Source: Nitrosopumilus sp.
GTDB lineage: Archaea; Thermoproteota; Nitrososphaeria; Nitrososphaerales; Nitrosopumilaceae
Assembly (NCBI RefSeq): GCF_025699255.1
Contig: NZ_JAILWA010000001.1
Span: 186,001 to 250,000 of the forward strand
Reading direction: 5' to 3'
Length of the DNA stretch: 64,000 nt
In this document: positions 1-64,000 of the stretch, piece by piece
How positions within the stretch are numbered: position 1 is the stretch's first letter
Layout of the letters: each line of letters begins with the position of its first letter
Program-made: the position numbers and the translations under genes
Notes under the pieces: model-generated
The model's database searches: none
Told to the model about the DNA's origin: nothing
The model's input: only the letters and a program-made list of their open reading frames with translations

Positions 1-2
1 GA

Positions 3-1565
3 GATAAATCAATCTTAAAATCAAATAAAAAACAACCAAAAAAAATTTCAGAAAATATAGAAAATGAGTTAAAAATTCCTCAATTCATGACACTGTCTAA
101 ATTGGATTGGGATCACAACGAAATTCATGCAGGGATTATCAAAGACCCTTCAGCAAAAGGAGGGTTGAGATACCATGTTATCGAACCTGTTCTTTCAGAA
201 AGAGACCAAAAAGCATTTGAAATAATAAAGAAATTACTAATGACAGAATTAACAGTGTCTTTACAAGACATTAAATCAAAAAAAGACGCAGAACGCAGAT
301 TAAAAAAGAAAATCATGTCAATGATTAAAAAATATAGATTAAAGATTCCGCCTAAAAACATTGCAAAAATAAATTATTTTGCAGTAAGAGATTTTGTCTA
401 TCTAGGAAGAATAGAACCACTAATGCGGGATCATATGATTGAAGAGATTAGTTGTGATGGAACAAATATTCCAATATACATTTGGCACAGAGAACACGAA
501 TCAATGCCAACCAACATAATTTATGAAAAAGAATCAGAATTAAATAACTTTTCAAGAAAGATGGCATATATTTGTGGAAAGCATGTTTCCATGGCAGACC
601 CAATTATAGACGCATCATTGCCAAACGGAAGCAGAATAAACCTGACTTTAGGTCATGAAATTACAAAAAGAGGAAGTACGTTTACAATAAGGAGATTTAG
701 GGCAGATCCAATCACAGTCATTGATTTGATAAAATTTGGGACAATGTCTATAGACATTGCAGCATACATGTGGTATTTGGCTGAAAAAAAATCCACAATG
801 CTTGTTGCGGGAGGCACTGCAAGTGGCAAAACAACCGCACTCAATGCTTTGGCCACATTCATACGACCAGGCGAAAAAGTAGTCAGTATTGAAGATACTC
901 AGGAACTAAACCTGCCTCACGAGAATTGGATACCTGCCGTATCTAGACAAAATTTTACAGATACGCAAGTAGGGGAAATTAATCAGTTTGATCTACTCAG
1001 AGCAGCACTAAGACAAAGACCAGACATCATTATCGTAGGAGAAACAAGAGGAAGAGAAGCATATACTTTATTTCAAGCAATGGCCACAGGTCACGGAGGA
1101 TTTTCATCAATACATGCAGATTCAGTAGATGCAACACTCACAAGATTAACATCCTCACCAATGGATGTACCAAAGGCATTAATCGCAAACAGCTTAGATT
1201 TGATCACTCTTCAATTAAAAATCAGAGTAGGAGACAAATCATTAAGAAGAATCATCCAGGTTTCTGAAATTGATGGAATAGATGAAACGACAGGACAAAT
1301 TAAAACACATGAAATTTTCAAATGGAATCCAAAAACAGATGTTCACGAATATGCCGGAGATAGTGTAATTTTTAGAAAACTCAAAGAGCGTGATGGAGAC
1401 AGTGAAGAAAAAATCAATTATGAATTAACCAAAAGAAGATTGGCATTAGAATGGATGGTAAAAAACGACATTCGTGATCATAAAGAAGTATCCACAAATG
1501 TCATGGACTTTTATGCAGATCCTGAAAGATACTATGAACGAAAAAGATTAGAGGTACAAGTATGA
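3..1565 (+). CDS. Tad/type IV pilus-like secretion ATPase, 5' end outside window
   Basis: A GspE/TadA/FlaI-family ATPase that would drive assembly of a pilus-like filament at the cytoplasmic membrane. Counting from the first ATG (base 87), the core carries Walker A GGTASGKTT near residue 243, an Asp box (EDTQE), a Walker B region (IIIVGETRGREA) and a His box (GHGGFSSIHADS). The frame stays open from base 87 back to base 3 and reads as a Lys/Asn-rich linker, so the real start probably lies before the window. The stop overlaps the next start by four bases, so it is in one operon with the two platform proteins. No prepilin gene is in view, so the filament type is unknown. Confidence 0.9.
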   Translation, partial: DKSILKSNKKQPKKISENIENELKIPQFMTLSKLDWDHNEIHAGIIKDPSAKGGLRYHVIEPVLSERDQKAFEIIKKLLMTELTVSLQDIKSKKDAERRLKKKIMSMIKKYRLKIPPKNIAKINYFAVRDFVYLGRIEPLMRDHMIEEISCDGTNIPIYIWHREHESMPTNIIYEKESELNNFSRKMAYICGKHVSMADPIIDASLPNGSRINLTLGHEITKRGSTFTIRRFRADPITVIDLIKFGTMSIDIAAYMWYLAEKKSTMLVAGGTASGKTTALNALATFIRPGEKVVSIEDTQELNLPHENWIPAVSRQNFTDTQVGEINQFDLLRAALRQRPDIIIVGETRGREAYTLFQAMATGHGGFSSIHADSVDATLTRLTSSPMDVPKALIANSLDLITLQLKIRVGDKSLRRIIQVSEIDGIDETTGQIKTHEIFKWNPKTDVHEYAGDSVIFRKLKERDGDSEEKINYELTKRRLALEWMVKNDIRDHKEVSTNVMDFYADPERYYERKRLEVQV

Positions 1566-2485
1566 AATTAGCTGGCAACAAACAACAAAAGAAAATAGAA
1601 GAAGAGTCAGTAGGCCAACTTCATGTATATAGTTATAAAATTCTAAATGATTATGTTAAATTCCTACATCCAAAATTAACATCATTAGACAAATCAATCA
1701 AACAGGCAATGATGCCAATTCCATTTGAAGTCTATGTTTCAAGCATGGTATTCTTTAGCATGATTGCAGGAGGATGTGGAGTTGTAATGGGAATAGTAGC
1801 ATCTCAATTTATCAACATACAACCAGCAAGTGTGGGAATGATTTTGCCCTTGTTAACAGGATTGATGCTTTTTGGAATGACGTTTGGAATATTACAAACA
1901 ATTCCTGCAATTAGAGTTAAAAATAGGGCAGCAAAATTGGTTGAAGAAATACCACATTTTATTGGCTACATGTCAACACTAGCTACAAGTGGCCTTACAC
2001 TTGAAGGAATTTTCAAAGCTATCGCTAAAGAAGAAACAGATGAAGACATTGTAAAAGATGCAAGATTTATCGTTAGAAATATTGACATTTTAGGAATGGA
2101 TTTGATTAGTGCAATCAAAGATTTAGTCCATAGAACGCCATCAGGACCATATTCAGAATTATTGGAAGGAGCAGTTGTCACGGTTCAGTCAGGAGGAGAT
2201 CTTAAAGAATATTTCAATGCAACAGCCAAAGTACAGTTAGAAGAAAAGAAGATGTTAATGCAAAAGACTACCGAATCACTAGGTAGCGTTGCAGAAATTT
2301 ATACAATTTTACTGATTGTTTTTCCGTTACTTGCAGTAATTATGTTATCAATTATGGGGATAATGAGTCCTAGTCTTGCAGGATTCGATTTGTTAACATT
2401 GATGAACATTCTAACTTTTGCAGTGATTCCTTTAAGCGGAGTTTTGATGCTTGTGATGATGGATACAATGGTTCCAAAGAGGTAA
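1562..2485 (+). CDS. T2SS-F family pilus platform protein (TadB-like)
   Basis: Integral membrane protein of 307 residues from the type II secretion F / TadB / FlaJ family, which forms the inner-membrane platform on which the secretion ATPase acts. Hydrophobic segments lie near residues 55-80, 93-115, 245-265 and 275-300, with a soluble T2SSF-like helical domain between about 130 and 240 (GYMSTLATSGLTLEGIF and following). The ATG overlaps the stop of the ATPase gene (ATGA), a sign of translational coupling. The next gene, five bases downstream, is a second family member, giving the ATPase-B-C order typical of Tad systems. Confidence 0.88.
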   Translation: MKLAGNKQQKKIEEESVGQLHVYSYKILNDYVKFLHPKLTSLDKSIKQAMMPIPFEVYVSSMVFFSMIAGGCGVVMGIVASQFINIQPASVGMILPLLTGLMLFGMTFGILQTIPAIRVKNRAAKLVEEIPHFIGYMSTLATSGLTLEGIFKAIAKEETDEDIVKDARFIVRNIDILGMDLISAIKDLVHRTPSGPYSELLEGAVVTVQSGGDLKEYFNATAKVQLEEKKMLMQKTTESLGSVAEIYTILLIVFPLLAVIMLSIMGIMSPSLAGFDLLTLMNILTFAVIPLSGVLMLVMMDTMVPKR

Positions 2486-2489
2486 AAAA

Positions 2490-3419
2490 ATGGAAGTAGT
2501 AAAAAGAAAGAATACAAAAAAACAGAATCAAAAAAAGTTCAGGGCACTAGAACCTAAGGAATCCATACTTAGTAATAACATACTAAGAACAATTGCATTT
2601 TCTTTGATTGGTTCAATTAGCGTTCTATCAATGAGTTTTTATTTATCAGAATTTTCAAATTCTACAACAATTAGAGACGTAGGTTTAATTTTTGGAATCA
2701 TGGTAGGTATCATTCCATTAACAATTCATCAACTAAAAGAAGTTCAGAGGAGAGACAACATAGATAGGAATCTTCCAGTATTTTTACTGGCATTATTGAG
2801 TTCTGTTCAAAGTGGAGCCAATTTGATAAAAGCCATAGAACAAGCAGGAGAAAGAAATCTCGGAGCTTTAACTCCAGAATTAAAAAATTTAAGAGCAAAT
2901 ATCAGTTGGGGAACACCCATTGAAGAGGCTTTTGAGAATTTTGCAGAAAGAACTGGAACCAGAGTTTCTAGAAGAGTGACGGTTTTACTTGAAATGGCCA
3001 TGAAGATTGGAGGAGATGTCACTGAGAATTTGGAAATGATACAAAAACATGTATCAGAAATGCAAAACATAGAAAAAAGCAGAAAATCAGCACTTGCGCC
3101 TTATACATATACAATATACATTTCGTTTGGAGTATTTTTGGCAGTTGCAGTATTACTAACAACCAGTTTCTTTACTGAAATAGAAAAAGTGCAAGACGGA
3201 TTACTTGCATCAGGCAGTGGAACTGAAGGATTGTTTGGGTCATTGGCCAGCATGGAAATAGAAAAATTAGAATCAGCATTGTTTAACATGGCAATTATTG
3301 AGGCCCTATTTGGAGGGCTGGCGGCAGGAAAGATAGGTGCGGGGTCATATGTTGCAGGCACAAAACATGTAGTAGTAATGATAGTCATAGCAGTAATTGC
3401 ATTTAACATTCCATTATAA
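2490..3419 (+). CDS. T2SS-F family pilus platform protein (TadC-like)
   Basis: Second platform protein of the same operon, 309 residues. A Lys-rich N-terminus is followed by two hydrophobic segments (about 32-50 and 60-78). A soluble helical T2SSF domain follows (LPVFLLALLSSVQSGANL, then a conserved-looking RVTVLLEMAMKIGGD stretch), then three more hydrophobic segments in the last 100 residues. In Tad systems B and C proteins are thought to act as a heteromeric platform. A hairpin with a T-run lies about 80 bases after the stop and probably ends the transcript. Confidence 0.87.
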   Translation: MEVVKRKNTKKQNQKKFRALEPKESILSNNILRTIAFSLIGSISVLSMSFYLSEFSNSTTIRDVGLIFGIMVGIIPLTIHQLKEVQRRDNIDRNLPVFLLALLSSVQSGANLIKAIEQAGERNLGALTPELKNLRANISWGTPIEEAFENFAERTGTRVSRRVTVLLEMAMKIGGDVTENLEMIQKHVSEMQNIEKSRKSALAPYTYTIYISFGVFLAVAVLLTTSFFTEIEKVQDGLLASGSGTEGLFGSLASMEIEKLESALFNMAIIEALFGGLAAGKIGAGSYVAGTKHVVVMIVIAVIAFNIPL

Positions 3420-3501
3420 AATACAAAAGAGACATTTTTCAAAAAAATTGTACAATATGAAAGTTATTTGTCATAACATAATAGGATAATAACATGATAT
3501 G

Positions 3502-3532
3502 TTGTATTTTTAAAATAATACAATTTTTTTTT
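3502..3532 (+). terminator. Hairpin plus T-run after the pilus operon
   Basis: TTGTATT (3502-3508) and AATACAA (3517-3523) form a perfect 7-bp stem with an AT-rich 8-base loop, followed directly by nine T residues (3524-3532). It sits about 80 bases downstream of the last pilus gene and before the promoter region of the next gene. Archaeal RNA polymerase terminates mainly at T-tracts, so the T-run is the more important part. Confidence 0.55.
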
Positions 3533-3595
3533 GTTTGTAATATTTCATACAAGCACACGCTTTAGTTCTAAACAATCTTTTAGAAAGTACCAAAA

Positions 3596-3691
3596 ATGGA
3601 AATCAAACATGTCAAGGTACTAAGAAGTTATACGAAAGTACTAAATGCAATCACACAAAACGAGCCTAGGGTAAAGAGGATGATAAATTGA
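3596..3691 (+). CDS. Possible 31-residue leader ORF before TrmB gene
   Basis: An ATG-started frame of 31 codons encodes a basic peptide (begins MEIKHVKVLRSY, ends PRVKRMIN). Its TGA shares one base with the ATG of the following TrmB-type gene (TGATG), the arrangement expected for translational coupling or a leader peptide. The peptide has no recognised domain. It may be real or a chance frame; only the overlap geometry and plausible composition support it. Confidence 0.4.
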   Translation: MEIKHVKVLRSYTKVLNAITQNEPRVKRMIN

Positions 3692-4536
3692 TGTCTTATC
3701 AAGAAAACGTAACTGGTATTGCATCCGAACTAGAAGAGATTTTAGATTTAGATGATTTAGAAGCCAAAGTTTATCTTAATTTACTCAGAGCAGGTCCAAT
3801 CACTGCAAGTGCCCTTGCAAAAGAACTCGATATAGATAGAGCAAGAATGTACAGAACAGTAGACAAACTAGTAAGTAGAAATATTATTTCAACGACACTA
3901 TCTAGCCCAAAATTATGTATCGCTGCTGATCCGCATGATGCATTGAAAATTGCATTAGGGAAAAAAGAAGACGAAGTAAATAAAATCAAAAAACCAGGAG
4001 AAGCAATAATCGATAAGATCAATAATGAAATTACAACCAATCAAACAAGCGCAATTCCGACATTCAGAGTTGTTCAAGGACGACAAAATATCTATGCAGA
4101 TATTGCAAACTTGATTGAAAATTCCACAGGAATCACATACATTGCAACAACATTAGATGATGTATCAAGAATGTATCATAGCACAATTCCTGAAAAAATT
4201 AGCATATGTGAAAAAAATGGGGGAAAAGTAAGATTACTGGTAGATATGACAGAGCCAAAACTAGCACCATTTGTAAAAAGATTCAATGCAACAGAAACTA
4301 GAATAGGTAAACTTCCATCTAAAGGCAGAATGGTTGTTCAAATAGATAAAAAAATGATCATGTCAGACTCTGCAGCATCTTCTCAAAATTCAAACGCAGA
4401 TAATGATTTTTCACTATGTACAAATTCATCAGAAATGGTAGATAATATTTTTACACTATGTACATTCCTGTGGGACTCATCAAAACCACTTAAAACCATA
4501 GACGTAAAGAATTTTGTTAGAAAAACAAAGAGTTAA
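3691..4536 (+). CDS. TrmB-family transcriptional regulator
   Basis: Sugar-sensing-type archaeal regulator of about 281 residues. The N-terminal 80 residues form a TrmB winged helix (LDLDDLEAKVYLNLLRAGP, then ASALAKELDIDRARMYRTVD). The rest resembles the TrmB effector/PLD-like region (FRVVQGRQNIYADIANLIE, then a stretch on membrane-free soluble residues). I chose ATG 3691 over the TTG immediately before it. The ligand cannot be told from sequence. A second TrmB gene of the same size lies at 8832. The short ORF overlapping its start may influence translation. Confidence 0.85.
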   Translation: MSYQENVTGIASELEEILDLDDLEAKVYLNLLRAGPITASALAKELDIDRARMYRTVDKLVSRNIISTTLSSPKLCIAADPHDALKIALGKKEDEVNKIKKPGEAIIDKINNEITTNQTSAIPTFRVVQGRQNIYADIANLIENSTGITYIATTLDDVSRMYHSTIPEKISICEKNGGKVRLLVDMTEPKLAPFVKRFNATETRIGKLPSKGRMVVQIDKKMIMSDSAASSQNSNADNDFSLCTNSSEMVDNIFTLCTFLWDSSKPLKTIDVKNFVRKTKS

Positions 4537-4623
4537 GAAATAAGAACATAAAGTAGGAATTTCATAAAAACTGAGCCTAAGAAAACCGAAATCGTTAAAA
4601 GGAAGCAATTCCCAATTTTGGAA

Positions 4624-5121
4624 ATGGCAATAGAAGTATTTGATGAAAATAAAATGAGAGAACTATCAGATGAAGATAGGTTTCATTTATGTGAAAAAAT
4701 TTTGAAAAATGAAGAAGATGAATCTAAACGTTGGGATGCAGTATGGCTAATAGGAGAATTAGCAGAAGGCAAAACAGAAAAAGATCCAATGTTCAACAGA
4801 GTCGCAGATGTAATAGAATGGGTAATGAAACATGACAACAATGGAGTTGTAAAACATGAAGCATCATTTCAAATTGCAGCAAGAAACATGAGATCCAAAA
4901 TTCCAGTCCTAATTGATTCAGCATTAAACAGCGAAAGTGTGTTAACAAAACATGAATCAATAGAATCATTAGGATTAATGAGAGCATTTGAAGTTGAAGA
5001 TCTAATAAAAGAAGCATTAAAAGATCCTAGTATCGACGTGAGAGAAACTGCAGAGTTTGTCTTAAAGCGATTTGCAAGAATGAAAAATCAAGGCGAATAC
5101 AAACCATATAATATTTTATAA
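4624..5121 (+). CDS. HEAT-repeat-like protein
   Basis: A 165-residue acidic, all-helical protein built of HEAT/armadillo-like units: RWDAVWLIGELAEGK, VVKHEASFQIAARNM, VLTKHESIESLGLM and VRETAEFVLKRF follow one another at roughly 32-38 residue spacing. Such repeats usually make protein-protein scaffolds; no catalytic motif is visible. ATG 4624 was chosen over TTG 4618; a TTAAAA box lies about 29 bases before it, consistent with a leaderless transcript. The gene stands alone, so context gives no role. Confidence 0.75.
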   Translation: MAIEVFDENKMRELSDEDRFHLCEKILKNEEDESKRWDAVWLIGELAEGKTEKDPMFNRVADVIEWVMKHDNNGVVKHEASFQIAARNMRSKIPVLIDSALNSESVLTKHESIESLGLMRAFEVEDLIKEALKDPSIDVRETAEFVLKRFARMKNQGEYKPYNIL

Positions 5122-5218
5122 CTTGTTTTTGTTACAAACTTTTAGTGTAAAAAATCAAGTTTGGTAGTGATTAAAAATTCACCCGGAATAGATTTAACAA
5201 TATAAAATATTGAAAAAT

Positions 5219-6028
5219 ATGAAGGAACCAGGAATGGACTCCAATGAAGTACCAGACATAGTTCCAGACAAAATCAAAAGTCCATACGATTATAAAATAT
5301 TCATCATAATTGCAGCAATCGTCATTTCATTTCACATGATTATTAATTTTGGAATTTCAGAGGAAAATGCAGATTCGATTGCATCAATTTTTTCATTTTT
5401 AAATCCACTAATTGTTTCAGTTATTGGATTTTCAATTGCCATAAGATACAGAAAATCGATGGTGTTTGGAAAATCATATTTTGCTTTAGCAATTGGATAT
5501 TTAGGAATATTTCTAGGCGAAGTCACCTACATGATTTATGATATTGTTTTCAATATTGAACCATTTCCATCAATTGCAGACGTATTCTTTTTCATGCAAT
5601 ATCCATTGCTATTAATACATCTGATTTTAAATATCAGATTTTTCACACCAAAAATCAATACTAAATCAAAGATATGGATAGTATTAATGCCAATTTTAGT
5701 TCTCATAGGATATTCAGCAATTTCAATTATTGAAGCTGACATAGGCATTTTAGAATTTGATTTTTACTATGGAGCAATTTTTGTATATTTTTCATCTTTA
5801 ACTTTAAGTTTCGCAGTATTAGGCGCCATAATTTTCAAAGAAGGTGCAATTGGAAAAGCATGGTTCCTTCTAGTAATCGGAATTTTGTTTAACACCATTG
5901 GAGACACGTGGTACTATAACTTAGAATTATTTGATGCATATGATCTTCTACATCCAGTAAACATGTTTTGGTATGCAGGCTATTGGTTAGTAATGTATGC
6001 ATTAGTTAAACACAAAAAAACGATTTAG
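5219..6028 (+). CDS. Polytopic membrane protein of unknown function
   Basis: About 269 residues with a hydrophilic N-terminal tail of about 30 residues and then seven to eight hydrophobic segments (beginning YKIFIIIAAIVISF and ending WYAGYWLVMYAL). Positive residues follow the short loops. I do not recognise the family; it has no transporter signature. ATG 5219 is preferred to TTG 5210, which lies only nine bases before it. A TTTAACAATATAAAA stretch just upstream is a plausible promoter. Confidence 0.7.
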   Translation: MKEPGMDSNEVPDIVPDKIKSPYDYKIFIIIAAIVISFHMIINFGISEENADSIASIFSFLNPLIVSVIGFSIAIRYRKSMVFGKSYFALAIGYLGIFLGEVTYMIYDIVFNIEPFPSIADVFFFMQYPLLLIHLILNIRFFTPKINTKSKIWIVLMPILVLIGYSAISIIEADIGILEFDFYYGAIFVYFSSLTLSFAVLGAIIFKEGAIGKAWFLLVIGILFNTIGDTWYYNLELFDAYDLLHPVNMFWYAGYWLVMYALVKHKKTI

Positions 6029-6056
6029 AAATACATCATATTTAAAAATACAAATC

Positions 6057-6677
6057 TTAACAAGAAATTTGTACAGTTTGAATAATTGAACTTTCAGCTA
6101 ACAAGCTTTTCTTTAGTTGAATTTTAACTGCAACATTATTTTTTACAATATCAACTTTGACATTATCAAAAATAGTTTCATATTTTTTGACTTTTTTACC
6201 ATCATGTGCAAGTTCAAATCCATTTGAAACCAACAATCCATTGTTAATCAAATAATTTATTTTTCTATAACCAGATGTTTGAGGAATTTTACAAGTTTCC
6301 AATATTTTTGCAATGATCAATGACTCATCCATTACAGAACCCAAAATGGCTTTTTTGTCCTGATCTGCAAAAGATTCTAAGAAAACTTTTGATAATTCAG
6401 GATCTTTTATAGAAACCCAATTAGAAACAGATTGTTTGGATTGTTCAATATCGACAATTTTTTGTAAGAATTTTTGTTCTAATCCGTCAGCCCCAGCTCC
6501 AAAAAATTCTCTTAAAACGCTATCAAATTTATGGAAATTTTTAATCGCTTGAACTAAACCGAGACCATGTCTTTCCATCAATCGGTCTTCGATTTTATTC
6601 AAAGTTTCTTTACCTAAATTTTCTTCAATAGATTTCCTTAATGATGGAACAAGTAGGTTGTCTAATCCATTTTCCAT
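6057..6677 (-). CDS. Thaumarchaeal winged-helix regulator
   Basis: A lineage-restricted DNA-binding protein of about 206 residues. The N-terminal half is helical (LVPSLRKSIEENLGKETLNK, FGAGADGLEQKFLQKI). The C-terminal half has an ArsR-like winged helix (DKKAILGSVMDESLIIAKIL, then KIPQTSGYRKINYLINNGLL) followed by a beta segment with alternating Val/Lys. The 109-residue protein at 29718 shares this second half. An in-frame ATG 60 bases upstream would add a hydrophobic stretch. I prefer the internal ATG because it gives the start seen in relatives as I remember them. Confidence 0.7.
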   Translation of the reverse strand: MENGLDNLLVPSLRKSIEENLGKETLNKIEDRLMERHGLGLVQAIKNFHKFDSVLREFFGAGADGLEQKFLQKIVDIEQSKQSVSNWVSIKDPELSKVFLESFADQDKKAILGSVMDESLIIAKILETCKIPQTSGYRKINYLINNGLLVSNGFELAHDGKKVKKYETIFDNVKVDIVKNNVAVKIQLKKSLLAESSIIQTVQISC

Positions 6678-6804
6678 TATCAAATTTGGAATCAACATGG
6701 ATAATAAGTAATATGTCAAAACTTTTGTGACAAACATTCCTTTTTATATCAATTTTTCATCGGAATGGATCATTGTTTAGAGGGTTTTCCGATCACAATT
6801 AACT

Positions 6805-6828
6805 ACATTGTAACTAATTGTACAATGT
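6805..6828. promoter_or_regulatory. Inverted repeat ACATTGT-N10-ACAATGT upstream of RHH gene
   Basis: Half-sites ACATTGT (6805-6811) and ACAATGT (6822-6828) are exact reverse complements with centres 17 bp apart. They lie about 105-125 bases before the ribbon-helix-helix gene at 6931, in a gap with no other gene. Ribbon-helix-helix dimers commonly bind such short palindromes, so autoregulation is a reasonable inference. Confidence 0.45.
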
Positions 6829-6930
6829 TGTAAGTATCGAAAATAACATACTAATCCATATCACCAAATTTGGAAATAAGATATCAGACAAGATGGAAAT
6901 TAGTATGAAAGTATATCAGGAGAAACATAA

Positions 6931-7485
6931 TTGACTGCGCAAGAAAAACAAATGTTAAAGAAAACAGACAATGTATCAATTAGAATTGATTCTGATCTAA
7001 GTAACAAATTGCATGAAAAATGTGTCGAACAAAAAATCAGCCTAAACACACTCATCAACCATCTCTTAGAAAAACAAGTGAATTGGTACGAATTAATTGC
7101 AGAGATGGGTTGGGTTTCAATGTTCAGATCAACATTCAGAGAACTAGCAGATTCAATTCCTAAAGATAAAATTGAAAAAATTGCTACAACTACGGGTACA
7201 TCAGAGTTAAAAAATTCATTGAATTATCTTTATGGATATATTGACTTAGATTCAATTTTAGATTTATTTAAAAAAAGATGTCTCAGTACAAATGTTCAAT
7301 ATAGAGAAATGGTAGTAAATGGGACCAAAAAAATCATCATCCAACATGATTTAGGAAAAAACTGGCCATTGTTAATTGTAGGTCAAATGAATTCAATTTT
7401 GAATGAGATAGGATATAGAACAATTAATGAAGAATATAACAACATAGGATTTTCATTTGAAATTATTAAAACGGAGGAATTGTGA
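6931..7485 (+). CDS. Ribbon-helix-helix regulator with lineage-specific C-terminal domain
   Basis: 184 residues, TTG start preceded by GGAG. Residues about 12-50 match an Arc/CopG-type ribbon-helix-helix (VSIRIDSDLSNKLHEKC, then LNTLINHLL). The rest is a domain of about 130 residues containing QHDLGKNWPLL. The same layout and the HxLGxNW motif occur in the proteins at 22581 and 29109, so the window has three paralogues. The C-terminal domain may sense a ligand or mediate oligomerisation; this is not known. An inverted repeat in the upstream gap is a candidate operator. Confidence 0.75.
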   Translation: MTAQEKQMLKKTDNVSIRIDSDLSNKLHEKCVEQKISLNTLINHLLEKQVNWYELIAEMGWVSMFRSTFRELADSIPKDKIEKIATTTGTSELKNSLNYLYGYIDLDSILDLFKKRCLSTNVQYREMVVNGTKKIIIQHDLGKNWPLLIVGQMNSILNEIGYRTINEEYNNIGFSFEIIKTEEL

Positions 7486-7561
7486 AGTAATAGGCTCGAA
7501 AATACCAGATAATCAAGGATCCACCTATTAAGGATAATCTTATTTCCAAATATGGGAATCA

Positions 7562-8629
7562 ATGATACCTAGAACAATTTCTTTAAAGAAACCCAAATAC
7601 GGATATTATTTCATAATATTAGCAGCTGCATTATCCGCATTAATTCATGTTATTTCAAAACCAATGCTTGAAAATTCAGAATATTCTGTAGAAATAAACC
7701 CAATAGTAATGGCATTTTTGATATATTTCATATGTGGAATTTTCTTTACTCCATTATCGAAAAAATCTCATTCCATTTCCAAATTTGGAAAAAAAGATTG
7801 GATGTTTATGGGATTAATAGGCATATCAGAAGTTTCAGCATTGATTACATATTTTTACGGATTATCAACATCTACTGCTGTAAATGCATCAATTTTTAGT
7901 AATAGTGAAATAATTTTTGCCTTGATCATTGCAATGTTAGTGTTTAAAGAAAAATTACGTATTAAAGAATGCATTCCATTTTCAATGATCATAATTGGAA
8001 TGATGGTAATTCCAATAGCAAATGATTTGGCTCAAAATAATTTTAGTTTTGGTAGCATGGTAACGGGAGATATCTTAATCATATTTTCAGGATTTTTGTA
8101 TGCAGTAGATATTACACTTTGTAAATATGTCGGAGATAGATTTGATGTTAAACGAGTAACGCAGATTGTATCATTTGTTTGTGCAGCTGTAGCAATTTTT
8201 GTGATTGCAATGTTTCAAATTCCAATGGATATAGACATAGCACAATTGCCAGGAATACTCATAATGTCAATTCTCGGAACAGGAATGTCCACATTGTTTT
8301 TTTTGATAGGACTGAAACTTATCGGGGCAGTCAGAACAGTTTTGTTATATTCAACAACATCAGTGTTCGGAGTATTATTTTCAGGACTGATGTTAGCAGA
8401 AACAATTTCAACCACAGATATCATTTCATTGATTTTAGTTTTATCAGGAATATTCTTGTTAAGAAACAAATTAGCAGAAGGGGAAGATGAAATAAATGAA
8501 GAAACTTCGATATCAAACATAGCAAAAAACAAAGTTTCCGCAAACAGAGGAAAACATGTTCCAAAATCATCCACATATCAAAAAATTGAAGAAAGAGTTA
8601 TTTTCCAAAGTTGGATAGGTGCAGGCTAG
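7562..8629 (+). CDS. EamA/DMT-family transporter
   Basis: A 355-residue membrane protein with about ten hydrophobic segments arranged as two EamA repeats (residues ~15-150 and ~160-300), typical of drug/metabolite exporters. The repeat ends are visible as ALIIAMLVFKEKL and LLFSGLMLAETIS followed by a last helix IISLILVLSGIFLLRN, the hallmark end of each EamA unit. A hydrophilic tail of about 50 residues extends past the last helix, longer than usual. Substrate cannot be told from sequence. It is a single-gene unit. Confidence 0.85.
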   Translation: MIPRTISLKKPKYGYYFIILAAALSALIHVISKPMLENSEYSVEINPIVMAFLIYFICGIFFTPLSKKSHSISKFGKKDWMFMGLIGISEVSALITYFYGLSTSTAVNASIFSNSEIIFALIIAMLVFKEKLRIKECIPFSMIIIGMMVIPIANDLAQNNFSFGSMVTGDILIIFSGFLYAVDITLCKYVGDRFDVKRVTQIVSFVCAAVAIFVIAMFQIPMDIDIAQLPGILIMSILGTGMSTLFFLIGLKLIGAVRTVLLYSTTSVFGVLFSGLMLAETISTTDIISLILVLSGIFLLRNKLAEGEDEINEETSISNIAKNKVSANRGKHVPKSSTYQKIEERVIFQSWIGAG

Positions 8630-8831
8630 GCTCAAAAAGTCATTTCAAATAATGAGAATATCAAAAAATATCAGATCATAATACAAAAAAAGGGAAAAAC
8701 AAAATGTGTCAAAAAAATCTAGGCGTAAAAAAATAGTTTTTTTGAGTATTATTTTCAATTGTAGTGATTTGTAGTTAATTGTATACGATTGAACGATCAC
8801 GCTTTTAAGACAACAGCGATCATTTCCATTA

Positions 8832-9680
8832 ATGGTAATCATGGCAAATACAATGCAGTTAGGCAATTTCCCAGTAGACAAAGCAAATTACGAAGAGATT
8901 AGAGATGCATTAGTAGGATTCGGATTAACTCCTAATCAAAGCAAAGTATTCTTTTACTTAGGAAAGATTGGTGCAAAAACTGCCTCAGACATTGCAAAAG
9001 CAGTCAACATTCCAAGAAGTGAGACATATCATCTTCTCACAGCACTTCAGAATAAAGGAATTGTAGAAGCTTCATTTCAACATCCAATTCAATTTACAGC
9101 ATTATCAATTAAAAAAGCAGTAAATTTGTTAATCAGTACTGAAACAGAACGTCTCAATAAACTCAAAAAATCAGGACCAGTACTAGAAGAAATTTGGGAA
9201 AAAATCCCAGGAGCAGAATCAACTGAAGAAGACGAAAGTGAAGAAAAATTCAAAGTATTACAAGGAGGAAATCAAGTGAACAGTAAAATCTTCGACATGA
9301 TTTTAAATGCAAAAAAAGAATGCAGAATTTTGGGTTCGGAAAAAGATTTTATGAAATTTTATCATGCAAATTTTCTTGATGCATTAGAAGAACGAGATAT
9401 TGATTATAAATTATTGACACCAATTTCAAAAAAATCAAAATATATTTTTGAAGATATTGATCAATCAAAAATTAAAAAATTATGCTCATCAGTTAAAGAA
9501 AATTTGTGCTTTTTAATCAAAGATGATGATGAAGTGTTGTTCTTTATCAAAAATGAGGGGAACAATAAAGAAATGAGAGCTATTTGGACAAATTCTGAAA
9601 CAATCATCTATTCTAAAGCATTGTTGTTTAACAGTATTTGGTCAAAAACAGATTCAGCAGAGGTAGATGATAATGAGTAG
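8832..9680 (+). CDS. TrmB-family transcriptional regulator
   Basis: 282 residues: N-terminal TrmB winged helix (FGLTPNQSKVFFYLGKIG, ASDIAKAVNIPRSETYHLL, NKGIVEASF) and a C-terminal effector region. A TTTTAAG box 23-29 bases upstream of ATG 8832 supports that start as leaderless; ATG 8841 is possible. Upstream lie two TTGTAGT half-sites and the sequence TTGTATACGATTG, possible operators. The end of the gene overlaps a 37-codon zinc mini-protein gene by eight bases. Confidence 0.85.
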   Translation: MVIMANTMQLGNFPVDKANYEEIRDALVGFGLTPNQSKVFFYLGKIGAKTASDIAKAVNIPRSETYHLLTALQNKGIVEASFQHPIQFTALSIKKAVNLLISTETERLNKLKKSGPVLEEIWEKIPGAESTEEDESEEKFKVLQGGNQVNSKIFDMILNAKKECRILGSEKDFMKFYHANFLDALEERDIDYKLLTPISKKSKYIFEDIDQSKIKKLCSSVKENLCFLIKDDDEVLFFIKNEGNNKEMRAIWTNSETIIYSKALLFNSIWSKTDSAEVDDNE

Positions 9681-9786
9681 ATGTAGTTGTGGATACAGTA
9701 CCAAATGCAGAGATGATTTTTGTGAACATCTTGCAAGCACTTGGAATGATCTTCGAGAAATTCACAATTTGAACTATTCAAACTAA
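9673..9786 (+). CDS. 37-residue cysteine-rich mini-protein
   Basis: Short frame starting inside the last codons of the TrmB gene (ATG at 9673, eight-base overlap). The peptide carries four Cys and a His in a compact pattern, CSCGYSTKCRDDFCEHL, followed by a helix-like tail ending NLNYSN. The Cys/His spacing suggests one bound zinc ion. Overlap with the regulator suggests coupled expression. Its 3' end overlaps the convergent DUF2203 gene by nine bases. No named family recognised. Confidence 0.7.
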   Translation: MSRCSCGYSTKCRDDFCEHLASTWNDLREIHNLNYSN

Positions 9787-10179
9787 TGAATCATCACTAA
9801 CTTCAATAGGTTTTCTTCCCATAAATCCAGAATCTTTTTCATGCCAGAATTTAATCTCAGTTTCACCATATTTCCAACAAAGCCATATTTCTTCATCAAA
9901 TCTTTTTGAAGGAAAATCTAGTAATCCCTGTTCGATACTTTTGACTACTACTCCCGTGTTTTCCAATATTTCTACAGATTCATAAAATTTGGTAATTGCC
10001 GAATTAAGTTTCTGTTTTAAATTCACATAAGATTCAAAAGAGTTGGTTGCAGAAATACTAATTTGTAATTCATGTTCGATTTTCTTTACTTCGGTATTTT
10101 TTGCTAATGCATATTCATATTTTTTTACAACATCAGGTAAAGCAGAATTTGCTTCAGCAGGAGTGAAATAGGAAAACAT
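9778..10179 (-). CDS. DUF2203 family protein
   Basis: Small conserved protein of about 133 residues. It begins FSYFTPAEANSALPDVV and ends with the characteristic block GLLDFPSKRFDEEIWLCWKY, then EIKFWHEKDSGFMGRKPI. This matches the DUF2203 pattern found across bacteria and archaea: N-terminal helix pair, then a charged segment with a WHxxDxGFxGRxP motif. Function is unknown. ATG 10179 is chosen because relatives start close to the FTPAEAN motif; an upstream in-frame ATG at 10191 adds four residues. Confidence 0.8.
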   Translation of the reverse strand: MFSYFTPAEANSALPDVVKKYEYALAKNTEVKKIEHELQISISATNSFESYVNLKQKLNSAITKFYESVEILENTGVVVKSIEQGLLDFPSKRFDEEIWLCWKYGETEIKFWHEKDSGFMGRKPIEVSDDSLV

Positions 10180-10249
10180 GTATCTTCTCAAAAGAAATAG
10201 ATTAAAAATCTTAGGTGAGATTTATTAAGATACCAAATAGAAATTGTTT

Positions 10250-10528
10250 ATGAGTGAAGATCAATTAGAGGCATTAATTGTACAAGTAATTAATGGTGCA
10301 GTTACCACAATTCCATCATATTTAGACGAAATTAAAGAAAATAAAGAAGTGTTGAAAGTAGAAAACCCACAAGAATTTGTCTATGGCATAGTAATGGGCA
10401 TGGCATTGGGAATGGGAGGTGCAATTCTTAGCGCACAAAAAGAAACACCAACAGAAGAAGATCAAATGAAGATTAGAGATATTGTTTACAAACACATTCC
10501 AGATATTAGAGAAAGAATTTTCAATTGA
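10250..10528 (+). CDS. Conserved small protein of unknown function
   Basis: 92 residues, mostly helical and acidic, with a Gly/Met-rich mid-section (YGIVMGMALGMGGAIL) too short and polar at its edges to be called a confident membrane helix. The ATG at 10250 is six bases after a TTG alternative. Its TGA overlaps the TTG start of the flavin/F420-type gene that follows, so the two are probably co-translated. I do not recognise the family. Confidence 0.7.
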   Translation: MSEDQLEALIVQVINGAVTTIPSYLDEIKENKEVLKVENPQEFVYGIVMGMALGMGGAILSAQKETPTEEDQMKIRDIVYKHIPDIRERIFN

Positions 10529-10923
10529 AAAAATTTACAGAGAAAGAAAAAATATTTCTTAATTCAATAGAAGAAGCAAGAATTGCCACATCACATGACA
10601 ATATTCCACATGTAAAGCCAGTGTCTTTCATATTAGTTGGAAATGAAATAATTGTAGCCACAGATTACAACACTCGTACATTTTCAAATATTAAATCAAA
10701 TACAAAAATAGGTATTGTGATGGATGTTTACAAATCAGGAAACCATAAAGCAGTATGCATTCAAGGAAATTGTGAAATAGTTGAAACCGGAGAAGAATTT
10801 AACAAACTTTATGATATTTTTTATAAAAAATTCTCATGGGTGAGAAAAGATCCATGGAAAGAAAAAGAAGCACCGTTTTTGAAAATTAATCCAACGAACA
10901 AAACAAGTTGGGGAATTAATTAA
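10525..10923 (+). CDS. Pyridoxamine 5'-phosphate oxidase-like (PPOX/FDOR) protein
   Basis: 132 residues of the split-barrel FMN/F420-binding superfamily. Typical features are the opening helix KEKIFLNSIEEARIATS, the strand pair HVKPVSFILVGNEIIVATD, and the segment TRTFSNIKSNTKIGIVMD, which in relatives contacts the cofactor. A role in flavin- or F420-dependent reduction is inferred from the fold only. The TTG start is tied to the preceding stop (TTGA), and the 3' end overlaps the convergent receiver gene by four bases. Confidence 0.8.
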   Translation: MKKFTEKEKIFLNSIEEARIATSHDNIPHVKPVSFILVGNEIIVATDYNTRTFSNIKSNTKIGIVMDVYKSGNHKAVCIQGNCEIVETGEEFNKLYDIFYKKFSWVRKDPWKEKEAPFLKINPTNKTSWGIN

Positions 10924-11285
10924 GAGACCACTTCTTGTTCAATTTGTGACAACAAACTCTGAACGGAAATGGGTTTTTTTAACACTGAACGTATACCTAG
11001 ATTCAGTAATTCTTGTTCCTGTACCATACTCATTTCAAGAGCGCTGACAATCACAACTTTAGCTAGTTCAGTAGGACGCCTATGCTTCAAATCTAAAAGG
11101 AAATCCACTCCACTATATTTTGGCATACACATATCAAGCAAAATTAGGTCATAATCGTTGTAAACTGCTAATTCTAAACCAGCTCTTCCATCAGAAACAC
11201 TATCAAAATCATAATTTTTTGTAGATAAAATATCTGCAAAAATTTGACTTATTTCAGTCACATCTTCAACATGAAGAATCTTCAT
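10920..11285 (-). CDS. Single-domain response regulator (CheY-like)
   Basis: A 121-residue stand-alone receiver domain. The acidic pocket is present (HVEDV near residues 5-9), with the phospho-acceptor Asp in LILLDMCMP near residue 52, a switch Ser in VVIVSALE near 80 and the conserved Lys in VLKKPIS near 104. No output domain is attached, so it would signal by protein contact. No histidine kinase is adjacent. It converges on the PPOX gene with a four-base overlap. Confidence 0.9.
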   Translation of the reverse strand: MKILHVEDVTEISQIFADILSTKNYDFDSVSDGRAGLELAVYNDYDLILLDMCMPKYSGVDFLLDLKHRRPTELAKVVIVSALEMSMVQEQELLNLGIRSVLKKPISVQSLLSQIEQEVVS

Positions 11286-11318
11286 ACTTTATGAAAGGAT
11301 TCAAAATTGATAAAAACA

Positions 11319-11340
11319 AGTTTGCTCATTTGAACAAACT
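11319..11340. promoter_or_regulatory. Inverted repeat AGTTTG-N10-CAAACT
   Basis: Exact 6-bp inverted repeat in the 140-base gap between the divergent receiver (start 11285, minus) and parvulin (start 11426, plus) genes. It lies 34-55 bases before the receiver start, so it could be an operator; a hairpin in RNA is also possible. Confidence 0.3.
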
Positions 11341-11425
11341 AGAAGATTTATCAAAAAAGAAAGTAATTTCAATCTTATAGAAAAATTCCGAACAAATAAA
11401 CACATGAAAAATATTACAAAAACAA

Positions 11426-11704
11426 ATGAGTAATAAGATAAAATGCTCCCATATCCTGGTTGAAAAACAAAGTGAAGCATTAGCAATTTTAGAGAAGATC
11501 AAGAAAGGGGAAAAGTTTGGCAAAATGGCAAAAGAATTTTCGACAGATACAGGCAGCGGTAAGAAAGAAGGAAGTTTAGGTTATTTTACAAAAGGAATGA
11601 TGGTAAAACCATTTGAAGAAGCTGCATTTAAACTTCAAGTTGGAGAAATTTCTGAACCCGTAAAATCAGAATTTGGATATCATATTATCAAGAGATTTGC
11701 TTGA
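11426..11704 (+). CDS. Parvulin-type peptidyl-prolyl cis-trans isomerase
   Basis: 92 residues making a single parvulin (PpiC/Pin-type) domain with no signal peptide. Family landmarks are KCSHILVEKQSEA at the start, a Lys-rich central stretch, GSLGYFTKGMMVKPFEEAAF, and the C-terminal EPVKSEFGYHIIKRF with the conserved His. It would catalyse proline isomerisation in folding proteins. Such minimal parvulins are known from Nitrosopumilus (NmPin) and Cenarchaeum, and the length matches. Confidence 0.95.
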   Translation: MSNKIKCSHILVEKQSEALAILEKIKKGEKFGKMAKEFSTDTGSGKKEGSLGYFTKGMMVKPFEEAAFKLQVGEISEPVKSEFGYHIIKRFA

Positions 11705-11705
11705 T

Positions 11706-11852
11706 CTAAGAAGATTTTGATTTTAGTGCTTTTTCAAAATCATCGTTAATTTTTTGGCTGATTTTTTCATAATCATCTTTTATTGCCTTATGGAGTTTTT
11801 TTTCTTTTTCAATCAAAGTTTTCATTTCTTCAGATTTGTCAACTTTAGGCAT
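11706..11852 (-). CDS. 48-residue charged coiled-coil mini-protein
   Basis: Small minus-strand frame from ATG 11852 to TAG at 11706. The peptide begins MPKVDKSEEMKTLIEKEKKL and continues as one amphipathic, Lys/Glu-rich helix ending ALKSKSS. It fills the gap after the parvulin gene, with which it converges by one base of spacing. Composition and helix periodicity look protein-like, but no family is recognised. Confidence 0.6.
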   Translation of the reverse strand: MPKVDKSEEMKTLIEKEKKLHKAIKDDYEKISQKINDDFEKALKSKSS

Positions 11853-11959
11853 ACTAAAAAAACAAAAAATATAGTTTAGAAGATGATTATCAATTTACAT
11901 ACCTAAAAAACCAAAATAAAATACACAACATTTTTTGCAGTTTAAATCAAACATAAAAC

Positions 11960-12229
11960 ATGGTTTTAAATGAAAAAATATTAGATGAAATCCTAATCCA
12001 TTTAGATGATTCAATGAACATTCTTGCAAAAGATGCATTTGAGAATTTAGAGTTTACAAAAAGCACTCAAGTAGAAGAATTTCTTCAAAGTCAATTTGAT
12101 ACCAGATTAGAAAATTTACTAACTGCCAAAAAAAGCAGCATACATCATTTAGAATCAGGCATGAAAAACAAAATAATACAAAGAAAACAATCTATTTTGG
12201 ACAGAATTACAAGCCAATTTAACAATTAA
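11960..12229 (+). CDS. Conserved small helical protein, unknown
   Basis: 89 residues, acidic at the start and basic at the end, predicted almost entirely helical (begins MVLNEKILDEILIHLDD, ends IQRKQSILDRITSQF). No cysteine cluster or membrane segment. It converges with the Hef-like helicase gene, overlapping its stop by four bases. Function unknown. Confidence 0.65.
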   Translation: MVLNEKILDEILIHLDDSMNILAKDAFENLEFTKSTQVEEFLQSQFDTRLENLLTAKKSSIHHLESGMKNKIIQRKQSILDRITSQFNN

Positions 12230-13734
12230 AGAAATGCATCCAAACCAGATTTTTTAGATTTTATTTCTTGGTTCTTTTCTAAAACTTTGGTCATTTTATC
12301 ACCCATGGATTTTGCCGCAGTCATTTTCCTTTTTCCAATCCAATAATATGTTTCATCAATAGTGTTTTTTGCAATTAGCACCACAAGCTTTCCAGTATCT
12401 TTTCTGCCAGTTCTCCCACGTCTTTGAATATGTCTAACAGAGCTTGGTACATTATCATAAAAAATTACCTGATTAACTTCTGCAATATCCAATCCTTCTT
12501 CACCAACACGTGTTGCAATCAAAACACGGAAAAGGCCATCTCGAAAATTCTGCACTGTTTCAATCTGTTTCTTTTGTTTTAAACCAGTATCACCTGTCTT
12601 ACCAATTAAAATTCCAGAGGGAATTCCAAGTTCGTTAAGTTTCTCATGAATTAGATTTACTGAATCCCTATAGCTTGTAAAAATTAATGCCTTACCAGGA
12701 ACAGACTCAATAATTTCTTTAAGTTTTGGAATTTTAGAATGTTCAATTCCCTTTGATTGGGCTTCATTAGCTAATTGAATAGCACGAGTAAAATTAGGAT
12801 CAATTTCAAATAATTCTTTGACGCCAACACCTTTTTTTGCTTTAGCTCTCTCACAAAATTTTAGAAAAGGAGTAATGCCATGAGCTTCAAGCATGTTTAG
12901 AGCATAATGAATTCTGATTGCAGTAAACAAGGGTTTTGCAGAACGCCTATTCTGATTAAGAACAAATTGCCTAATTCGCAGTAGTGCAGAAAGAGATTGT
13001 TGCTCTGCCAATTTTATTCCATTTTTTCGTAAAATGTCATATCTCTCATCTAATGCGGATTTCAATAGTTTTTGTATTGATTTTAATTCATAGGGAAGTT
13101 CTACGTTTATCCATTCAGTATTGGTTTCCTGTGTGTATGGTTTTACATCAGGACTGTCTTCTGTCCGCTCAGCCACACTAGATATGCGTAATCTTGTTAA
13201 AATTTCAGTGGCTTTTTCCTTTTCACTTGGCAATGTAGCAGTCATTCCAAGAATTCTGGCTGAGGAATGTTCAAACCAATCAGATATTCCCGAATATGCA
13301 TAGTCCCCTATAGTTCTGTGAACTTCATCAAAAATAACTAAATTGAATTGATCAGGGGAAACAATTTTTCTATTCAAATCATTTCGGGCAATTTCAGGAG
13401 TTGCACATACAATGCTGTTGTTCCAGAGTTTAGTTCGTTTTTGAATGGTGTCCTCACCAGTAATTAGAGATATGTCATCCAAAGTCAAATTATTTTTTAA
13501 AAACTCATAGTGTTGATTTACTAAGACTCTAGTTGGAGCTAAAAACAAGATACCGCCAGTACCCTTTGCCAAAAATTCTGAAATAACATGTAATGCCACA
13601 GCAGTTTTACCAAGTCCAGTTGGCAAAACAACAATACAATTCTCATCAATTGCTTGATTTGCAAGATTAATTTGATAATCACGTTTTTCGATAGAATTTT
13701 TTTTCACATATTTTTTTTCTATGAATTCAGTCAT
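12226..13734 (-). CDS. hef: Hef-type superfamily 2 helicase (helicase part only)
   Basis: 502 residues with the Hef/FANCM/Mph1 helicase layout. Motif I is PTGLGKTA near residue 39, Ia is LAPTRVLVNQHYEF, II is DEVH, and III is MTATLP. The family-specific insertion follows, then C-terminal motifs IV (ALIFTSYRDS) to VI (QRRGRTGR). It would remodel stalled forks and branched DNA. Euryarchaeal Hef has a C-terminal XPF nuclease; here the protein ends after the helicase with KKSGLDAFL, a PIP-box-like tail that could bind PCNA. Confidence 0.9.
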   Translation of the reverse strand: MTEFIEKKYVKKNSIEKRDYQINLANQAIDENCIVVLPTGLGKTAVALHVISEFLAKGTGGILFLAPTRVLVNQHYEFLKNNLTLDDISLITGEDTIQKRTKLWNNSIVCATPEIARNDLNRKIVSPDQFNLVIFDEVHRTIGDYAYSGISDWFEHSSARILGMTATLPSEKEKATEILTRLRISSVAERTEDSPDVKPYTQETNTEWINVELPYELKSIQKLLKSALDERYDILRKNGIKLAEQQSLSALLRIRQFVLNQNRRSAKPLFTAIRIHYALNMLEAHGITPFLKFCERAKAKKGVGVKELFEIDPNFTRAIQLANEAQSKGIEHSKIPKLKEIIESVPGKALIFTSYRDSVNLIHEKLNELGIPSGILIGKTGDTGLKQKKQIETVQNFRDGLFRVLIATRVGEEGLDIAEVNQVIFYDNVPSSVRHIQRRGRTGRKDTGKLVVLIAKNTIDETYYWIGKRKMTAAKSMGDKMTKVLEKNQEIKSKKSGLDAFL

Positions 13735-13896
13735 AAGATATTCAAAGATCCAAATTTATTGATTTTATGCTTTCGTATAGGAAAATACTAAGTAACAGTC
13801 ATTATTTTTTAGAAAACAGATCTCAAATTCAAGTTTGATCGCAAATTAAATCCACATTAGCGTGATCCATATATTGAGCAGACAGACAAGAATCAC

Positions 13897-14424
13897 GTGA
13901 ACAGTTCTTTTGAGAGGCCAAATTGGGATGAATATTTTATGCTTCAAGCAGAACTGGCCAAGCTTCGTTCTAATTGCATGACAAGACAAGTGGGGGCAGT
14001 AATTGTTAGAAACAACAGACAATTAGCAACGGGATATAACGGGACTCCTCCAGGCATCAAAAATTGTTTTGAAGGAGGATGCAAAAGATGTAAACTTAGA
14101 ATGGAAGGAAAAATCGAATCAGGGGCATCTCTTGATAGATGCCTATGTAATCATGCAGAAGCCAATGCAATCATGCATTGTGCAATACTAGGAATAGAAG
14201 CAGGAATTGAAGGAGCTATTCTGTATACCACATTCGTGCCATGTCTAGAATGTACAAAAATGGCAATTACCATTGGCATCAGAAAATTTGTTTGTCTTGA
14301 CGCATATCCTGAAACAGATTATGATTTACTTAAAGAAGCAGGAGTAGATGTTGTCAGTTTGGATAAAAACAAAATTGCAAAATGGGCAAAAGAACTAGTA
14401 AGTAAATACAACAATCCAGAGTGA
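13897..14424 (+). CDS. dCMP/cytidine deaminase family protein
   Basis: 175 residues, GTG start. The zinc site of deoxycytidylate deaminases is intact: NHAEANAIMHC provides the His and catalytic Glu, and VPCLECTKMAI the two Cys. An inserted segment with CFEGGCKRC between strand and active site adds further Cys residues, as in several dCMP deaminases that carry a second zinc. The likely reaction is dCMP to dUMP for thymidylate synthesis. It sits four bases ahead of DNA polymerase B, suggesting an operon for DNA precursors and replication. Confidence 0.88.
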   Translation: MNSSFERPNWDEYFMLQAELAKLRSNCMTRQVGAVIVRNNRQLATGYNGTPPGIKNCFEGGCKRCKLRMEGKIESGASLDRCLCNHAEANAIMHCAILGIEAGIEGAILYTTFVPCLECTKMAITIGIRKFVCLDAYPETDYDLLKEAGVDVVSLDKNKIAKWAKELVSKYNNPE

Positions 14425-14428
14425 GAAA

Positions 14429-16987
14429 ATGCAAGTAAATTTGCCAAATACTAAAAAAATAGAGTCAATGCCACCATCAATGTTAGTGTCAGCAACATAT
14501 GACAACAATTCAAAATCAGCAGTTTTAAAATTCTATGAACCAGAATCAAAAAAATTATTCTTATGGAAAGATGAAATTGGACATAAGCCATATTGTTATT
14601 CCAGATTATCACCTGATGAATTGGATTTTCTTCAAGAAAGGGAAGATATTTTGGAAATTAAAACTGTCAAGCGATATGATTTGATGAAAGATAGTGAAAT
14701 AGACATGTCAAAAATCATCGTAGCAGATCCTCTTGCCATAGGGGGGACATCAGGGGACAAGAGTATAAGAAATGTTATCGAAACATGGGAATCAGACATC
14801 AAATATTATGAGAATTATTTGTATGATAGAAAATTAATTGTTGGTAAATATTATGAAATTTCAGACAGTAAAATCAAACAGCATGATTTAGAAATTTCTG
14901 ACGAAGTAAAACTAGCTCTGAAGAGTTTGCTTTGGGATAAAGTAGATAGTGGAAGTATGGTAGACGAAGAAGAATTCAAAAAATATATTTCAGAATGGGC
15001 AGATTTGTTAAACCAACCAATTCCAAAAATAAAGAGATTAAGTGTAGATATCGAAGTAGAAGCAGAGATTGGACGAATACCAGATCCAAAACTTGCAGAA
15101 AAAAAGGTAACTGCCATAGGAATGAAGGGCTCAGAAGGATTTGATCAGATTTTTGTGCTCAAAACAGAAGGAACGGATGAAGGAACTAATGAATTAGAGC
15201 AAAACATCAAAGTCACATTCTATGATTTAGATAAAGAAAAAGAAATGATTCAAGATGCATTTGAAATAATGAAATCATTTCCATTTGTTCTTACGTATAA
15301 TGGAGATGAATTTGATTTACCATATCTTTACAACAGAGCAGAAAGATTAGGAGTAAAAAATTCAGACAATCCGTTATACATGATGAGAGATTCTGCCACA
15401 CTAAAAGAAGGAGTTCATCTTGATTTGTACAAGGTTCTTTCCAATAGATCATTTCAGATCTATGCGTTCAGTCAAAAGTATACAGATTTTTCTCTAAATA
15501 GTGTATCAAAAGCTTTGCTGGGTAAAGAAAAGATAGATTACGGATTAGAATTTGACGAACTTTCACTATATCAAACTGCAAATTATTGTTATAATGATGC
15601 TCTGTTAACATACGAACTTACTAGCTTTAACAAAGATTTGATGATGGATTTACTTGTAATCATTGCTAGAATTGGAAGAATGCCAATTGACGATATTGCA
15701 AGAATGGGAGTTTCTCAATGGATTAGAAGTCTACTATATTATGAACATAGACGAAGAAATTGTTTAATTCCAAAAAGAGAGGAACTGCAAAGAAGATCAG
15801 AAGGAGTCATGTCAGATGCAGTGATCAAAGACAAAAAATATCGAGGAGGACTTGTTGTCGAACCAAAAGAAGGAATTCATTTTGATGTGGTCGTAATGGA
15901 TTTTGCAAGTCTGTATCCAAGCATAATCAAAGTTAGAAATCTGTCATATGAAACCGTAAGATGCTCTCATGAAGAATGTAAAAAAAACACCATACCTCAA
16001 ACAAACCATTGGGCATGTTCTAAGAGAAATGGGCTAACATCAATGATCATTGGCTCATTAAGAGATTTGAGAGTAAACTACTACAAGAGTCTATCAAAAA
16101 AAGAAACACTTACTGATGATCAAAGACAACAGTACACAGTAGTAAGTCAAGCACTTAAGGTGATTCTAAACGCAAGCTATGGAGTAATGGGAGCTGAAAT
16201 ATTTCCCCTGTATTTTCTCCCAGTAGCAGAAGCAACAACAGCTATTGGAAGATATACAATTTTAGAGACAATCAAAAAATGTGAAGGGGCAGGGATCGAG
16301 GTCCTATATGGAGACACAGATTCATTATTTATCAAAAACCCAACCAAAGAACAAATTCAGATTGTAATTAATCAAGCAAAAAAAGAACACGGAGTAGATT
16401 TAGAAATCGACAAAACATACAGATATTGTGTACTAAGCAACAGAAAGAAAAATTATTTGGGAGTAACAAAGGAGGGCAAAGTAGACGTTAAGGGATTAAC
16501 AGGAAAAAAATCCCACACACCAGCATTTATCAAAAAATTATTTTATGAATTAATTGATGTTCTAGCTAAAGTTCAGAATATGGAGGATTTTGTTAAAGCA
16601 AAACAAGAGATTTCTGAAAAAATTGCAACATGCGGTAAAAAAGTAGAATCAAAAGAAATTCCACTAGAAGATTTGACATTTAATGTGATGTTAAGTAAGG
16701 CACCATCAGAATATGTTAAAACAATTCCTCAACACATACGTGCAGCAAAACAGCTAGAATCCATCAGAGAGATAAAAAAAGGGGATAAAATTTCATTCAT
16801 CAAAATCCTAAACAAACCAGGGGTAAAACCAGTAGAACTAGCAAAAAAAGAAGAAATAGATTCTAAAAAATATATGGAATTTATGGAATCAACGTTAGAA
16901 CAGATTACATCTTCTATGGATTTAGATTTTGATACAATGTTAGGAAAACCAAAACAGACAGGATTAGATGAATTTTTTTGGAGCTAG
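14429..16987 (+). CDS. polB: Family B DNA polymerase
   Basis: 852-residue replicative/repair polymerase with both activities. Proofreading motifs: Exo I SVDIEVEAE, Exo II TYNGDEFDLPYL, Exo III YCYNDALL. Polymerase motifs: A DFASLYPSI, B KVILNASYGVMG, C YGDTDS. A cysteine pair region (CSHEECKKN and following) lies just after motif A. The protein ends KQTGLDEFFWS, a good PCNA-interacting PIP box. Length fits archaeal PolB. It follows the dCMP deaminase gene by four bases, and SemiSWEET lies nine bases downstream. Confidence 0.97.
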   Translation: MQVNLPNTKKIESMPPSMLVSATYDNNSKSAVLKFYEPESKKLFLWKDEIGHKPYCYSRLSPDELDFLQEREDILEIKTVKRYDLMKDSEIDMSKIIVADPLAIGGTSGDKSIRNVIETWESDIKYYENYLYDRKLIVGKYYEISDSKIKQHDLEISDEVKLALKSLLWDKVDSGSMVDEEEFKKYISEWADLLNQPIPKIKRLSVDIEVEAEIGRIPDPKLAEKKVTAIGMKGSEGFDQIFVLKTEGTDEGTNELEQNIKVTFYDLDKEKEMIQDAFEIMKSFPFVLTYNGDEFDLPYLYNRAERLGVKNSDNPLYMMRDSATLKEGVHLDLYKVLSNRSFQIYAFSQKYTDFSLNSVSKALLGKEKIDYGLEFDELSLYQTANYCYNDALLTYELTSFNKDLMMDLLVIIARIGRMPIDDIARMGVSQWIRSLLYYEHRRRNCLIPKREELQRRSEGVMSDAVIKDKKYRGGLVVEPKEGIHFDVVVMDFASLYPSIIKVRNLSYETVRCSHEECKKNTIPQTNHWACSKRNGLTSMIIGSLRDLRVNYYKSLSKKETLTDDQRQQYTVVSQALKVILNASYGVMGAEIFPLYFLPVAEATTAIGRYTILETIKKCEGAGIEVLYGDTDSLFIKNPTKEQIQIVINQAKKEHGVDLEIDKTYRYCVLSNRKKNYLGVTKEGKVDVKGLTGKKSHTPAFIKKLFYELIDVLAKVQNMEDFVKAKQEISEKIATCGKKVESKEIPLEDLTFNVMLSKAPSEYVKTIPQHIRAAKQLESIREIKKGDKISFIKILNKPGVKPVELAKKEEIDSKKYMEFMESTLEQITSSMDLDFDTMLGKPKQTGLDEFFWS

Positions 16988-16995
16988 AATAAAAA

Positions 16996-17280
16996 ATGGA
17001 AGTTGACGGAACACTTCTAACACTATTAGGAATAGCTGCAGGAATTTTGATTTTAATGGGATGGGTAGAACAAATCTACAAAGGGTATAAGACAAAAAGA
17101 CTAAAAGATGTTTCAAAATTTCTAATGATTTTCATAGCTGCAGGTTCAATTTTATGGCTAATTTACGGAATAATCGTAGAGGACATATTCATCATCGGTA
17201 CAAACATGTCAGGATTAATTCTAATGATAATTGTACTAGCAATGAAGAAAAGATATGACATTAGAGCAAAGACATCGTAA
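16996..17280 (+). CDS. SemiSWEET/PQ-loop membrane protein
   Basis: 94 residues, three hydrophobic segments (about 8-24, 42-61, 66-84). The first helix is followed by the PQ-loop-like turn EQIYKGYKTKRLKDVSK and the third by a short basic tail. This is the SemiSWEET layout, which dimerises to form a sugar-type uniporter. The usual PQ is EQ here. Substrate unknown. It lies in line with polB and before triosephosphate isomerase. Confidence 0.8.
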   Translation: MEVDGTLLTLLGIAAGILILMGWVEQIYKGYKTKRLKDVSKFLMIFIAAGSILWLIYGIIVEDIFIIGTNMSGLILMIIVLAMKKRYDIRAKTS

Positions 17281-17324
17281 TTATAATGAAGGATTAAATA
17301 CAATACAAAAAAATTCAAAGAAAG

Positions 17325-17981
17325 ATGTTTGTAATCAATTGTAAAAATTATGAAGAAATTGCGGGGGATAAAATAATTAAATTTGTAAAAACAGCTGAAA
17401 AAATTTCTAAAAAATTCAAAATAAAATTGGCAATTTGCCCACCTCAACACCTAATCGGGATAGTTTCAAATAGCACAATACCAATTTTGGCTCAACATGT
17501 AGACGTATCCAAAGTGGGAAGTACAACAGGGTTCATCATTCCAGAATTATTAAAAAAGTCCAAAGTGAAAGGATCGTTGATTAATCATAGTGAGCATAGA
17601 ATTTCAAGTAAAGAAATTGAAAAATTAATTTTAAAATTAAAAGAATTGAAAATGATCTCAATTCTATGTGTCAAAGATGTTCAAGAAGTTAAAAAATATG
17701 TTAAGATAAATCCAGATTATATCGCAATAGAACCTCCAGAATTGATTGGATCAGGTAAAGCAGTTTCAAAAGAACAACCAGAATTGATTACAAAGGCAGC
17801 AAATGCGATTAAAAATGCAAACAATAGCACAAAACTACTCTGCGGAGCAGGAATTGTTTCAGGAGAAGATGTTTCAAAAGCAATAGAATTAGGATCGAAA
17901 GGAATCCTAGTTGCAAGTGGAATTATCAAAGCAAAAGATTGGAACAAAATCATGACTGATTTTGCCAAGTCAATGGTTTAA
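17325..17981 (+). CDS. tpiA: Triosephosphate isomerase (archaeal type)
   Basis: 218 residues, the short archaeal form. It interconverts dihydroxyacetone phosphate and glyceraldehyde-3-phosphate. Active-site landmarks are NCKNY near the start (Asn and Lys), the catalytic His in SLINHSEHR, the Glu in IAIEPPELIGSG followed by loop 6, and the phosphate-binding GAGIVSG and GILVASGI near the end. It is next to pyruvate phosphate dikinase, so the pair serves gluconeogenesis/glycolysis. Confidence 0.96.
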   Translation: MFVINCKNYEEIAGDKIIKFVKTAEKISKKFKIKLAICPPQHLIGIVSNSTIPILAQHVDVSKVGSTTGFIIPELLKKSKVKGSLINHSEHRISSKEIEKLILKLKELKMISILCVKDVQEVKKYVKINPDYIAIEPPELIGSGKAVSKEQPELITKAANAIKNANNSTKLLCGAGIVSGEDVSKAIELGSKGILVASGIIKAKDWNKIMTDFAKSMV

Positions 17982-18013
17982 TACCCCCCTTCTAGGATTG
18001 GTTAATCGTAAAA

Positions 18014-20689
18014 ATGAAACCAGTTTATGCATTTGAAGAAGCAGACAGCAAAAAAAGAATGCTTCTAGGTGGAAAAGGAGCAGGGTTAAGCGAAATGACT
18101 CGATTAAAGTTACCAGTCCCACCAGGATTTACAATCACAACTGAAGTGTGTAACAAGTATTATGAAAACAACAGAAAACTTCCAAAAGATGTCATGCCTG
18201 CAGTAATGAAAAATATTGTAAAAATGGAAAAAAAGACAGGTAAAAAATGGAATTCTACAAAGAATCCATTACTAGTTTCAGTCCGTTCAGGAGCAGCAAT
18301 TTCAATGCCTGGAATGATGGACACAATTTTGAATTTAGGACTAAATGAAAAAACAGTTGAAGGGTTTGCAGAACAGACAAAGAATCCGCGATTTTCATGG
18401 GATTCATATCGAAGATTTATCCAATTATTTGGAAAAGTAGTATTTGGAGTAAATGATGAAAAATTTGATCACGTTTTAGAGTCTGCAAAAACAAAGCAAG
18501 GAGTTTCAGATGACAGTAAACTAAATGTAGAATCATTAAAAGGAATTGTAGCAGAATATAAAAAAATCTGTGAAGAACACACTAAGAGAAAATTCCCAGA
18601 CACACCAGACGAACAATTAGTATTATCAATTGAAGCTGTTTTCAAAAGTTGGATGGGTGAAAGAGCAATTGTTTATCGTGAAAAAAACAACATCACTAAA
18701 GATATTGCAAATGGAACCGCTGTTAATGTAGTAACAATGGTATTTGGAAACATGGGAGATGACAGTGCTACAGGAGTCGTGTTTACAAGAAATGGTCACA
18801 ATGGTAAAAAAGAGATCGAGGGAGAATATCTGATTAATGCACAAGGAGAAGATGTTGTGGCAGGAGTTAGGACAGGAAAAAGTATTGAAATGTTGAAAAG
18901 AGAAATGCCAAAATCACATAAGGAATTAAGTAATGCTTGTGCAAAATTAGAGAAACATTTCAGAGAGCCACAAGATATTGAATTTACCATAGAGCAAGGA
19001 AAATTCTACTTACTACAAACAAGAACAGCAAAAATGAGTGCAGCAGCATTAGTAAAAACATCAGTAGACATGGTTAAAGAAAAATTAATTGATAAAAACA
19101 GAGCACTTACAAGAATTCCAGCACAACAATTAGAGGCATTGTTACATAGAACTATGGATGAATCAGAAATTAAAAATTATAAACAATTAGCAAAAGGAAT
19201 TGCAGCATCGCCAGGAGCTGCTAGCGGAATAGTAGTATTTGATGTCAAAAAAGCAATAGAATTAGGAGAAGCAGGAAATAAAGTCATCCTAGTAAGAAAA
19301 GAAACAAAACCAGAAGATGTTCCCGCATTCTTTTCATCAGAAGGGATTTTGACTAGCCTGGGAGGCAAATCATCTCATGCAGCAATTGTTTCAAGAGGAA
19401 TGGGAAAACCATGTATTGTAGGATGCCCAGAATTGAAAATTAACTACGAAAACAACACCTGTACTGCAAATGGAATTACAATTAAAGAAAAAGAAATAAT
19501 TTCCATTGACGGAAGTGCAGGCACTGTATTTGTGGGAGACGTGCCAACAGTAGAGCCCAAAGTAACAAAAGACTTTGAACAGATTTTGAGTTGGGCTCAA
19601 AAAGCAAAGAAAATAGGAATTAGAGCAAATGCAGATACACCAGAAGGGGCAAAACTAGCAAGGAAGTTTGGAGGTCAAGGAATCGGGTTGTGCAGAACAG
19701 AAAGAATGTTCAATGGAAGTGATAGAATTAATTTGTTCGTAGAAATGATAATGGCTGAAAATATCGAAGAAAGAAACAAAATTTTGAAGAAATTAGGTCA
19801 GTTGCAAAAAAGTGATTTTATTGAAATTCTAAAAGCCATGGAAGGATACGAAGTTACAATTAGATTATTAGATCCACCATTGCATGAATTCTTACCAAAT
19901 CCAGAAGAACTAGTAGAAAAAATACAAAAACTAGAATCAAGTGGAGATTCAACACAAATCAACCAAGCTAAAACAGTTTTGAAAAGAGCAAGAGAACTTG
20001 CAGAAGTTAATCCAATGATGGGACATAGAGGAGTTCGTGTAGGAATCACATACCCAGAAATTTATGAAATGCAAATTCGTGCAGTATTTGATGCATTAGT
20101 AGAACTTACAAAAAAGAAAGTTAAAGCACATCCTCAAATCATGATTCCACAGATTAGTAGCATTGCTGAACTTAACCATATTAAAGAAATTTACGATAGG
20201 ATAAAAAAAGAAACAGAATCAAAACACAAAATGAAATTAAAAATAAACTTTGGTACCATGATAGAAGTTGTAAGAGCAGCACTAACTGCAAATGAACTTG
20301 CAACTACAGCAGAATTCTTTAGTTTTGGTACTAATGATCTCACGCAAGGAACATTTAGTTTTAGTAGAGAAGATGTTGAAGGAAAATTCCTTCCAGAATA
20401 CATGGAAAAAGAACTACTAGAAAGAAACCCATTTCAATCAATTGACGTAAACGGAGTAGGCAGTTTGATTAAGATAGGAGTTGCCGCAGGACGAGCATTA
20501 AGGCCAAACATGGAAGTAGGAATTTGTGGAGAACATGGAGGAGATCCTAGTTCCATTAAATTCTGTCATAGTGTAGGTCTAAGTTATGTAAGTGCATCAC
20601 CACATAGAATTCCTATTGCCATTGTTGCAGCAGCACAAGCAGCAATTGAGCAACCAAAAAAAGCAAAATCAAAATCAAAGAAAAAATAA
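18014..20689 (+). CDS. ppdK: Pyruvate phosphate dikinase
   Basis: 891 residues with the complete three-part layout. The N-terminal ATP-grasp domain starts with GGKGAGLSEM, followed by PPGFTITTEVC and SVRSGAAISMPGMMDT. The swivelling phosphohistidine domain is near residues 440-470 (LTSLGGKSSHAAIVSRGMGK). The C-terminal PEP/pyruvate barrel has GLCRTERMF, GTNDLTQ and GICGEHGGDP. It converts pyruvate, ATP and phosphate to PEP, AMP and diphosphate, the anaplerotic/gluconeogenic route in autotrophic archaea. The tail is Lys-rich. Confidence 0.97.
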   Translation: MKPVYAFEEADSKKRMLLGGKGAGLSEMTRLKLPVPPGFTITTEVCNKYYENNRKLPKDVMPAVMKNIVKMEKKTGKKWNSTKNPLLVSVRSGAAISMPGMMDTILNLGLNEKTVEGFAEQTKNPRFSWDSYRRFIQLFGKVVFGVNDEKFDHVLESAKTKQGVSDDSKLNVESLKGIVAEYKKICEEHTKRKFPDTPDEQLVLSIEAVFKSWMGERAIVYREKNNITKDIANGTAVNVVTMVFGNMGDDSATGVVFTRNGHNGKKEIEGEYLINAQGEDVVAGVRTGKSIEMLKREMPKSHKELSNACAKLEKHFREPQDIEFTIEQGKFYLLQTRTAKMSAAALVKTSVDMVKEKLIDKNRALTRIPAQQLEALLHRTMDESEIKNYKQLAKGIAASPGAASGIVVFDVKKAIELGEAGNKVILVRKETKPEDVPAFFSSEGILTSLGGKSSHAAIVSRGMGKPCIVGCPELKINYENNTCTANGITIKEKEIISIDGSAGTVFVGDVPTVEPKVTKDFEQILSWAQKAKKIGIRANADTPEGAKLARKFGGQGIGLCRTERMFNGSDRINLFVEMIMAENIEERNKILKKLGQLQKSDFIEILKAMEGYEVTIRLLDPPLHEFLPNPEELVEKIQKLESSGDSTQINQAKTVLKRARELAEVNPMMGHRGVRVGITYPEIYEMQIRAVFDALVELTKKKVKAHPQIMIPQISSIAELNHIKEIYDRIKKETESKHKMKLKINFGTMIEVVRAALTANELATTAEFFSFGTNDLTQGTFSFSREDVEGKFLPEYMEKELLERNPFQSIDVNGVGSLIKIGVAAGRALRPNMEVGICGEHGGDPSSIKFCHSVGLSYVSASPHRIPIAIVAAAQAAIEQPKKAKSKSKKK

Positions 20690-20714
20690 ATAATTCTTAG
20701 AAATTACAGATATT

Positions 20715-20891
20715 ATGGCTAAAAGTATCAGTTGTTCAGATGCAGGAAAAGACTGCGGGTGGTCTGCTACTGCAGAAAGTGAGGAAGAATTGATGGAAAA
20801 AGTAACCGAACATGTAATAGCCAAACACAAAGAAATTGAACTAAATTCAGAATCAATTTCCAGCATAAAATCACTCATCAAAGAGATTTGA
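20715..20891 (+). CDS. DUF1059 small protein
   Basis: 58 residues from ATG 20715. The pattern ISCSDAGKDCGWSATAESEE followed by VTEHVIAKH fits DUF1059: two Cys in a C-x6-C-x-W motif, then an acidic turn and two His in an H-x4-H helix, giving a possible zinc site. Function unknown; such proteins are common in archaea and actinobacteria. It lies 25 bases after ppdK on the same strand. Confidence 0.85.
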   Translation: MAKSISCSDAGKDCGWSATAESEEELMEKVTEHVIAKHKEIELNSESISSIKSLIKEI

Positions 20892-20942
20892 AATTTTCAA
20901 AACTATAGATTTTAAAACACATACAAACAATTCTTAATTGAA

Positions 20943-21500
20943 TTGCTTCCAAGAATTGAATCAATAAAGCAAATTAGACAAAAAATTGGGATTACACAAA
21001 AAAAACTTGCAGGCATGACTGGAGTAAGTACATCAATGATTAATCAAATTGAATCAGGGAGAAGTCAACCAAGTTATGACACGGCAAAAAAGATTTTTGA
21101 GAGTCTTGCAAAACTTGAAGGAGAATCATCTTCACATACTGCAGGAGATTTTTGTAGTAAAGATATTGTTAAACTAAAACCTACCAATACATTACACGAT
21201 GCAATAAAAAAAATGCATCAATTATCAATTAGTCAGATACCAGTATTTTCTAATTCAGATGTAGTAGGAGTAGTATCAGAAGATGGAATTGTAAAACATT
21301 TAGCAGATTTGGGGGAGGCAGAGCTAAAAAAAGCAAAGTTGGCAGATACAATGGATTCAGTTCCTCCAATTGTTGATTTTGATACTCCAGCAAATGTTTT
21401 GGTACCATTGATAAGATATTCAAAATGCATACTAGTTTCTAAAAAATCAAAAATTGTTGGTATAATTACAGCTTCAGATACTTTGAAGATGATGGAATGA
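20943..21500 (+). CDS. XRE-family regulator with CBS pair
   Basis: 185 residues, TTG start. Residues 5-60 form a Cro/CI helix-turn-helix (IRQKIGITQKKLAGMTG, then STSMINQIESGRSQPSYDTA). Residues about 72-185 hold two CBS domains (LHDAIKKMHQLSISQIPVF and ANVLVPLIRYSKCILVSK). CBS pairs bind adenine nucleotides, so DNA binding is probably tuned by energy charge. This HTH-CBS layout is widespread in archaea. It converges on the epimerase gene with no gap. Confidence 0.9.
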   Translation: MLPRIESIKQIRQKIGITQKKLAGMTGVSTSMINQIESGRSQPSYDTAKKIFESLAKLEGESSSHTAGDFCSKDIVKLKPTNTLHDAIKKMHQLSISQIPVFSNSDVVGVVSEDGIVKHLADLGEAELKKAKLADTMDSVPPIVDFDTPANVLVPLIRYSKCILVSKKSKIVGIITASDTLKMME

Positions 21501-21899
21501 CTATTCTTTAGGATGAGAACAAAGTTCTGCCAATACACCCTGAAGAGATTTTGGATGGATGAAAGTCACTTTGGTTCCAGCTGAACCAGGCCTTATTTTC
21601 CCCAAAAATTGAATCCCACAACCTTCCATTCGTTCAACTTCACCTTCTATGTTATCTGTATCTAATGCCATATGGTGTAACCCTTGCCCTTTTTTATCAA
21701 GGAATTTTTTGATTGGACTATCATCATTAGTAGGTTGCATAAGTTCTACTCTACCGTTTTCTAAATGAATAATAGCAACCTTAACACCTTCAGATTCTAC
21801 AGTTTCAAATTCAACGCTGTCTACCCCTAATGCTTGTTGATAGATTTTAGCAGATTCTTCAACATCATTTACTGCAATAGCAATATGATCAATCTTCAT
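21501..21899 (-). CDS. mce: Methylmalonyl-CoA epimerase
   Basis: 132-residue vicinal-oxygen-chelate protein. DHIAIAVNDVEES opens the first beta-alpha-beta unit. Metal ligands appear as the His in DHIAIA, the Glu in GRVELMQP, the His in GLHHMALD, and the C-terminal Glu in LQGVLAELC. It would interconvert (S)- and (R)-methylmalonyl-CoA, linking propionyl-CoA carboxylation to the mutase encoded nearby at 23289 and 31511. This is a step of the thaumarchaeal hydroxypropionate/hydroxybutyrate cycle. Confidence 0.9.
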   Translation of the reverse strand: MKIDHIAIAVNDVEESAKIYQQALGVDSVEFETVESEGVKVAIIHLENGRVELMQPTNDDSPIKKFLDKKGQGLHHMALDTDNIEGEVERMEGCGIQFLGKIRPGSAGTKVTFIHPKSLQGVLAELCSHPKE

Positions 21900-22089
21900 C
21901 TAAAAGACATCCTCAACTTACAGTATTAATGGATTTATTTTATGTGAATTTTCGAGTGAAAATTCCAAAATTATCATTCATTTCTTTTTTATCCAATCCC
22001 ATTCAGGCCTTTCATCAACCTCTTCATCAACGGAATTTCTGTATTTTAGAGGTAAGCAATATGACAAATTTAGAAAATCAAGCACAATA

Positions 22090-22293
22090 TCAACCATTTT
22101 CAAAATTTTTCTTTGCATGTCTGCTTCGAGGTTTTGATCTTAATCGAGTTTTGCAACAAGGACATCTAGCATCTGCAATGTAAAAATAATGTTCACATAA
22201 TGAGCAACGTTTTTGACCTGTCAAATAACGTAAATTATTTTTCATTGAAGGTGCTTTTAGACATTCACATATTCCATTACATGTTTGTGCCAT
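22090..22293 (-). CDS. Small zinc-finger protein (TFB-associated family)
   Basis: 67 residues rich in Cys: TCNGICECLKA at the start, GQKRCSLCEHYF in the middle, ADARCPCCKTRLRSKPRSR near the end. The protein encoded at 52344, directly behind a TFB gene, shares GQKRC-x2-C, RC-x-CC and LR-x-KPRSR, so the two are paralogues. A TTTATTTTTT box lies about 30 bases before the ATG. A role in transcription is suggested by the paralogue's location only. Confidence 0.8.
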   Translation of the reverse strand: MAQTCNGICECLKAPSMKNNLRYLTGQKRCSLCEHYFYIADARCPCCKTRLRSKPRSRHAKKNFENG

Positions 22294-22428
22294 AATTTAG
22301 AAGTAAATTACAAATCAGAAAAAATAAAGAATTTGGGGAAATCTGATTTGTTAATTATACTTGTTTTACTGCCTCCTCTTGATTCATAATAATAATGATC
22401 TATTTTGGATAGATATAGTGGTAGCAAC

Positions 22429-22446
22429 ACAATGTAGCACAATGTA
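22429..22446. repeat. Two direct repeats of ACAATGTA, 10-bp period
   Basis: ACAATGTA occurs at 22429-22436 and 22439-22446, exactly one helical turn apart, and ACATTGT (its complement core) recurs at 22542-22548. The 287-base gap between the zinc-finger and ribbon-helix-helix genes holds nothing else I can support. The same core forms the inverted repeat at 6805. Confidence 0.4.
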
Positions 22447-22580
22447 TACTGTAAATTCAGATAGAATTTTTTCAAAGATACATCAAGAAAGATTGTTCAA
22501 AAATATCACAATGACATCGTGAACATGATTCATCATAAGGCACATTGTAATGTTCTTACCACAAAAAACAGAATGTGTTA

Positions 22581-23120
22581 CTACATAGGAAAAATAAGAG
22601 TTATTGTTGTTTTAGTTAATTTTACTTCTAATTTTTTCTCCAAAATATCATGAAACAATTCAGTAGCCAAAGTTTTCACATATAGAGACCAATTTTCTCC
22701 TAAATCATGATGGATTTTAAAAATGACAGTATTGTTTTTCTTTTCTATATCATGTTGCATCCAAGCAACATTAAGCCATGTACGAAGAATTTCTATAAAA
22801 TCTTCAACAGTATATTCACCCTTCATAAAATTAAGTATGTCTGAAAAGGTGTCTTTTTCTATAACTTCTGCCAAATGAATAATTTCTTTTTCGGTTAGTT
22901 TTTCAACTGCATATTTAACAAAAGGTTTAGTCATAGGTAATAATCCAACTTTTCTTTCATATTTCTCCCAGAGAATATGATTACCCAATATCTTTGAAAC
23001 CAAAGCATTAAAATTAATTTTTTCAAGTTCTGCCTCTTGTTTTAATTCTTCAATTAAAGATGAATTCAATCTAAGAGACACAGTTTTTGTTTTATCTTCC
23101 AATCCCATTTTCTGTCTCAT
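22581..23120 (-). CDS. Ribbon-helix-helix regulator with HxLGxNW domain
   Basis: 179 residues. The N-terminus KTVSLRLNSSLIEELKQEAE, then FNALVSKILGN, is a ribbon-helix-helix. The remaining domain contains FKIHHDLGENWSLYVKTL and ends in a beta strand. It is the best-conserved relative of the 29109 protein. A TTTTATT box about 20-26 bases before ATG 23120 supports that start. A perfect 12-bp palindrome (23152-23163) lies immediately upstream of the box and is a good candidate operator. Confidence 0.75.
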   Translation of the reverse strand: MRQKMGLEDKTKTVSLRLNSSLIEELKQEAELEKINFNALVSKILGNHILWEKYERKVGLLPMTKPFVKYAVEKLTEKEIIHLAEVIEKDTFSDILNFMKGEYTVEDFIEILRTWLNVAWMQHDIEKKNNTVIFKIHHDLGENWSLYVKTLATELFHDILEKKLEVKLTKTTITLIFPM

Positions 23121-23151
23121 ATTGATAAGAACTATCCGGAATAAAAAAGAA

Positions 23152-23163
23152 TGTAGTACTACA
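23152..23163. promoter_or_regulatory. 12-bp palindrome TGTAGTACTACA
   Basis: Perfect palindrome 32-43 bases before the start of the minus-strand ribbon-helix-helix gene, just upstream of its TATA-like box (TTTTATT). Dimeric regulators of this fold bind such sites, so it may mediate autoregulation. Confidence 0.45.
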
Positions 23164-23288
23164 ATTTCCTTTACTTAAAATTCAATTTGAAAAAGAATAA
23201 ACTGCTTTTGACAAAAATTTTAGAATAATTTCAATAAATTGTATTTTGATTCAAGGTTGATTTAAAAATAAATTCATGAAATGTACGA

Positions 23289-24890
23289 TTAAAAGACCTC
23301 TTTAGGACGATATTCCCCAAATACCTCTCTGAACGTATTACTAATTTCACCAGTTGTTGCAAATGCTTTTGCGGCAGTTACAATGTAAGGCATAAGATTT
23401 TCTTCAGTATCGGCTGCGCTTTGCATTGCAGATAAGGCTTTTTCTAATTTTTTAGAATCTCTTTCTGCACGTAATTTTTTGAGAGCCTTCTTTTGTTGAA
23501 TTTCAATTCGGTCATCAATTCTCAATAACTCTGGTTGTTCTTCTTCTTCAGCATATTTATTCACACCTACAATTACCCTATCTCCATCATCAGTTTCTTT
23601 TTTTAGACGATATGCATTTGCTCGAATTTCAGATTGGAAGAAACCTTTCTCAATTGCTTTTACAGATCCACCCATTTTCTGAATTTTTTTAAGATATTTC
23701 CACACACCGTCTTCAATTTGATCACATAATTCCTCCAAATAGTAAGAACCTGCCAAAGGATCAGCAGTCTTAGTTATTCCACTTTCATGTGCAACTATCT
23801 GTTGAGTTCTAAGTGCAATTTTTGCAGATTCTTGTGTGGGAAGAGCCAGAGCCTCATCTCTGGAATTAGTATGTAATGATTGAGTGCCGCCAGCAACAGC
23901 AGCCATTGTTTGAATGGCCACACGAACAATGTTGTTGTTAGGTTGCTGAGCAGTAAGGGATTCACCACTGGTTTGAGTATGAAATTTCAATTGTAAAGAA
24001 CGTGGATTTTTTGCATGAAACATTTCTTTAAGAATTTTAGCATAAACTTTTCTTGCAACTCTAAACTTGGCAACTTCTTCAAAAAATTCTATAGTGCAAC
24101 AAAAGAAAAAAGACAAACGAGGTGCAAATTCGTCAATCTTTAATCCTTTATCAATACAAGTTTGAATGTAAGCTATTGCGTTTGCCAGAGTAAATGCAAC
24201 CTCTTGTGTTGCAGTACAACCAGCTTCTCTCATATGATAACCAGAAATAGATACAGGGTACCAAGAAGGAACTTTTTCTGCACAGTATCCAATCATGTCT
24301 CCAATTAATCGCATTGAGGGTTGTGGTGGATAGATGTAGGTGTTTCTTGCAATGTATTCTTTTAAAATATCATTTTGTGTTGTACCTCTAAGTTCATGAC
24401 TTTTGAATCCCTGTGATTCTCCAACTGCAATATAATATGCCAATAATGTTGATGCTGTAGAATTAATCGTCATAGATGAACTAACTTTTCCTAAAGGAAT
24501 ACCATCAAAAGCAGTCATCATATCTTTAATTGAAGTAATTGAAACACCTACTTTCCCTACTTCACCCTCAGCTTGAGGGGAATCAGAATCATATCCAATT
24601 TGAGTAGGCAAATCAAATGCCATGCTGAGACCGGTTTGACCTTTTTCAAGCATGAATTTGAATCGTTCATTGGTAAGCTTTGCATCACCAAATCCAGAAT
24701 ACTGTCTCATAGTCCAAAATCGATCTCTAAACATTCCAGGGTGTATTCCTCTGGTGAATGGATATTTTCCTGCATCTTCAACAGGTTTCTTTTTTGTGGA
24801 TTTTTGATAAATTCTTTTTACAAGAAAGTTAGAATCCGTAAAAATTTTCTTTTCAGGTTCCTTTGATTTTGTTGGTTTTTTTGCAGCCAT
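23289..24890 (-). CDS. mcmA: Methylmalonyl-CoA mutase, large (catalytic) subunit
   Basis: 533 residues forming the substrate-binding TIM barrel of methylmalonyl-CoA mutase without its B12 domain. Landmarks: YPFTRGIHPGMFRDRFWTMR, the loop GLSMAFDLPTQIGYDSD, ISGYHMREAGCTATQE and LHTNSRDEALALPTQ. The B12 subunit is a separate gene at 31511, the usual archaeal split. It isomerises methylmalonyl-CoA and succinyl-CoA in the CO2-fixation cycle. The start lies four bases after the MeaB GTPase gene, so they form one operon. Confidence 0.96.
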   Translation of the reverse strand: MAAKKPTKSKEPEKKIFTDSNFLVKRIYQKSTKKKPVEDAGKYPFTRGIHPGMFRDRFWTMRQYSGFGDAKLTNERFKFMLEKGQTGLSMAFDLPTQIGYDSDSPQAEGEVGKVGVSITSIKDMMTAFDGIPLGKVSSSMTINSTASTLLAYYIAVGESQGFKSHELRGTTQNDILKEYIARNTYIYPPQPSMRLIGDMIGYCAEKVPSWYPVSISGYHMREAGCTATQEVAFTLANAIAYIQTCIDKGLKIDEFAPRLSFFFCCTIEFFEEVAKFRVARKVYAKILKEMFHAKNPRSLQLKFHTQTSGESLTAQQPNNNIVRVAIQTMAAVAGGTQSLHTNSRDEALALPTQESAKIALRTQQIVAHESGITKTADPLAGSYYLEELCDQIEDGVWKYLKKIQKMGGSVKAIEKGFFQSEIRANAYRLKKETDDGDRVIVGVNKYAEEEEQPELLRIDDRIEIQQKKALKKLRAERDSKKLEKALSAMQSAADTEENLMPYIVTAAKAFATTGEISNTFREVFGEYRPKEVF

Positions 24891-24894
24891 ATTA

Positions 24895-25812
24895 TCACTT
24901 TAACAATGATTTAGTAATTTTATCTCCAGCTTGAAAAGGATCAATGTCTTTAGATTGTAATTTTTTAAGATATTTTGAAAATGTTTTATCGGAAATTAAC
25001 ATGTCATCAATCTTTTCTTTGATGTTATTTAAAACAATATCTTTTAGTTCAGTCTCAAGGCGTTCACGGTCTTTGACATCTTTAGATTTCTTTTTAGACT
25101 TCATCATATCTTTCAAAGTTTTAGCAAACACAGTAATTCCAGAGTTCTTTTTCACAGAAGTTTTAAGAATCGTAGGATTTCTCTCAGAATCTCCAATAAA
25201 ATCACGAACTGCATCAAATAATTGATTTGTACCGCTAAGATCACTTTTGTTGATTAAGTAAATATCTCCAATTTCAGTTAAACCTGCTTTAATGGTTTGA
25301 ATACTATCACCAGTGTTAGGATTAAAAACAACAACTGTGATATCTGCAATATTAGAAATTTCAACTTCAGTTTGACCAGCACCCACACTTTCAATAATTA
25401 TAGGATTGAAACCAGAATATTCCAATACACGAATACTGTTTCGTAATGAGCGAGAAACTGCACCAGTTGCCCCCCTAGATGCGATACTTCGAATGTAAGT
25501 TCCAGAATCAGTAGATTCACTCATTCTGACCCTGTCTCCCAAAATTGCACCCCCAGTCACATGACTTGTAGGATCAACTGCCAATACTGCAGGCTTTGTA
25601 CCCAATTTTTTTAGAGCCATAGCAGTTTTGTTAATTAAAGAACTTTTTCCAGCACCAGCAGGACCAGTTATTCCAATAATTATAGAATTTCCACTATCCT
25701 TGAAAATTTTTTTTAATAATTTTTTTGATTCGTTTTGATCATTTTCAACAATCGTTATGGCTTTGGCAATAGCACCTCGTTTTCCTTTTTTTAAATCAGA
25801 TAATAAGTCCAA
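24895..25812 (-). CDS. meaB: MeaB/ArgK-type G-protein chaperone
   Basis: 305 residues. The P-loop is GPAGAGKSSLINK, switch region DPTSHVTGGAILGDRVRM is characteristic of MeaB, the base III motif is VGAGQTEVEI (the usual ESVGAGQ), and the guanine motif is NKSD. MeaB proteins load adenosylcobalamin into methylmalonyl-CoA mutase and protect it. Position directly before the mutase large-subunit gene supports that role. C-terminal helices for dimerisation are present. Confidence 0.94.
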   Translation of the reverse strand: MDLLSDLKKGKRGAIAKAITIVENDQNESKKLLKKIFKDSGNSIIIGITGPAGAGKSSLINKTAMALKKLGTKPAVLAVDPTSHVTGGAILGDRVRMSESTDSGTYIRSIASRGATGAVSRSLRNSIRVLEYSGFNPIIIESVGAGQTEVEISNIADITVVVFNPNTGDSIQTIKAGLTEIGDIYLINKSDLSGTNQLFDAVRDFIGDSERNPTILKTSVKKNSGITVFAKTLKDMMKSKKKSKDVKDRERLETELKDIVLNNIKEKIDDMLISDKTFSKYLKKLQSKDIDPFQAGDKITKSLLK

Positions 25813-25857
25813 GATACAATAAATGAATTATAGGTGCAATAAAATCTTGTGTACGAT

Positions 25858-26265
25858 CTAAGGGATAGAGTAGATTACAGGTGGAACTGGATCACCCATA
25901 GGATGAATTTCTGTTTTTAATTGAATGTGACCAAAATCATTATGATCAATTTCTAGTACTATAGGATGCACAGCCCAACCATATCTTGGCACATTTGGAA
26001 ATGGAACTATTTCTATAAACTCTGAACTAGAAAATGATTTTTGAAAAGATTCATCCATTCCCAAAATTTCTAAAACAACATTAGTTGTTTTCCCAGACTT
26101 GTCAAAATATGAAACTTCTACATGACCAGATTCGTAATAAATTGCTTCAATCTGAAATATTTCACGATAGACATTCTTGTCATCAGATACACCACCTGTT
26201 AAGAAAATTATAGCTAGAAGAGTAAAAACACCTAGAAATATTGGGGGGCCTAATTTTTTAGCCAT
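25858..26265 (-). CDS. Membrane-anchored protein of unknown function
   Basis: 135 residues. The start is basic (MAKKLGPP), followed by one hydrophobic segment (IFLGVFTLLAIIFLTGG) that acts as an uncleaved anchor or signal peptide. A beta-rich outer domain follows. The start overlaps the end of the M1 aminopeptidase gene by eight bases, so it is probably translated from the same message. No family recognised. Confidence 0.65.
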   Translation of the reverse strand: MAKKLGPPIFLGVFTLLAIIFLTGGVSDDKNVYREIFQIEAIYYESGHVEVSYFDKSGKTTNVVLEILGMDESFQKSFSSSEFIEIVPFPNVPRYGWAVHPIVLEIDHNDFGHIQLKTEIHPMGDPVPPVIYSIP

Positions 26266-28759
26266 CTTTGAATTCTTTTCTCATACATCTAAGGAATTTG
26301 GAATTAATTCGGATTCTCTCAAGGGTTTGGGATTGTGTTCGCTCAGTGCCAGGAGTAGGATTCTTTTTGAAAAAAGTTTTGATTTCTTTTTCCATAGAGT
26401 CATCTGTCACAGATGCAATACTAGCAACAATTCTGTTAAAGAGAGGATTTCCATGTCCAACTTTTTTGTTGATTTTCTTCCAATTTTTCTTTAGCCAAGG
26501 CCACAAAACTTTTTCGCCATAAGGATTTGCTGCAACTTTCATTATAGGCAATTGCATATTTTGTGAACGAACATGTGTAGTTTGAGAGAAATTAAGGGAT
26601 TTTAAAAGTAATTTTTTATCTTTAAACCCACATAAAGCACCCAAGAAACGGAGTTTTTCTTCCATAGTTTTGGCAGTTTTGTACAATTTTGTTAGTTCAG
26701 AATGAGTTTTTGAGTTACCATTCCATGCAGCAATGGAACAAATAGGTTCTATTAAATCAGGATGAATAGAACCCGGAGATTTTAAGAATTTCTTATATCT
26801 TCTTAATGCTTCATCAGTAACGTCATCGTCATTCATTTTACCCAATACAGAAATTGCGAATCCACGAAGAAGGGCATCAGTATGTTTATCAGATTTTTGC
26901 GGAACCCACCCCAGATTGAATAAAATTTTTCTAAAATAGTTTACAGCATACCCACGTATTTCTTCTGCAAAGGGTTCATCAAATGAACGGAAGTATAAAG
27001 ATGCCAAGTTATGTGCAACATTTACTGAAGCAAGGTAACTGTCTTCTTCAAAATATGCATCAGAGAAATCAAGATAATTTCTTACTTGTTCATCTCCAGA
27101 AACACATAAAGAAAATAAATCATTTTGGATAGCCCACCTATCAATTGCAGGAATTCGTTTATCATCCACTAACATTTTCAAATCAAGTAAAATGCCTTCA
27201 TCATATTTTACACGATAGAATCCTTTCCGTCCATAATTTGCTACGAAACCCAATGTATTTCGAGGTAGTTTTACAGTCATGGATTTTTTTGTAAATAGTT
27301 TTGTAGAGATTTCAGACTCCAACCCTAAAGATAATGGAATCGACCATAGTCCTTTACTGAATTTTTTTTCAGGTTCAAGCAGATATCTTTTCTGTTTTAA
27401 TTTCAAAGTATTTCCATCTTGGTTGATTTCAACTAGAGGAAATCCAGGTTGTTTTAACCACGTATTAACCATTGAGGAAACAGGCATTTTTGAAGCCTTG
27501 CCAATTGCATTCCACAAATCTTGTCCTCTAGCATTTTGATATTTGAAATCAGACAGATATTTTTTCAAACCTTTTTGAAAATTTGGTTCCCCAACATAGT
27601 GTTCAAGCATTCTCAAGACACAGCCACCTTTATCATAGGAGATAGCATCAAAGATTTCTCTAATTTCTGCAGGAGAGTTAACAACAACGTCGATAGGATG
27701 TGTGGTCTTGAGAGAATCAAGCCCCATTGCAACATTCATTGCATCTTCAACAAATTGATTCCACAAATCCCACTCAGGATAAAATTTATCAACAAATTTT
27801 GTAGCCATAAAAGTTGCAAAGCTTTCATTTAACCACAAATCATTCCACCATTTCATAGTGACAAGGTTACCAAACCATTGATGTGCAATTTCATGAGAAA
27901 TTACTTCTGCAATGAATTGCTTAGTCCTAGTGGAAGAGGTTTTAGGATCATAAAGCAATATTGTTTCTCTAAAGGTAATTGCACCCCAATTCTCCATGGC
28001 ACCTGCAGCAAAATCGGGAACTGCAATCAAATCTAGTTTTGGTAAAGGATATTTTATTCCAAAGTATTTCTCATAGGATGTAAGTAATTTCTTTCCTAAC
28101 TCTAAAGAGAATTTTCCTTTGGATTTATTTCCTTTTGTGGTAACAACTCGAATCTGAATTTTGCCAATCTTCCCTGTAAGGTATTCAAATTCGCCCACAC
28201 CAAGATAGATCAAATATGTTGAAACAATAGGGGTTTTTGAAAAGTGATACAAAGTTTTGTTGCCAATTTTCTTTTTTGATTTAACTGGCATGTTTGAAAT
28301 TGCAGAAAATTTGTTATCTGCAATAATAGAAATATCAAATGTTGCTTTAGCTTCAGGTTCATCCCAACACGGAAATGCACGTCTAGCGTCTGCAGCTTCA
28401 AATTGAGTGGTTGCAAGATATTTGGTCTTTCCATTTTGAACATACTGACTACGATAAAATCCAAGCAAACGATCATTTAAAATTCCTTCAAATTCGATTT
28501 CAATAGATAAATTTCCTTTAATTTTTTCGGATAATTTAATTTCTAATTTTTCTTTTTCTTCATTAGTTTTTGCATGAGATTTGATGATTTTACCTTTATA
28601 CTTCACATAACATGATTTTATCTTAAGTTCTGCACAATCCATAGTAATGGTATTTGTAGGTTTTTTACAATCTGCAAAGAGGATTTCATTTCCAACAAAA
28701 GTGAATTTAGTTAAATTTGGTTCAAATGTCAATTGATAGTTTTTTGGAATTACATTCAC
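26258..28759 (-). CDS. M1-family zinc aminopeptidase
   Basis: 833 residues, similar in length to tricorn-interacting factors F2/F3. The substrate-recognition motif AGAMENWG lies near residue 255. The zinc site HEIAHQWFGNLV (HExxH) is followed 18 residues on by the third ligand in LWLNESFA. The C-terminal helical (ERAP1-like) domain is complete. It would trim N-terminal residues from peptides produced by the proteasome. No signal peptide, so it is cytoplasmic. The last bases overlap the start of the small membrane protein gene. Confidence 0.95.
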   Translation of the reverse strand: MNVIPKNYQLTFEPNLTKFTFVGNEILFADCKKPTNTITMDCAELKIKSCYVKYKGKIIKSHAKTNEEKEKLEIKLSEKIKGNLSIEIEFEGILNDRLLGFYRSQYVQNGKTKYLATTQFEAADARRAFPCWDEPEAKATFDISIIADNKFSAISNMPVKSKKKIGNKTLYHFSKTPIVSTYLIYLGVGEFEYLTGKIGKIQIRVVTTKGNKSKGKFSLELGKKLLTSYEKYFGIKYPLPKLDLIAVPDFAAGAMENWGAITFRETILLYDPKTSSTRTKQFIAEVISHEIAHQWFGNLVTMKWWNDLWLNESFATFMATKFVDKFYPEWDLWNQFVEDAMNVAMGLDSLKTTHPIDVVVNSPAEIREIFDAISYDKGGCVLRMLEHYVGEPNFQKGLKKYLSDFKYQNARGQDLWNAIGKASKMPVSSMVNTWLKQPGFPLVEINQDGNTLKLKQKRYLLEPEKKFSKGLWSIPLSLGLESEISTKLFTKKSMTVKLPRNTLGFVANYGRKGFYRVKYDEGILLDLKMLVDDKRIPAIDRWAIQNDLFSLCVSGDEQVRNYLDFSDAYFEEDSYLASVNVAHNLASLYFRSFDEPFAEEIRGYAVNYFRKILFNLGWVPQKSDKHTDALLRGFAISVLGKMNDDDVTDEALRRYKKFLKSPGSIHPDLIEPICSIAAWNGNSKTHSELTKLYKTAKTMEEKLRFLGALCGFKDKKLLLKSLNFSQTTHVRSQNMQLPIMKVAANPYGEKVLWPWLKKNWKKINKKVGHGNPLFNRIVASIASVTDDSMEKEIKTFFKKNPTPGTERTQSQTLERIRINSKFLRCMRKEFKDG

Positions 28760-28804
28760 ATTTGAGATAATTAGACAGCACTTTAAGTAGATTTTCTATT
28801 TTTG

Positions 28805-28966
28805 TTATGTCCAAGGATCAGATTTCTCATCCCAAGTAATTGCACTGTATCCATATTCGTCTAATGAGTCACTATTACGAATGGATAACATCAAACATTC
28901 ATCTGAACAATGAGTCAATTCAGGATTTTTCATAAATTTTTCACAATTTTTACAATATTTTCCCAT
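28805..28966 (-). CDS. 53-residue zinc-ribbon-like mini-protein
   Basis: Minus-strand frame from ATG 28966. The first half is Cys-rich: MGKYCKNCEKFMKNPELTHC, then SDECL, giving a CxxC...HC-x3-C arrangement that could hold one zinc ion. The second half is acidic and ends WDEKSDPWT. It lies upstream of the aminopeptidase gene on the same strand, but 45 bases separate them. Family not recognised; Cys pattern supports it as a real gene. Confidence 0.65.
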   Translation of the reverse strand: MGKYCKNCEKFMKNPELTHCSDECLMLSIRNSDSLDEYGYSAITWDEKSDPWT

Positions 28967-29108
28967 GTCTCAAATGAACAATTGCCAGATTTTGCATTAT
29001 TCCCTCATTAGAAATACATGAAATAATTTATTTTAAAATGAAACATGATTATCAATTTTGATAACAAATTTTCAATATTTTTGAATCATCTTTATATTCT
29101 ATTTACAA

Positions 29109-29708
29109 ATGAATTTGTGTAGAGTGGATTCCACAATCAAACGTCAACAGCATCCTCCAAAAAAAGAAAAAACACGAAGTGTTACTTATCGTCTTCCAGT
29201 AAAGCTGGTTGAAGAAATTGAAACAGAGGCGATGAACAAGAACATTTCACACAATGTCATGGCAAGGCAAATTTTAGAAAAATATGTTCAATGGGATAGA
29301 TTTGCAGATAAAATAGGCATCATACCAGTCCCAAAAAAAATCCTAGATACGTTAGGCATAGAAATGAGTGCAGAGGAAATAAATGAAATCATCAATGTCA
29401 TCAAACCAGTAATCAAAGACACTGTGCTATTTATCAAAGGAGAATATGATTTGCAAAGATGTATTGAGACATTAGAAGATTATATGCGTGCATCAGGAAT
29501 GAAATCAGATCACAGAGTAGAAGGAGAATTACATCATTTTATTATACAACATGAATTAGGCAGTAATTGGTCAATATTTACAGAACAATTACTACAAGAA
29601 ATTTTTAAAGAATTTTTACCAGATTCAAAAATGAAATGTCAAACAACAGAATCAACTGTCATCGCAACAATATCTTTGGGCGGAGATTTTAACGAACATA
29701 AATATTAA
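29109..29708 (+). CDS. Ribbon-helix-helix regulator with HxLGxNW domain
   Basis: 199 residues. Residues about 22-60 form the ribbon-helix-helix (RSVTYRLPVKLVEEIETEAM, SHNVMARQILEKYV). The C-terminal domain holds FIIQHELGSNWSIFTEQLL. It is the third paralogue of this family in the window. A TTTATATTC box at 29091-29099 is only about 14 bases before the ATG. A leaderless start at TTG 29115 or GTG 29124 is therefore possible and would shorten the N-terminal tail. Confidence 0.75.
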   Translation: MNLCRVDSTIKRQQHPPKKEKTRSVTYRLPVKLVEEIETEAMNKNISHNVMARQILEKYVQWDRFADKIGIIPVPKKILDTLGIEMSAEEINEIINVIKPVIKDTVLFIKGEYDLQRCIETLEDYMRASGMKSDHRVEGELHHFIIQHELGSNWSIFTEQLLQEIFKEFLPDSKMKCQTTESTVIATISLGGDFNEHKY

Positions 29709-29717
29709 AAGTGAAGA

Positions 29718-30047
29718 TTAGTTTTTGATAAAAACTACATCTACATCAATTTTGCCATCATGAAAGCTAGTATTGACTTCCTTGATCTTGCTCTTATACA
29801 AAAACAATCTTTTGCCTTCATCAGTAATCACACCAGAAGTTCTAATCATTTTTGAATCATGTAATTGTTGAATACGTCTGTAGACAGTGCTTAGTGGAAT
29901 ATTTTTGTCTCTAGAGATTTCAATTGCAGATTTGGGCATATCCATAATTGCTTCTAAAATTGTCCTACAATACTTATCAGAAAGAATTTCTAGAAAAGAT
30001 TCTTTTCTTTCCGGTTCTTCTATTTTTAATTGATTTAAGATTTGCAT
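29718..30047 (-). CDS. Winged-helix transcriptional regulator
   Basis: 109 residues. The helix-turn-helix is SAIEISRDKNIPLSTVYRRI, preceded by LSDKYCRTILEAIM, an ArsR-like layout. The wing and a short beta tail (KIDVDVVFIKN) follow. It matches the C-terminal half of the protein at 6057, including the alternating beta tail, so both belong to one thaumarchaeal family. It lies between the ribbon-helix-helix and TFB genes and ends opposite the former with a nine-base gap. Confidence 0.78.
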   Translation of the reverse strand: MQILNQLKIEEPERKESFLEILSDKYCRTILEAIMDMPKSAIEISRDKNIPLSTVYRRIQQLHDSKMIRTSGVITDEGKRLFLYKSKIKEVNTSFHDGKIDVDVVFIKN

Positions 30048-30113
30048 ACACTAACTAGGAGATTTTAAGATATAATCACTGAGCAGACACATGTGTGCAA
30101 TGCAAGACAGAAA

Positions 30114-31016
30114 TCAGGATTTTAGAGATTGTTCTGCTTTTAGTCCCTTGTAGCGATTTCGAATTGTTACTTCGGTAACTCCTGCAGCTTCTGCAAGATC
30201 TCTTTGAGTAATAGATACGCCATTCTTAACGCAAGACAAGTAAAGTGCCGTTGCTGCAAGTCCCATTGGATCTTTTCCGGCAGATTCTTTACGTTCTTGT
30301 GCTTCTTTTAACACCTTAACAGCATATCGTTTGGTTTTTTCAGAAATCTCAAGTTTGCTAGATATTCTTGCAATACACTGAATTGAATCAACTACGGGCA
30401 TTTTTAATTCCAATTCATGATGAAGTAATCTATAGCATCGTGCAATGTCTTTTCTTTTAACATTTGCAGCATCTGCAACGTCTTTTAGAGTTCTAGGAGT
30501 TTCAGTATCTCTACATGCAGCATATAGCGATGCTGCAATCATTGCAGATATAGATCTACCTCTAACTAATTTTTTTTCTAATGCTTTTCTATAAATGTAA
30601 GCTGCTTTTTCTAAAACATTTGCAGGAATTGCAACTTTATCTTTTAATTTATTTAAATCGCTAAGAGCTTGTCTTAGATTTCTATCAACCGGTGCATGAA
30701 CTTGACTTCTGCTATCCCAAGTTCTTAATCGTTCAATAGTGCTTTTCATAGATGTTGATAGTGGTTTTCCTGATGCATCTTTGTTTAGAGGATTAATTAC
30801 AGTAGACAACCCCATATCATGAATCATCAATGATGAAGGAGCACCAGTTCTTGCAGGATCTGCACCACCATCTTTTTGAAATGATCTCCATTCAGGACCA
30901 GACTCTTGAGATTTTTCTGTTATGACATATCCACATTTTCCACAAAATTGTTCACCAGTAACTTCATCAGTAAGCAAGGAATTTTTTCCACAGCGTGCAC
31001 AAGTAGCATTAACCAT
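30114..31016 (-). CDS. tfb: Transcription initiation factor TFB
   Basis: 300 residues. The N-terminal zinc ribbon has the four Cys of CARCGKN and FCGKCG. It is followed by the B-reader/linker (GPEWRSFQKDGGADPARTG) and two cyclin-fold repeats; the second ends with the BRE-recognising helix-turn-helix (ITQRDLAEAAGVTEVTIRNR). It recruits RNA polymerase to TATA-bound TBP. It is one of three TFB genes here and a canonical one. A 12-bp palindrome lies 41-52 bases before the start. Confidence 0.97.
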   Translation of the reverse strand: MVNATCARCGKNSLLTDEVTGEQFCGKCGYVITEKSQESGPEWRSFQKDGGADPARTGAPSSLMIHDMGLSTVINPLNKDASGKPLSTSMKSTIERLRTWDSRSQVHAPVDRNLRQALSDLNKLKDKVAIPANVLEKAAYIYRKALEKKLVRGRSISAMIAASLYAACRDTETPRTLKDVADAANVKRKDIARCYRLLHHELELKMPVVDSIQCIARISSKLEISEKTKRYAVKVLKEAQERKESAGKDPMGLAATALYLSCVKNGVSITQRDLAEAAGVTEVTIRNRYKGLKAEQSLKS

Positions 31017-31056
31017 ATTATTTTCCTGTCCTGTTAATGGAGAAATTTGTTATTGA

Positions 31057-31068
31057 GTCAATATTGAC
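31057..31068. promoter_or_regulatory. 12-bp palindrome GTCAATATTGAC upstream of tfb
   Basis: Perfect palindrome in the promoter region of the minus-strand TFB gene that starts at 31016. Position just upstream of the expected TATA/BRE zone suggests an operator. No regulator can be assigned. Confidence 0.35.
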
Positions 31069-31148
31069 GATAATTTCTTTGGACATAATTTAAGAGGAAA
31101 ACTCATCTATAAGAAGTGTGAGTATTTTTAGAGAAAAGTGTCGTATAA

Positions 31149-31412
31149 CTATGCACTAACTGTGATTTCAGGTTCAGACATACCGCCATAACCAGGATCA
31201 ATAGTTTGTTTGGGATTTAATGACGTATCATGATGACATGCTTTGTTGCAAACAGGACAAAATTTTCTATCTAAAACAATACACTGACAAATATGATTTT
31301 TGACATAAGCTTGTGCTGCTTGATTCCATTCTCCAGTCCCATTACAATAGACACATACATTTGTAGATGAGGACCCAACCCCTTTACAAAAATCGCAAAC
31401 ATCATCAGTCAT
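31149..31412 (-). CDS. DnaJ-type zinc-knuckle small protein
   Basis: 87 residues with repeated CxxC knuckles. CDFCKGVGS and CVYCNGTGEW resemble the CxxCxGxG units of the DnaJ zinc domain, and CQCIVLDRKFCPVCNKACHH adds a second Cys/His cluster. A flexible tail follows. It could bind two zinc ions and act as a folding or RNA-binding accessory; no J-domain is present. It lies upstream of TFB on the same strand, separated by 130 bases. Confidence 0.75.
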   Translation of the reverse strand: MTDDVCDFCKGVGSSSTNVCVYCNGTGEWNQAAQAYVKNHICQCIVLDRKFCPVCNKACHHDTSLNPKQTIDPGYGGMSEPEITVSA

Positions 31413-31510
31413 ATCTTACCGACACTATTGAGATGAATCAATATATTTGAAGAGGTCAAGCAGAATAAATCAAATAAACCTTTTAAAATATCCCAAAATA
31501 CAACATAATT

Positions 31511-31933
31511 ATGAAACAAAAGGCAGCATCTAAGAACATCAAAATTTTAGTTGCCAAATTAGGATTAGATGGTCACGATAGAGGAGCTCTCGTATTATGC
31601 AGAGCGTTCAGAGATGCAGGAATGGAAGTAATCTATTCAGGACTTTTTGCTACTCCAGATAGAGTTGCACAAATCGCAGAGGATGAAGATGTGGATGCAA
31701 TTGCCATGAGTTTACTTAACGGAGCGCATGGAACACTTTTTCCAAGAGTAGTTAAGACATTAAAAAAGAAAGGAATCAATGATGTGTTAGTTGTAGGCGG
31801 AGGAGTGATTCCAGAAATAGATCATAAAGATCTTATAAAATCAGGAGTAGATCATGTCTTTGGTCCAGGAACACCATTACCAACAATAATTGATCACATT
31901 ACAACAGGCGTTTCCAAATTAAGAAAAAAGTAA
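31511..31933 (+). CDS. mcmB: Methylmalonyl-CoA mutase, B12-binding subunit
   Basis: 140 residues, a Rossmann-like cobalamin-binding domain. The signature LGLDGHDRGA contains DxHxxG, whose His replaces the dimethylbenzimidazole ligand. SLLNGAH and VVGGGVIP complete the SxL and GG motifs. It pairs with the catalytic subunit at 23289. The two subunits are 6.6 kb apart on opposite strands, so they need separate promoters. Confidence 0.95.
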   Translation: MKQKAASKNIKILVAKLGLDGHDRGALVLCRAFRDAGMEVIYSGLFATPDRVAQIAEDEDVDAIAMSLLNGAHGTLFPRVVKTLKKKGINDVLVVGGGVIPEIDHKDLIKSGVDHVFGPGTPLPTIIDHITTGVSKLRKK

Positions 31934-31971
31934 CTAAAAAGAACAATTGATATTATAAGATATGTAGGATT

Positions 31972-32169
31972 TTATTCTATTCCTTTTTCCACTTTAATTT
32001 TTCTAATTACTTCTCTGACTAATTCTTCATCCCGGATAACTAATTGTTGTAATTTTTTCTTGTATTCTTCATCCCCCCATTTATCAAGATGAAACATTTC
32101 TTTAACCAAATTCACAATTTCAGATTTATTCTTTTGATGATCACGTTTTGCAATATCAGAATCTTCCAT
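31972..32169 (-). CDS. Small charged helical protein, unknown
   Basis: 65 residues, strongly charged and helical (EIVNLVKEMFHLDKWGDEEY, then LVREVIRKIKVEKG). No Cys cluster or membrane segment. ATG at 32169 is the only good start. It converges on the mutase B12 subunit gene. Family not recognised. Confidence 0.6.
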   Translation of the reverse strand: MEDSDIAKRDHQKNKSEIVNLVKEMFHLDKWGDEEYKKKLQQLVIRDEELVREVIRKIKVEKGIE

Positions 32170-32289
32170 AAGGGACTTGCAAAAATTCTAAACTTAAGCG
32201 TATTGGAAGTGAGAATATTGTCACCTGTCAAAATGAAGAAAAATGTAAAAAACAGAAAGTTTGTTAAACTTCAAATTTTGAACTAACTC

Positions 32290-32448
32290 ATGGGATACAA
32301 AAAAGGCATTCACAAATGTGTAGAATGTGAAAAGAAAAAGAAAGAAAATCCAGAAGATACAGGGATGTGTAGTAAGTGTGGAGCAGCAGAAACACGTCTT
32401 GAGAAAACAATATACAAAGAATTACTCGATGATGGAAGTTTTCCTTAA
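32290..32448 (+). CDS. 52-residue zinc-ribbon mini-protein
   Basis: ATG 32290 opens a frame with two CxxC knuckles (HKCVECEKKKK and GMCSKCGAAE) spaced about 20 residues apart, a classic small zinc ribbon, followed by a helix ending LLDDGSFP. It lies in the 370-base gap between two minus-strand genes. Function unknown; nucleic-acid or protein contact is likely for this fold. Confidence 0.72.
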   Translation: MGYKKGIHKCVECEKKKKENPEDTGMCSKCGAAETRLEKTIYKELLDDGSFP

Positions 32449-32541
32449 ATTACAAAAAGATAGTTAAAACTAGAAAAATTATGTATGAGTAATCATCACA
32501 ACAACAAAATTATTGTGATTAGAAATTCAAAAAAAGAAAAA

Positions 32542-33540
32542 TTATTCTGTGGAATCAGGCCACATCATTTTACGCATTTCTTTACCAACTTTTTCAATTT
32601 GGTGTTCATCATATTCTTTCATGTATTTGTCAAATGCATCTTTACCATTCTTTTGATATTCAGAAATCCATTCGTTGTTGAATGTACCATCTTGAATCAT
32701 GGTAAGGACTTTTTTCATGTTTGCTTTATTTGCAGAATCCATCACTATTGGTCCACGAGTTAATCCACCATACCTTGCGGTTTCACTGACACGTCTCCAC
32801 ATACCATTAATTCCATACCTTTGAATCATATCTACAATGAGTTTGAGTTCATGTAAAACTTCAAAGTATGCAATTTCTGGCTGATAACCTGCCTCAACTA
32901 GGGTTTCAAATGCATTTGTAACCATAGAAGCTGCACCACCACAAAGGTCTGCTTGCTCACCAAACCAATCAGTTTCAACTTCTTCCTTGAAAGCAGTTTT
33001 GATTAGTCCAGCTCTTGCACTTCCAATTGCTTTTGCAATACCCAAAGTTCTATCCCAAGCCTTTCCAGTAAAATCTTGTTCAACTGCAACAATTGCAGGA
33101 GTACCAAAATTATCTAGATAAGTTTCTCGAACTTTTGAACCAGGGCCCTTTGGGGCAATCATGATTAAATCCACATTGTTTGGGGCTTCAATCCATTTCC
33201 AATAAATTGCAGCCGCATGAGAAAACGACAATGCTTTTCCTTCTGAAAGATTAGGTCCGATTTCATCCTTGTAGACTTGACCTTGAATCATGTCAGGAAT
33301 CAGAATATGAACAATGTCTGCTTGTTTTGTTGCATCTGCAACAGACATTACTTTGTGACCATCAGCTTCTGCCTTTTTCCAGCTATTGCCACCTTCTTTA
33401 AGACCAATTATTACATTTAGACCAGAGTCTTTCATGTTGTTTGCTTGTGCATCACCTTGGATTCCATAACCAATTACAGCGATTGTTTGATCTTTAATAG
33501 GATCAAGACTGATTTCGGCATCTTTCCATGTTTTTGCCAT
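32542..33540 (-). CDS. ilvC: Ketol-acid reductoisomerase
   Basis: 332 residues, class I length. The NADPH-binding Rossmann motif is AVIGYGIQGDAQA. The catalytic region has MIAPKGPGSKVRE, the acidic metal ligands DLCGGAASM (preceded by Glu) and the C-terminal knotted helical domain with EVLHELKLIVDMI. It makes dihydroxy-isovalerate and dihydroxy-methylvalerate for Val, Leu and Ile. No other branched-chain gene is adjacent. Confidence 0.97.
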   Translation of the reverse strand: MAKTWKDAEISLDPIKDQTIAVIGYGIQGDAQANNMKDSGLNVIIGLKEGGNSWKKAEADGHKVMSVADATKQADIVHILIPDMIQGQVYKDEIGPNLSEGKALSFSHAAAIYWKWIEAPNNVDLIMIAPKGPGSKVRETYLDNFGTPAIVAVEQDFTGKAWDRTLGIAKAIGSARAGLIKTAFKEEVETDWFGEQADLCGGAASMVTNAFETLVEAGYQPEIAYFEVLHELKLIVDMIQRYGINGMWRRVSETARYGGLTRGPIVMDSANKANMKKVLTMIQDGTFNNEWISEYQKNGKDAFDKYMKEYDEHQIEKVGKEMRKMMWPDSTE

Positions 33541-33576
33541 AATTCTGAGACAGATATTGCAAATAAAAACTATGAT

Positions 33577-33696
33577 TTAGATTTCTATAATTTTCTCACA
33601 CGAGCGACATTTTACAGTGACCTTTTCACCAGATAGTCTAATGAATCGCTTTGAGCCACATTTGGGGCAAATTGGACAAGAACGTACAGGTTCCAC
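33577..33696 (-). CDS. 39-residue zinc-ribbon mini-protein
   Basis: GTG start at 33696. The peptide has two Cys pairs: RSCPICPKCGSKRF and VKCRSCEKIIEI, a minimal zinc ribbon. It lies 36 bases downstream of the EF-Tu-like pseudo-GTPase gene on the same strand and probably shares its transcript. An in-frame stop shortly before the GTG fixes the start. No named family. Confidence 0.68.
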   Translation of the reverse strand: MEPVRSCPICPKCGSKRFIRLSGEKVTVKCRSCEKIIEI

Positions 33697-33732
33697 AAAT
33701 ATTCAATCAGTATCGGATTTAATTAAATTAGA

Positions 33733-34653
33733 CTATTGTATGGTACCACTACCAAGGATTCGAATTGTTGAAGATTCAGGTTTTAGAATTACGGCTATCT
33801 GTCCTTTTTTGCATACAACAGGTTTTTCAAAAGATAATTTCAAAGGAGATATTGAAGAGAATTTTGCAGCTTTGATTTGGAGTCCAATACTAACAAGACA
33901 TCCTTGATTTTCAGCAATATCATTTTTGTAAAAAGGGTTTTTTTGAAAATCTAGAACAATTTCAGTTTTTACATCTACTAGTCCTTCTTGCGATATTATA
34001 TCTCCACGATTAACTTCATCAGGTTTCACACCCTTAACCGCCAGTCCAACCCTTGCAGGACAAACAGATTCAGACACAGGATCATCATGCATCTGAATGG
34101 ATTTTATTAAAACATCAATTCCTGCAGGATATAGTTTCAAATTATCATATTGCTTTACAGTACCATCAGTCACTTTTCCTAAAATCACAGTTCCAACACC
34201 TTTAACATCAAAACAATGATCAATTATCATTTCTGAAGGATTATCATTTGTCAGAGGTTCTAGTTTGTCCATTTCTTCTTTGATTTTATCTTGATCAACT
34301 TTTAGATAATTTTCTACAACAGTTCCTTTAATCATCATGTTTAGTTTTGTTTCGTCTACGTCAAAAGTATGTGAAAGAATTCCCTTTTCTTTTTTCAAAG
34401 AATCCAAAGCAATTATTTGTTCACCTGTAAATTTATCCAGTTTATCAACATGTAAAATTACATACTCTGCCAAATTAATTGCTTGAAACAAAGGTTGAAT
34501 CTTATCAGGGAACCCATTTGGAATTACCCATGTTTTGATGATATCAGATTCTTTTCTATCATAAAGAGTAAGATCTGTTTCAGTGCCTTTTTTTCCAAAT
34601 TCTGATGCAATTTCTTGTTTACCCAAAACTACAAAATTGATAGAACGGACCAT
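33733..34653 (-). CDS. EF-Tu/SelB-like protein with degenerate GTPase domain
   Basis: 306 residues. The C-terminal 190 residues look like EF-Tu domains 2 and 3 (GVGTVILGKVTDGTVKQYD, SIQMHDDPVSESVCPARVGL). The N-terminal domain keeps the overall length of a G domain but the P-loop GxxxxGK[ST] is absent (FVVLGKQEIASEFGKKG instead). The DxxG motif is not visible; only VDKLD recalls the NKxD strand. It is therefore probably a pseudo-GTPase acting as a binding or regulatory factor in translation. Flanked by two zinc mini-proteins on the same strand. Confidence 0.78.
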   Translation of the reverse strand: MVRSINFVVLGKQEIASEFGKKGTETDLTLYDRKESDIIKTWVIPNGFPDKIQPLFQAINLAEYVILHVDKLDKFTGEQIIALDSLKKEKGILSHTFDVDETKLNMMIKGTVVENYLKVDQDKIKEEMDKLEPLTNDNPSEMIIDHCFDVKGVGTVILGKVTDGTVKQYDNLKLYPAGIDVLIKSIQMHDDPVSESVCPARVGLAVKGVKPDEVNRGDIISQEGLVDVKTEIVLDFQKNPFYKNDIAENQGCLVSIGLQIKAAKFSSISPLKLSFEKPVVCKKGQIAVILKPESSTIRILGSGTIQ

Positions 34654-34698
34654 AAAATGTCATTTAAAATCAAGTTTATGAAGTTTTGATTTAGATTC

Positions 34699-34815
34699 TT
34701 AATGTTTATGGTGTTTAATACAACTGTCACAGAATTCAGAACCGCACTTATCACATGAGATTAGTTGTCCCGGTCTATACCCAGTAAAACAGTTGTCACA
34801 ACTAGTTCCATTCAT
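34699..34815 (-). CDS. 38-residue zinc-finger mini-protein
   Basis: Minus-strand frame from ATG 34815. The peptide carries three CxxC pairs (TSCDNCFTG, ISCDKCGSE, EFCDSCIKHHKH), giving six Cys plus a His-rich tail, enough for two zinc ions. B-box- or FYVE-like spacing is suggested but not diagnostic. It lies 45 bases upstream of the pseudo-GTPase gene in the same direction, so the two may be co-transcribed. Confidence 0.72.
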   Translation of the reverse strand: MNGTSCDNCFTGYRPGQLISCDKCGSEFCDSCIKHHKH

Positions 34816-34849
34816 GAAAGTTATAGAATATAGGAATCTAAAAACAATT

Positions 34850-34954
34850 CTAACAAGGATAGTCAGAAAGATCTACATGTTCATCGTATTTTTCATCTAA
34901 AATATGCAGATGATATAAAATAGAGTTATTCGAAGAACCCGCCTGCATTTTCAT
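34850..34954 (-). CDS. Possible 34-residue peptide
   Basis: ATG 34954 opens a short frame whose peptide begins MKMQAGSSNNS and ends HVDLSDYPC. A TTTTATAC box lies about 27-34 bases before the ATG, the right place for a leaderless archaeal promoter. Composition is ordinary and no family is recognised, so the call rests mainly on promoter position. Confidence 0.35.
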   Translation of the reverse strand: MKMQAGSSNNSILYHLHILDEKYDEHVDLSDYPC

Positions 34955-35018
34955 AATAAGATATGAATTTCATTTTTTGTATAAAACATTAACGTACAAA
35001 TGATTCTATATGTAGAAC

Positions 35019-35771
35019 CTAAGGGAAAGAATTCAGAACTTGAGCATAACTTGCAAATCTATGATTTTTTGGCATGACTAGTTTTTGACGGTATTTTTTC
35101 ACAGGCTTTCCAACAGAGCCATTTAACCCAAGAGGACCTTTAACATATTTTTCATGGTTGGCCCAACGAAGGACTTCATCAGTTGGAGCATAATGATTTA
35201 CAATTTTAGAATTTACAACAGATTGGAAAATTTTTCCATATTTTTTTGATGCAGGAACATCTTCATTAATTGAGGCCCCAAAAAAATATACAGCTTCAAC
35301 AATTCCATGATTTTCTTTCTTTTTTTCAAGATATTCAAGAGTGCTTAAAATGACTTGAGAACCTAAAGAATGCCCCATCAATCTAATTTTGGTTTTTGGA
35401 CTAGAGAGTTTAAAGTCTTCAATAAATTTACCAAGATTACGACCATTTTTCTTTGCAATTTTTTGGCCTACTGCAAGAGCGTGTTTTGCATGTTTAATTA
35501 AATGTGCACCAGTAGTGTTTGAATCATAGCTATACCCAATTACTGGATACACATATCCTAATTTACGTAGTTGTTTTTTTGCTAAAACAACTTTTGCAAC
35601 AGCTCCAGAGTTATCATTTCTTAATCCATGAATCATGATGGTGAATTCTCTAGAACCAATTAATTTTTTAAAATCTTTTTTTGGATAAGTGTAATAAGAG
35701 TTATTTTTCAGAGTAGTCCCATTAGAAAGATCATAATACCCCCTAGTAGAAATTCTCGGTACAGGTTTCAT
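35019..35771 (-). CDS. Alpha/beta hydrolase (DUF900-like)
   Basis: 250 residues. The nucleophile elbow GHSLGSQVI lies near residue 134, preceded by FTIMIHGLRND, which supplies the oxyanion strand. AVYFFGASINED and the late His region (MPKNHRFASYA) complete a likely triad. The fold resembles DUF900/lipase-like hydrolases. Substrate unknown. The start codon is two bases downstream of the metG stop, so it is co-transcribed with that gene. Confidence 0.78.
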   Translation of the reverse strand: MKPVPRISTRGYYDLSNGTTLKNNSYYTYPKKDFKKLIGSREFTIMIHGLRNDNSGAVAKVVLAKKQLRKLGYVYPVIGYSYDSNTTGAHLIKHAKHALAVGQKIAKKNGRNLGKFIEDFKLSSPKTKIRLMGHSLGSQVILSTLEYLEKKKENHGIVEAVYFFGASINEDVPASKKYGKIFQSVVNSKIVNHYAPTDEVLRWANHEKYVKGPLGLNGSVGKPVKKYRQKLVMPKNHRFASYAQVLNSFP

Positions 35772-35773
35772 TG

Positions 35774-37429
35774 CTACTCAGTTGGACCTAATTGACTTTT
35801 GTGTTTCTCAACATCAGATTCTTCAACTTTTGCAAACAATGGAGATGCCTCACCCAACTCATGATTTGCTAAAATTCCCAACTCAGAAATAGCAGACCAA
35901 GAAGAATTGGCAACATCACCGTCTAATCCTAATTGATTCCAAATTTTTTGTGATGATTCAGGCATAAAAGGCAGGATTGCAATGGCTAAAGCCCTAGCAG
36001 CGTTTACGGATAGATAGACACAGTTTGCGGTACCAGGGCCTTTTTTCCATGGCTCTTTGTGTTGAAAGTATTGATTAAAAAAAGAAGAAAACTCCATAAT
36101 TTTCTTTAATGCACGATCGAGATGATTTTGTTCCATCAAAGTCCCAACATCAGAAGATAGTTGTTTAATCTTTTGTTCAGATTCTAAATCTTTTTCATCA
36201 AAAGAATCAGGTTCTGGAACTGTACCTTCAAATGCTTTTTTAGTAAATCCAAGTGCTCGATTGACAAAATTTCCAAGATTTCCAATTAATTCAGAATTAA
36301 TTCTTGTAGTAAAGTCATCCCAATCAAAATTCAAATCATCTTGAGAGTATGGATTAATGGACACTAAATAATATCTAAGATAATCAGCAGGATAATATTC
36401 TAAGAATTGTTTCAGGCCAATATACCAATTTCTACTTTTAGAGATTTTTTTGGATTGTAATGTAAGATGACCTCGAGTTGGAATATAATCAGGTAATTTG
36501 TATTCTGAGTCAATCCCCAATCTCATTGCAGGCAAGAAAAGATAATGATGATAAACAATATCTTTTCCAATGAAATGATAAATATCTGCAGAATTCCAAA
36601 ATTCTTTTCCATCTATGCCTTTATCGTTTAAAAATTTCAAAGCAGTAGAAATGTATGCCAGATGATTGTCAAACCAACCATAGAAAACTTTACCATCTGC
36701 GCCATCAACAGGAACAGGAACTCCCCAAGGAATATCTCGGGTTATATCCCAATCAATTAATCCAGATTTTATCCAATTTTGTACATATTTTTTTACATCT
36801 TTTTGTAAATGAGAATTTTCATCTAACCACTTAGATAAAGAATCGCCAAAGTTTTTGAGTTTAAAAAAGTAATGAGTTGTTTTTTCTTTTGTAGGAGGTT
36901 GACCACACAAGGAACATTTTGGGTCAGTGATTTCTTCAGGCACACGACCACAGCTTTCACAAAGATCAGAGTATTGATCCTCAGATTTACAGTAAGGGCA
37001 AATTCCTTTAACGTACCTGTCAGGGAGAAATTTTTTGTCATGGTTACAATAGAATTGAATTATTTCTTTTTCATAGATATACCCTGAAGCATTTAGTTTT
37101 TTGAAAACATCTTGAACAAATGCAATATTTTCAGGAGAACTAGTTTTGTAAAAATAATCAAATGCAATATTAAATGCGGAAAAATCATCATAATCTCTTT
37201 TGTTCCAATATGCAACATATTCTGAAGGGGTTTTGCCTTCTTTTTCAGATTGAATAAGAATAGGAGTTCCAAAATCATCAGATGCACATACATAATATGC
37301 CTCTACTCCATTTAGTTTCAAAAATCTAGTAGTTACATCAGCAGGAAGGTATGTAGATGCAACATGACCCAAATGAATTTCACCGTTGGCGTAAGGTAAT
37401 GCGCTTGTAATGATAGCTCTTTTGTTCAT
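35774..37429 (-). CDS. metG: Methionyl-tRNA synthetase
   Basis: 551 residues. The HIGH motif is GEIHLGHVAST, and KISKS appears in SKKISKSRNWY. The zinc knuckles of the connective peptide are CPYCKSEDQYSDLCESCG and CSLCGQPP. The protein ends after the anticodon-binding domain, with no C-terminal tRNA-binding (Arc1p/CsaA) appendage, so it is a short form. It charges both initiator and elongator tRNA-Met. First gene of a two-gene unit with the hydrolase. Confidence 0.97.
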   Translation of the reverse strand: MNKRAIITSALPYANGEIHLGHVASTYLPADVTTRFLKLNGVEAYYVCASDDFGTPILIQSEKEGKTPSEYVAYWNKRDYDDFSAFNIAFDYFYKTSSPENIAFVQDVFKKLNASGYIYEKEIIQFYCNHDKKFLPDRYVKGICPYCKSEDQYSDLCESCGRVPEEITDPKCSLCGQPPTKEKTTHYFFKLKNFGDSLSKWLDENSHLQKDVKKYVQNWIKSGLIDWDITRDIPWGVPVPVDGADGKVFYGWFDNHLAYISTALKFLNDKGIDGKEFWNSADIYHFIGKDIVYHHYLFLPAMRLGIDSEYKLPDYIPTRGHLTLQSKKISKSRNWYIGLKQFLEYYPADYLRYYLVSINPYSQDDLNFDWDDFTTRINSELIGNLGNFVNRALGFTKKAFEGTVPEPDSFDEKDLESEQKIKQLSSDVGTLMEQNHLDRALKKIMEFSSFFNQYFQHKEPWKKGPGTANCVYLSVNAARALAIAILPFMPESSQKIWNQLGLDGDVANSSWSAISELGILANHELGEASPLFAKVEESDVEKHKSQLGPTE

Positions 37430-37465
37430 TAGATAATAGAGGGAACGAGAATGATCTTAAGAAGT

Positions 37466-38707
37466 TTACCAGTTATTTGCGTATTTTACTTGCTCAGGAG
37501 TCAATTTATCAATTTTAACATCCATAGCTTTGAGAGCATCAACAGCAATTTGTTGATCAATTTCTTCAGGTACGTTGATAATTTTATTTTCCATTTTTTT
37601 GTGGTTTTTGAGAATATACAAAACAGATAAGATTTGGTTTGAGAAGGATTGTGCCATTACTTCTGGAGGATGTCCTTCGGCAGCAACTAAATTTGCAAGG
37701 CGTCCTTGGCCAATTAGATAAACTCTTTTTCCATTCTTCAAAGTGCATTCATCTAGACTTGGTCTAACTTCTTTTACAGATTTTGAGGATTTTAGTAAAA
37801 ATTTACTATCAATTTCAACATCAAAGTGACCTACATTACCCATAATTGCACCATCTTTCATTTTCAAAATGTGTTCCTTGCGAATCACACTAGTCATTCC
37901 GGTACAAGTAATGAACATGTCACCAATCTTTGCAGCTTGTGACATAGGCATTACTTCAAAACCATCCATGTGAGCTTCAAGAGCTTTTACAGGATCTACT
38001 TCAGTGACAATTACTTTAGAACCCATTCCCTGGCATCTAGATGCAACACCACGACCTACCCAACCATAGCCAACAACTACAATACGTTTTGATGCCATGA
38101 GTAAATTCATTGCACGTAGATAACCGTCAATAGTACTTTGACCAGTGCCATATCGATTATCAAACATATGTTTTGTATATGCCTCATTAACCAAAATTAC
38201 AGGATAGCGAAGCTTGCCCTGATTTTCTACAGCTCTAATTCTGGTAACACCAGCTGTTGTTTCTTCTGTAGCCCCAAGGATTTTCATATTTTTGAATCGT
38301 TTATCAAAATGAGCTTTAATGTTCATATCAGCACCATCATCTGTCAGAATGGTAGGTTTGTGTTTTAGAACTTGATCAATACACCAATCATATTCTTTGA
38401 CAGATTGACCATGCCAAGAATAAACATGAATTCCTTGAGATGCAAGAAATGCTGCAATATCATCTTGTGTGGTAAGAGGATTTCCGCCACAGCATGCAAC
38501 TGTTGCTCCTAATTCTTTAGCACCCATAAGCAAAACAGATGTTTCCTTCGTAATATGAAGACAGAAACCCAAAGTAATTCCTTTAAGAGGTTTTGATTTT
38601 TTGTATCGATTAATAGTATTATCTAAAATTTGCATATGTGATCTTGCCCATTCATAAGACAGTTTTCCATCTTTGATCAATTTTGGGCTAGACTTTACTT
38701 TACTCAA
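37466..38707 (-). CDS. ahcY: S-adenosylhomocysteinase
   Basis: 413 residues if translation starts at TTG 38707. It hydrolyses S-adenosylhomocysteine to adenosine and homocysteine. Landmarks: GFCLHITKETSVLL, CCGGNPLTTQDD, ILTDDGADMN, and the NAD site VVGYGWVGRGVA. The C-terminal KYANNW matches the usual end of AdoHcyases. The frame continues upstream to 38917 but that part is hydrophobic and unlike the family. A TTTATATCG box 22-30 bases before the TTG supports a leaderless start there. Confidence 0.95.
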   Translation of the reverse strand: MSKVKSSPKLIKDGKLSYEWARSHMQILDNTINRYKKSKPLKGITLGFCLHITKETSVLLMGAKELGATVACCGGNPLTTQDDIAAFLASQGIHVYSWHGQSVKEYDWCIDQVLKHKPTILTDDGADMNIKAHFDKRFKNMKILGATEETTAGVTRIRAVENQGKLRYPVILVNEAYTKHMFDNRYGTGQSTIDGYLRAMNLLMASKRIVVVGYGWVGRGVASRCQGMGSKVIVTEVDPVKALEAHMDGFEVMPMSQAAKIGDMFITCTGMTSVIRKEHILKMKDGAIMGNVGHFDVEIDSKFLLKSSKSVKEVRPSLDECTLKNGKRVYLIGQGRLANLVAAEGHPPEVMAQSFSNQILSVLYILKNHKKMENKIINVPEEIDQQIAVDALKAMDVKIDKLTPEQVKYANNW

Positions 38708-38782
38708 TAGTTTGAGGAGTAAAAGTCGATATAAAATCCTATCATGCGAATGTAAATAAATGACAAGAATCTCAAAAACATA

Positions 38783-39085
38783 TTGACTTGGAAGAAAGTT
38801 GCAGACAAAGGTGCAGTAGAAGCAGGAAAAGGAAAAGCTTTCAAAGTAGATGGAAAACAAATCGCAATTTTCAATCAGGACGGATACCATGCAATGGATG
38901 ATCTGTGTGTACATCAAGACGGATCAATTGCACCAGGCAAACTAGATGGAGATATTGTGGAATGTCCACTTCATTTTTGGCATTATAATATCAAAACAGG
39001 AGAATTGACAGATTATCTAAAAGATGTTAAACTTGAAACATATCCAGTAGAAGTCAGAGATGATGGCATCTATATTGACATTTAA
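38783..39085 (+). CDS. Rieske-type [2Fe-2S] ferredoxin
   Basis: 100 residues, TTG start. The cluster ligands are in DLCVHQDG (CxH) and ECPLHFWHY (CxxH), with the family spacing. There is no signal peptide or membrane segment, so this is a soluble electron carrier like those serving Rieske oxygenases, not a bc1-type protein. It is divergent from ahcY with a 75-base shared promoter region. The partner oxygenase or reductase is not in the window. Confidence 0.93.
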   Translation: MTWKKVADKGAVEAGKGKAFKVDGKQIAIFNQDGYHAMDDLCVHQDGSIAPGKLDGDIVECPLHFWHYNIKTGELTDYLKDVKLETYPVEVRDDGIYIDI

Positions 39086-39220
39086 AAAATTCATGTAAAT
39101 TTAAAAAATTACCTAATCATTTTAGCCGTTAATTATGTAATATTACAGATAGACAAAAAAGAACATTTTCCAAAAACGGAATATTCGCAGTCATCTTTTA
39201 TTTGAAAAAAACAATCTAAA

Positions 39221-39604
39221 GTGTTGAAAAAACAGATAATATTTTCGATTCTAGTTGGAATTTTGGTAATAGGACTAACACAACATTCACTCTCAGAAGA
39301 ATCTAAGGACATATCTCGTATCAATGTAATTGGTGAAGAGTTTCAGCAACCGACAAAATATGAACCACAACAAATCAAAATTGTAGGTCATGTTGCAGAT
39401 TATTCTAGAGGAGAAAAAGTCAACATAGTTATGATTAAACCAAACGGAATGGAAGAAGAAATCAACACCTTTGCTTCAAAGAGGGGAAATTTTCAAACAT
39501 TAATCCAGATCACAGAGGATTCGCAGATAGGCATTCATGAATTAATTTTAAAATACCAAAATGAAGAAAAGGCATTTACATTATTCGAAATATTAGAAAA
39601 TTAA
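39221..39604 (+). CDS. Secreted or membrane-anchored protein, unknown
   Basis: 127 residues. The N-terminus (MLKKQIIFSILVGILVIGL) is a signal peptide or anchor, followed by a predicted beta-sandwich of about 80 residues (IKIVGHVADYSRGEKVNIVM, GIHELILKYQNE) similar to Ig-like extracellular domains of archaeal surface proteins. Start at GTG 39221 or TTG 39224. Function unknown. Confidence 0.65.
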   Translation: MLKKQIIFSILVGILVIGLTQHSLSEESKDISRINVIGEEFQQPTKYEPQQIKIVGHVADYSRGEKVNIVMIKPNGMEEEINTFASKRGNFQTLIQITEDSQIGIHELILKYQNEEKAFTLFEILEN

Positions 39605-39781
39605 ATGCAAAGAGAAGGGACAAAACTCCCCTCCCTTGTGCTAGGTATGGGTTATGTTGGGCACAGATTATTCTGTAATATTACTAAACAAAATTAGTAT
39701 TTGGAATAATGTGTGTTCAAAATGAACTTTTTTCTTTCAATTTGAAGAAGGAATTTTATTCTCACAAATTACTAAAACCAA

Positions 39782-40576
39782 TTGTTGAATCAAAATATTG
39801 TAGATGAAATTAAAAACCAAGATTATGCAAAAATTACTGAAAAAATAGAATCTTTTCTAAATGAAGAAATTGAAAAAAATAAGGCCAAAGGAGTAATTTT
39901 AGGATTAAGTGGAGGCATAGATTCTGCAGTACTTGCCTATATTTGCAAGAGAAAATTGCAAGAAAAAACACTTGCATTAATCATGCCAGATACATCTGTT
40001 ACACCAAAATCAGAAACTGAAGATGCACTCAAGATGATTTCACTGACAGGGATAGAATACAAACTAATCGACATCAAGCCCATTGTAAATGAATACTCAA
40101 TGTATATTGAACCAAACGAAAAAGCAAAGGGGAATTTAAGAGCAAGGGTCAGAACAAATATTTTGTACTATTATGCAAATGCTAAAAATTATCTTGTCTT
40201 AGGCTCAAGTGATAAAAGTGAATATATGATTGGATATTTCACAAAATTTGGTGATGGAGCATCAGATATCACACCAATAATTTCATTATACAAATTACAA
40301 GTTAGAGAAATTGCAAAATATCTTGGAGTTTCTGAAACCATCATAAACAAAAAAAGTAGTCCTCATCTATGGAAAGATCATGAGGCAGAAGAAGAATTAG
40401 GAATCCAATATGAAGAAATTGATTCAATTCTGTTTTGTTTATTTGAAAAAAAACTATCAATTGATGAAACTGAAAAAATTACAGAAATAGACAGAAATAC
40501 CATAGAAAAAATTCATCAATTGCATAAAAACAGTGAACATAAAAGATTGCCACCACAAAAACCAAGTAGAGAATAA
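39782..40576 (+). CDS. nadE: NAD+ synthetase (ammonia-dependent)
   Basis: 264 residues. The ATP-pyrophosphatase P-loop is LGLSGGIDSAVLAY. LVLGSSDKSEYMIGYFTKFGDGASDITP is the deamido-NAD/ATP-binding block (here quoted by its key residues SDKSE and GDGA). KKSSPHLWKDHEAEEELG is typical of the C-terminal region. There is no glutaminase domain, so free ammonia is the nitrogen donor, which fits an ammonia oxidiser. TTG start at 39782 or 39785. Its 3' end precedes cysS by one base. Confidence 0.95.
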   Translation: MLNQNIVDEIKNQDYAKITEKIESFLNEEIEKNKAKGVILGLSGGIDSAVLAYICKRKLQEKTLALIMPDTSVTPKSETEDALKMISLTGIEYKLIDIKPIVNEYSMYIEPNEKAKGNLRARVRTNILYYYANAKNYLVLGSSDKSEYMIGYFTKFGDGASDITPIISLYKLQVREIAKYLGVSETIINKKSSPHLWKDHEAEEELGIQYEEIDSILFCLFEKKLSIDETEKITEIDRNTIEKIHQLHKNSEHKRLPPQKPSRE

Positions 40577-40577
40577 A

Positions 40578-41966
40578 ATGAAACTTCAAGACACATTATC
40601 AAAATCAGAACAAGAAGTAGACATTTCAAAAAACATCAAAATCTATCTTTGTGGGGTTACAGTATATGATGAATCGCATATAGGACATGCAAGAACAATC
40701 ATAATTTTTGATGTTCTAAGAAAATACCTGGAAAGTAAAGGAATAGACATCGAATTCATTCAAAATTTTACTGATGTAGATGATAAAATAATCAAGAGAG
40801 CAAATGCCGAAAATAAAACAGCAGAAGAAATTAGTAAAAAATACATTGAAAATTATTTTCTTGACTTTGACGGCCTAAATGTAAAACGCGCAACAAGATA
40901 TCCAAAAGCAACAGAACACATTAAAGAGATCATACAATTTATTGAAAAATTAATTCAAAAAGAAGTTGCATATGTGACAAAAAACGGTGTTTATTTTTCA
41001 GTATCCAAATTTCCAGAATATGGAAAACTATCCAAAAAGAAAATAGACGAGCTTCAGTCAGGGGCAAGAATTGAAGTGGATGAAGAAAAAAAAGACCCTC
41101 TAGATTTTGCAGTATGGAAATTATCAGATAAAGAACCCACATGGAATAGCCCATGGGGAGAAGGAAGACCAGGATGGCACATAGAATGTTCAGCCATGAG
41201 TATAAAGTATCTTGGAGAAAATTTTGACATTCATGGAGGTGGACGGGATCTTATTTTTCCACATCATGAAAATGAAATAGCACAATCAGAATCATGTACA
41301 GGAAATCAATTTGCAAAAATTTGGATGCATGTAGGAATGGTAACCATTGAAGGAGAAAAAATGTCAAAATCGATTGGCAATGTAAAATCAATAAAACATG
41401 TGTTAGAAAATTGGGGTCCCAACATAATCAGATTATTCTGCTTATCAGGTCATTATTCCAAACCAATAGATTATTCTGAAGAATTACTAAAAGAGAATTT
41501 AATTAAATGGAGACAAGTTGAGACCAGTCATTATGAGTTAATACATGCAGACAACAAAAATAGTGAAAAAAGTGACGAATTAATTCAAAAATTGAGTACA
41601 GATTTTGATAATGCATTAGAAAATGATTTGAACACTCATCTAGCATTATCAGCATTTTTTCAACTAGTGAAAGAACCTAACAGATTGGCAGCTGAAGAAA
41701 AACTAGGAAAAGAAAATGCACTTAAAATCAAAGCAGAACTGAAAAGAATGTCAGATATTTTAGGATTGGAAATACCAGAAATAACTAAAGAAGAAAAACA
41801 AGAAATTGATGAACTAATTCAAAACAGAGAGATAGCAAGAGAAGAGAAAAACTATCAAAAAGCAGATGAAATAAGAGACAAATTAAATGAAATGAACATA
41901 GAATTAATTGATCACAAAGGAAAAACAGTATGGATGCGTAAAGAAAAGATACAAGCTGAAAAATAA
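40578..41966 (+). CDS. cysS: Cysteinyl-tRNA synthetase
   Basis: 462 residues from ATG 40578. The HIGH motif is [11 protein letters not shown], the KMSKS loop [10 protein letters not shown]. Zinc ligands include the Cys in LCGVTVYD and the pair HIECSAM and [12 protein letters not shown]. The C-terminal helical domain ends KTVWMRKEK. The frame extends 45 bases upstream into nadE but those residues (HHKNQVENK region) are not family-like. The start is one base after the nadE stop, suggesting coupling. Confidence 0.97.
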
Positions 41967-41971
41967 AAAAA

Positions 41972-42286
41972 TTAAGGATTAATCATTTCTAATTTATCCC
42001 CAATTCGGTCATAGTAGCCATTGATTTCCATTGCAGAAATGTTAAATGTTGCAGAAACTAAATCTCCAACTTTAGCATTACAATTTGGAACAACAACAGA
42101 ATGTCCAATGACGGATTCGCCCACACAGCCATAATCAGTTATAGCAATAACGGTCACGTTTTCAGTAACAGATGTAGGAATCAAATTCCAAGGAGTTATC
42201 GTAAACACAAGTGTTACTGAAACAGCAATAGCTAAAATTGCCATAAATTTTAACTGTGGAGTTTTTTGATTTGTTGTTTGTTGCAT
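41972..42286 (-). CDS. Membrane-anchored small protein, unknown
   Basis: 104 residues. A basic/polar start is followed by a single hydrophobic segment (FMAILAIAVSVTLVFTI), then an outer domain with two Cys (DYGCVGESVIG and VVPNCNAKVG) that could form a disulphide. No family recognised. Its promoter has two CTAGTG-type elements (42324 and 42342), one with a mismatch, immediately upstream of a GATTATATTC box. This puts it in the set of genes that may share control with the B12 sensor at 50477. Confidence 0.65.
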   Translation of the reverse strand: MQQTTNQKTPQLKFMAILAIAVSVTLVFTITPWNLIPTSVTENVTVIAITDYGCVGESVIGHSVVVPNCNAKVGDLVSATFNISAMEINGYYDRIGDKLEMINP

Positions 42287-42323
42287 TTTTCCTTACTGTT
42301 AATTACACAGTATTGAATATAAT

Positions 42324-42353
42324 CTAGAGGTAATTTTTTAACTAGTGCCAACT
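42324..42353. promoter_or_regulatory. Paired CTAGTG elements upstream of 41972 gene
   Basis: CTAGAGGTAATT (42324-42335, one mismatch to the consensus) and CTAGTGCCAACT (42342-42353) are direct repeats 18 bp apart. They abut the TATA-like sequence of the minus-strand gene starting at 42286. They match the elements at 42753, 45767, 50337, 50420 and 51339. Confidence 0.6.
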
Positions 42354-42372
42354 AAAATCAAACAAAAATAGT

Positions 42373-42705
42373 TTAAGGTAGTTTACAATCACATTTTTTA
42401 TTTTTTAAAATGTTGATTTGCTCATTAATAGAATGAACAAAAGAATTCTGAATAGATTTACCAGTTGCTTTTTGTTTGTCAAGGGGACTTTTGTGCAAAT
42501 ATCCCCTAGAATTCATCTCTGAGACCAATTTTTCATGTCTAAGATATAGAGCATTTAGTTTTCCTTTCCACCTAAGGGTTTCGGGATGTTTTGAATAACC
42601 TTTTTTCTTTTCTGTAATTATAGACCACATAGCATGTAATTCTCGATGTTCGCCTAACAAATGATTTCTACAAAGCAAATCAGGAGAAACATCCCAAATT
42701 CTCAT
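42373..42705 (-). CDS. Pyrimidine-dimer DNA glycosylase-like protein (T4 endonuclease V family)
   Basis: 110 residues. The opening MRIWDVSPDLLCRNHLLGEH followed by RELHAMW resembles the T4 endonuclease V (Pyr_excise) active-site region, where a helix HLxxExREL carries the catalytic Glu. KHPETLRWKGKLNALYLRHE continues the match. Such enzymes cut at UV-induced cyclobutane dimers. The C-terminus ends KNKKCDCKLP. A TATA-like box is 21-30 bases upstream and one CTAGTGGTAA element lies just before it, so expression may be linked to the light-responsive set. Confidence 0.75.
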   Translation of the reverse strand: MRIWDVSPDLLCRNHLLGEHRELHAMWSIITEKKKGYSKHPETLRWKGKLNALYLRHEKLVSEMNSRGYLHKSPLDKQKATGKSIQNSFVHSINEQINILKNKKCDCKLP

Positions 42706-42752
42706 CGATTATAATTTTTCAATTACATATATGAATAAATTAGAAAACATAC

Positions 42753-42765
42753 ACTAGTGGTAAGT
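42753..42765. promoter_or_regulatory. CACTAGTGGTAAG element upstream of dimer glycosylase
   Basis: CACTAGTG (42753-42760) is an 8-bp palindrome within the longer consensus CTAGTGGTAA. It lies 48-60 bases before the minus-strand glycosylase start, about 15 bp upstream of its ATTTATTC/CATATATG box. No second copy was found at 18-19 bp. Confidence 0.6.
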
Positions 42766-42897
42766 TTTTATCAATTTTAAAATTAAAAAAAAAGCTTTAG
42801 CTAAGTTTGAAAAAATACGCATAAAAAAATTAGGTTCATCTAATTAGGAGAATCTAATTTTAGAGGAGTTTAATAGAATTAAACAACAATACAATAC

Positions 42898-43176
42898 ATG
42901 AATGCATGGAGCAAATTTTGGCAATGGTATGAAAATAAAATATTAGGCAGTGTGATTTTAATTGCAATCATACAATTCATTCAAGTGCCACATATGATTT
43001 GGAACGCCGATATGATGTTAGAAACAGGAATCGTTTCAAGAGTTCATCCAATAATCGACTGGTTCTTGTACGGAGTGGATTTGATTGAGATTATTTCAAT
43101 TATTAATGTAGGAATGATCATGTACAGTTTGATCAAAAAGAGATCTGAAAAGAAACAGATCACAAAAAAGGCATAA
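42898..43176 (+). CDS. Two-helix membrane protein, unknown
   Basis: 92 residues with two hydrophobic segments (ILGSVILIAIIQFIQVP and IEIISIINVGMIMYSLI) separated by an outside loop of about 35 residues and ending in a Lys-rich cytoplasmic tail. ATG 42898. Upstream is a direct repeat of ATCTAATT (around 42837 and 42851), possibly part of the promoter. It converges on the MscS gene. No family recognised. Confidence 0.62.
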   Translation: MNAWSKFWQWYENKILGSVILIAIIQFIQVPHMIWNADMMLETGIVSRVHPIIDWFLYGVDLIEIISIINVGMIMYSLIKKRSEKKQITKKA

Positions 43177-43177
43177 G

Positions 43178-44011
43178 CTATTCTTTTGCATTCCAAATAA
43201 CACGCTGAGGGAAGGGTATTTCAATTCCTGCTGCGTCTAAAGCATTCTTAGCTACCTTCAGTAATTTAGGACCTACTTGATCCCAATCATCTCTTGGATG
43301 CCATACTAAAATTTCAATATTTACACTTGAATCTGCCAATTCATTTAGTCGAAATTCAGGTTTGGGCAAGGTCAACACAAAACTCATTGAATTACGAATT
43401 GCTTTTTCAAGAACAGAAATTGCACCGTCAATATCTTCTTTATATGCAATTCCAATAATAGCTTCTGAACGTCTTACAGGGGTAGAACTCAGAGATCGAA
43501 TATTAGATGTAAAAAAAGATTCATTGGGGATTCTGATAATCGTCCCATCAAATTTTTTTACACGAACAGAAAATGTACTAATGTCTAGTAGCGTACCAGA
43601 TACATCAGAACCAGGGATTTCGATTTTGTCACCCTGTTTAGCTGGTTTTTCAATCATCAAAAAGATTCCAGAAATCAGGTTAGACACTACAGATTGGGTT
43701 GCAAAACCAATAACAACACCAAATATTCCTCCTGCAACTAGTAAACCAGAAAAATCAACACCTGTTGTAGATGTAAAAACTAAAAATGCAATTATAATAA
43801 TTCCAAAATAAATTAACTTGCCAAAATTTTTTGCAGAATCTTGAGGTAATTTAGGAGCATAATATTTGGAAAAAATTAATCGGACAGTTCTTGCAACAAT
43901 TACTCCAACTGCCATAATTATTCCACCTATGAGTAACGAGAGGACTGTCAATCCGCCAGTAATTTCAATTTCAGATAGACTTTGTAAAAATTCCAAAACC
44001 AAATCAATCAA
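43178..44011 (-). CDS. mscS: MscS-family mechanosensitive channel
   Basis: 277 residues. Three hydrophobic segments (about 20-45, 65-85, 88-120) precede the MscS signature: the pore helix GVVIGFATQSVVSNLISG, then EKPAKQGDKIEI and the beta domain with TTVRVKKFDGTIIRIPN (here STFSVRVKKFDG). The C-terminal alpha/beta cap is complete. It releases osmolytes when membrane tension rises. The start overlaps the end of the upstream gene by eight bases, so they are co-translated. Confidence 0.94.
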   Translation of the reverse strand: MIDLVLEFLQSLSEIEITGGLTVLSLLIGGIIMAVGVIVARTVRLIFSKYYAPKLPQDSAKNFGKLIYFGIIIIAFLVFTSTTGVDFSGLLVAGGIFGVVIGFATQSVVSNLISGIFLMIEKPAKQGDKIEIPGSDVSGTLLDISTFSVRVKKFDGTIIRIPNESFFTSNIRSLSSTPVRRSEAIIGIAYKEDIDGAISVLEKAIRNSMSFVLTLPKPEFRLNELADSSVNIEILVWHPRDDWDQVGPKLLKVAKNALDAAGIEIPFPQRVIWNAKE

Positions 44012-44810
44012 CTCCCATGTCTATAGCTTTATTGTGTTCAGCTCGTTCATATGTTGGAGAAATTGTCCAATCAGTTTGGATAGGTAAAGGGTGTCCATCG
44101 AAAATTTCCAGAGTTAGTTTTTTCTTTAAGATAGTAGTCAACGTATCAAATATTGCTTTTGTGTCTTTATAGTATAAGGAATGCTCAGTGATAGGAAAAA
44201 CAAGTTTGCTAATAGTTAAACCTCTAGACAAGTCATTTTTAAGATTAATTTTCATCACGCCATTTATGTATGGAATAGATGAATCATGCGATTCAACTAT
44301 TTCAGAGTGAGCATATTTACACAAAGTTCCAGATTCAGGGGAACCATATAGACAAAATCTAGAGTCATTAGGATTACAAGTAAACCAATCCAGAGATTCA
44401 TGTGTTTCACCATTAATCAAAAAAACACCAATTTCAATAGGACAATTTACAAAAACATCTGCAGATGAACCACTAGAGAGGAAAATAGGAGAGCCAATAT
44501 CCAAATACAAATAGTTTGTTCTTCGTGCAGGATGATTTAATGGTCTGATAGGAGTAATTTCGAGAGTCAAAACTGAAGAAAATGTGGGAATAATTTTTTC
44601 AACGATGTTATCTTCAGCATCTAGTTTTTCATAAGAGAAAACATTTTCTCCAATTTTGTTGATTTTGATCTTAGTTTTGGGAAATATGAGTTCCAAAGAA
44701 GTATCTATAGTATATTTACCATAAGCAGAATATTCGGAATTAGTGTCATCATCACCCATGTTCTCAACGTTATAGTAACTTGAATTTATTCTATCGTTTT
44801 TAGAAATCAT
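44004..44810 (-). CDS. Conserved protein, possibly DUF432
   Basis: About 268 residues, beta-rich, without signal peptide or membrane segment. Segments VLTLEITPIRPLNHPARRTN and DVFVNCPIEIGVFLING suggest the DUF432 family, which I recall as occurring beside MscS channels in archaea; I hold this loosely. Its last bases overlap the MscS start, so the two are likely a functional pair. ATG 44810 is preferred to an upstream TTG at 44822. Confidence 0.65.
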   Translation of the reverse strand: MISKNDRINSSYYNVENMGDDDTNSEYSAYGKYTIDTSLELIFPKTKIKINKIGENVFSYEKLDAEDNIVEKIIPTFSSVLTLEITPIRPLNHPARRTNYLYLDIGSPIFLSSGSSADVFVNCPIEIGVFLINGETHESLDWFTCNPNDSRFCLYGSPESGTLCKYAHSEIVESHDSSIPYINGVMKINLKNDLSRGLTISKLVFPITEHSLYYKDTKAIFDTLTTILKKKLTLEIFDGHPLPIQTDWTISPTYERAEHNKAIDMGVD

Positions 44811-44843
44811 GCCATTTAACAAAATAAAAAAAGATTTGGAGAT

Positions 44844-45737
44844 TTACTCCAAATCTAATACTATGTTAGTACTTCCAAACGGTTCATTAATTCTGAATTG
44901 ATATGTTTTTGAAGGATCATATTCAAATTCAGTTCCACCATACCCAATGTTTGGTCCAAAGAGAATATTAAATTCTCTAGAATCACCAGGGTTAAGTACT
45001 ATTTCACCACTAGTAAAATCCATTCCAGAATACTTGTATGCTTTTGAGCCATCCCAAACATCATAGCTGCAAATAGAAGGACTTGTACAGTGAAGAGCAG
45101 TAATTTCTGAACTAGTATTCTCAGCTAACATACGAATTGATAAAATAGGTTGGCCAGAAGGACGAACTTCAAATTCATTTCCTTCAGAATTTAACCCATA
45201 CCAATAGTATGTAATTGGTCCAAGAACAAATTTTTCAGCATTGGTTTTGTATTTGTATAAAGCAATTTCTTTCTTAATGGGTTTTTCACAATCTAGTCTT
45301 TTGTATCCAACTTTAATTTCAGAACATTTGTCCAATTTGGATTCTAATACGGATAATTCAGAATCAAGATTTCCAGGGTTATAGGAAATTTGTTCTGAAT
45401 TTACAGATACAGAGACAAATCCAGATTTTATCAAATGTTGAATGCCATTTACAAATTCAGCATCAGAAATGATTCCATCTGCCCACCAAGCTGCATTGTT
45501 CTTTACCCATTCAGGCACCTTATCAGCTACTTGTGAGGATGTTGTTGTTGGAGGTACTTTTATGATTCCATCTTTAATTAAAAATGATATTCCAGTAAGG
45601 AATTCAGATTCAGAGATGGTTCCATCTGCCCACCAAGCTGCATTGTTCTTTACCCAACCAGGAACTTCTGCATGGGCAGTAGAAATGGTTGAAGCAATCA
45701 TCAGAATTGCTGCAATTGTAGTTATTGCGGTTTTCAT
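44844..45737 (-). CDS. Secreted protein with two WWADG repeats
   Basis: 297 residues with a clear signal peptide (TTIAAILMIASTISTAHA). Two copies of a repeat of about 38 residues follow: PGWVKNNAAWWADGTISESE and PEWVKNNAAWWADGIISDAE, each ending in a YLI/FLI-x-GII strand. A beta-rich C-terminal domain follows. The same repeat occurs in the protease at 56687. A TTATATATC box 21-29 bases before the ATG is directly preceded by a CTAGTGCCAA element, so this gene may be light/B12 regulated. Role of the repeat unknown. Confidence 0.75.
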   Translation of the reverse strand: MKTAITTIAAILMIASTISTAHAEVPGWVKNNAAWWADGTISESEFLTGISFLIKDGIIKVPPTTTSSQVADKVPEWVKNNAAWWADGIISDAEFVNGIQHLIKSGFVSVSVNSEQISYNPGNLDSELSVLESKLDKCSEIKVGYKRLDCEKPIKKEIALYKYKTNAEKFVLGPITYYWYGLNSEGNEFEVRPSGQPILSIRMLAENTSSEITALHCTSPSICSYDVWDGSKAYKYSGMDFTSGEIVLNPGDSREFNILFGPNIGYGGTEFEYDPSKTYQFRINEPFGSTNIVLDLE

Positions 45738-45766
45738 TGAGTTTTTTTTTCATTAATGATATATAA

Positions 45767-45828
45767 GCTAGTGCCAAATTAACAACTAGTGGTAATTTTT
45801 TATGTTGTTTGTAAGCATAGTGCCAAAT
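45767..45828. promoter_or_regulatory. Three CTAGTG-type elements between divergent genes
   Basis: CTAGTGCCAAAT (45768), CTAGTGGTAATT (45786) and ATAGTGCCAAAT (45817) lie between the secreted repeat protein (minus, start 45737) and the DUF1722 gene (plus, start 45881). The first pair is 18 bp apart; the first copy touches the minus-strand TATA box (45758-45766) and the last is about 20 bp before the plus-strand TTATATG box (45849). The site could control both genes. Confidence 0.65.
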
Positions 45829-45880
45829 AGAAACAAGAGAGATGTGGCTTATATGCAAATTAAAAACAACATGAAAAGTA

Positions 45881-46399
45881 TTGAAAAAACAAGGAAAAAT
45901 TCATACAGAAATAATCCCAGTGTCTGAAAAAAACATCATTGCGTATGTATTAGACAGATTCAAGGATGTAAAAAATGAAAAAAAAATGAAGAAACTAGTA
46001 ACATTTCAAACCACTAACAAATACATGATCATGTCACATGATCAAGAAGAGTTAAAGAAACTAGGAAACATTGTAGCAAGTAATAAAAAAATTAAATTTC
46101 AAGAAATTTTAAACGAATATGAAACACATCTGAAAAAAGCATTATACAACAAACCAACAATCAAAAAACACAGCAATGTAATATTACATATTTTCGGATA
46201 TTTTTCAAATCATTTCAATCAACAAGAAAAAGAGAAATTTTTTGATTTGCTGACTAAATTCAAAAAAGAAAAAATTACAATTGGAGAGATTCTTGCTGAA
46301 ATTAATCCCATAATTTTTCGATTTAATAATACATATCTTGCCAGTCAAACATATTTTCTGCTATATGCAAACCCAGAGCCAGGAAATTTGTTTAAATAA
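45881..46399 (+). CDS. DUF1722 (YbgA-like) protein
   Basis: 172 residues, TTG start. The DUF1722 pattern is present: LVTFQTTNKYMIMSHDQEE, ELKKLGNIVAS, KKHSNVILHIFGYFSNHFNQ and, near the end, YLASQTYFLLYANP. In bacteria DUF1722 is often fused to DUF523 and encoded with photolyase under LitR/CarH control; here neither partner is present in the window. A TTATATG box lies 26-32 bases upstream, with three CTAGTG elements in front. Function unknown; a role in light/UV response is inferred. Confidence 0.78.
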   Translation: MKKQGKIHTEIIPVSEKNIIAYVLDRFKDVKNEKKMKKLVTFQTTNKYMIMSHDQEELKKLGNIVASNKKIKFQEILNEYETHLKKALYNKPTIKKHSNVILHIFGYFSNHFNQQEKEKFFDLLTKFKKEKITIGEILAEINPIIFRFNNTYLASQTYFLLYANPEPGNLFK

Positions 46400-46414
46400 A
46401 AGCAAGTAAAGAAC

Positions 46415-47572
46415 TCAAAAAAAATCAGAAATTGTTTTTTGTCTCATTAATTCAGCAATTTTCCCGTGTGAAAGCCATTCGAATTTACTTATACTCATCT
46501 TGTTACAAGCCAAAGTCAAAGCATGTTCAAAATTGTTTGCAATAATAGGAGGACAGTTCATTGCATTACGAATACCCTCTCTAACTTGCCATACACCAAC
46601 AGGAATTGCATATTCAGGCCTGATTTCTCTTAAAATTACAACGCCAGCTTGGATTTTCATTTCTTTCAAATACTCTAAAACACCTAATTTTGCTGCAAAA
46701 TAGGCACCAGCAATAGCAGGGGGATGATCAATACCACGAGCATCCTCATGATCAGAGCCAAATCCTAAAACACCATCAGAGTACCAAGCCTCAATCATTT
46801 CATAGACCCATCTATGTGGAAAAAGAACAACCGTGAAAATATTTCCCAAGTGTTCATATGAAAAAACTCTGTGAGAATCAATCAAACTATAATCTAAAAT
46901 ATCCTCAGTAAGAGACTTGGAGATTATATCATCAGTTGCAGTAATGCTCCATTTTGTTGGAACTAATTTTCTTTTGTGGCCCAGCATTCCGATGCTAAAA
47001 CATTTTTGTATTTTTGAAATTTCAATTCCAGAATCATAGAGATTTAGTACAGCATCTTGTGCTTTCAAATCTTTATCGTAGAATACTTTTTCTATATCTT
47101 TGATCGAAGAAGAATTGGTAAATTTTGCAGATTTGATTTCGCCTAAAGGACCAAATGGGGAACTTTCACCATCCAATGAAATATTTGGAGAAGTAGGTTT
47201 ATGAAAAATTAAGTCAGAGTCAATAGGGCGTGAAGACATTGTTACTTCTTGAAGATTTTCAATATACCTTCCCTCGGTTTGATCAATTGATATTTTTTGT
47301 ATGCCTCTTACCAAATTAAGTCTAAAATTAACAATGTCTTCCAAGGATTTTCCCGTCCATTTTTCAGGATTGTCAAGTAAGCTCGTATCTCCATGCATTG
47401 GAGGAACCATTGGACCAACAAGAACTTTAGGATAATTGTATGAACCTACAAATACAGAAGGAGGACTTGTTCCACTTACAGAATCAGATGAGAATAAATT
47501 TCCATATTTGGAAAGAGTCTCATGCCATTTAGATAAAATTCCATTACGGATATTTTGTGAATCAGAAGTCAT
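46415..47572 (-). CDS. nreA: NreA-type DNA repair protein
   Basis: 385 residues matching the archaeal Nre family (DUF650/DUF651). Features seen are PPSVFVGSYNYPKVLVGPM near the start, EVTMSSRPIDSD, the zinc-free central domain, and SISKFEWLSHGKIAELMRQK near the end. The last residues QKTISDFF form a PIP box; the family's interaction with PCNA is known in haloarchaea, where Nre loss causes sensitivity to DNA damage. Three TGCCTA repeats lie directly before its start. Confidence 0.87.
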   Translation of the reverse strand: MTSDSQNIRNGILSKWHETLSKYGNLFSSDSVSGTSPPSVFVGSYNYPKVLVGPMVPPMHGDTSLLDNPEKWTGKSLEDIVNFRLNLVRGIQKISIDQTEGRYIENLQEVTMSSRPIDSDLIFHKPTSPNISLDGESSPFGPLGEIKSAKFTNSSSIKDIEKVFYDKDLKAQDAVLNLYDSGIEISKIQKCFSIGMLGHKRKLVPTKWSITATDDIISKSLTEDILDYSLIDSHRVFSYEHLGNIFTVVLFPHRWVYEMIEAWYSDGVLGFGSDHEDARGIDHPPAIAGAYFAAKLGVLEYLKEMKIQAGVVILREIRPEYAIPVGVWQVREGIRNAMNCPPIIANNFEHALTLACNKMSISKFEWLSHGKIAELMRQKTISDFF

Positions 47573-47580
47573 GTTTTTTG

Positions 47581-47609
47581 TGCCTAAAATATGCCTATTA
47601 AGTTGCCTA
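47581..47609. repeat. Three TGCCTA direct repeats before nreA
   Basis: TGCCTA occurs at 47581-47586, 47592-47597 and 47604-47609, spaced 11 and 12 bp, about one helical turn each. They fill the region from 9 to 37 bases before the nreA ATG (minus strand) and include the probable TATA region CTTAATAGG. A cooperative operator is a plausible reading. Confidence 0.45.
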
Positions 47610-47671
47610 ATAATAAAAATTGATGAAAAGTGAACATATGATGTTTAAATGATAATTGTAAACACCAAAGT

Positions 47672-48601
47672 ATGATACCAAAAAGAATTGTTTCATTTTT
47701 ACCAAGTGCAACTGAATTATTATACGAATTAGAAGAGCAAGATAAAATTTTTGGAGTGACACATGAATGCAGATATCCACAAGAGGCATCTTTAAAACCC
47801 AAGATCATCAACACCGTAATTAATTCTGAAAAATTATCCAGTAAAGAGATCAATTCAACTACATGTAAATTACTAAATGAAGGTAAAGATATTTTTGTTT
47901 TAAATGAAGCAAATTTGAAAAAAGCAAATCCAGATATGATAATTTCTCAAGAAACATGTGAAGTGTGTGCAGCATATACTAATCAAGTAAATAACGCAGT
48001 AAAAATTCTAGATACAAAACCAATTGTGTATTCCATGGACCCTCACAACATGGATGAAATTATTGAATCAGTAACAAAAATGGGAGAAATTTTAAACTGT
48101 AAAGAAAAAGCTGGACAAATAACAAATTTGCTTGAAAAAAGAATTAGACATATTCAAAATAACAAAGGTCTAAAAAAACCAAAAGTAGTAGCAATCGAAT
48201 GGATTGAACCATTTTTTACTGCAGGGCATTGGATTCCAGAGATGATCGAAATAGCAGGAGGGACAAACATGATAAGCCATCCAGGAGAGCATTCAAGACG
48301 ATTAGACTTTAAAGAAATTGAAGAAGCAAATCCAGATATCATCATCTTAATGCCATGTGGTTTTGACATCCAACGAACAATTTCTGAGTACAATGAAACT
48401 CTAAAAAACAACAACAGATGGAGAACATTGAACGCATTTAAAACAGGTCAAATTTATGCAGTAGATGCAAATTCATTTTTTAGCAAACCCAGCATTAGAA
48501 CAATTGACGGAACTGAAATTCTTGCCAAAATCATACATCCCAAAGAATTTGTTAATGTAAAAATTCCCGAGAAGGCATTTGCACATATTGGAAATAACTA
48601 A
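47672..48601 (+). CDS. BtuF-like cobalamin-binding protein without signal peptide
   Basis: 309 residues of the TroA/BtuF clamshell superfamily: RIVSFLPSATELLYEL, FGVTHECRYP, NPDMIISQETCEVCAAY and AVDANSFFSKPS. There is no signal peptide or lipobox, so it would be cytoplasmic, unlike transport BtuF. Thaumarchaea make cobalamin, so a storage, delivery or salvage role for the vitamin is possible. It lies between nreA and the SDR gene, 1.9 kb before the B12-sensor gene at 50477, with a GTTTAAATG box 21-29 bases upstream. Confidence 0.8.
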   Translation: MIPKRIVSFLPSATELLYELEEQDKIFGVTHECRYPQEASLKPKIINTVINSEKLSSKEINSTTCKLLNEGKDIFVLNEANLKKANPDMIISQETCEVCAAYTNQVNNAVKILDTKPIVYSMDPHNMDEIIESVTKMGEILNCKEKAGQITNLLEKRIRHIQNNKGLKKPKVVAIEWIEPFFTAGHWIPEMIEIAGGTNMISHPGEHSRRLDFKEIEEANPDIIILMPCGFDIQRTISEYNETLKNNNRWRTLNAFKTGQIYAVDANSFFSKPSIRTIDGTEILAKIIHPKEFVNVKIPEKAFAHIGNN

Positions 48602-48676
48602 GCCTAGGCTCAGAAATAAGACTGTCACAATACAATACATACTACTTGTTATGTCCATATTTGGAAATAATATGCT

Positions 48677-48769
48677 ATGACAAGAAATTTTGCAGGAGAC
48701 AGCAACATAGACAATTTGTTAAAAATGACAAATGATCTAATGTTTAAATTAAAAAAAGAAATATCCTAA
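48677..48769 (+). CDS. Possible 30-residue peptide
   Basis: ATG 48677 opens a 31-codon frame (MTRNFAGDSNIDNLLKMTND, then a Lys-rich end). It lies in the 177-base gap between the BtuF-like gene and the convergent SDR gene. Composition is protein-like, but there is no motif and the upstream CATATTTGG is only a weak promoter candidate. Confidence 0.3.
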   Translation: MTRNFAGDSNIDNLLKMTNDLMFKLKKEIS

Positions 48770-48778
48770 AAATCTGGA

Positions 48779-50158
48779 TTAGATAGGTTTTCCTTTGAAC
48801 TGATAATCTATCACTTTATGGAATAAATTATGCGAAGCAATCACAGTAATTATTGCAACTACAATTCCAACAAAATTTCTAATAGTCATTAACTCATTGG
48901 GTTGTGAAGCAATCAAAGAAGTTTGAAAGACCACATAGAAATTATCAAACAACCAAAAAGCCAGAGTCACCCAAGATAAAACTCCAGAAATAAAATATCC
49001 TAAACGAGTTTTTTTTCTAATGAAAAGTATAGATGTAAAAATAGTAGCGTACCACACAAAAGAAGCAAACAACCAAAAAGAATGATAGTCTTCAGGTCGA
49101 TCATCTAACCAATAGTATGATGTTCCAATTAATGCTAAAATAATTAATGAAATTTGTATAATTGTTTGATTTATTTTAAAACCAGTTTTTTCTTCTTTCA
49201 ATTCTAATTTGGGAGGAAATAATTCCATTTCTTTTGTAGCTATATCGATAGAATCATGAACAGTTTTTAGTTTGTTTGGAATAATTTTTGTAATTTTCTC
49301 ATTAGTTACAACTGTATCATGTACAAGACTATCAATAAGAGGTCTTGCAAGGGATGCTTTAACTGGTGTTATCAGATCAACCCAATAAGAAGAAAGTCGA
49401 GTTGTTAGAAAAGGAATTTGAAGTACAAACAAATGCTTGTTCAAGTATTTAGCATAAAGTCTCATCAATTCTTCGTAAGTCATTTTTTCAGGACCGCCGA
49501 TTTCAAAAATTTCTCCTATAGTTTCAGGTTTTGCAAGACATTCAGCCAAATAAAAAACGACATCATCAACTGCAATAGGTTGTGCCATGGATTTCACCCA
49601 TGAGGGACAAACCATTACAGGCAATCTCTCTACCAGATAACGCAGCATGGCATAAGAGCCTCCTTGCGCACCAATAATCAAAGATGCTCTAAATTCAGTT
49701 ACAGGAATGCTACCAGATGCAAGTATTTCACCCACCTCCTTCCTACTTTTCATATGAGGAGATAAGTCTAGACTATCATTTACTAATCCACCAAGGTAAA
49801 TGATTCGTTTGACCCCAGCTTTTGTTGCAGATTCAAGAAAGTTTTGAGCTTGAATTCTTTCACGGGATGCAAACTCTTGCCATTGATCTTTATTTCCTTC
49901 CATAGAATGCAACAAATAATATGCAACTTCTATTCCTTTCATTGATTCATATAATTGGTTTTTATCAAAAACATCAGTTTGTACATATTTGATATTTTTT
50001 GTGTTAGGTATTTTTTTTCTTGTTAAACCAGTAACAGTATATCCATGAGAAGTAAGTAATGAGATTAATCTAGAACCGATAAAACCGGTTGAACCGGATA
50101 CCAATATAGAAAAAGGAGAGGATTGAGCAATCAAATTACTTGATAAAATTTGTTTCAT
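48779..50158 (-). CDS. NAD(P)-binding SDR/NmrA-like protein fused to a four-helix membrane domain
   Basis: 459 residues. Residues about 17-290 form an extended/atypical SDR: the nucleotide loop is VSGSTGFIGSRLI, then YYLLHSMEGNKDQW replaces the usual YxxxK region, and RASLIIGAQGGSYAML follows. The last 140 residues have four hydrophobic segments (ISLIILALIGTSYYW, FASFVWYATIFTSILF, GVLSWVTLAFWLF, VGIVVAIITVIAS), probably a membrane anchor with its own function. NAD-binding SDR proteins with the LLHSM signature occur in bacterial light-responsive clusters. It is divergent from the B12 sensor. Confidence 0.8.
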   Translation of the reverse strand: MKQILSSNLIAQSSPFSILVSGSTGFIGSRLISLLTSHGYTVTGLTRKKIPNTKNIKYVQTDVFDKNQLYESMKGIEVAYYLLHSMEGNKDQWQEFASRERIQAQNFLESATKAGVKRIIYLGGLVNDSLDLSPHMKSRKEVGEILASGSIPVTEFRASLIIGAQGGSYAMLRYLVERLPVMVCPSWVKSMAQPIAVDDVVFYLAECLAKPETIGEIFEIGGPEKMTYEELMRLYAKYLNKHLFVLQIPFLTTRLSSYWVDLITPVKASLARPLIDSLVHDTVVTNEKITKIIPNKLKTVHDSIDIATKEMELFPPKLELKEEKTGFKINQTIIQISLIILALIGTSYYWLDDRPEDYHSFWLFASFVWYATIFTSILFIRKKTRLGYFISGVLSWVTLAFWLFDNFYVVFQTSLIASQPNELMTIRNFVGIVVAIITVIASHNLFHKVIDYQFKGKPI

Positions 50159-50336
50159 TATTATCTTAGTGTCCCTAGTTGTTTTTGTTGTTTAACTCTT
50201 AATCCAAATACAATCACAACAGAACACATATCAAACAAAGATGCCTCCCTTCAAAAATAAAATTGAACAAATGTGTTGCTCATCATCGCTCAGCATGTTA
50301 TTGTTCATGAACTATTTTTTCTATCAAATTATTTAA

Positions 50337-50368
50337 ACTAGTGTTAATTAAAATAGCTAGTGGTAATT
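50337..50368. promoter_or_regulatory. Paired CTAGTG elements, distal pair upstream of B12 sensor
   Basis: CTAGTGTTAATT (50338) and CTAGTGGTAATT (50357) are direct repeats 19 bp apart. They sit in the 318-base gap between the divergent SDR gene (start 50158) and the B12-sensor gene (start 50477). The remainder of this gap has only a 31-codon frame (from about 50240) that I do not support. Confidence 0.6.
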
Positions 50369-50419
50369 AATAACTTTTTAAAAATAATATAGGCACATAA
50401 AAATAAAAATGAGTACATA

Positions 50420-50450
50420 TTGGCACTATAAAATTATTTTAGCACCAGTT
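50420..50450. promoter_or_regulatory. Paired CTAGTG elements (reverse orientation), proximal to B12 sensor
   Basis: TTGGCACTAT (50420-50429) and TTAGCACCAG (50439-50448, one mismatch) are complements of the element, again 19 bp apart. The second one touches the GTTAAATAC box (50448-50456) of the B12-sensor gene. Its position is suitable for a repressor or activator at that promoter, so the sensor may control itself. Confidence 0.58.
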
Positions 50451-50476
50451 AAATACCATATAAAAAAACAACGAAT

Positions 50477-51319
50477 ATGGTATATATCAGAGCCAAAAAA
50501 GTAAAATCGGATCAATACCTATATTTGGTAAAAAGTGTATGGAATTCTAAAAAAAAGACATCAAAACAAGAGATTGTAAAATACCTTGGAAAGGCAACTG
50601 ATGTGATTAAAGATGACATCCCAATAGAATACAGAAACGATCCTAAAGTATTGTCAGTACTAGCATCATTTAATCCAAAAGATATTAAAAAAAGAGAAGA
50701 AGCTACAAGGAAATCAAAAAAACAAATTTATAAAAAATTGACAGAAGGAAATATTGAAGAATGCGTTAAAATCTATGAAGAATATGTTAAAATTTTTAAT
50801 GCTTCAGATTTCTTTGATAAAATTTTAAAACCAGTAATGTATGATATTGGAGAAGATTGGTCAAGTAACAAAATAAGCATTGCAACGGAACATGTAGCTA
50901 GCAACATTGCTCAGACATTAGTTAAAATTATCATGGACAAAGTTTCAGGTTCATCCAATAAGAAAAAAATCCTCATATGTGTTCCGTTAGGAGAAGAACA
51001 TCATTTAGGATGTGATGTGTTGGAAACATATCTTACAATAAAAGGATACAAAGTTTACAACATGGCAACATCAATGCCTACAGAATCAATAATTAATTTC
51101 ATTGAAAACAACAAACCAGATATTGTATTCATATCCATAACACTCTCAGACAATATTTCTGCAGGTCAAAGACTAGTAAAAAAAATACAAGCAGAGTTTT
51201 CCATTCCAATTTTGGTTGGAGGATATGCAATGCAGAAAGAAAAAATTCCAAAATTTGATGCCAAAGTAATTTCAAATGTAAATTTGGACGAAATGCCCAA
51301 AATCATCAGAACAACATAA
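50477..51319 (+). CDS. B12-binding sensor with CarH/LitR-type signatures, no MerR domain
   Basis: 280 residues. Residues ~80-150 form the B12 cap helical domain with the CarH photoreceptor motif W128-x9-E138-H139 (DWSSNKISIATEH). Residues ~160-280 form the Rossmann B12 domain with E173-x-H175-x2-G178 in GEEHHLG, whose His would bind cobalt from below, and a GG turn at 248-249. CarH uses these residues for adenosylcobalamin light sensing. The MerR helix-turn-helix is missing; residues 1-45 (YLYLVKSVWNSKKKTSKQEI) form a basic beta-type domain recalling transposase N-termini. Four operator-like elements precede the gene. Confidence 0.85.
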   Translation: MVYIRAKKVKSDQYLYLVKSVWNSKKKTSKQEIVKYLGKATDVIKDDIPIEYRNDPKVLSVLASFNPKDIKKREEATRKSKKQIYKKLTEGNIEECVKIYEEYVKIFNASDFFDKILKPVMYDIGEDWSSNKISIATEHVASNIAQTLVKIIMDKVSGSSNKKKILICVPLGEEHHLGCDVLETYLTIKGYKVYNMATSMPTESIINFIENNKPDIVFISITLSDNISAGQRLVKKIQAEFSIPILVGGYAMQKEKIPKFDAKVISNVNLDEMPKIIRTT

Positions 51320-51338
51320 CAAATATTAGAAAAAACAC

Positions 51339-51392
51339 ACTAGTGCCAAAAAATAATCAAATATACAAAAAACAACTACATATTAGCACTAG
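51339..51392. promoter_or_regulatory. CTAGTG elements upstream of the divergent TFB
   Basis: CACTAGTGCCAAAA (51338-51351, containing the palindrome CACTAGTG) and the reverse copy TTAGCACTAG (51383-51392) flank a 31-base AT-rich stretch. The second lies about 18 bp before the CTTAAATAAT box (51411-51420), which is 20-29 bases before the TFB start. Confidence 0.62.
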
Positions 51393-51439
51393 ATTAAAAA
51401 ATTTTGCCGCCTTAAATAATTCAAACAGATAATCAAAAT

Positions 51440-52351
51440 ATGATATCAGAATTAATACATCAAAAAAACTGTAAAAAGAACAAAGTGATCACAGACATAC
51501 ACACAGGAGAAGTAGCATGTAGTACTTGCGGAGTAGTATCATTAGAAAAAATGATTGATGTTAACGCAGAAATTAGTGGCCTTAGTGCAGAGGATTTTCA
51601 AAATAATTCTAGACTAGGCATGAAAACATCATTGAAAATGGCAGATAGAGGGCTATCAACAATAATGGAATCTCAAGATAAAGATGTTACAGGCAAATCA
51701 TTGTCAAATGAAAATCGCAGAATGTTTTACCGTTTGAGGATGTGGGATAGAAATAGTCGTTCTGCAATATCTGTTAAATCGTTTCAAAAAGCATTTACAC
51801 TGTTAGACGGAATAAGTTCAAAATTAGCTTTGCCAGAATCAGTGGTTGAAGAAACAGCATATTTATTTCGAAAAATTGCTGCTAAAAAAATTCTTGCAGG
51901 AAGATCAACATCATCCATGTTATGTGCGACAGTTTACATTACATGTAGATTATCAGACACTCCAAGAACACTACAAGATGTTGCAAATGCAGGAAACATA
52001 AAAAAGAAAAATTTGCAAAGAATATACAGATTTTTAGTAAAAGAGTTAGATTTACACCCTGATGTGTATAATCCAAGTGAATTCATTACAAGAATAGCAA
52101 AAGCAGTGAAGTTATCAGAGAAAACTGAAAGGCTAGCTTTTAAAATTTTAAATCATGCATCAGAGAAAAATATTTCAACTAGTAAAAATCCAATGGCAAT
52201 GGCAGCTGCTGCAATTCATTTAGCTGCATCAATAAATGAAGAAAGAATTTCTCAGTTAAAAATTTCAGCAGCTTCTGGTATTAGTGCAGTCACCATAAGA
52301 GACAGAACTAGGGAAATTAAAGAAAAGATAGGAGGTGAGATTTATGGGTAG
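51440..52351 (+). CDS. tfb: Divergent TFB paralogue
   Basis: 303 residues with two complete cyclin-fold repeats and a recognisable core (RGLSTIMESQDKDVTGKSLS, RSTSSMLCATVYITCRLSDT). The zinc ribbon is incomplete: C11, C27 and C30 are present, but the first ligand is Gln8 (His7 is adjacent). The B-reader/linker is also changed (DVNAEISGLSAEDFQNNSR instead of GPEWRSF). It may support a special promoter class. It lies 120 bases after the B12 sensor under CTAGTG elements. The zinc-finger gene overlaps its 3' end by eight bases. Confidence 0.93.
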   Translation: MISELIHQKNCKKNKVITDIHTGEVACSTCGVVSLEKMIDVNAEISGLSAEDFQNNSRLGMKTSLKMADRGLSTIMESQDKDVTGKSLSNENRRMFYRLRMWDRNSRSAISVKSFQKAFTLLDGISSKLALPESVVEETAYLFRKIAAKKILAGRSTSSMLCATVYITCRLSDTPRTLQDVANAGNIKKKNLQRIYRFLVKELDLHPDVYNPSEFITRIAKAVKLSEKTERLAFKILNHASEKNISTSKNPMAMAAAAIHLAASINEERISQLKISAASGISAVTIRDRTREIKEKIGGEIYG

Positions 52352-52529
52352 AACATGTAGAGGTATTTGCCTAATGCATAAAGCAGAACCAGTTCCAAAT
52401 AAAATTAGATATGAAATTGGGCAAAAACGATGTACATTCTGTGGCATATTTTTGAATGGAGAAGACACACGTTGTATTTGTTGCAAAGCAGTGTTAAGGA
52501 CAAAGCCAAGAAGTAGAAAACGAGGATAG
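52344..52529 (+). CDS. Small zinc-finger protein coupled to TFB
   Basis: 61 residues from ATG 52344, placed five bases after a strong GGAGGTGA ribosome-binding site that lies inside the TFB gene. It overlaps the TFB end by eight bases, so it is translated with it. Cys patterns: RTCRGIC, GQKRCTFCGIF and TRCICCKAVLRTKPRSR. It is a paralogue of the 22090 protein. The SD decides against a GTG at 52335. Probably an accessory to this TFB; direct evidence is lacking. Confidence 0.82.
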   Translation: MGRTCRGICLMHKAEPVPNKIRYEIGQKRCTFCGIFLNGEDTRCICCKAVLRTKPRSRKRG

Positions 52530-53741
52530 TTATTTTTTTGTTGCACTGACGAGAGATACAACATCCCTATCTCTTAGTTGATAATCAACAGGCAATCTAA
52601 GATTATATCTCAAATCTTTGCCATAAAGCAATCCTTTGGTTAAATCAGTATGAATTTCTTTTGCAAGATCACTAATAGTTGCTCCATCTTTTAACAATAT
52701 TAAATCAGGCAATACACGACCTTTTTTGTCCGCCAAATTTTTTTCGTCAGCTACGGGATAAATAGAATTCATCTTGAGTAATTTGAATACGGCTACATTT
52801 ATTGCAAATTGAACACCGGTTCTCATGTATTCTCCCATGATGCCTTTTTTGATAAAATCAAGTGCATTGATTTGTTTTTTGTTTAGTTCATCAGATTTGA
52901 TTATTTCAAAAGTTTCTGAGCCAGGCGAATACTTAATCAAGCCTTTCTGTTCAGCACGTCTAAGAACAAATTCACTGTCGCCACTAACAGGTATAACTAT
53001 TGAATCGTTATATCGTTCTCTCAACCGAACAAAATTTTTGTCAGCGCCATCAACATCAACTTTGTTTGCAACAATCAATGTAGGTTTAGAGATTTTTCTA
53101 AGATGTGATGCAAATTTCTTAGTATCCGTCATATCAAAATTATCAAAATGTTTTTCTTCAAGATCAGTAGCATGAAAAGTTTCTTTTACATGTGATTTAG
53201 TTACACCAATACCACGATAAAGATCAGTAAGTGCATCTAAAACATCAGAACCACCTTTAATTAATTTAGAAACTTTGTCCCTATTTCCTTCCAAGATTTT
53301 ATGATACCACATGATTAATTCTTCTTCAATATCAGCAAAATCAGATATGGGATCACCAGTACCAGATTCAGTTATTTTTCCAGTAGAATCAATGCCACCA
53401 GAAGCATCTACCACATGTAGCAGTGCATCAGATTGTGCGGCAATGGATAAGAATTGATTACCAAGACCTTTACCCTTCCAAGCATCTTTTATGAGACCAG
53501 GCAAATCAATGAGTTCAATTGGAATATACCTCCAACCATCAAGACATTTAGAATTATTAGGATTGTCTTGAATTTTAAATTCATGATGTACACATAGAGA
53601 TATGGCATGAGCTATTCCAGATACGGGAGATTTAGTAGTAAAAGGATATGAAGAAATTTCTTCTGAGGATAACGTTGCGGAATTAAAGAAAGTTGTTTTC
53701 CCAGTATTAGTTTTACCAATTAATCCAATCTTGATAGGCAT
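52530..53741 (-). CDS. YchF/Obg-family GTPase with TGS domain
   Basis: 403 residues. G1 is GKTNTGKTTFFN, G3 is DLPGLIKDAWKGKGLG, G4 is ANKVD (the GTP-specific form, whereas YchF proteins often have NxxE and use ATP). The C-terminal ~90 residues form a TGS domain (DLRYNLRLPVDYQLRDRDV). The archaeal relatives are associated with ribosomes and translation. It stands opposite the zinc-finger gene and shares its end with no gap. Confidence 0.92.
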   Translation of the reverse strand: MPIKIGLIGKTNTGKTTFFNSATLSSEEISSYPFTTKSPVSGIAHAISLCVHHEFKIQDNPNNSKCLDGWRYIPIELIDLPGLIKDAWKGKGLGNQFLSIAAQSDALLHVVDASGGIDSTGKITESGTGDPISDFADIEEELIMWYHKILEGNRDKVSKLIKGGSDVLDALTDLYRGIGVTKSHVKETFHATDLEEKHFDNFDMTDTKKFASHLRKISKPTLIVANKVDVDGADKNFVRLRERYNDSIVIPVSGDSEFVLRRAEQKGLIKYSPGSETFEIIKSDELNKKQINALDFIKKGIMGEYMRTGVQFAINVAVFKLLKMNSIYPVADEKNLADKKGRVLPDLILLKDGATISDLAKEIHTDLTKGLLYGKDLRYNLRLPVDYQLRDRDVVSLVSATKK

Positions 53742-53775
53742 GAAAAGATTATCAGTTCAGAATATTTATCTTTGC

Positions 53776-54141
53776 CTAGCAATCCACAGATTTTTTCTTT
53801 TTAATTTTTTCTAATGTTTGAGTTAATTCCCGAATTGCCCATTCAATATCAGAAACATCCTCATCAGAAAGGGAAGATTTCCATTTGTCCAAAACACTAT
53901 TTGTTATTTCAGAACAATTGTAAACTAAATTCCAATAAGGATGATGTTCTGCAGTAGTATAAGCAAGCTCTGTAATATCATTGAGACCGTTTTGTGCTCT
54001 AGATAAAGAAGAAATTTTCTCACCAAGTATTTTTACAATGTCATTTTCAAGATCTTTTTCTATTTTCAAAGGGACATTTTGGTTTTCATATTTTTTTACA
54101 AATTCCAATAAATCATGATAAAAATTTTCAAAAGTAGTCAT
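53776..54141 (-). CDS. Conserved helical protein, unknown
   Basis: 121 residues, acidic and all-helical, with no motif recognised (NFYHDLLEFVKKYENQNVPL, AEHHPYWNLVYNCSEITNS). Its start overlaps the stop of the CoA-binding protein gene by four bases (ATGA), so the two are translationally coupled. Function may relate to that partner. Confidence 0.68.
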   Translation of the reverse strand: MTTFENFYHDLLEFVKKYENQNVPLKIEKDLENDIVKILGEKISSLSRAQNGLNDITELAYTTAEHHPYWNLVYNCSEITNSVLDKWKSSLSDEDVSDIEWAIRELTQTLEKIKKKKSVDC

Positions 54142-54551
54142 CTGGACAATCTCTGATGCTCAGCCAACATACATCGATTAAAAATGACTTTAATTCCAGC
54201 TTTTTTTGCGAGTTCTTCTGCTTCAGAATTATGGATGCCTTCTTGAAGCCAAATCACTTTAGGTTTTTTCTTTATTGCATCCTGTATAACAGATAATACC
54301 TGATCAGAAGGCCTGAAAACATCAACAATATCTATATCTTCATCAATTTCAGAAATTGAACTATAACATTTTTTCCCTAAAATCTCATCAGTTGTGGGAT
54401 TTACAGGTGTAATATTATATCCATTCTCCAAAAGATATTTTGGTACATAATGAGCAGCTTTTGAAGAATTTTTAGACATTCCAACAACAACCACTTTATT
54501 TAATGAAAGAATTTCACGAATTTGTTCATCAGATGAAGGATCTTGCTCCAT
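54138..54551 (-). CDS. CoA-binding domain protein (YccU-like)
   Basis: 137 residues, a stand-alone CoA-binding Rossmann domain: VVVVGMSKNSSKAAHYVPKY, then DVFRPSDQVLSVI, IWLQEGIHNSEAEELA and NRCMLAEHQRL at the end. These match the YccU/CoA-binding family of about 140 residues. The acyl-CoA ligase part of the larger enzymes is absent, so it probably binds CoA or a CoA ester as a sensor. First gene of a two-gene unit. Confidence 0.9.
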   Translation of the reverse strand: MEQDPSSDEQIREILSLNKVVVVGMSKNSSKAAHYVPKYLLENGYNITPVNPTTDEILGKKCYSSISEIDEDIDIVDVFRPSDQVLSVIQDAIKKKPKVIWLQEGIHNSEAEELAKKAGIKVIFNRCMLAEHQRLSR

Positions 54552-54637
54552 AAAAGTTACACAAAGATGCAGAATATAATTTTTGAAAATAGTTTACCAT
54601 ACGAATAATTTTTTAGTCGTAATTAAAAACAAGAAAC

Positions 54638-55159
54638 ATGGAATCAGAACCTAAAGATCTCATAGTTTTAGGAGCAATAAAAAGAGGTGCTAAAAAATTT
54701 GACAAGATACAGAAAATGACTCAAATTGAACCTGAGGAATTAAACAGTATTTTAGAACAACTAGAAAACAGAGGTTTCATCAAAGCGGAAGAAAAAAAAG
54801 GTTGGTTTGGGAGGAAAATAGAAATTTCTGCAACGGAAAAAGGTTCCAACGAATTAGACGAAAGAATTCACGAATTACAAACAAAATGGGAACAAATGTC
54901 ACTATTATACAAATCAGGAGATAAAGAGAAGCTAAAACAAGAAATGGAAAATAACAAATCAATAATTCCATCAATGATGTTCTTTGGAATAATGGATATG
55001 ATGATGTTTTCAATGATGTTTAGTATGATGGGAATGGCAATGTCAGATTATGTTGCACCTGAAAACATGCCAGAAGTAAATGATGGAGGCATGGATGATG
55101 GCAGCATGGATGATGGCAGCATGGATGATGGCGGATTTGATTTCGACATAGGATTCTAG
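54638..55159 (+). CDS. Winged-helix-like protein with Met-rich and MDDG-repeat tail
   Basis: 173 residues. The first 70 form a MarR/PadR-like winged helix (DKIQKMTQIEPEELNSILEQ, GFIKAEEKKGWFG). A helical linker follows, then a Met/Phe-rich hydrophobic segment (MFFGIMDMMMFSMMFSMMGM) long enough to reach the membrane. The tail has three MDDGS/G units encoded by a 15-bp tandem repeat and ends FDFDIGF. It may be a membrane-attached regulator or metal-responsive protein; this is inference. Confidence 0.7.
   Translation: MESEPKDLIVLGAIKRGAKKFDKIQKMTQIEPEELNSILEQLENRGFIKAEEKKGWFGRKIEISATEKGSNELDERIHELQTKWEQMSLLYKSGDKEKLKQEMENNKSIIPSMMFFGIMDMMMFSMMFSMMGMAMSDYVAPENMPEVNDGGMDDGSMDDGSMDDGGFDFDIGF
55091..55132 (+). 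repeat. 15-bp coding tandem repeat, 2.8 copies
   Basis: ATGGATGATGGCAGC is repeated exactly at 55091 and 55106, with a third partial copy at 55121. In protein it gives MDDGS-MDDGS-MDDGG. Identical DNA copies suggest recent slippage. Confidence 0.75.
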
Positions 55160-55195
55160 TTTGTGTTTTATACTCGAAATGAAAACAAATCATAG

Positions 55196-56203
55196 TTGAC
55201 ATACAATTCTTTTGATAACCCAGGATTAGTCAAAGTACTGACATTTTTACAATCTCACAATACAGAATATCTTTCAGGTCAAGATTTGAGTGATGTTTTA
55301 CGAATAAGCCGAGTTGCAGTTTGGAAACATATCAAAAAAATCCAAGAGTTAGGATACATTGTAGAATCAAAACAAAAACTAGGATACAAGCTAATATCAA
55401 ATTCGGAATTGTTGTTACCATGGGAAATTACTTCAAATTTGAAAACAAAAATTATTGGTCAGCAGGCATTTTATTTTGATTCAATAGATTCAACTCAAAA
55501 TCAGGCATTAAAAATGACAGAAGAACCCAACATCAACGGAGCTGTTATAGTTGCAGCAAAACAAACGGGAGGGCGAGGAAGAGATGGAAGGAAATGGATG
55601 TCACCAAAAGGGGGAATATGGATTTCAATCATATTGAAACCAGAATTTGACATATCAATTACAACATTATTTCCAATAGCATCATCGCTTGCATTATCAA
55701 TTGCAATTGAAAAAACATTTTCCATTAAACCAGAATTGAAGTGGCCAAATGATTTGACAATCAAAGGTAAAAAAGTAGCTGGAATGTTAGTAGATGTGTC
55801 GTTAGAGTCAAACAGAATTGAGAATTTAGTTTTGGGAGTAGGAATAAATTTTGATGTGAACGTAAAACAAATTGAAAAATCTCTCAAAGGAACTGCAAAT
55901 TTTTATGGAATTGCATCGCTTAGTGATCAAAATCAAAAAGTAAAACCAATACAATTAGTTCAAACATTCTTGGTAGAATTGGAAAAAATTTACAAGAATC
56001 TAAACTCCAAAAAAATTAAAGAAATCATAAATGAATGGACAATAAGATCATCCACCATAGGAAAAAATGTGGAATTAAACACAATTAATGGGAAAATTAA
56101 AGGAAAAGCGATTAAAATTGATGAAGATGGATCTCTAATATTATCAGAAAACAACAAAAATTACAAAGTGATTGCAGGCGACATCATACATATGTCAAAA
56201 TAA
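55196..56203 (+). CDS. birA: Biotin protein ligase/repressor (BirA)
   Basis: 335 residues, TTG start. Residues 10-70 form a winged helix (YLSGQDLSDVLRISRVAVWK). The catalytic domain has the biotin loop KQTGGRGRDGRKWMSPKGG, WPNDLTIKGKKVAGMLVDV and GVGINFDV. The C-terminal SH3-like part is present. It biotinylates the acetyl-/propionyl-CoA carboxylase needed for CO2 fixation in these archaea. The HTH may add self-regulation. Not in an operon. Confidence 0.95.
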   Translation: MTYNSFDNPGLVKVLTFLQSHNTEYLSGQDLSDVLRISRVAVWKHIKKIQELGYIVESKQKLGYKLISNSELLLPWEITSNLKTKIIGQQAFYFDSIDSTQNQALKMTEEPNINGAVIVAAKQTGGRGRDGRKWMSPKGGIWISIILKPEFDISITTLFPIASSLALSIAIEKTFSIKPELKWPNDLTIKGKKVAGMLVDVSLESNRIENLVLGVGINFDVNVKQIEKSLKGTANFYGIASLSDQNQKVKPIQLVQTFLVELEKIYKNLNSKKIKEIINEWTIRSSTIGKNVELNTINGKIKGKAIKIDEDGSLILSENNKNYKVIAGDIIHMSK

Positions 56204-56205
56204 AA

Positions 56206-56562
56206 TCATTTTTTCTTAGATTTAGTTTTTAATTTTGAAGTTTTTTTTACAGGTGTAGAGATCAAAGAGGATTGTTCCTTAAGAATATCTTTAAGATCTT
56301 TTTGGATATCAAATACAGAAGATAATAATTCTTCAAGGGCAACAGAATATTGTTCATATGCAATCAGTAATTCATCTTTTTTTTCATTGGTTTTTGAAAG
56401 ATACTCATTTGAGCGGAGCAAATTAGCATTATCAATCATTTCAGGTAAATCGTCAACAGATCCACCTAACCCATCCAATTCACTTTGAATTGCTTGAATT
56501 TTTTTTCGTAAATCATAAATGATTTCACCTACACCCACATTTGTCAATACTAAATCAGACAA
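56206..56562 (-). CDS. Coiled-coil protein, unknown
   Basis: 118 residues, helical, with coiled-coil heptads over most of its length (IIYDLRKKIQAIQSELDGLG, LEELLSSVFDIQKDLKDIL) and a Lys/Ser-rich tail (KKTSKLKTKSKKK) typical of nucleic-acid contact or disorder. It converges on birA with a two-base gap. No family recognised. Confidence 0.68.
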   Translation of the reverse strand: MSDLVLTNVGVGEIIYDLRKKIQAIQSELDGLGGSVDDLPEMIDNANLLRSNEYLSKTNEKKDELLIAYEQYSVALEELLSSVFDIQKDLKDILKEQSSLISTPVKKTSKLKTKSKKK

Positions 56563-56686
56563 TCATTAATGAATTAAAGATTTTCTAAATTCTTTAAAAC
56601 AATAAATCAAATCATTAAAAACAAGCATGTTAAAGTAGAAATTGGAAACAAACTATAAACAAAATCAAAAATATGAAAAAATTAAG

Positions 56687-58105
56687 ATGAAGATAGTTTA
56701 TTTTTTAATTGCCATTTTAGTCAGTTTCACGATTTCACATCAAACAAGTTTTGCACAAATCAATGAAGACCCTGAAATTATGTTTAATATAGCAAAAGAG
56801 CATTTTGTTAGAGGCGAATACAAAGAAGCAGTATCCATTTATGATGAAATTTTAGAGATTGCCCCCAACAACATCTCAACTCTCAAAATGAAAGGAATAG
56901 CCCAAAGTAACTTAGAACAGCATACTAGTTCATTAAAACAATTTTTCAAAGTATTACAATACAAACCAGATGACATTATTTCGTTAACAGGTATGGGTGT
57001 AGGGTTTGGATATTTAGGAGAATATCAAGAATCCATAGCATATTTTGAAAAAGCATCCATGCAAAAACCAAGTAGCGTAGTAATTAACAACTATAAAGAA
57101 TTCATCAACAAGGTAATTACAAAATACCCATACACACCTACTGAAAAACCAAAAACAGCACAAACCCAAATCACATCAATTCCAGAATGGATAAAACCAA
57201 TAGCAAAGTGGTGGTCAGAAGAAACAATTGAAGATTCAGAATTCAACTCTGCATTAGTATATTTAATTAAAAACAAAATTATTCAAATCCCTCCCGTAGA
57301 CACATTAAATCAATCAAATGAACAAATTCCAAATTGGATTAGAAACAATGCTGGATGGTGGGCTGATGGACAGATTGATGATGAAGCATTTGTGCAAGGA
57401 ATTCAATATCTAATTAGTAATGGAATAATATCAGTCAATGTTGAAGAACCAACCAAATCTCAAGAAGAGTTAGAACAGGAATTTTATTTATTTGAAAAAT
57501 ATCTCAGAGATATTTCAAATAACATTTCCAAAGAAAAAAGATACATCGAATATCCCAACCCAAGTCAAGATGTAATAAAGAAATTCCTCAGAGATTATGT
57601 AAAATGGAATTTTGAAGAACAAGTTAAAAAGGCATCAGAAAAATTCCCAGACCCAACATATCAAATTGAAGATGACACATACATAATCAATTACAAAGTT
57701 TACATTAATGAACAGCCAACAGGATTACCATTAGATCACGTAAGTACACTATCAAACAGTTTTGAATTTTGGGAAAATCAAGAGTTAACCACAAATGAAC
57801 AAAAAGCTAAAATCCAATTTGAGATTACAGATTTGAAACATGAAGCAAATGTGTGGGTAACATGGGTAGTTCGAGATATTGGTGAAGGGGTATTAGGTCA
57901 TGCACACCTCGGCAAAGGAGTTGTAGAAGTGACCTTAGGAGATTACAATTGTGATGGAAGTTTTCAATTATACGATGTAAATAGTGTTGAAACTATCATG
58001 ACTCATGAATTAGGACACTCAATTGGATTAAAACATGTCAATGACAAAAACAACATCATGTTTCCATCATTTACACCATCATATGCATATTGTCTACTAA
58101 GTTAA
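56687..58105 (+). CDS. Secreted TPR / WWADG-repeat / matrixin-like metalloprotease
   Basis: About 472 residues from ATG 56687; an upstream TTG at 56642 would put a charged tail before the signal peptide (KIVYFLIAILVSFTIS), so the ATG is preferred. Order: signal peptide, three TPR-like units (~30-140), two WWADG repeats (IPEWIKPIAKWWSEETIEDS and IPNWIRNNAGWWADGQIDDE), a spacer domain, and a zincin domain with HELGHSIGLKH (HExxHxxGxxH) and the Met-turn NIMFPSF. This is a metzincin of the M10 type. Substrate unknown; it acts outside the cell. Confidence 0.82.
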   Translation: MKIVYFLIAILVSFTISHQTSFAQINEDPEIMFNIAKEHFVRGEYKEAVSIYDEILEIAPNNISTLKMKGIAQSNLEQHTSSLKQFFKVLQYKPDDIISLTGMGVGFGYLGEYQESIAYFEKASMQKPSSVVINNYKEFINKVITKYPYTPTEKPKTAQTQITSIPEWIKPIAKWWSEETIEDSEFNSALVYLIKNKIIQIPPVDTLNQSNEQIPNWIRNNAGWWADGQIDDEAFVQGIQYLISNGIISVNVEEPTKSQEELEQEFYLFEKYLRDISNNISKEKRYIEYPNPSQDVIKKFLRDYVKWNFEEQVKKASEKFPDPTYQIEDDTYIINYKVYINEQPTGLPLDHVSTLSNSFEFWENQELTTNEQKAKIQFEITDLKHEANVWVTWVVRDIGEGVLGHAHLGKGVVEVTLGDYNCDGSFQLYDVNSVETIMTHELGHSIGLKHVNDKNNIMFPSFTPSYAYCLLS

Positions 58106-58223
58106 TCATAAAATCGGATCATGTTCTAAAATATGAGAATAAGGATTAGCTCAACCTACACACAATTAACCTGCAGATATTTGGTAAAATGGATAATAAG
58201 GCATTTTGATAATAATTAACATT

Positions 58224-59135
58224 ATGCTCAAAAACACTATGGTTACAGGACCAAAATGCCCATCATGTGGAGACAAAAAAATGGTCACAGATCAAAATAC
58301 AGGAGAATTGTTCTGCAGTAAATGCGGACTAGTTGTAACAGACAAAATTGCAGATACTGGAGCTGAATGGCGTTCATTTTCAAATGATGAAGGTAACAAA
58401 GCCAGAACAGGTGCAGGAACATCACTTACTATGCACGACATGGGATTATCAACAGTAATTGGTGCTGCAAATAAAGATGCAACAGGAAAACCATTATCGG
58501 CAAGTGTTAAAAGTTCAATTGAAAGACTAAGAACTTGGGACAGTAGAAGTCAAGCACATTCCTCTGCAGATAGAAATTTGAGACAAGCATTAAACGAAAT
58601 GGACAAATTAAAAGATAAACTTGCATTAACTGATGCGGTAATTGAAAAGGCAGCATACATTTACAGAAAAGCCATGGAGAAAAAATTAGTTAGAGGTCGT
58701 TCAATCCAAGGATTAGTAGCTGCATGTCTTTATGCATCTTGTAGAAACACAGAAACACCACGAACGTTGGACGATATTGCAAAGGGGATAAACATTAGAA
58801 GAAAAGATGTTGCCAGATGTTATCGATTAATTTTTAGAGAATTAGAATTAAAAATGCCGGTTGTTGATCCTGTGAAAGGAGTTTCAAGAATTGCAAGCAT
58901 TGCAGAATTGAGCGAAAAAAGTAAAAGAAAAGCAATTGCAATTTTAAATCAAGCAAAAGATATCGGAATGGTGGCAGGAAAGGATCCAATGGGAATTGCA
59001 GCAGCAGCGCTTTATCTTGCATGTATCAGCACAGGAGAAGTGAAATCGCAAAAAGATATTTCAATTGCATCAGGAGTTACAGAAGTAACCATTAGAAATA
59101 GATGTGCAGGCTTGAGACAAATGCTTAAAGATTAA
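58224..59135 (+). CDS. tfb: Transcription initiation factor TFB
   Basis: About 303 residues with an intact zinc ribbon (KCPSCGDKKM and FCSKCGLVVT), the B-reader/linker (GAEWRSFSNDEGNKARTG), and two cyclin folds ending in the BRE-reading helix (GVTEVTIRNRCAG). It is close to the TFB at 30114. ATG 58224 is preferred to TTG 58206. ATG 58239 is possible. It is a single gene, so it has its own promoter; third TFB in the window. Confidence 0.96.
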   Translation: MLKNTMVTGPKCPSCGDKKMVTDQNTGELFCSKCGLVVTDKIADTGAEWRSFSNDEGNKARTGAGTSLTMHDMGLSTVIGAANKDATGKPLSASVKSSIERLRTWDSRSQAHSSADRNLRQALNEMDKLKDKLALTDAVIEKAAYIYRKAMEKKLVRGRSIQGLVAACLYASCRNTETPRTLDDIAKGINIRRKDVARCYRLIFRELELKMPVVDPVKGVSRIASIAELSEKSKRKAIAILNQAKDIGMVAGKDPMGIAAAALYLACISTGEVKSQKDISIASGVTEVTIRNRCAGLRQMLKD

Positions 59136-59141
59136 ACAAGA

Positions 59142-59552
59142 TTAATTTTGTGATCGTTCAAATTCCATCTTATCCCAAGGAAATACCACATATGCATCAT
59201 TATCTGTTTTTTTTCCATACGTTAATTGTGAAGGATATGTCTTATTACGTCTAGCAAACAATGTAACATAAAATAATTTTGAAGGATCATCAATCTTGGC
59301 GCAAATATTGTCAAAAGTTTTTCCAGAATCAAAAATATCATCCACAAACATAGAATTATGCGATATGACGGTTTCATCTACAAATATTTTGTCTATCCCC
59401 AATTGATCTGCCAATAATCGAGAAGGTACCAATCCTCCTCGACTCAAAGTGCTAATACTAGAAAAAAACCTAGTAGATTTTGAAATAATATTTGCAAGAT
59501 TTGCAACTATTGAATCAATATCAGACCAGCTAACATATTGTGCAGATACCAC
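59142..59552 (-). CDS. Phosphoribosyltransferase-family protein
   Basis: 136 residues. The PRPP-binding motif is MFVDDIFDSGKTF near residue 68, the pyrophosphate loop is STLSRGGLVPSRLLADQLG, and the C-terminal hood is short. This is the shape of small archaeal purine-type PRTases (as in GPT/HPT), which salvage hypoxanthine, guanine or xanthine; the base cannot be fixed from sequence. It converges on TFB with a six-base gap. Confidence 0.82.
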   Translation of the reverse strand: MVSAQYVSWSDIDSIVANLANIISKSTRFFSSISTLSRGGLVPSRLLADQLGIDKIFVDETVISHNSMFVDDIFDSGKTFDNICAKIDDPSKLFYVTLFARRNKTYPSQLTYGKKTDNDAYVVFPWDKMEFERSQN

Positions 59553-59591
59553 ATTTAGAATTTTTAAAAAAGATGAATTAAGTTGTTATGA

Positions 59592-59984
59592 TCAGAATGT
59601 TTTCAATGGAGATTTTTTTAAAGAATCAATAATTTTTAAGACTTTGAAAGGCAATTTACCAAAATCAATGTCTTTTTCACAAGACAATAACAATACATCA
59701 TCATTATTTAATGGAAAACTCATTACAATGACTTTATCCCGATAAGACATTGAAAAATGAACCTCACCAAATTCAGCATCAAATTCATGTCTCATTCGTA
59801 CACGTAATGCTAGCTCCATGAACATCATTTCATCTTGTTTTTGAGCTTCAAGAGAAAGCAATCCATCTTTCATGCCACCTGCAATTAGATGACCTCTGTT
59901 ATTGATGAGCCTAGCTGAACGCATTTTTGAGTCTAATGAGATAATGTTTTGACATATTTTTTCAAGCTCATCAACATTATCCAT
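59592..59984 (-). CDS. Conserved protein, possibly roadblock-like
   Basis: 130 residues with a helix-strand layout: helix ICQNIISLDSKMRSARLINN, strand GHLIAGGMKDGLL, a long helix with MRHEFDAEFGEVHFSM, strand VIVMSFPLNNDDVLLLSC. The pattern recalls roadblock/LC7 or DUF6659 proteins, common in thaumarchaea, but the match is weak. Role unknown. It is upstream of the phosphoribosyltransferase in the same direction, separated by 39 bases. Confidence 0.6.
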   Translation of the reverse strand: MDNVDELEKICQNIISLDSKMRSARLINNRGHLIAGGMKDGLLSLEAQKQDEMMFMELALRVRMRHEFDAEFGEVHFSMSYRDKVIVMSFPLNNDDVLLLSCEKDIDFGKLPFKVLKIIDSLKKSPLKTF

Positions 59985-60037
59985 TAGTCTAATTTAGTAA
60001 TCGAACTATTTATTGCGATCTGTAATTAACGATATCT

Positions 60038-60613
60038 GTGCAATCAGATTCTTCAAAAAATACAATGGACTATTACAAGCATTTGTCATTGTTTTGGACA
60101 GATTTAATGCATCTGATGTCAAGTAAACCACAAGCACTAGCATCAACAGGGCCTATGAGAGCATTTGCAGCAAATTCAAAAAAAGTAACTACAGAACTAA
60201 TTGAGATTAATGAAGATTTGATGGGATTTAATCAGTATCTTACTGAATACTATAAGCAACTAGCCAACGCATGGGAAGTAGCTCAAAAGAAAGTAAATTT
60301 GAAAGCTCCCGAAGTACCCCAAGATGTAGAACAAATTGAAGCATTCAAAAGAATATGGATAGATATTTTCGATAATGATTTTACAGAGTTATTTGACTCT
60401 AAAGAATTTGGAGAGAATTATGGAAAGCTTGTGTCAAAAGAATTGGAACTTACAAAACATTGGAACAATATCACAAATGTAGTTTTACAATCAGTCAATC
60501 TACCAAGTAAAGAAGAAATCGATGAGGTCTATAAGGAACTTCATTCTTTGAAAAAAAGAGTAGGTAAACTAGAATTAGAATTAAAAAAAAGAGGAAGAAG
60601 TAAAAATGCATAG
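60038..60613 (+). CDS. phaE: PHA synthase subunit PhaE
   Basis: 191 residues, GTG start with an AT-rich box about 26-30 bases upstream. The helical N-terminal region (HLSLFWTDLMHLMSSKPQAL), AFKRIWIDIFDNDFTELFDS and a C-terminal coiled coil (LHSLKKRVGKLELELKKRG) fit the PhaE subunit of class III polyhydroxyalkanoate synthases. PhaE forms the PhaEC complex and sets granule properties. It overlaps phaC by eight bases and is probably translated with it. Confidence 0.87.
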   Translation: MQSDSSKNTMDYYKHLSLFWTDLMHLMSSKPQALASTGPMRAFAANSKKVTTELIEINEDLMGFNQYLTEYYKQLANAWEVAQKKVNLKAPEVPQDVEQIEAFKRIWIDIFDNDFTELFDSKEFGENYGKLVSKELELTKHWNNITNVVLQSVNLPSKEEIDEVYKELHSLKKRVGKLELELKKRGRSKNA

Positions 60614-61670
60614 TGAATCAAAAATTGATCCAAAGATCATCGAAGAAGTATTAAAATTCAGTAAAAATGTAATAGATGCTCCAAAATTAGTTTCTGCACC
60701 AGATGAGATTAGCTTAGAAGTGACACCTCATGACACTGTTCATGAATTAGACAAAACAAGATTACTTCGTTATAGACCACTTACAGAAAAACAACATAAA
60801 ACACCATTGTTGATTTCATATGCATTGATTAACAGATATCACATATTAGATATTCAACCTGAAAAAAGTTGGGTAAGAAATCTTCTACAACAAGGATTTG
60901 ATGTATACATGTTAGATTGGGGAACACCAACAAGCATGGACAAATATTTAGATTTTGATGATTATGTAAATGGATATCTGGATTCAGCAGTAGAATACAT
61001 AAAAAATGAATCATCAAATGAAAAAATTTCATTACAAGGATATTGTACAGGAGCAACTATTTCCACGGCATATACTGCATTACATCCAGAAAGTGTGAAA
61101 AATTATATCGCAACAGCACCAGTAATTGACGGATGGCGGGATACAACCGTGATCAGTAATCTTGCCAAACACATGGACGTAGAAAAAATGGTTGAAACCA
61201 TTGGAAACATGCCTCCAGAATTCATGTACTATTGTTTTTCTGTTTTAAAGCCATTTGAGCAAGGAATTGAAAAATATGTAAAATTTTTTAAAAATATTGA
61301 TAACAAAAAATTTGTAGATAATTTCCTCAGAGTTGAAAAATGGTTAGGAGACACGCCCCCAATTCCAGGAGAATTATTCAAACAATGGATTAAAGATATC
61401 TATCAAGAAAACTTGCTAATTCAAAATAAAATGTATGTAGGAGGCGAACACATAGATTTGAAAAAGATCAATATGCCAACATTTACACAAATTGCAGTAG
61501 GAGATCACTTGGTATCACCAGAATGCAGTATGCCGTTACATTATGCAATTGGAAGTGAAGATAAAACGCTCAGAATGTATCCTACAGGACACGTAGGAAT
61601 GATAGCTAGTTCCTTATCACAAAAGAAAGTGTTGCCAGAATTAGGAAAATGGTTATCTGAAAGATCATAA
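60606..61670 (+). CDS. phaC: PHA synthase class III, catalytic subunit PhaC
   Basis: 354 residues. The lipase-like box LQGYCTGATIS holds the catalytic Cys (G-x-C-x-G). Asp is in GDHLVSP and His in PTGHVGMI, completing the triad. The length of about 350 fits class III. It polymerises hydroxyacyl-CoA into PHA granules that store carbon. Starts within phaE, so the genes are coupled. A phasin-like and an AbrB-domain protein gene lie convergent downstream. Confidence 0.95.
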   Translation: MHSESKIDPKIIEEVLKFSKNVIDAPKLVSAPDEISLEVTPHDTVHELDKTRLLRYRPLTEKQHKTPLLISYALINRYHILDIQPEKSWVRNLLQQGFDVYMLDWGTPTSMDKYLDFDDYVNGYLDSAVEYIKNESSNEKISLQGYCTGATISTAYTALHPESVKNYIATAPVIDGWRDTTVISNLAKHMDVEKMVETIGNMPPEFMYYCFSVLKPFEQGIEKYVKFFKNIDNKKFVDNFLRVEKWLGDTPPIPGELFKQWIKDIYQENLLIQNKMYVGGEHIDLKKINMPTFTQIAVGDHLVSPECSMPLHYAIGSEDKTLRMYPTGHVGMIASSLSQKKVLPELGKWLSERS

Positions 61671-61702
61671 AAAAGAAAAAAATTAAAAAAATAGATTTTT
61701 CA

Positions 61703-62131
61703 CTAGTTAGTTTTTGTAGTGAATGCAGAAATCCACGATTTTAGAATATTTCTGTTAAGGTCAGCAAATGATTTTGCATTATCGTTGAATGTTTTAATAT
61801 TTTGTTGTGTTGCATCGATAGTTGCAAGAGTTACTTGGTTTTGTATTGAAGCTGCCTTTACAAATTCTTCTGTTGTATCATTGATTACTTTTAATGATGC
61901 TTCAGGAATGTTTGCTGCAATACCTGCTTTTTTTACATATTCTTTTTGTAGTGTGATAGTGGAATCTACTACGTTTTCATATGCTTGAAGGAATTCCTGT
62001 TGTACATTAGTAATTGACTGATGATATTGTGGTACTGATTGTTTAATACCGTTGAAGAGTTTGTCAACATTTTCTTGATATACAGAAAATACATCTTTTG
62101 GATTTGTTTGTGTTGTTTCGTTTTTACTCAT
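61703..62131 (-). CDS. phaP: Phasin-like granule-associated protein
   Basis: 142 residues, mainly amphipathic helix without Cys (SVYQENVDKLFNGIKQSVPQ, AYENVVDSTITLQKEYVKKA, KTFNDNAKSFADLNRNILKS). This fits the phasin profile, coating PHA granules. It overlaps the AbrB-domain gene by four bases and faces phaEC, mirroring the phaR-phaP/phaE-phaC cluster of haloarchaea. Assignment rests on composition and context; sequence similarity to known phasins is not clear by eye. Confidence 0.7.
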   Translation of the reverse strand: MSKNETTQTNPKDVFSVYQENVDKLFNGIKQSVPQYHQSITNVQQEFLQAYENVVDSTITLQKEYVKKAGIAANIPEASLKVINDTTEEFVKAASIQNQVTLATIDATQQNIKTFNDNAKSFADLNRNILKSWISAFTTKTN

Positions 62132-62553
62132 TGTTTCACCTCCTTATTTTTTGATTTTTTTGCAATTGGTAATATGATGACTTGAACCAAATCACCATCT
62201 CCTAAACCAAGGGCATTACGTTCAGCTTCAGGAATAGAGATTCTCCCATTACTACTGATGGTAGTTTTGTAAGCACCCCAATTCATGAAAGATGGAAGCA
62301 TTTGTCCGATACTAAACATAGTGTCCATACTTTTACTTTGCATGGTAGACATGTTATCCATCATATTAGATTGAGTTTGTCGTGCACTTTCAGAAACTCC
62401 CTTTAGAGTTTCTAAAGGATTGAAAGTTTGGCTAGTTTGATTTGACATCAAAGAACCAAAACTTTTCATAAATTCTGCTTGAGCACGGCCACTTTTTTGA
62501 ATCCAAGATTTGAACATCTCAGATGGGTCGTATAGGTTTTGATTACCACTCAT
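62128..62553 (-). CDS. phaR: AbrB/SpoVT-domain protein with phasin-like N-terminus (PhaR-like)
   Basis: 141 residues. The N-terminal ~90 are helical and polar (WIQKSGRAQAEFMKSFGSLM and several Gln/Met-rich turns), like a phasin. The C-terminal ~45 are a SpoVT/AbrB swapped-hairpin DNA-binding domain (KTTISSNGRISIPEAERNAL). In haloarchaea PhaR has an AbrB-like domain and regulates phaRP. The match in order and domain supports a PHA-granule-responsive regulator. A TTTAAATAC box lies about 20-28 bases before the ATG. Confidence 0.78.
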   Translation of the reverse strand: MSGNQNLYDPSEMFKSWIQKSGRAQAEFMKSFGSLMSNQTSQTFNPLETLKGVSESARQTQSNMMDNMSTMQSKSMDTMFSIGQMLPSFMNWGAYKTTISSNGRISIPEAERNALGLGDGDLVQVIILPIAKKSKNKEVKQ

Positions 62554-62588
62554 AGGTAATAGTCGGAATCATTAGTATTTAAATGGAT

Positions 62589-63401
62589 CTAAGCACCATT
62601 CAAAAATTCCAAAACTTTTGAAGCAAAGGTATCAGGATCTTGGACATATGGAGTATGACCACACCCATCCATTCTAAAAAATCGACAGTCTTGCAAAGAC
62701 GAAATAAAACTACCTGAATAATCAATAGGAATTACTGGATCCACAGAACCCCAAATGATCAGAGTAGGAATTGTGATAGAACTAAGTTTTGTAGTAATAG
62801 GTTTAGAATTTTTTAATCCCAAAACAGTTGACATGAATGCAAGTTTTGCGTTAGGAAGTTGCATTCGTTCAATAAAACCAGTGATAATATCTTGTGGCAC
62901 TTCTTCTCCAGAACCTTCCATTAATTCAAAAGCGTTTTTGGCAGTTTGTTCATTTGGATATAATGCAGCCATTACGTATGCATCAAGGGCAGGAGTCGAT
63001 TGAGTCATAGCTCCAGCAGGAGAAACAAGAACAAGTTTTTCAATTTCTTCAGCATGTGATGAAGTATATGTTGCTGCAATTTGGCCACCTAAAGATGAAC
63101 CAATCAAATTTGGGCGAACAATTCCAATTTGCGCAAAAAATTTTTCCAAAAAATCTGAAAATAATTCAGGAGTGTAATCAATAGTGGGTTTATCGCTCAA
63201 ACCAAACCCTATCAAATCAGGGACAATTACACTATAGTGTTTTGAAAAAATAGGAAGTACATTTAACCATCTTTCAGCTGATGCGCCTAATCCATGAAGT
63301 AAAACAATAGTGTTTTTTGAGTTACCAGATTCCAAATATCGGATTTTGTTCCCATCAATTTGGAGGAATTTTTCTTCCACTGTTTTAGCTACAATTATCA
63401 T
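62589..63401 (-). CDS. Alpha/beta hydrolase
   Basis: About 270 residues from ATG 63401; an upstream ATG at 63461 would add 20 hydrophobic residues and is less likely. The oxyanion strand VLLHGLGASAERW, nucleophile IGSSLGGQIAATY, acid WGSVDPVIPID and His GCGHTPYVQDP form a full triad. The family is broad (esterases, dehalogenases, C-C hydrolases). Next to the PHA genes it could be a PHA depolymerase or granule-linked esterase, but this is context only. Confidence 0.82.
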   Translation of the reverse strand: MIIVAKTVEEKFLQIDGNKIRYLESGNSKNTIVLLHGLGASAERWLNVLPIFSKHYSVIVPDLIGFGLSDKPTIDYTPELFSDFLEKFFAQIGIVRPNLIGSSLGGQIAATYTSSHAEEIEKLVLVSPAGAMTQSTPALDAYVMAALYPNEQTAKNAFELMEGSGEEVPQDIITGFIERMQLPNAKLAFMSTVLGLKNSKPITTKLSSITIPTLIIWGSVDPVIPIDYSGSFISSLQDCRFFRMDGCGHTPYVQDPDTFASKVLEFLNGA

Positions 63402-63495
63402 CACTAGATAAGTTTTAGTGAATTGTGCGATCAGCAGATTTTGGATTATTGAAAAGTACAAGTATCTTTTTTAGTATCAACAATACACAAGATTT

Positions 63496-63927
63496 GTGAT
63501 AAAAAAGAAAATTTCAAAAATATTAGTTCCGTTAGATGGATCAAAAAACTCCATTAGAGGTCTAGAAACAGCAATTACATTGGCCAGAAGTTGTGGGGCG
63601 ACAATTACTGGAATTTATTCAATTTATGCGCCACCGCACTCAGAATTTAGAGGAGTAGGCTCAGTGGAAAAAGCACTGAATGATCAAGTAAAAAAATTCA
63701 TGGAAGAAGCAAAGGTTTTGGCTGCAAAAAATGGAATTGTGTTTACTGAAAAAATTGCCAGAGGGGAAATTGGATACAACATAATTAAACTTGCTCACGG
63801 AAAAGGGAATTTTGATTTAATTGTCATAGGCTCAAGAGGAAGAAGTTCTGCAAAAGAGATGTTCTTTGGGAGTGTTTCAAATTATGTTATTCATACATCC
63901 AAAATTCCAGTTGTAGTAGTAAAATAA
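63496..63927 (+). CDS. Universal stress protein (UspA)
   Basis: 143 residues, GTG start. The N-terminal KILVPLDGSKNSIRGLETAI and C-terminal LIVIGSRGRSSAKEMFFGSV with VIHTSKIPVVVVK are the UspA pattern. The G-x2-G-x9-G-S/T ATP-binding motif is present as GSRGRSSAKEMFFGSVSN, so it is likely an ATP-binding type. Function is in stress response, partner unknown. It is divergent from the alpha/beta hydrolase. Confidence 0.94.
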   Translation: MIKKKISKILVPLDGSKNSIRGLETAITLARSCGATITGIYSIYAPPHSEFRGVGSVEKALNDQVKKFMEEAKVLAAKNGIVFTEKIARGEIGYNIIKLAHGKGNFDLIVIGSRGRSSAKEMFFGSVSNYVIHTSKIPVVVVK

Positions 63928-63928
63928 T

Positions 63929-64000
63929 CTAAGAAAATCCGTGTTTTTGGAAATATTTTTGATGATATTCTTCTGCTTTGTAAAAAGTTGGAGCAGGAAC
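63929..64000 (-). CDS. msrA: Peptide methionine sulfoxide reductase A, C-terminal end only
   Basis: The minus strand reads into the window end as 23 codons plus a TAG at 63929-63931. The peptide includes FYKAEEYHQKYFQKHG, the C-terminal signature of MsrA. The rest of the gene, including its catalytic Cys, lies beyond the window. It repairs oxidised methionine. Confidence 0.8.
   Translation of the reverse strand, partial: VPAPTFYKAEEYHQKYFQKHGFS

Follow-up and report, generated by a model that had tools for sequence, protein, structure and literature searches.

CarH and LitR, represented here by T. thermophilus CarH and class II LitR, are the closest described systems: in these bacterial regulators a MerR helix-turn-helix is combined with a four-helix and Rossmann B12 module that carries the motifs W-x9-EH and ExHx2G...SxT...GG. 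PMC9304148 gives the B12 motif as D/ExHx2G/Px41SxT/Vx22-27GG and describes CarH operators as tandem direct repeats over the core promoter. The repeats are contiguous, 11 bp long and of the form TnnACA, and they serve the regulator's own promoter as well as divergent ones. The neighbours of these genes include photolyase, DUF1722/RudS, carotenoid enzymes and SDR; around carH of T. thermophilus we find photolyase, carotenoid genes and SDR-type genes, and in Pseudomonas one operon holds PhrB, a B12-dependent LitR and RudS, a TudS-DUF1722 tRNA s4U desulfidase (PMC11417400). Photocobilins share the W, EH and ExH residues and carry a C-terminal globin/bilin domain.

The gene described here comes from Nitrosopumilus sp. 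and lies at 50477..51319 on the plus strand of the window, by which we mean the whole stretch of 64,000 nucleotides that was analysed and to which all coordinates refer unless another locus is named. It starts with ATG and encodes 280 aa, a candidate B12 photoreceptor and transcription regulator that is CarH-like and non-MerR. Pfam recognises a four-helix B12-binding_2 domain (PF02607) at residues 82-152 (50720..50932, plus strand; E 1.1e-11) and a B12-binding domain (PF02310) at 165-253 (E 8.8e-12), the latter within a Rossmann-type domain that by its fold match extends over residues 162-280 (50960..51316, plus strand). The earlier note had read two ligand motifs from the sequence, and the translation places W128, E138, H139, E173, H175 and G178 exactly where it had put them: W128-x9-E138-H139, the motif of the adenosyl pocket, at 50858..50893, and E173-x-H175-x2-G178, that of the lower axial His, at 50993..51010, both on the plus strand. 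S220-x-T222 and G248-G249 are also present, which gives the full B12 motif as ExHx2Gx41SxTx25GG, with the spacing counted on the translation.

Among NCBIfam models the best match of the protein is CarH (E 1e-17), aligned only over residues 80-268, where the score of 64.3 bits falls far below the 400-bit cut-off of the CarH equivalog NF052513. AlphaFold2, run with the family alignment, predicts with a mean pLDDT of 88.5 three strands, then a helix-containing linker, followed by a helix bundle and a Rossmann domain. Foldseek finds photocobilin and CarH as the closest folds to residues 80-280 of the predicted model (E about 1e-12), CarH chains matching at E about 1e-11 to 1e-12 with both the helix bundle and the Rossmann fold; photocobilin and CarH are also the best solved relatives, and the photocobilin module is the best match both in fold and in PDB sequence. 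Unlike photocobilins, the archaeal protein ends at the Rossmann domain and has an N-terminal beta-sheet domain instead of the globin/bilin domain. Compared with CarH/LitR, it is an archaeal protein without a MerR helix-turn-helix, it is associated with archaeal TATA/BRE promoters, and the identity of the B12 module is about 20%. The bis-His light state of T. thermophilus CarH uses a His after the Trp, a position held here by S129 and in the family by Ala, Glu, Ser and others; the Arg adjoining the ligand His in that protein is absent in the pairwise alignment, and the oligomer may therefore differ from that of CarH. Since the defining DNA-binding domain was looked for and is absent, the protein falls outside the MerR-type CarH/LitR family; as far as the present evidence goes, it works like CarH.

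The N-terminal domain (residues 1-39; 50477..50593, plus strand) is a candidate DNA-binding domain. Residues 1-80 have no significant Pfam match, to MerR or to any other family, and structure prediction gives a three-stranded antiparallel sheet with strands at 2-9, 12-23 and 28-39, a fold that is retained when the domain is modelled alone; the non-MerR character proposed earlier is thus confirmed. The domain can be placed further than the earlier note had done, as a beta-sheet domain common to IS1634 transposases: its profile relatives are the N-termini of an IS1634-type transposase and of Fic proteins, and small stand-alone proteins in other archaea of the phylum. The transposase with the profile match at its N-terminus comes from the genome of a distant relative, and the pattern IR-x-K...YxYLV...Q...YLG is shared with the N-termini of IS1634-family transposases. 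These enzymes have a DDE catalytic domain, which is absent here, the N-domain being fused to the B12 module instead; the protein is not itself an IS1634 transposase, as only the N-domain is common. We infer that a domain of this sort binds DNA in the transposases. Searches of the N-domain against Pfam, PDB sequences and PDB folds (Foldseek, VIA-align) returned nothing convincing; chains resembling ribosomal protein bS16 and PC4 came out best, with Z up to 4.6, and were treated as common small arrangements. The Fic-domain proteins with a related N-terminus (L122:5434-6321, L123:5206-6093, L124:6002-6895 and L125:351-1244) belong to genomes of one genus that are without the photoreceptor gene.

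The family is found in 45 of 73 related genomes, as classed from a profile search with the N-domain, and also in many Nitrosopumilus-like assemblies, the cultured Ca. Nitrosopumilus salaria BD31 being one of the carriers; members from other genera and two further families are 33-55% identical. In an alignment of 62 sequences, H175, G125, N143, P201 and GG are invariant, and W128, E138 and H139 are kept in all but one. The exception is L083 (6002-6865, minus strand), a second family copy in one Nitrosopumilus-type genome and not the gene of the window, which has lost the W, E and H of W-x9-EH, retains the ExH ligand motif and the N-domain, and lacks the operator. It looks like a degenerate paralogue, possibly light-blind and reminiscent of CarA of Myxococcus xanthus, in which the Trp is likewise lost; CarA, however, keeps EH (PMC9304148). 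The other B12-domain protein found in the window's own genome by the same search, an 840-codon frame, aligns with the family without having the W and EH, so W-x9-EH is not a general property of B12 domains in this genome.

Word counts upstream of the family's genes show a strong enrichment around CTAGTG/CACTAG, and the CTAGTG element of the earlier note is real, being one half of a larger conserved direct repeat. The consensus of this candidate operator is TTAGCACTAg-N9-TTAGCA[tc]TA, also written TTAGCACTAG-N9-TTAGCATTA, followed by GTTATATA, a TATA-like box. Counted from the start codon, the two repeats begin at about -57 and -38, with a period of 19 bp (18 bp in some cases), and the proximal one abuts the TATA box without a gap. 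The pair is present in 64 of 76 homologue upstream regions and in none of 50 shuffles; of the 20 whose proteins are less than 56% identical, 13 have it, and it is seen even at 33% identity. Chance or phylogenetic inertia alone does not account for an element that persists at 33-55% protein identity. The likeness to CarH/LitR is one of kind only, a direct-repeat operator at the core promoters of the regulator's own and target genes to which binding is putative; the sequence differs, and so does the period, the archaeal repeats of about 10 bp recurring every 18-19 bp where the bacterial ones are contiguous.

In the window, the candidate operator of the gene itself, TTGGCACTA-N10-TTAGCACCA followed by the TATA-like GTTAAATA, lies at 50420..50447 on the plus strand, and a second, TTACCACTA-N10-TTAACACTA at 50339..50366 on the minus strand, faces a divergent SDR gene; these two are the only matches to the strict 19-bp pattern in the genome. 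The 18-bp version adds the promoter of a secreted-protein gene and one place on contig 8, and the regulon given here for this genome is the one derived from pattern searches only. Across genomes, the 19-bp pattern occurs in 21 of 25 gene-positive and 1 of 28 gene-negative genomes (p 8e-10, a value that, like any from genomes so related, overstates their independence), with a single match for the reversed control; within the genus the contrast is 13/13 against 0/9. The 18-bp pattern is not equally specific: its reversed control gives about nine matches in 73 genomes, and lone 18-bp matches in G287, G291 and G215 are for this reason taken as background. One gene-negative genome, G397, has the SDR, a photolyase and two operator pairs and no copy of the gene in its 120-contig assembly, through either an assembly gap or loss. 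Where the gene is lost the island as a whole is lost with it, so operator loss alone is no proof of which factor binds.

The divergent partner of the photoreceptor gene (48779..50158, minus strand), an NmrA/epimerase-like SDR by Pfam, has 459 aa and C-terminal hydrophobic, probably membrane, segments. Some 180 bp separate its operator from its start (50158-50338, minus strand), and this interval holds a short ORF, about 25 codons long, at the usual distance of 30 bp; several relatives have a gene for an 80-aa membrane protein at this place. In one relative (G358:C151:13143-14467) the SDR gene is broken by stops beside an intact photoreceptor gene. The secreted protein (44844..45737, minus strand), with WVKNNAxWWADG repeats, is a predicted regulon member by the position of its tandem candidate operator with 18-bp spacing (45769..45795, minus strand; further half-site at 45817-45826), which here and in many relatives lies about 30 bp upstream of the ATG. 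A 104-aa membrane or secreted protein (41972..42286, minus strand) is likewise predicted to belong; it has a half-site at 42342-42351, and the relatives L162 and L219 carry the full repeat. A stand-alone DUF1722 protein (YbgA-like; 45881..46399, plus strand; NCBIfam PRK10167, E 4e-20) is part of the light-associated island. In relatives, the element stands about 30 bp upstream of the starts of genes for the SDR, the secreted protein, small membrane proteins and a FAD enzyme of the phytoene-desaturase/amine-oxidase type, CrtI-like; a search of the window's own genome found no desaturase-like enzyme and no photolyase. The island of relatives further includes a WelO5-like Fe(II)/2OG halogenase/oxygenase family protein (L214:11050-11829) and a recurrent protein that weakly matches the DICT sensory domain (L212:16006-16551 and relatives, cluster c13) and is sometimes found behind an operator.

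Two TFB genes lie within 8 kb, at 51440-52351 and 58206-59135. The one next to the photoreceptor gene (51440..52351, plus strand; Pfam TFIIB) is clearly the more divergent, with 248 bits against 358 for the other, and only single TTRGCACTAG half-sites (51340-51349, minus strand; 51383-51392, plus strand) stand upstream of it; we list it as a possible partner or target. Bacteria have LitR-sigma pairs, and by analogy this TFB is possibly a light-linked initiation factor.

Several of these genes co-occur with the photoreceptor gene. The SDR is present in 38 of 45 gene-positive and 2 of 28 gene-negative genomes, DUF1722 (PF08349) in 30/45 and 1/28, and an 8-HDF photolyase in 16/45 and 1/28, lying within 10 kb of the photoreceptor gene in 12 of those 16; within the genus, the SDR and DUF1722 are found in 19 of 19 gene-positive and 0 of 9 gene-negative genomes, a contrast that reduces the effect of relatedness without removing it. 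Among gene-negative genomes, only G397 retains a direct orthologue of the secreted protein. DUF1722 and the 8-HDF photolyase belong to the light-response set that CarH/LitR control in bacteria.

Motif, predicted fold, family conservation, operator conservation and regulon context agree with the earlier proposal of a CarH/LitR-type AdoCbl module without MerR, and we consider it likely that the protein regulates transcription in response to light through AdoCbl, in the manner of CarH, with a DNA-binding domain that is not MerR. Residues 80-280 would bind adenosylcobalamin base-off/His-on, with H175 as the ligand, and W128 and E138-H139 would keep the adenosyl group in place; green, blue or near-UV light would break the Co-C bond and change the oligomeric state, as in CarH. 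Residues 1-45, with the IS1634-type three-stranded sheet, would bind the TTAGCACTAG direct repeats head-to-tail. Because the proximal repeat covers the BRE position, which adjoins the TATA box on its upstream side, the dark AdoCbl form would most likely block TBP/TFB there, repressing the gene that encodes it together with photoprotection genes (those for the SDR, the secreted protein and the desaturase-like enzyme), with DUF1722 and photolyase perhaps affected indirectly, until light releases the protein from the repeats. We infer repression in preference to activation and, given that the protein is a regulator, lean moderately towards that sign.

The main rival for the sign of regulation is an activator, responding to light or oxidative stress, that would bind just upstream of BRE/TATA and recruit either TBP/TFB or the TFB paralogue encoded beside it. 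Archaeal activators that sit upstream of BRE would also account for the unvarying distance from repeat to TATA box, and the divergent TFB gene adjoins; however, the proximal repeat touches the TATA box directly, which is the place that bacterial CarH/LitR repressors take with respect to the core promoter, and the CarH and LitR proteins described in PMC11417400 and PMC9304148 are dark repressors. We hold activation to be rather unlikely, an estimate that overlaps with that for the light-responsive regulator, as the role of the protein is the same and only the sign is opposite.

The same domain layout could instead report AdoCbl supply, the operator then responding to B12 or redox state. Bacterial apo-CarH, too, differs from the AdoCbl form (PMC9304148), and a gene for a BtuF/TroA-like binding protein (47672-48601) is nearby in many relatives. 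Against this, no operator pair is seen before the BtuF-like gene, W-x9-EH is the photoreceptor signature, ammonia-oxidising archaea are considered to synthesise B12 themselves (PMC7554672), and what co-occurs is not B12 genes but those for photolyase, DUF1722 and a carotenoid-desaturase-like enzyme. Since the neighbours are photoprotection genes and B12 is held to be self-made, a sensor of B12 status is less supported than one of light, and we regard it as improbable.

We give a similarly small chance to the operator being read by another factor, for instance by the adjacent TFB paralogue as a special BRE; the B12 protein would then work through contacts with other proteins or carry a corrinoid. 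The proximal repeat does lie at the BRE position, a TFB paralogue of divergent sequence is nearby in many loci, and protein-protein contacts are the mode of action of some photocobilins (PMC10979010). Two repeats with a fixed period of 18-19 bp are nevertheless unlike a BRE, no methyltransferase gene was recognised beside the photoreceptor gene, and in the distant f2 lineage the element still precedes the photoreceptor gene although the further genes of the island that were looked for there (SDR, DUF1722 and photolyase) are all missing. A corrinoid methyltransferase partner of the MtaC/MtbC type is rejected, as W-x9-EH is present, the recognised conserved neighbours include no methyltransferase and its NCBIfam scores are below that of CarH.

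In open-licence literature searched as full text, we found no publication that names a B12 photoreceptor in ammonia-oxidising archaea or describes an archaeal member, and two sequence-mining papers, PMC10979010 among them, do not mention archaea. We see a slightly better than even chance that this is the first B12-based photoreceptor of Archaea, in which an AdoCbl switch with a transposase-type DNA-binding domain would act through 19-bp-spaced repeats at the TATA box on a photoprotection regulon. If this is true, the light module of CarH works with a DNA-binding domain other than MerR, and the protein would offer a compact archaeal variant for green-light optogenetics. Marine ammonia-oxidising archaea probably possess a gene switch that is controlled by light and built in a new way. 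It has long been asked why and how light limits these archaea, and with one gene, one operator and a short list of predicted targets the question becomes directly testable in culture.
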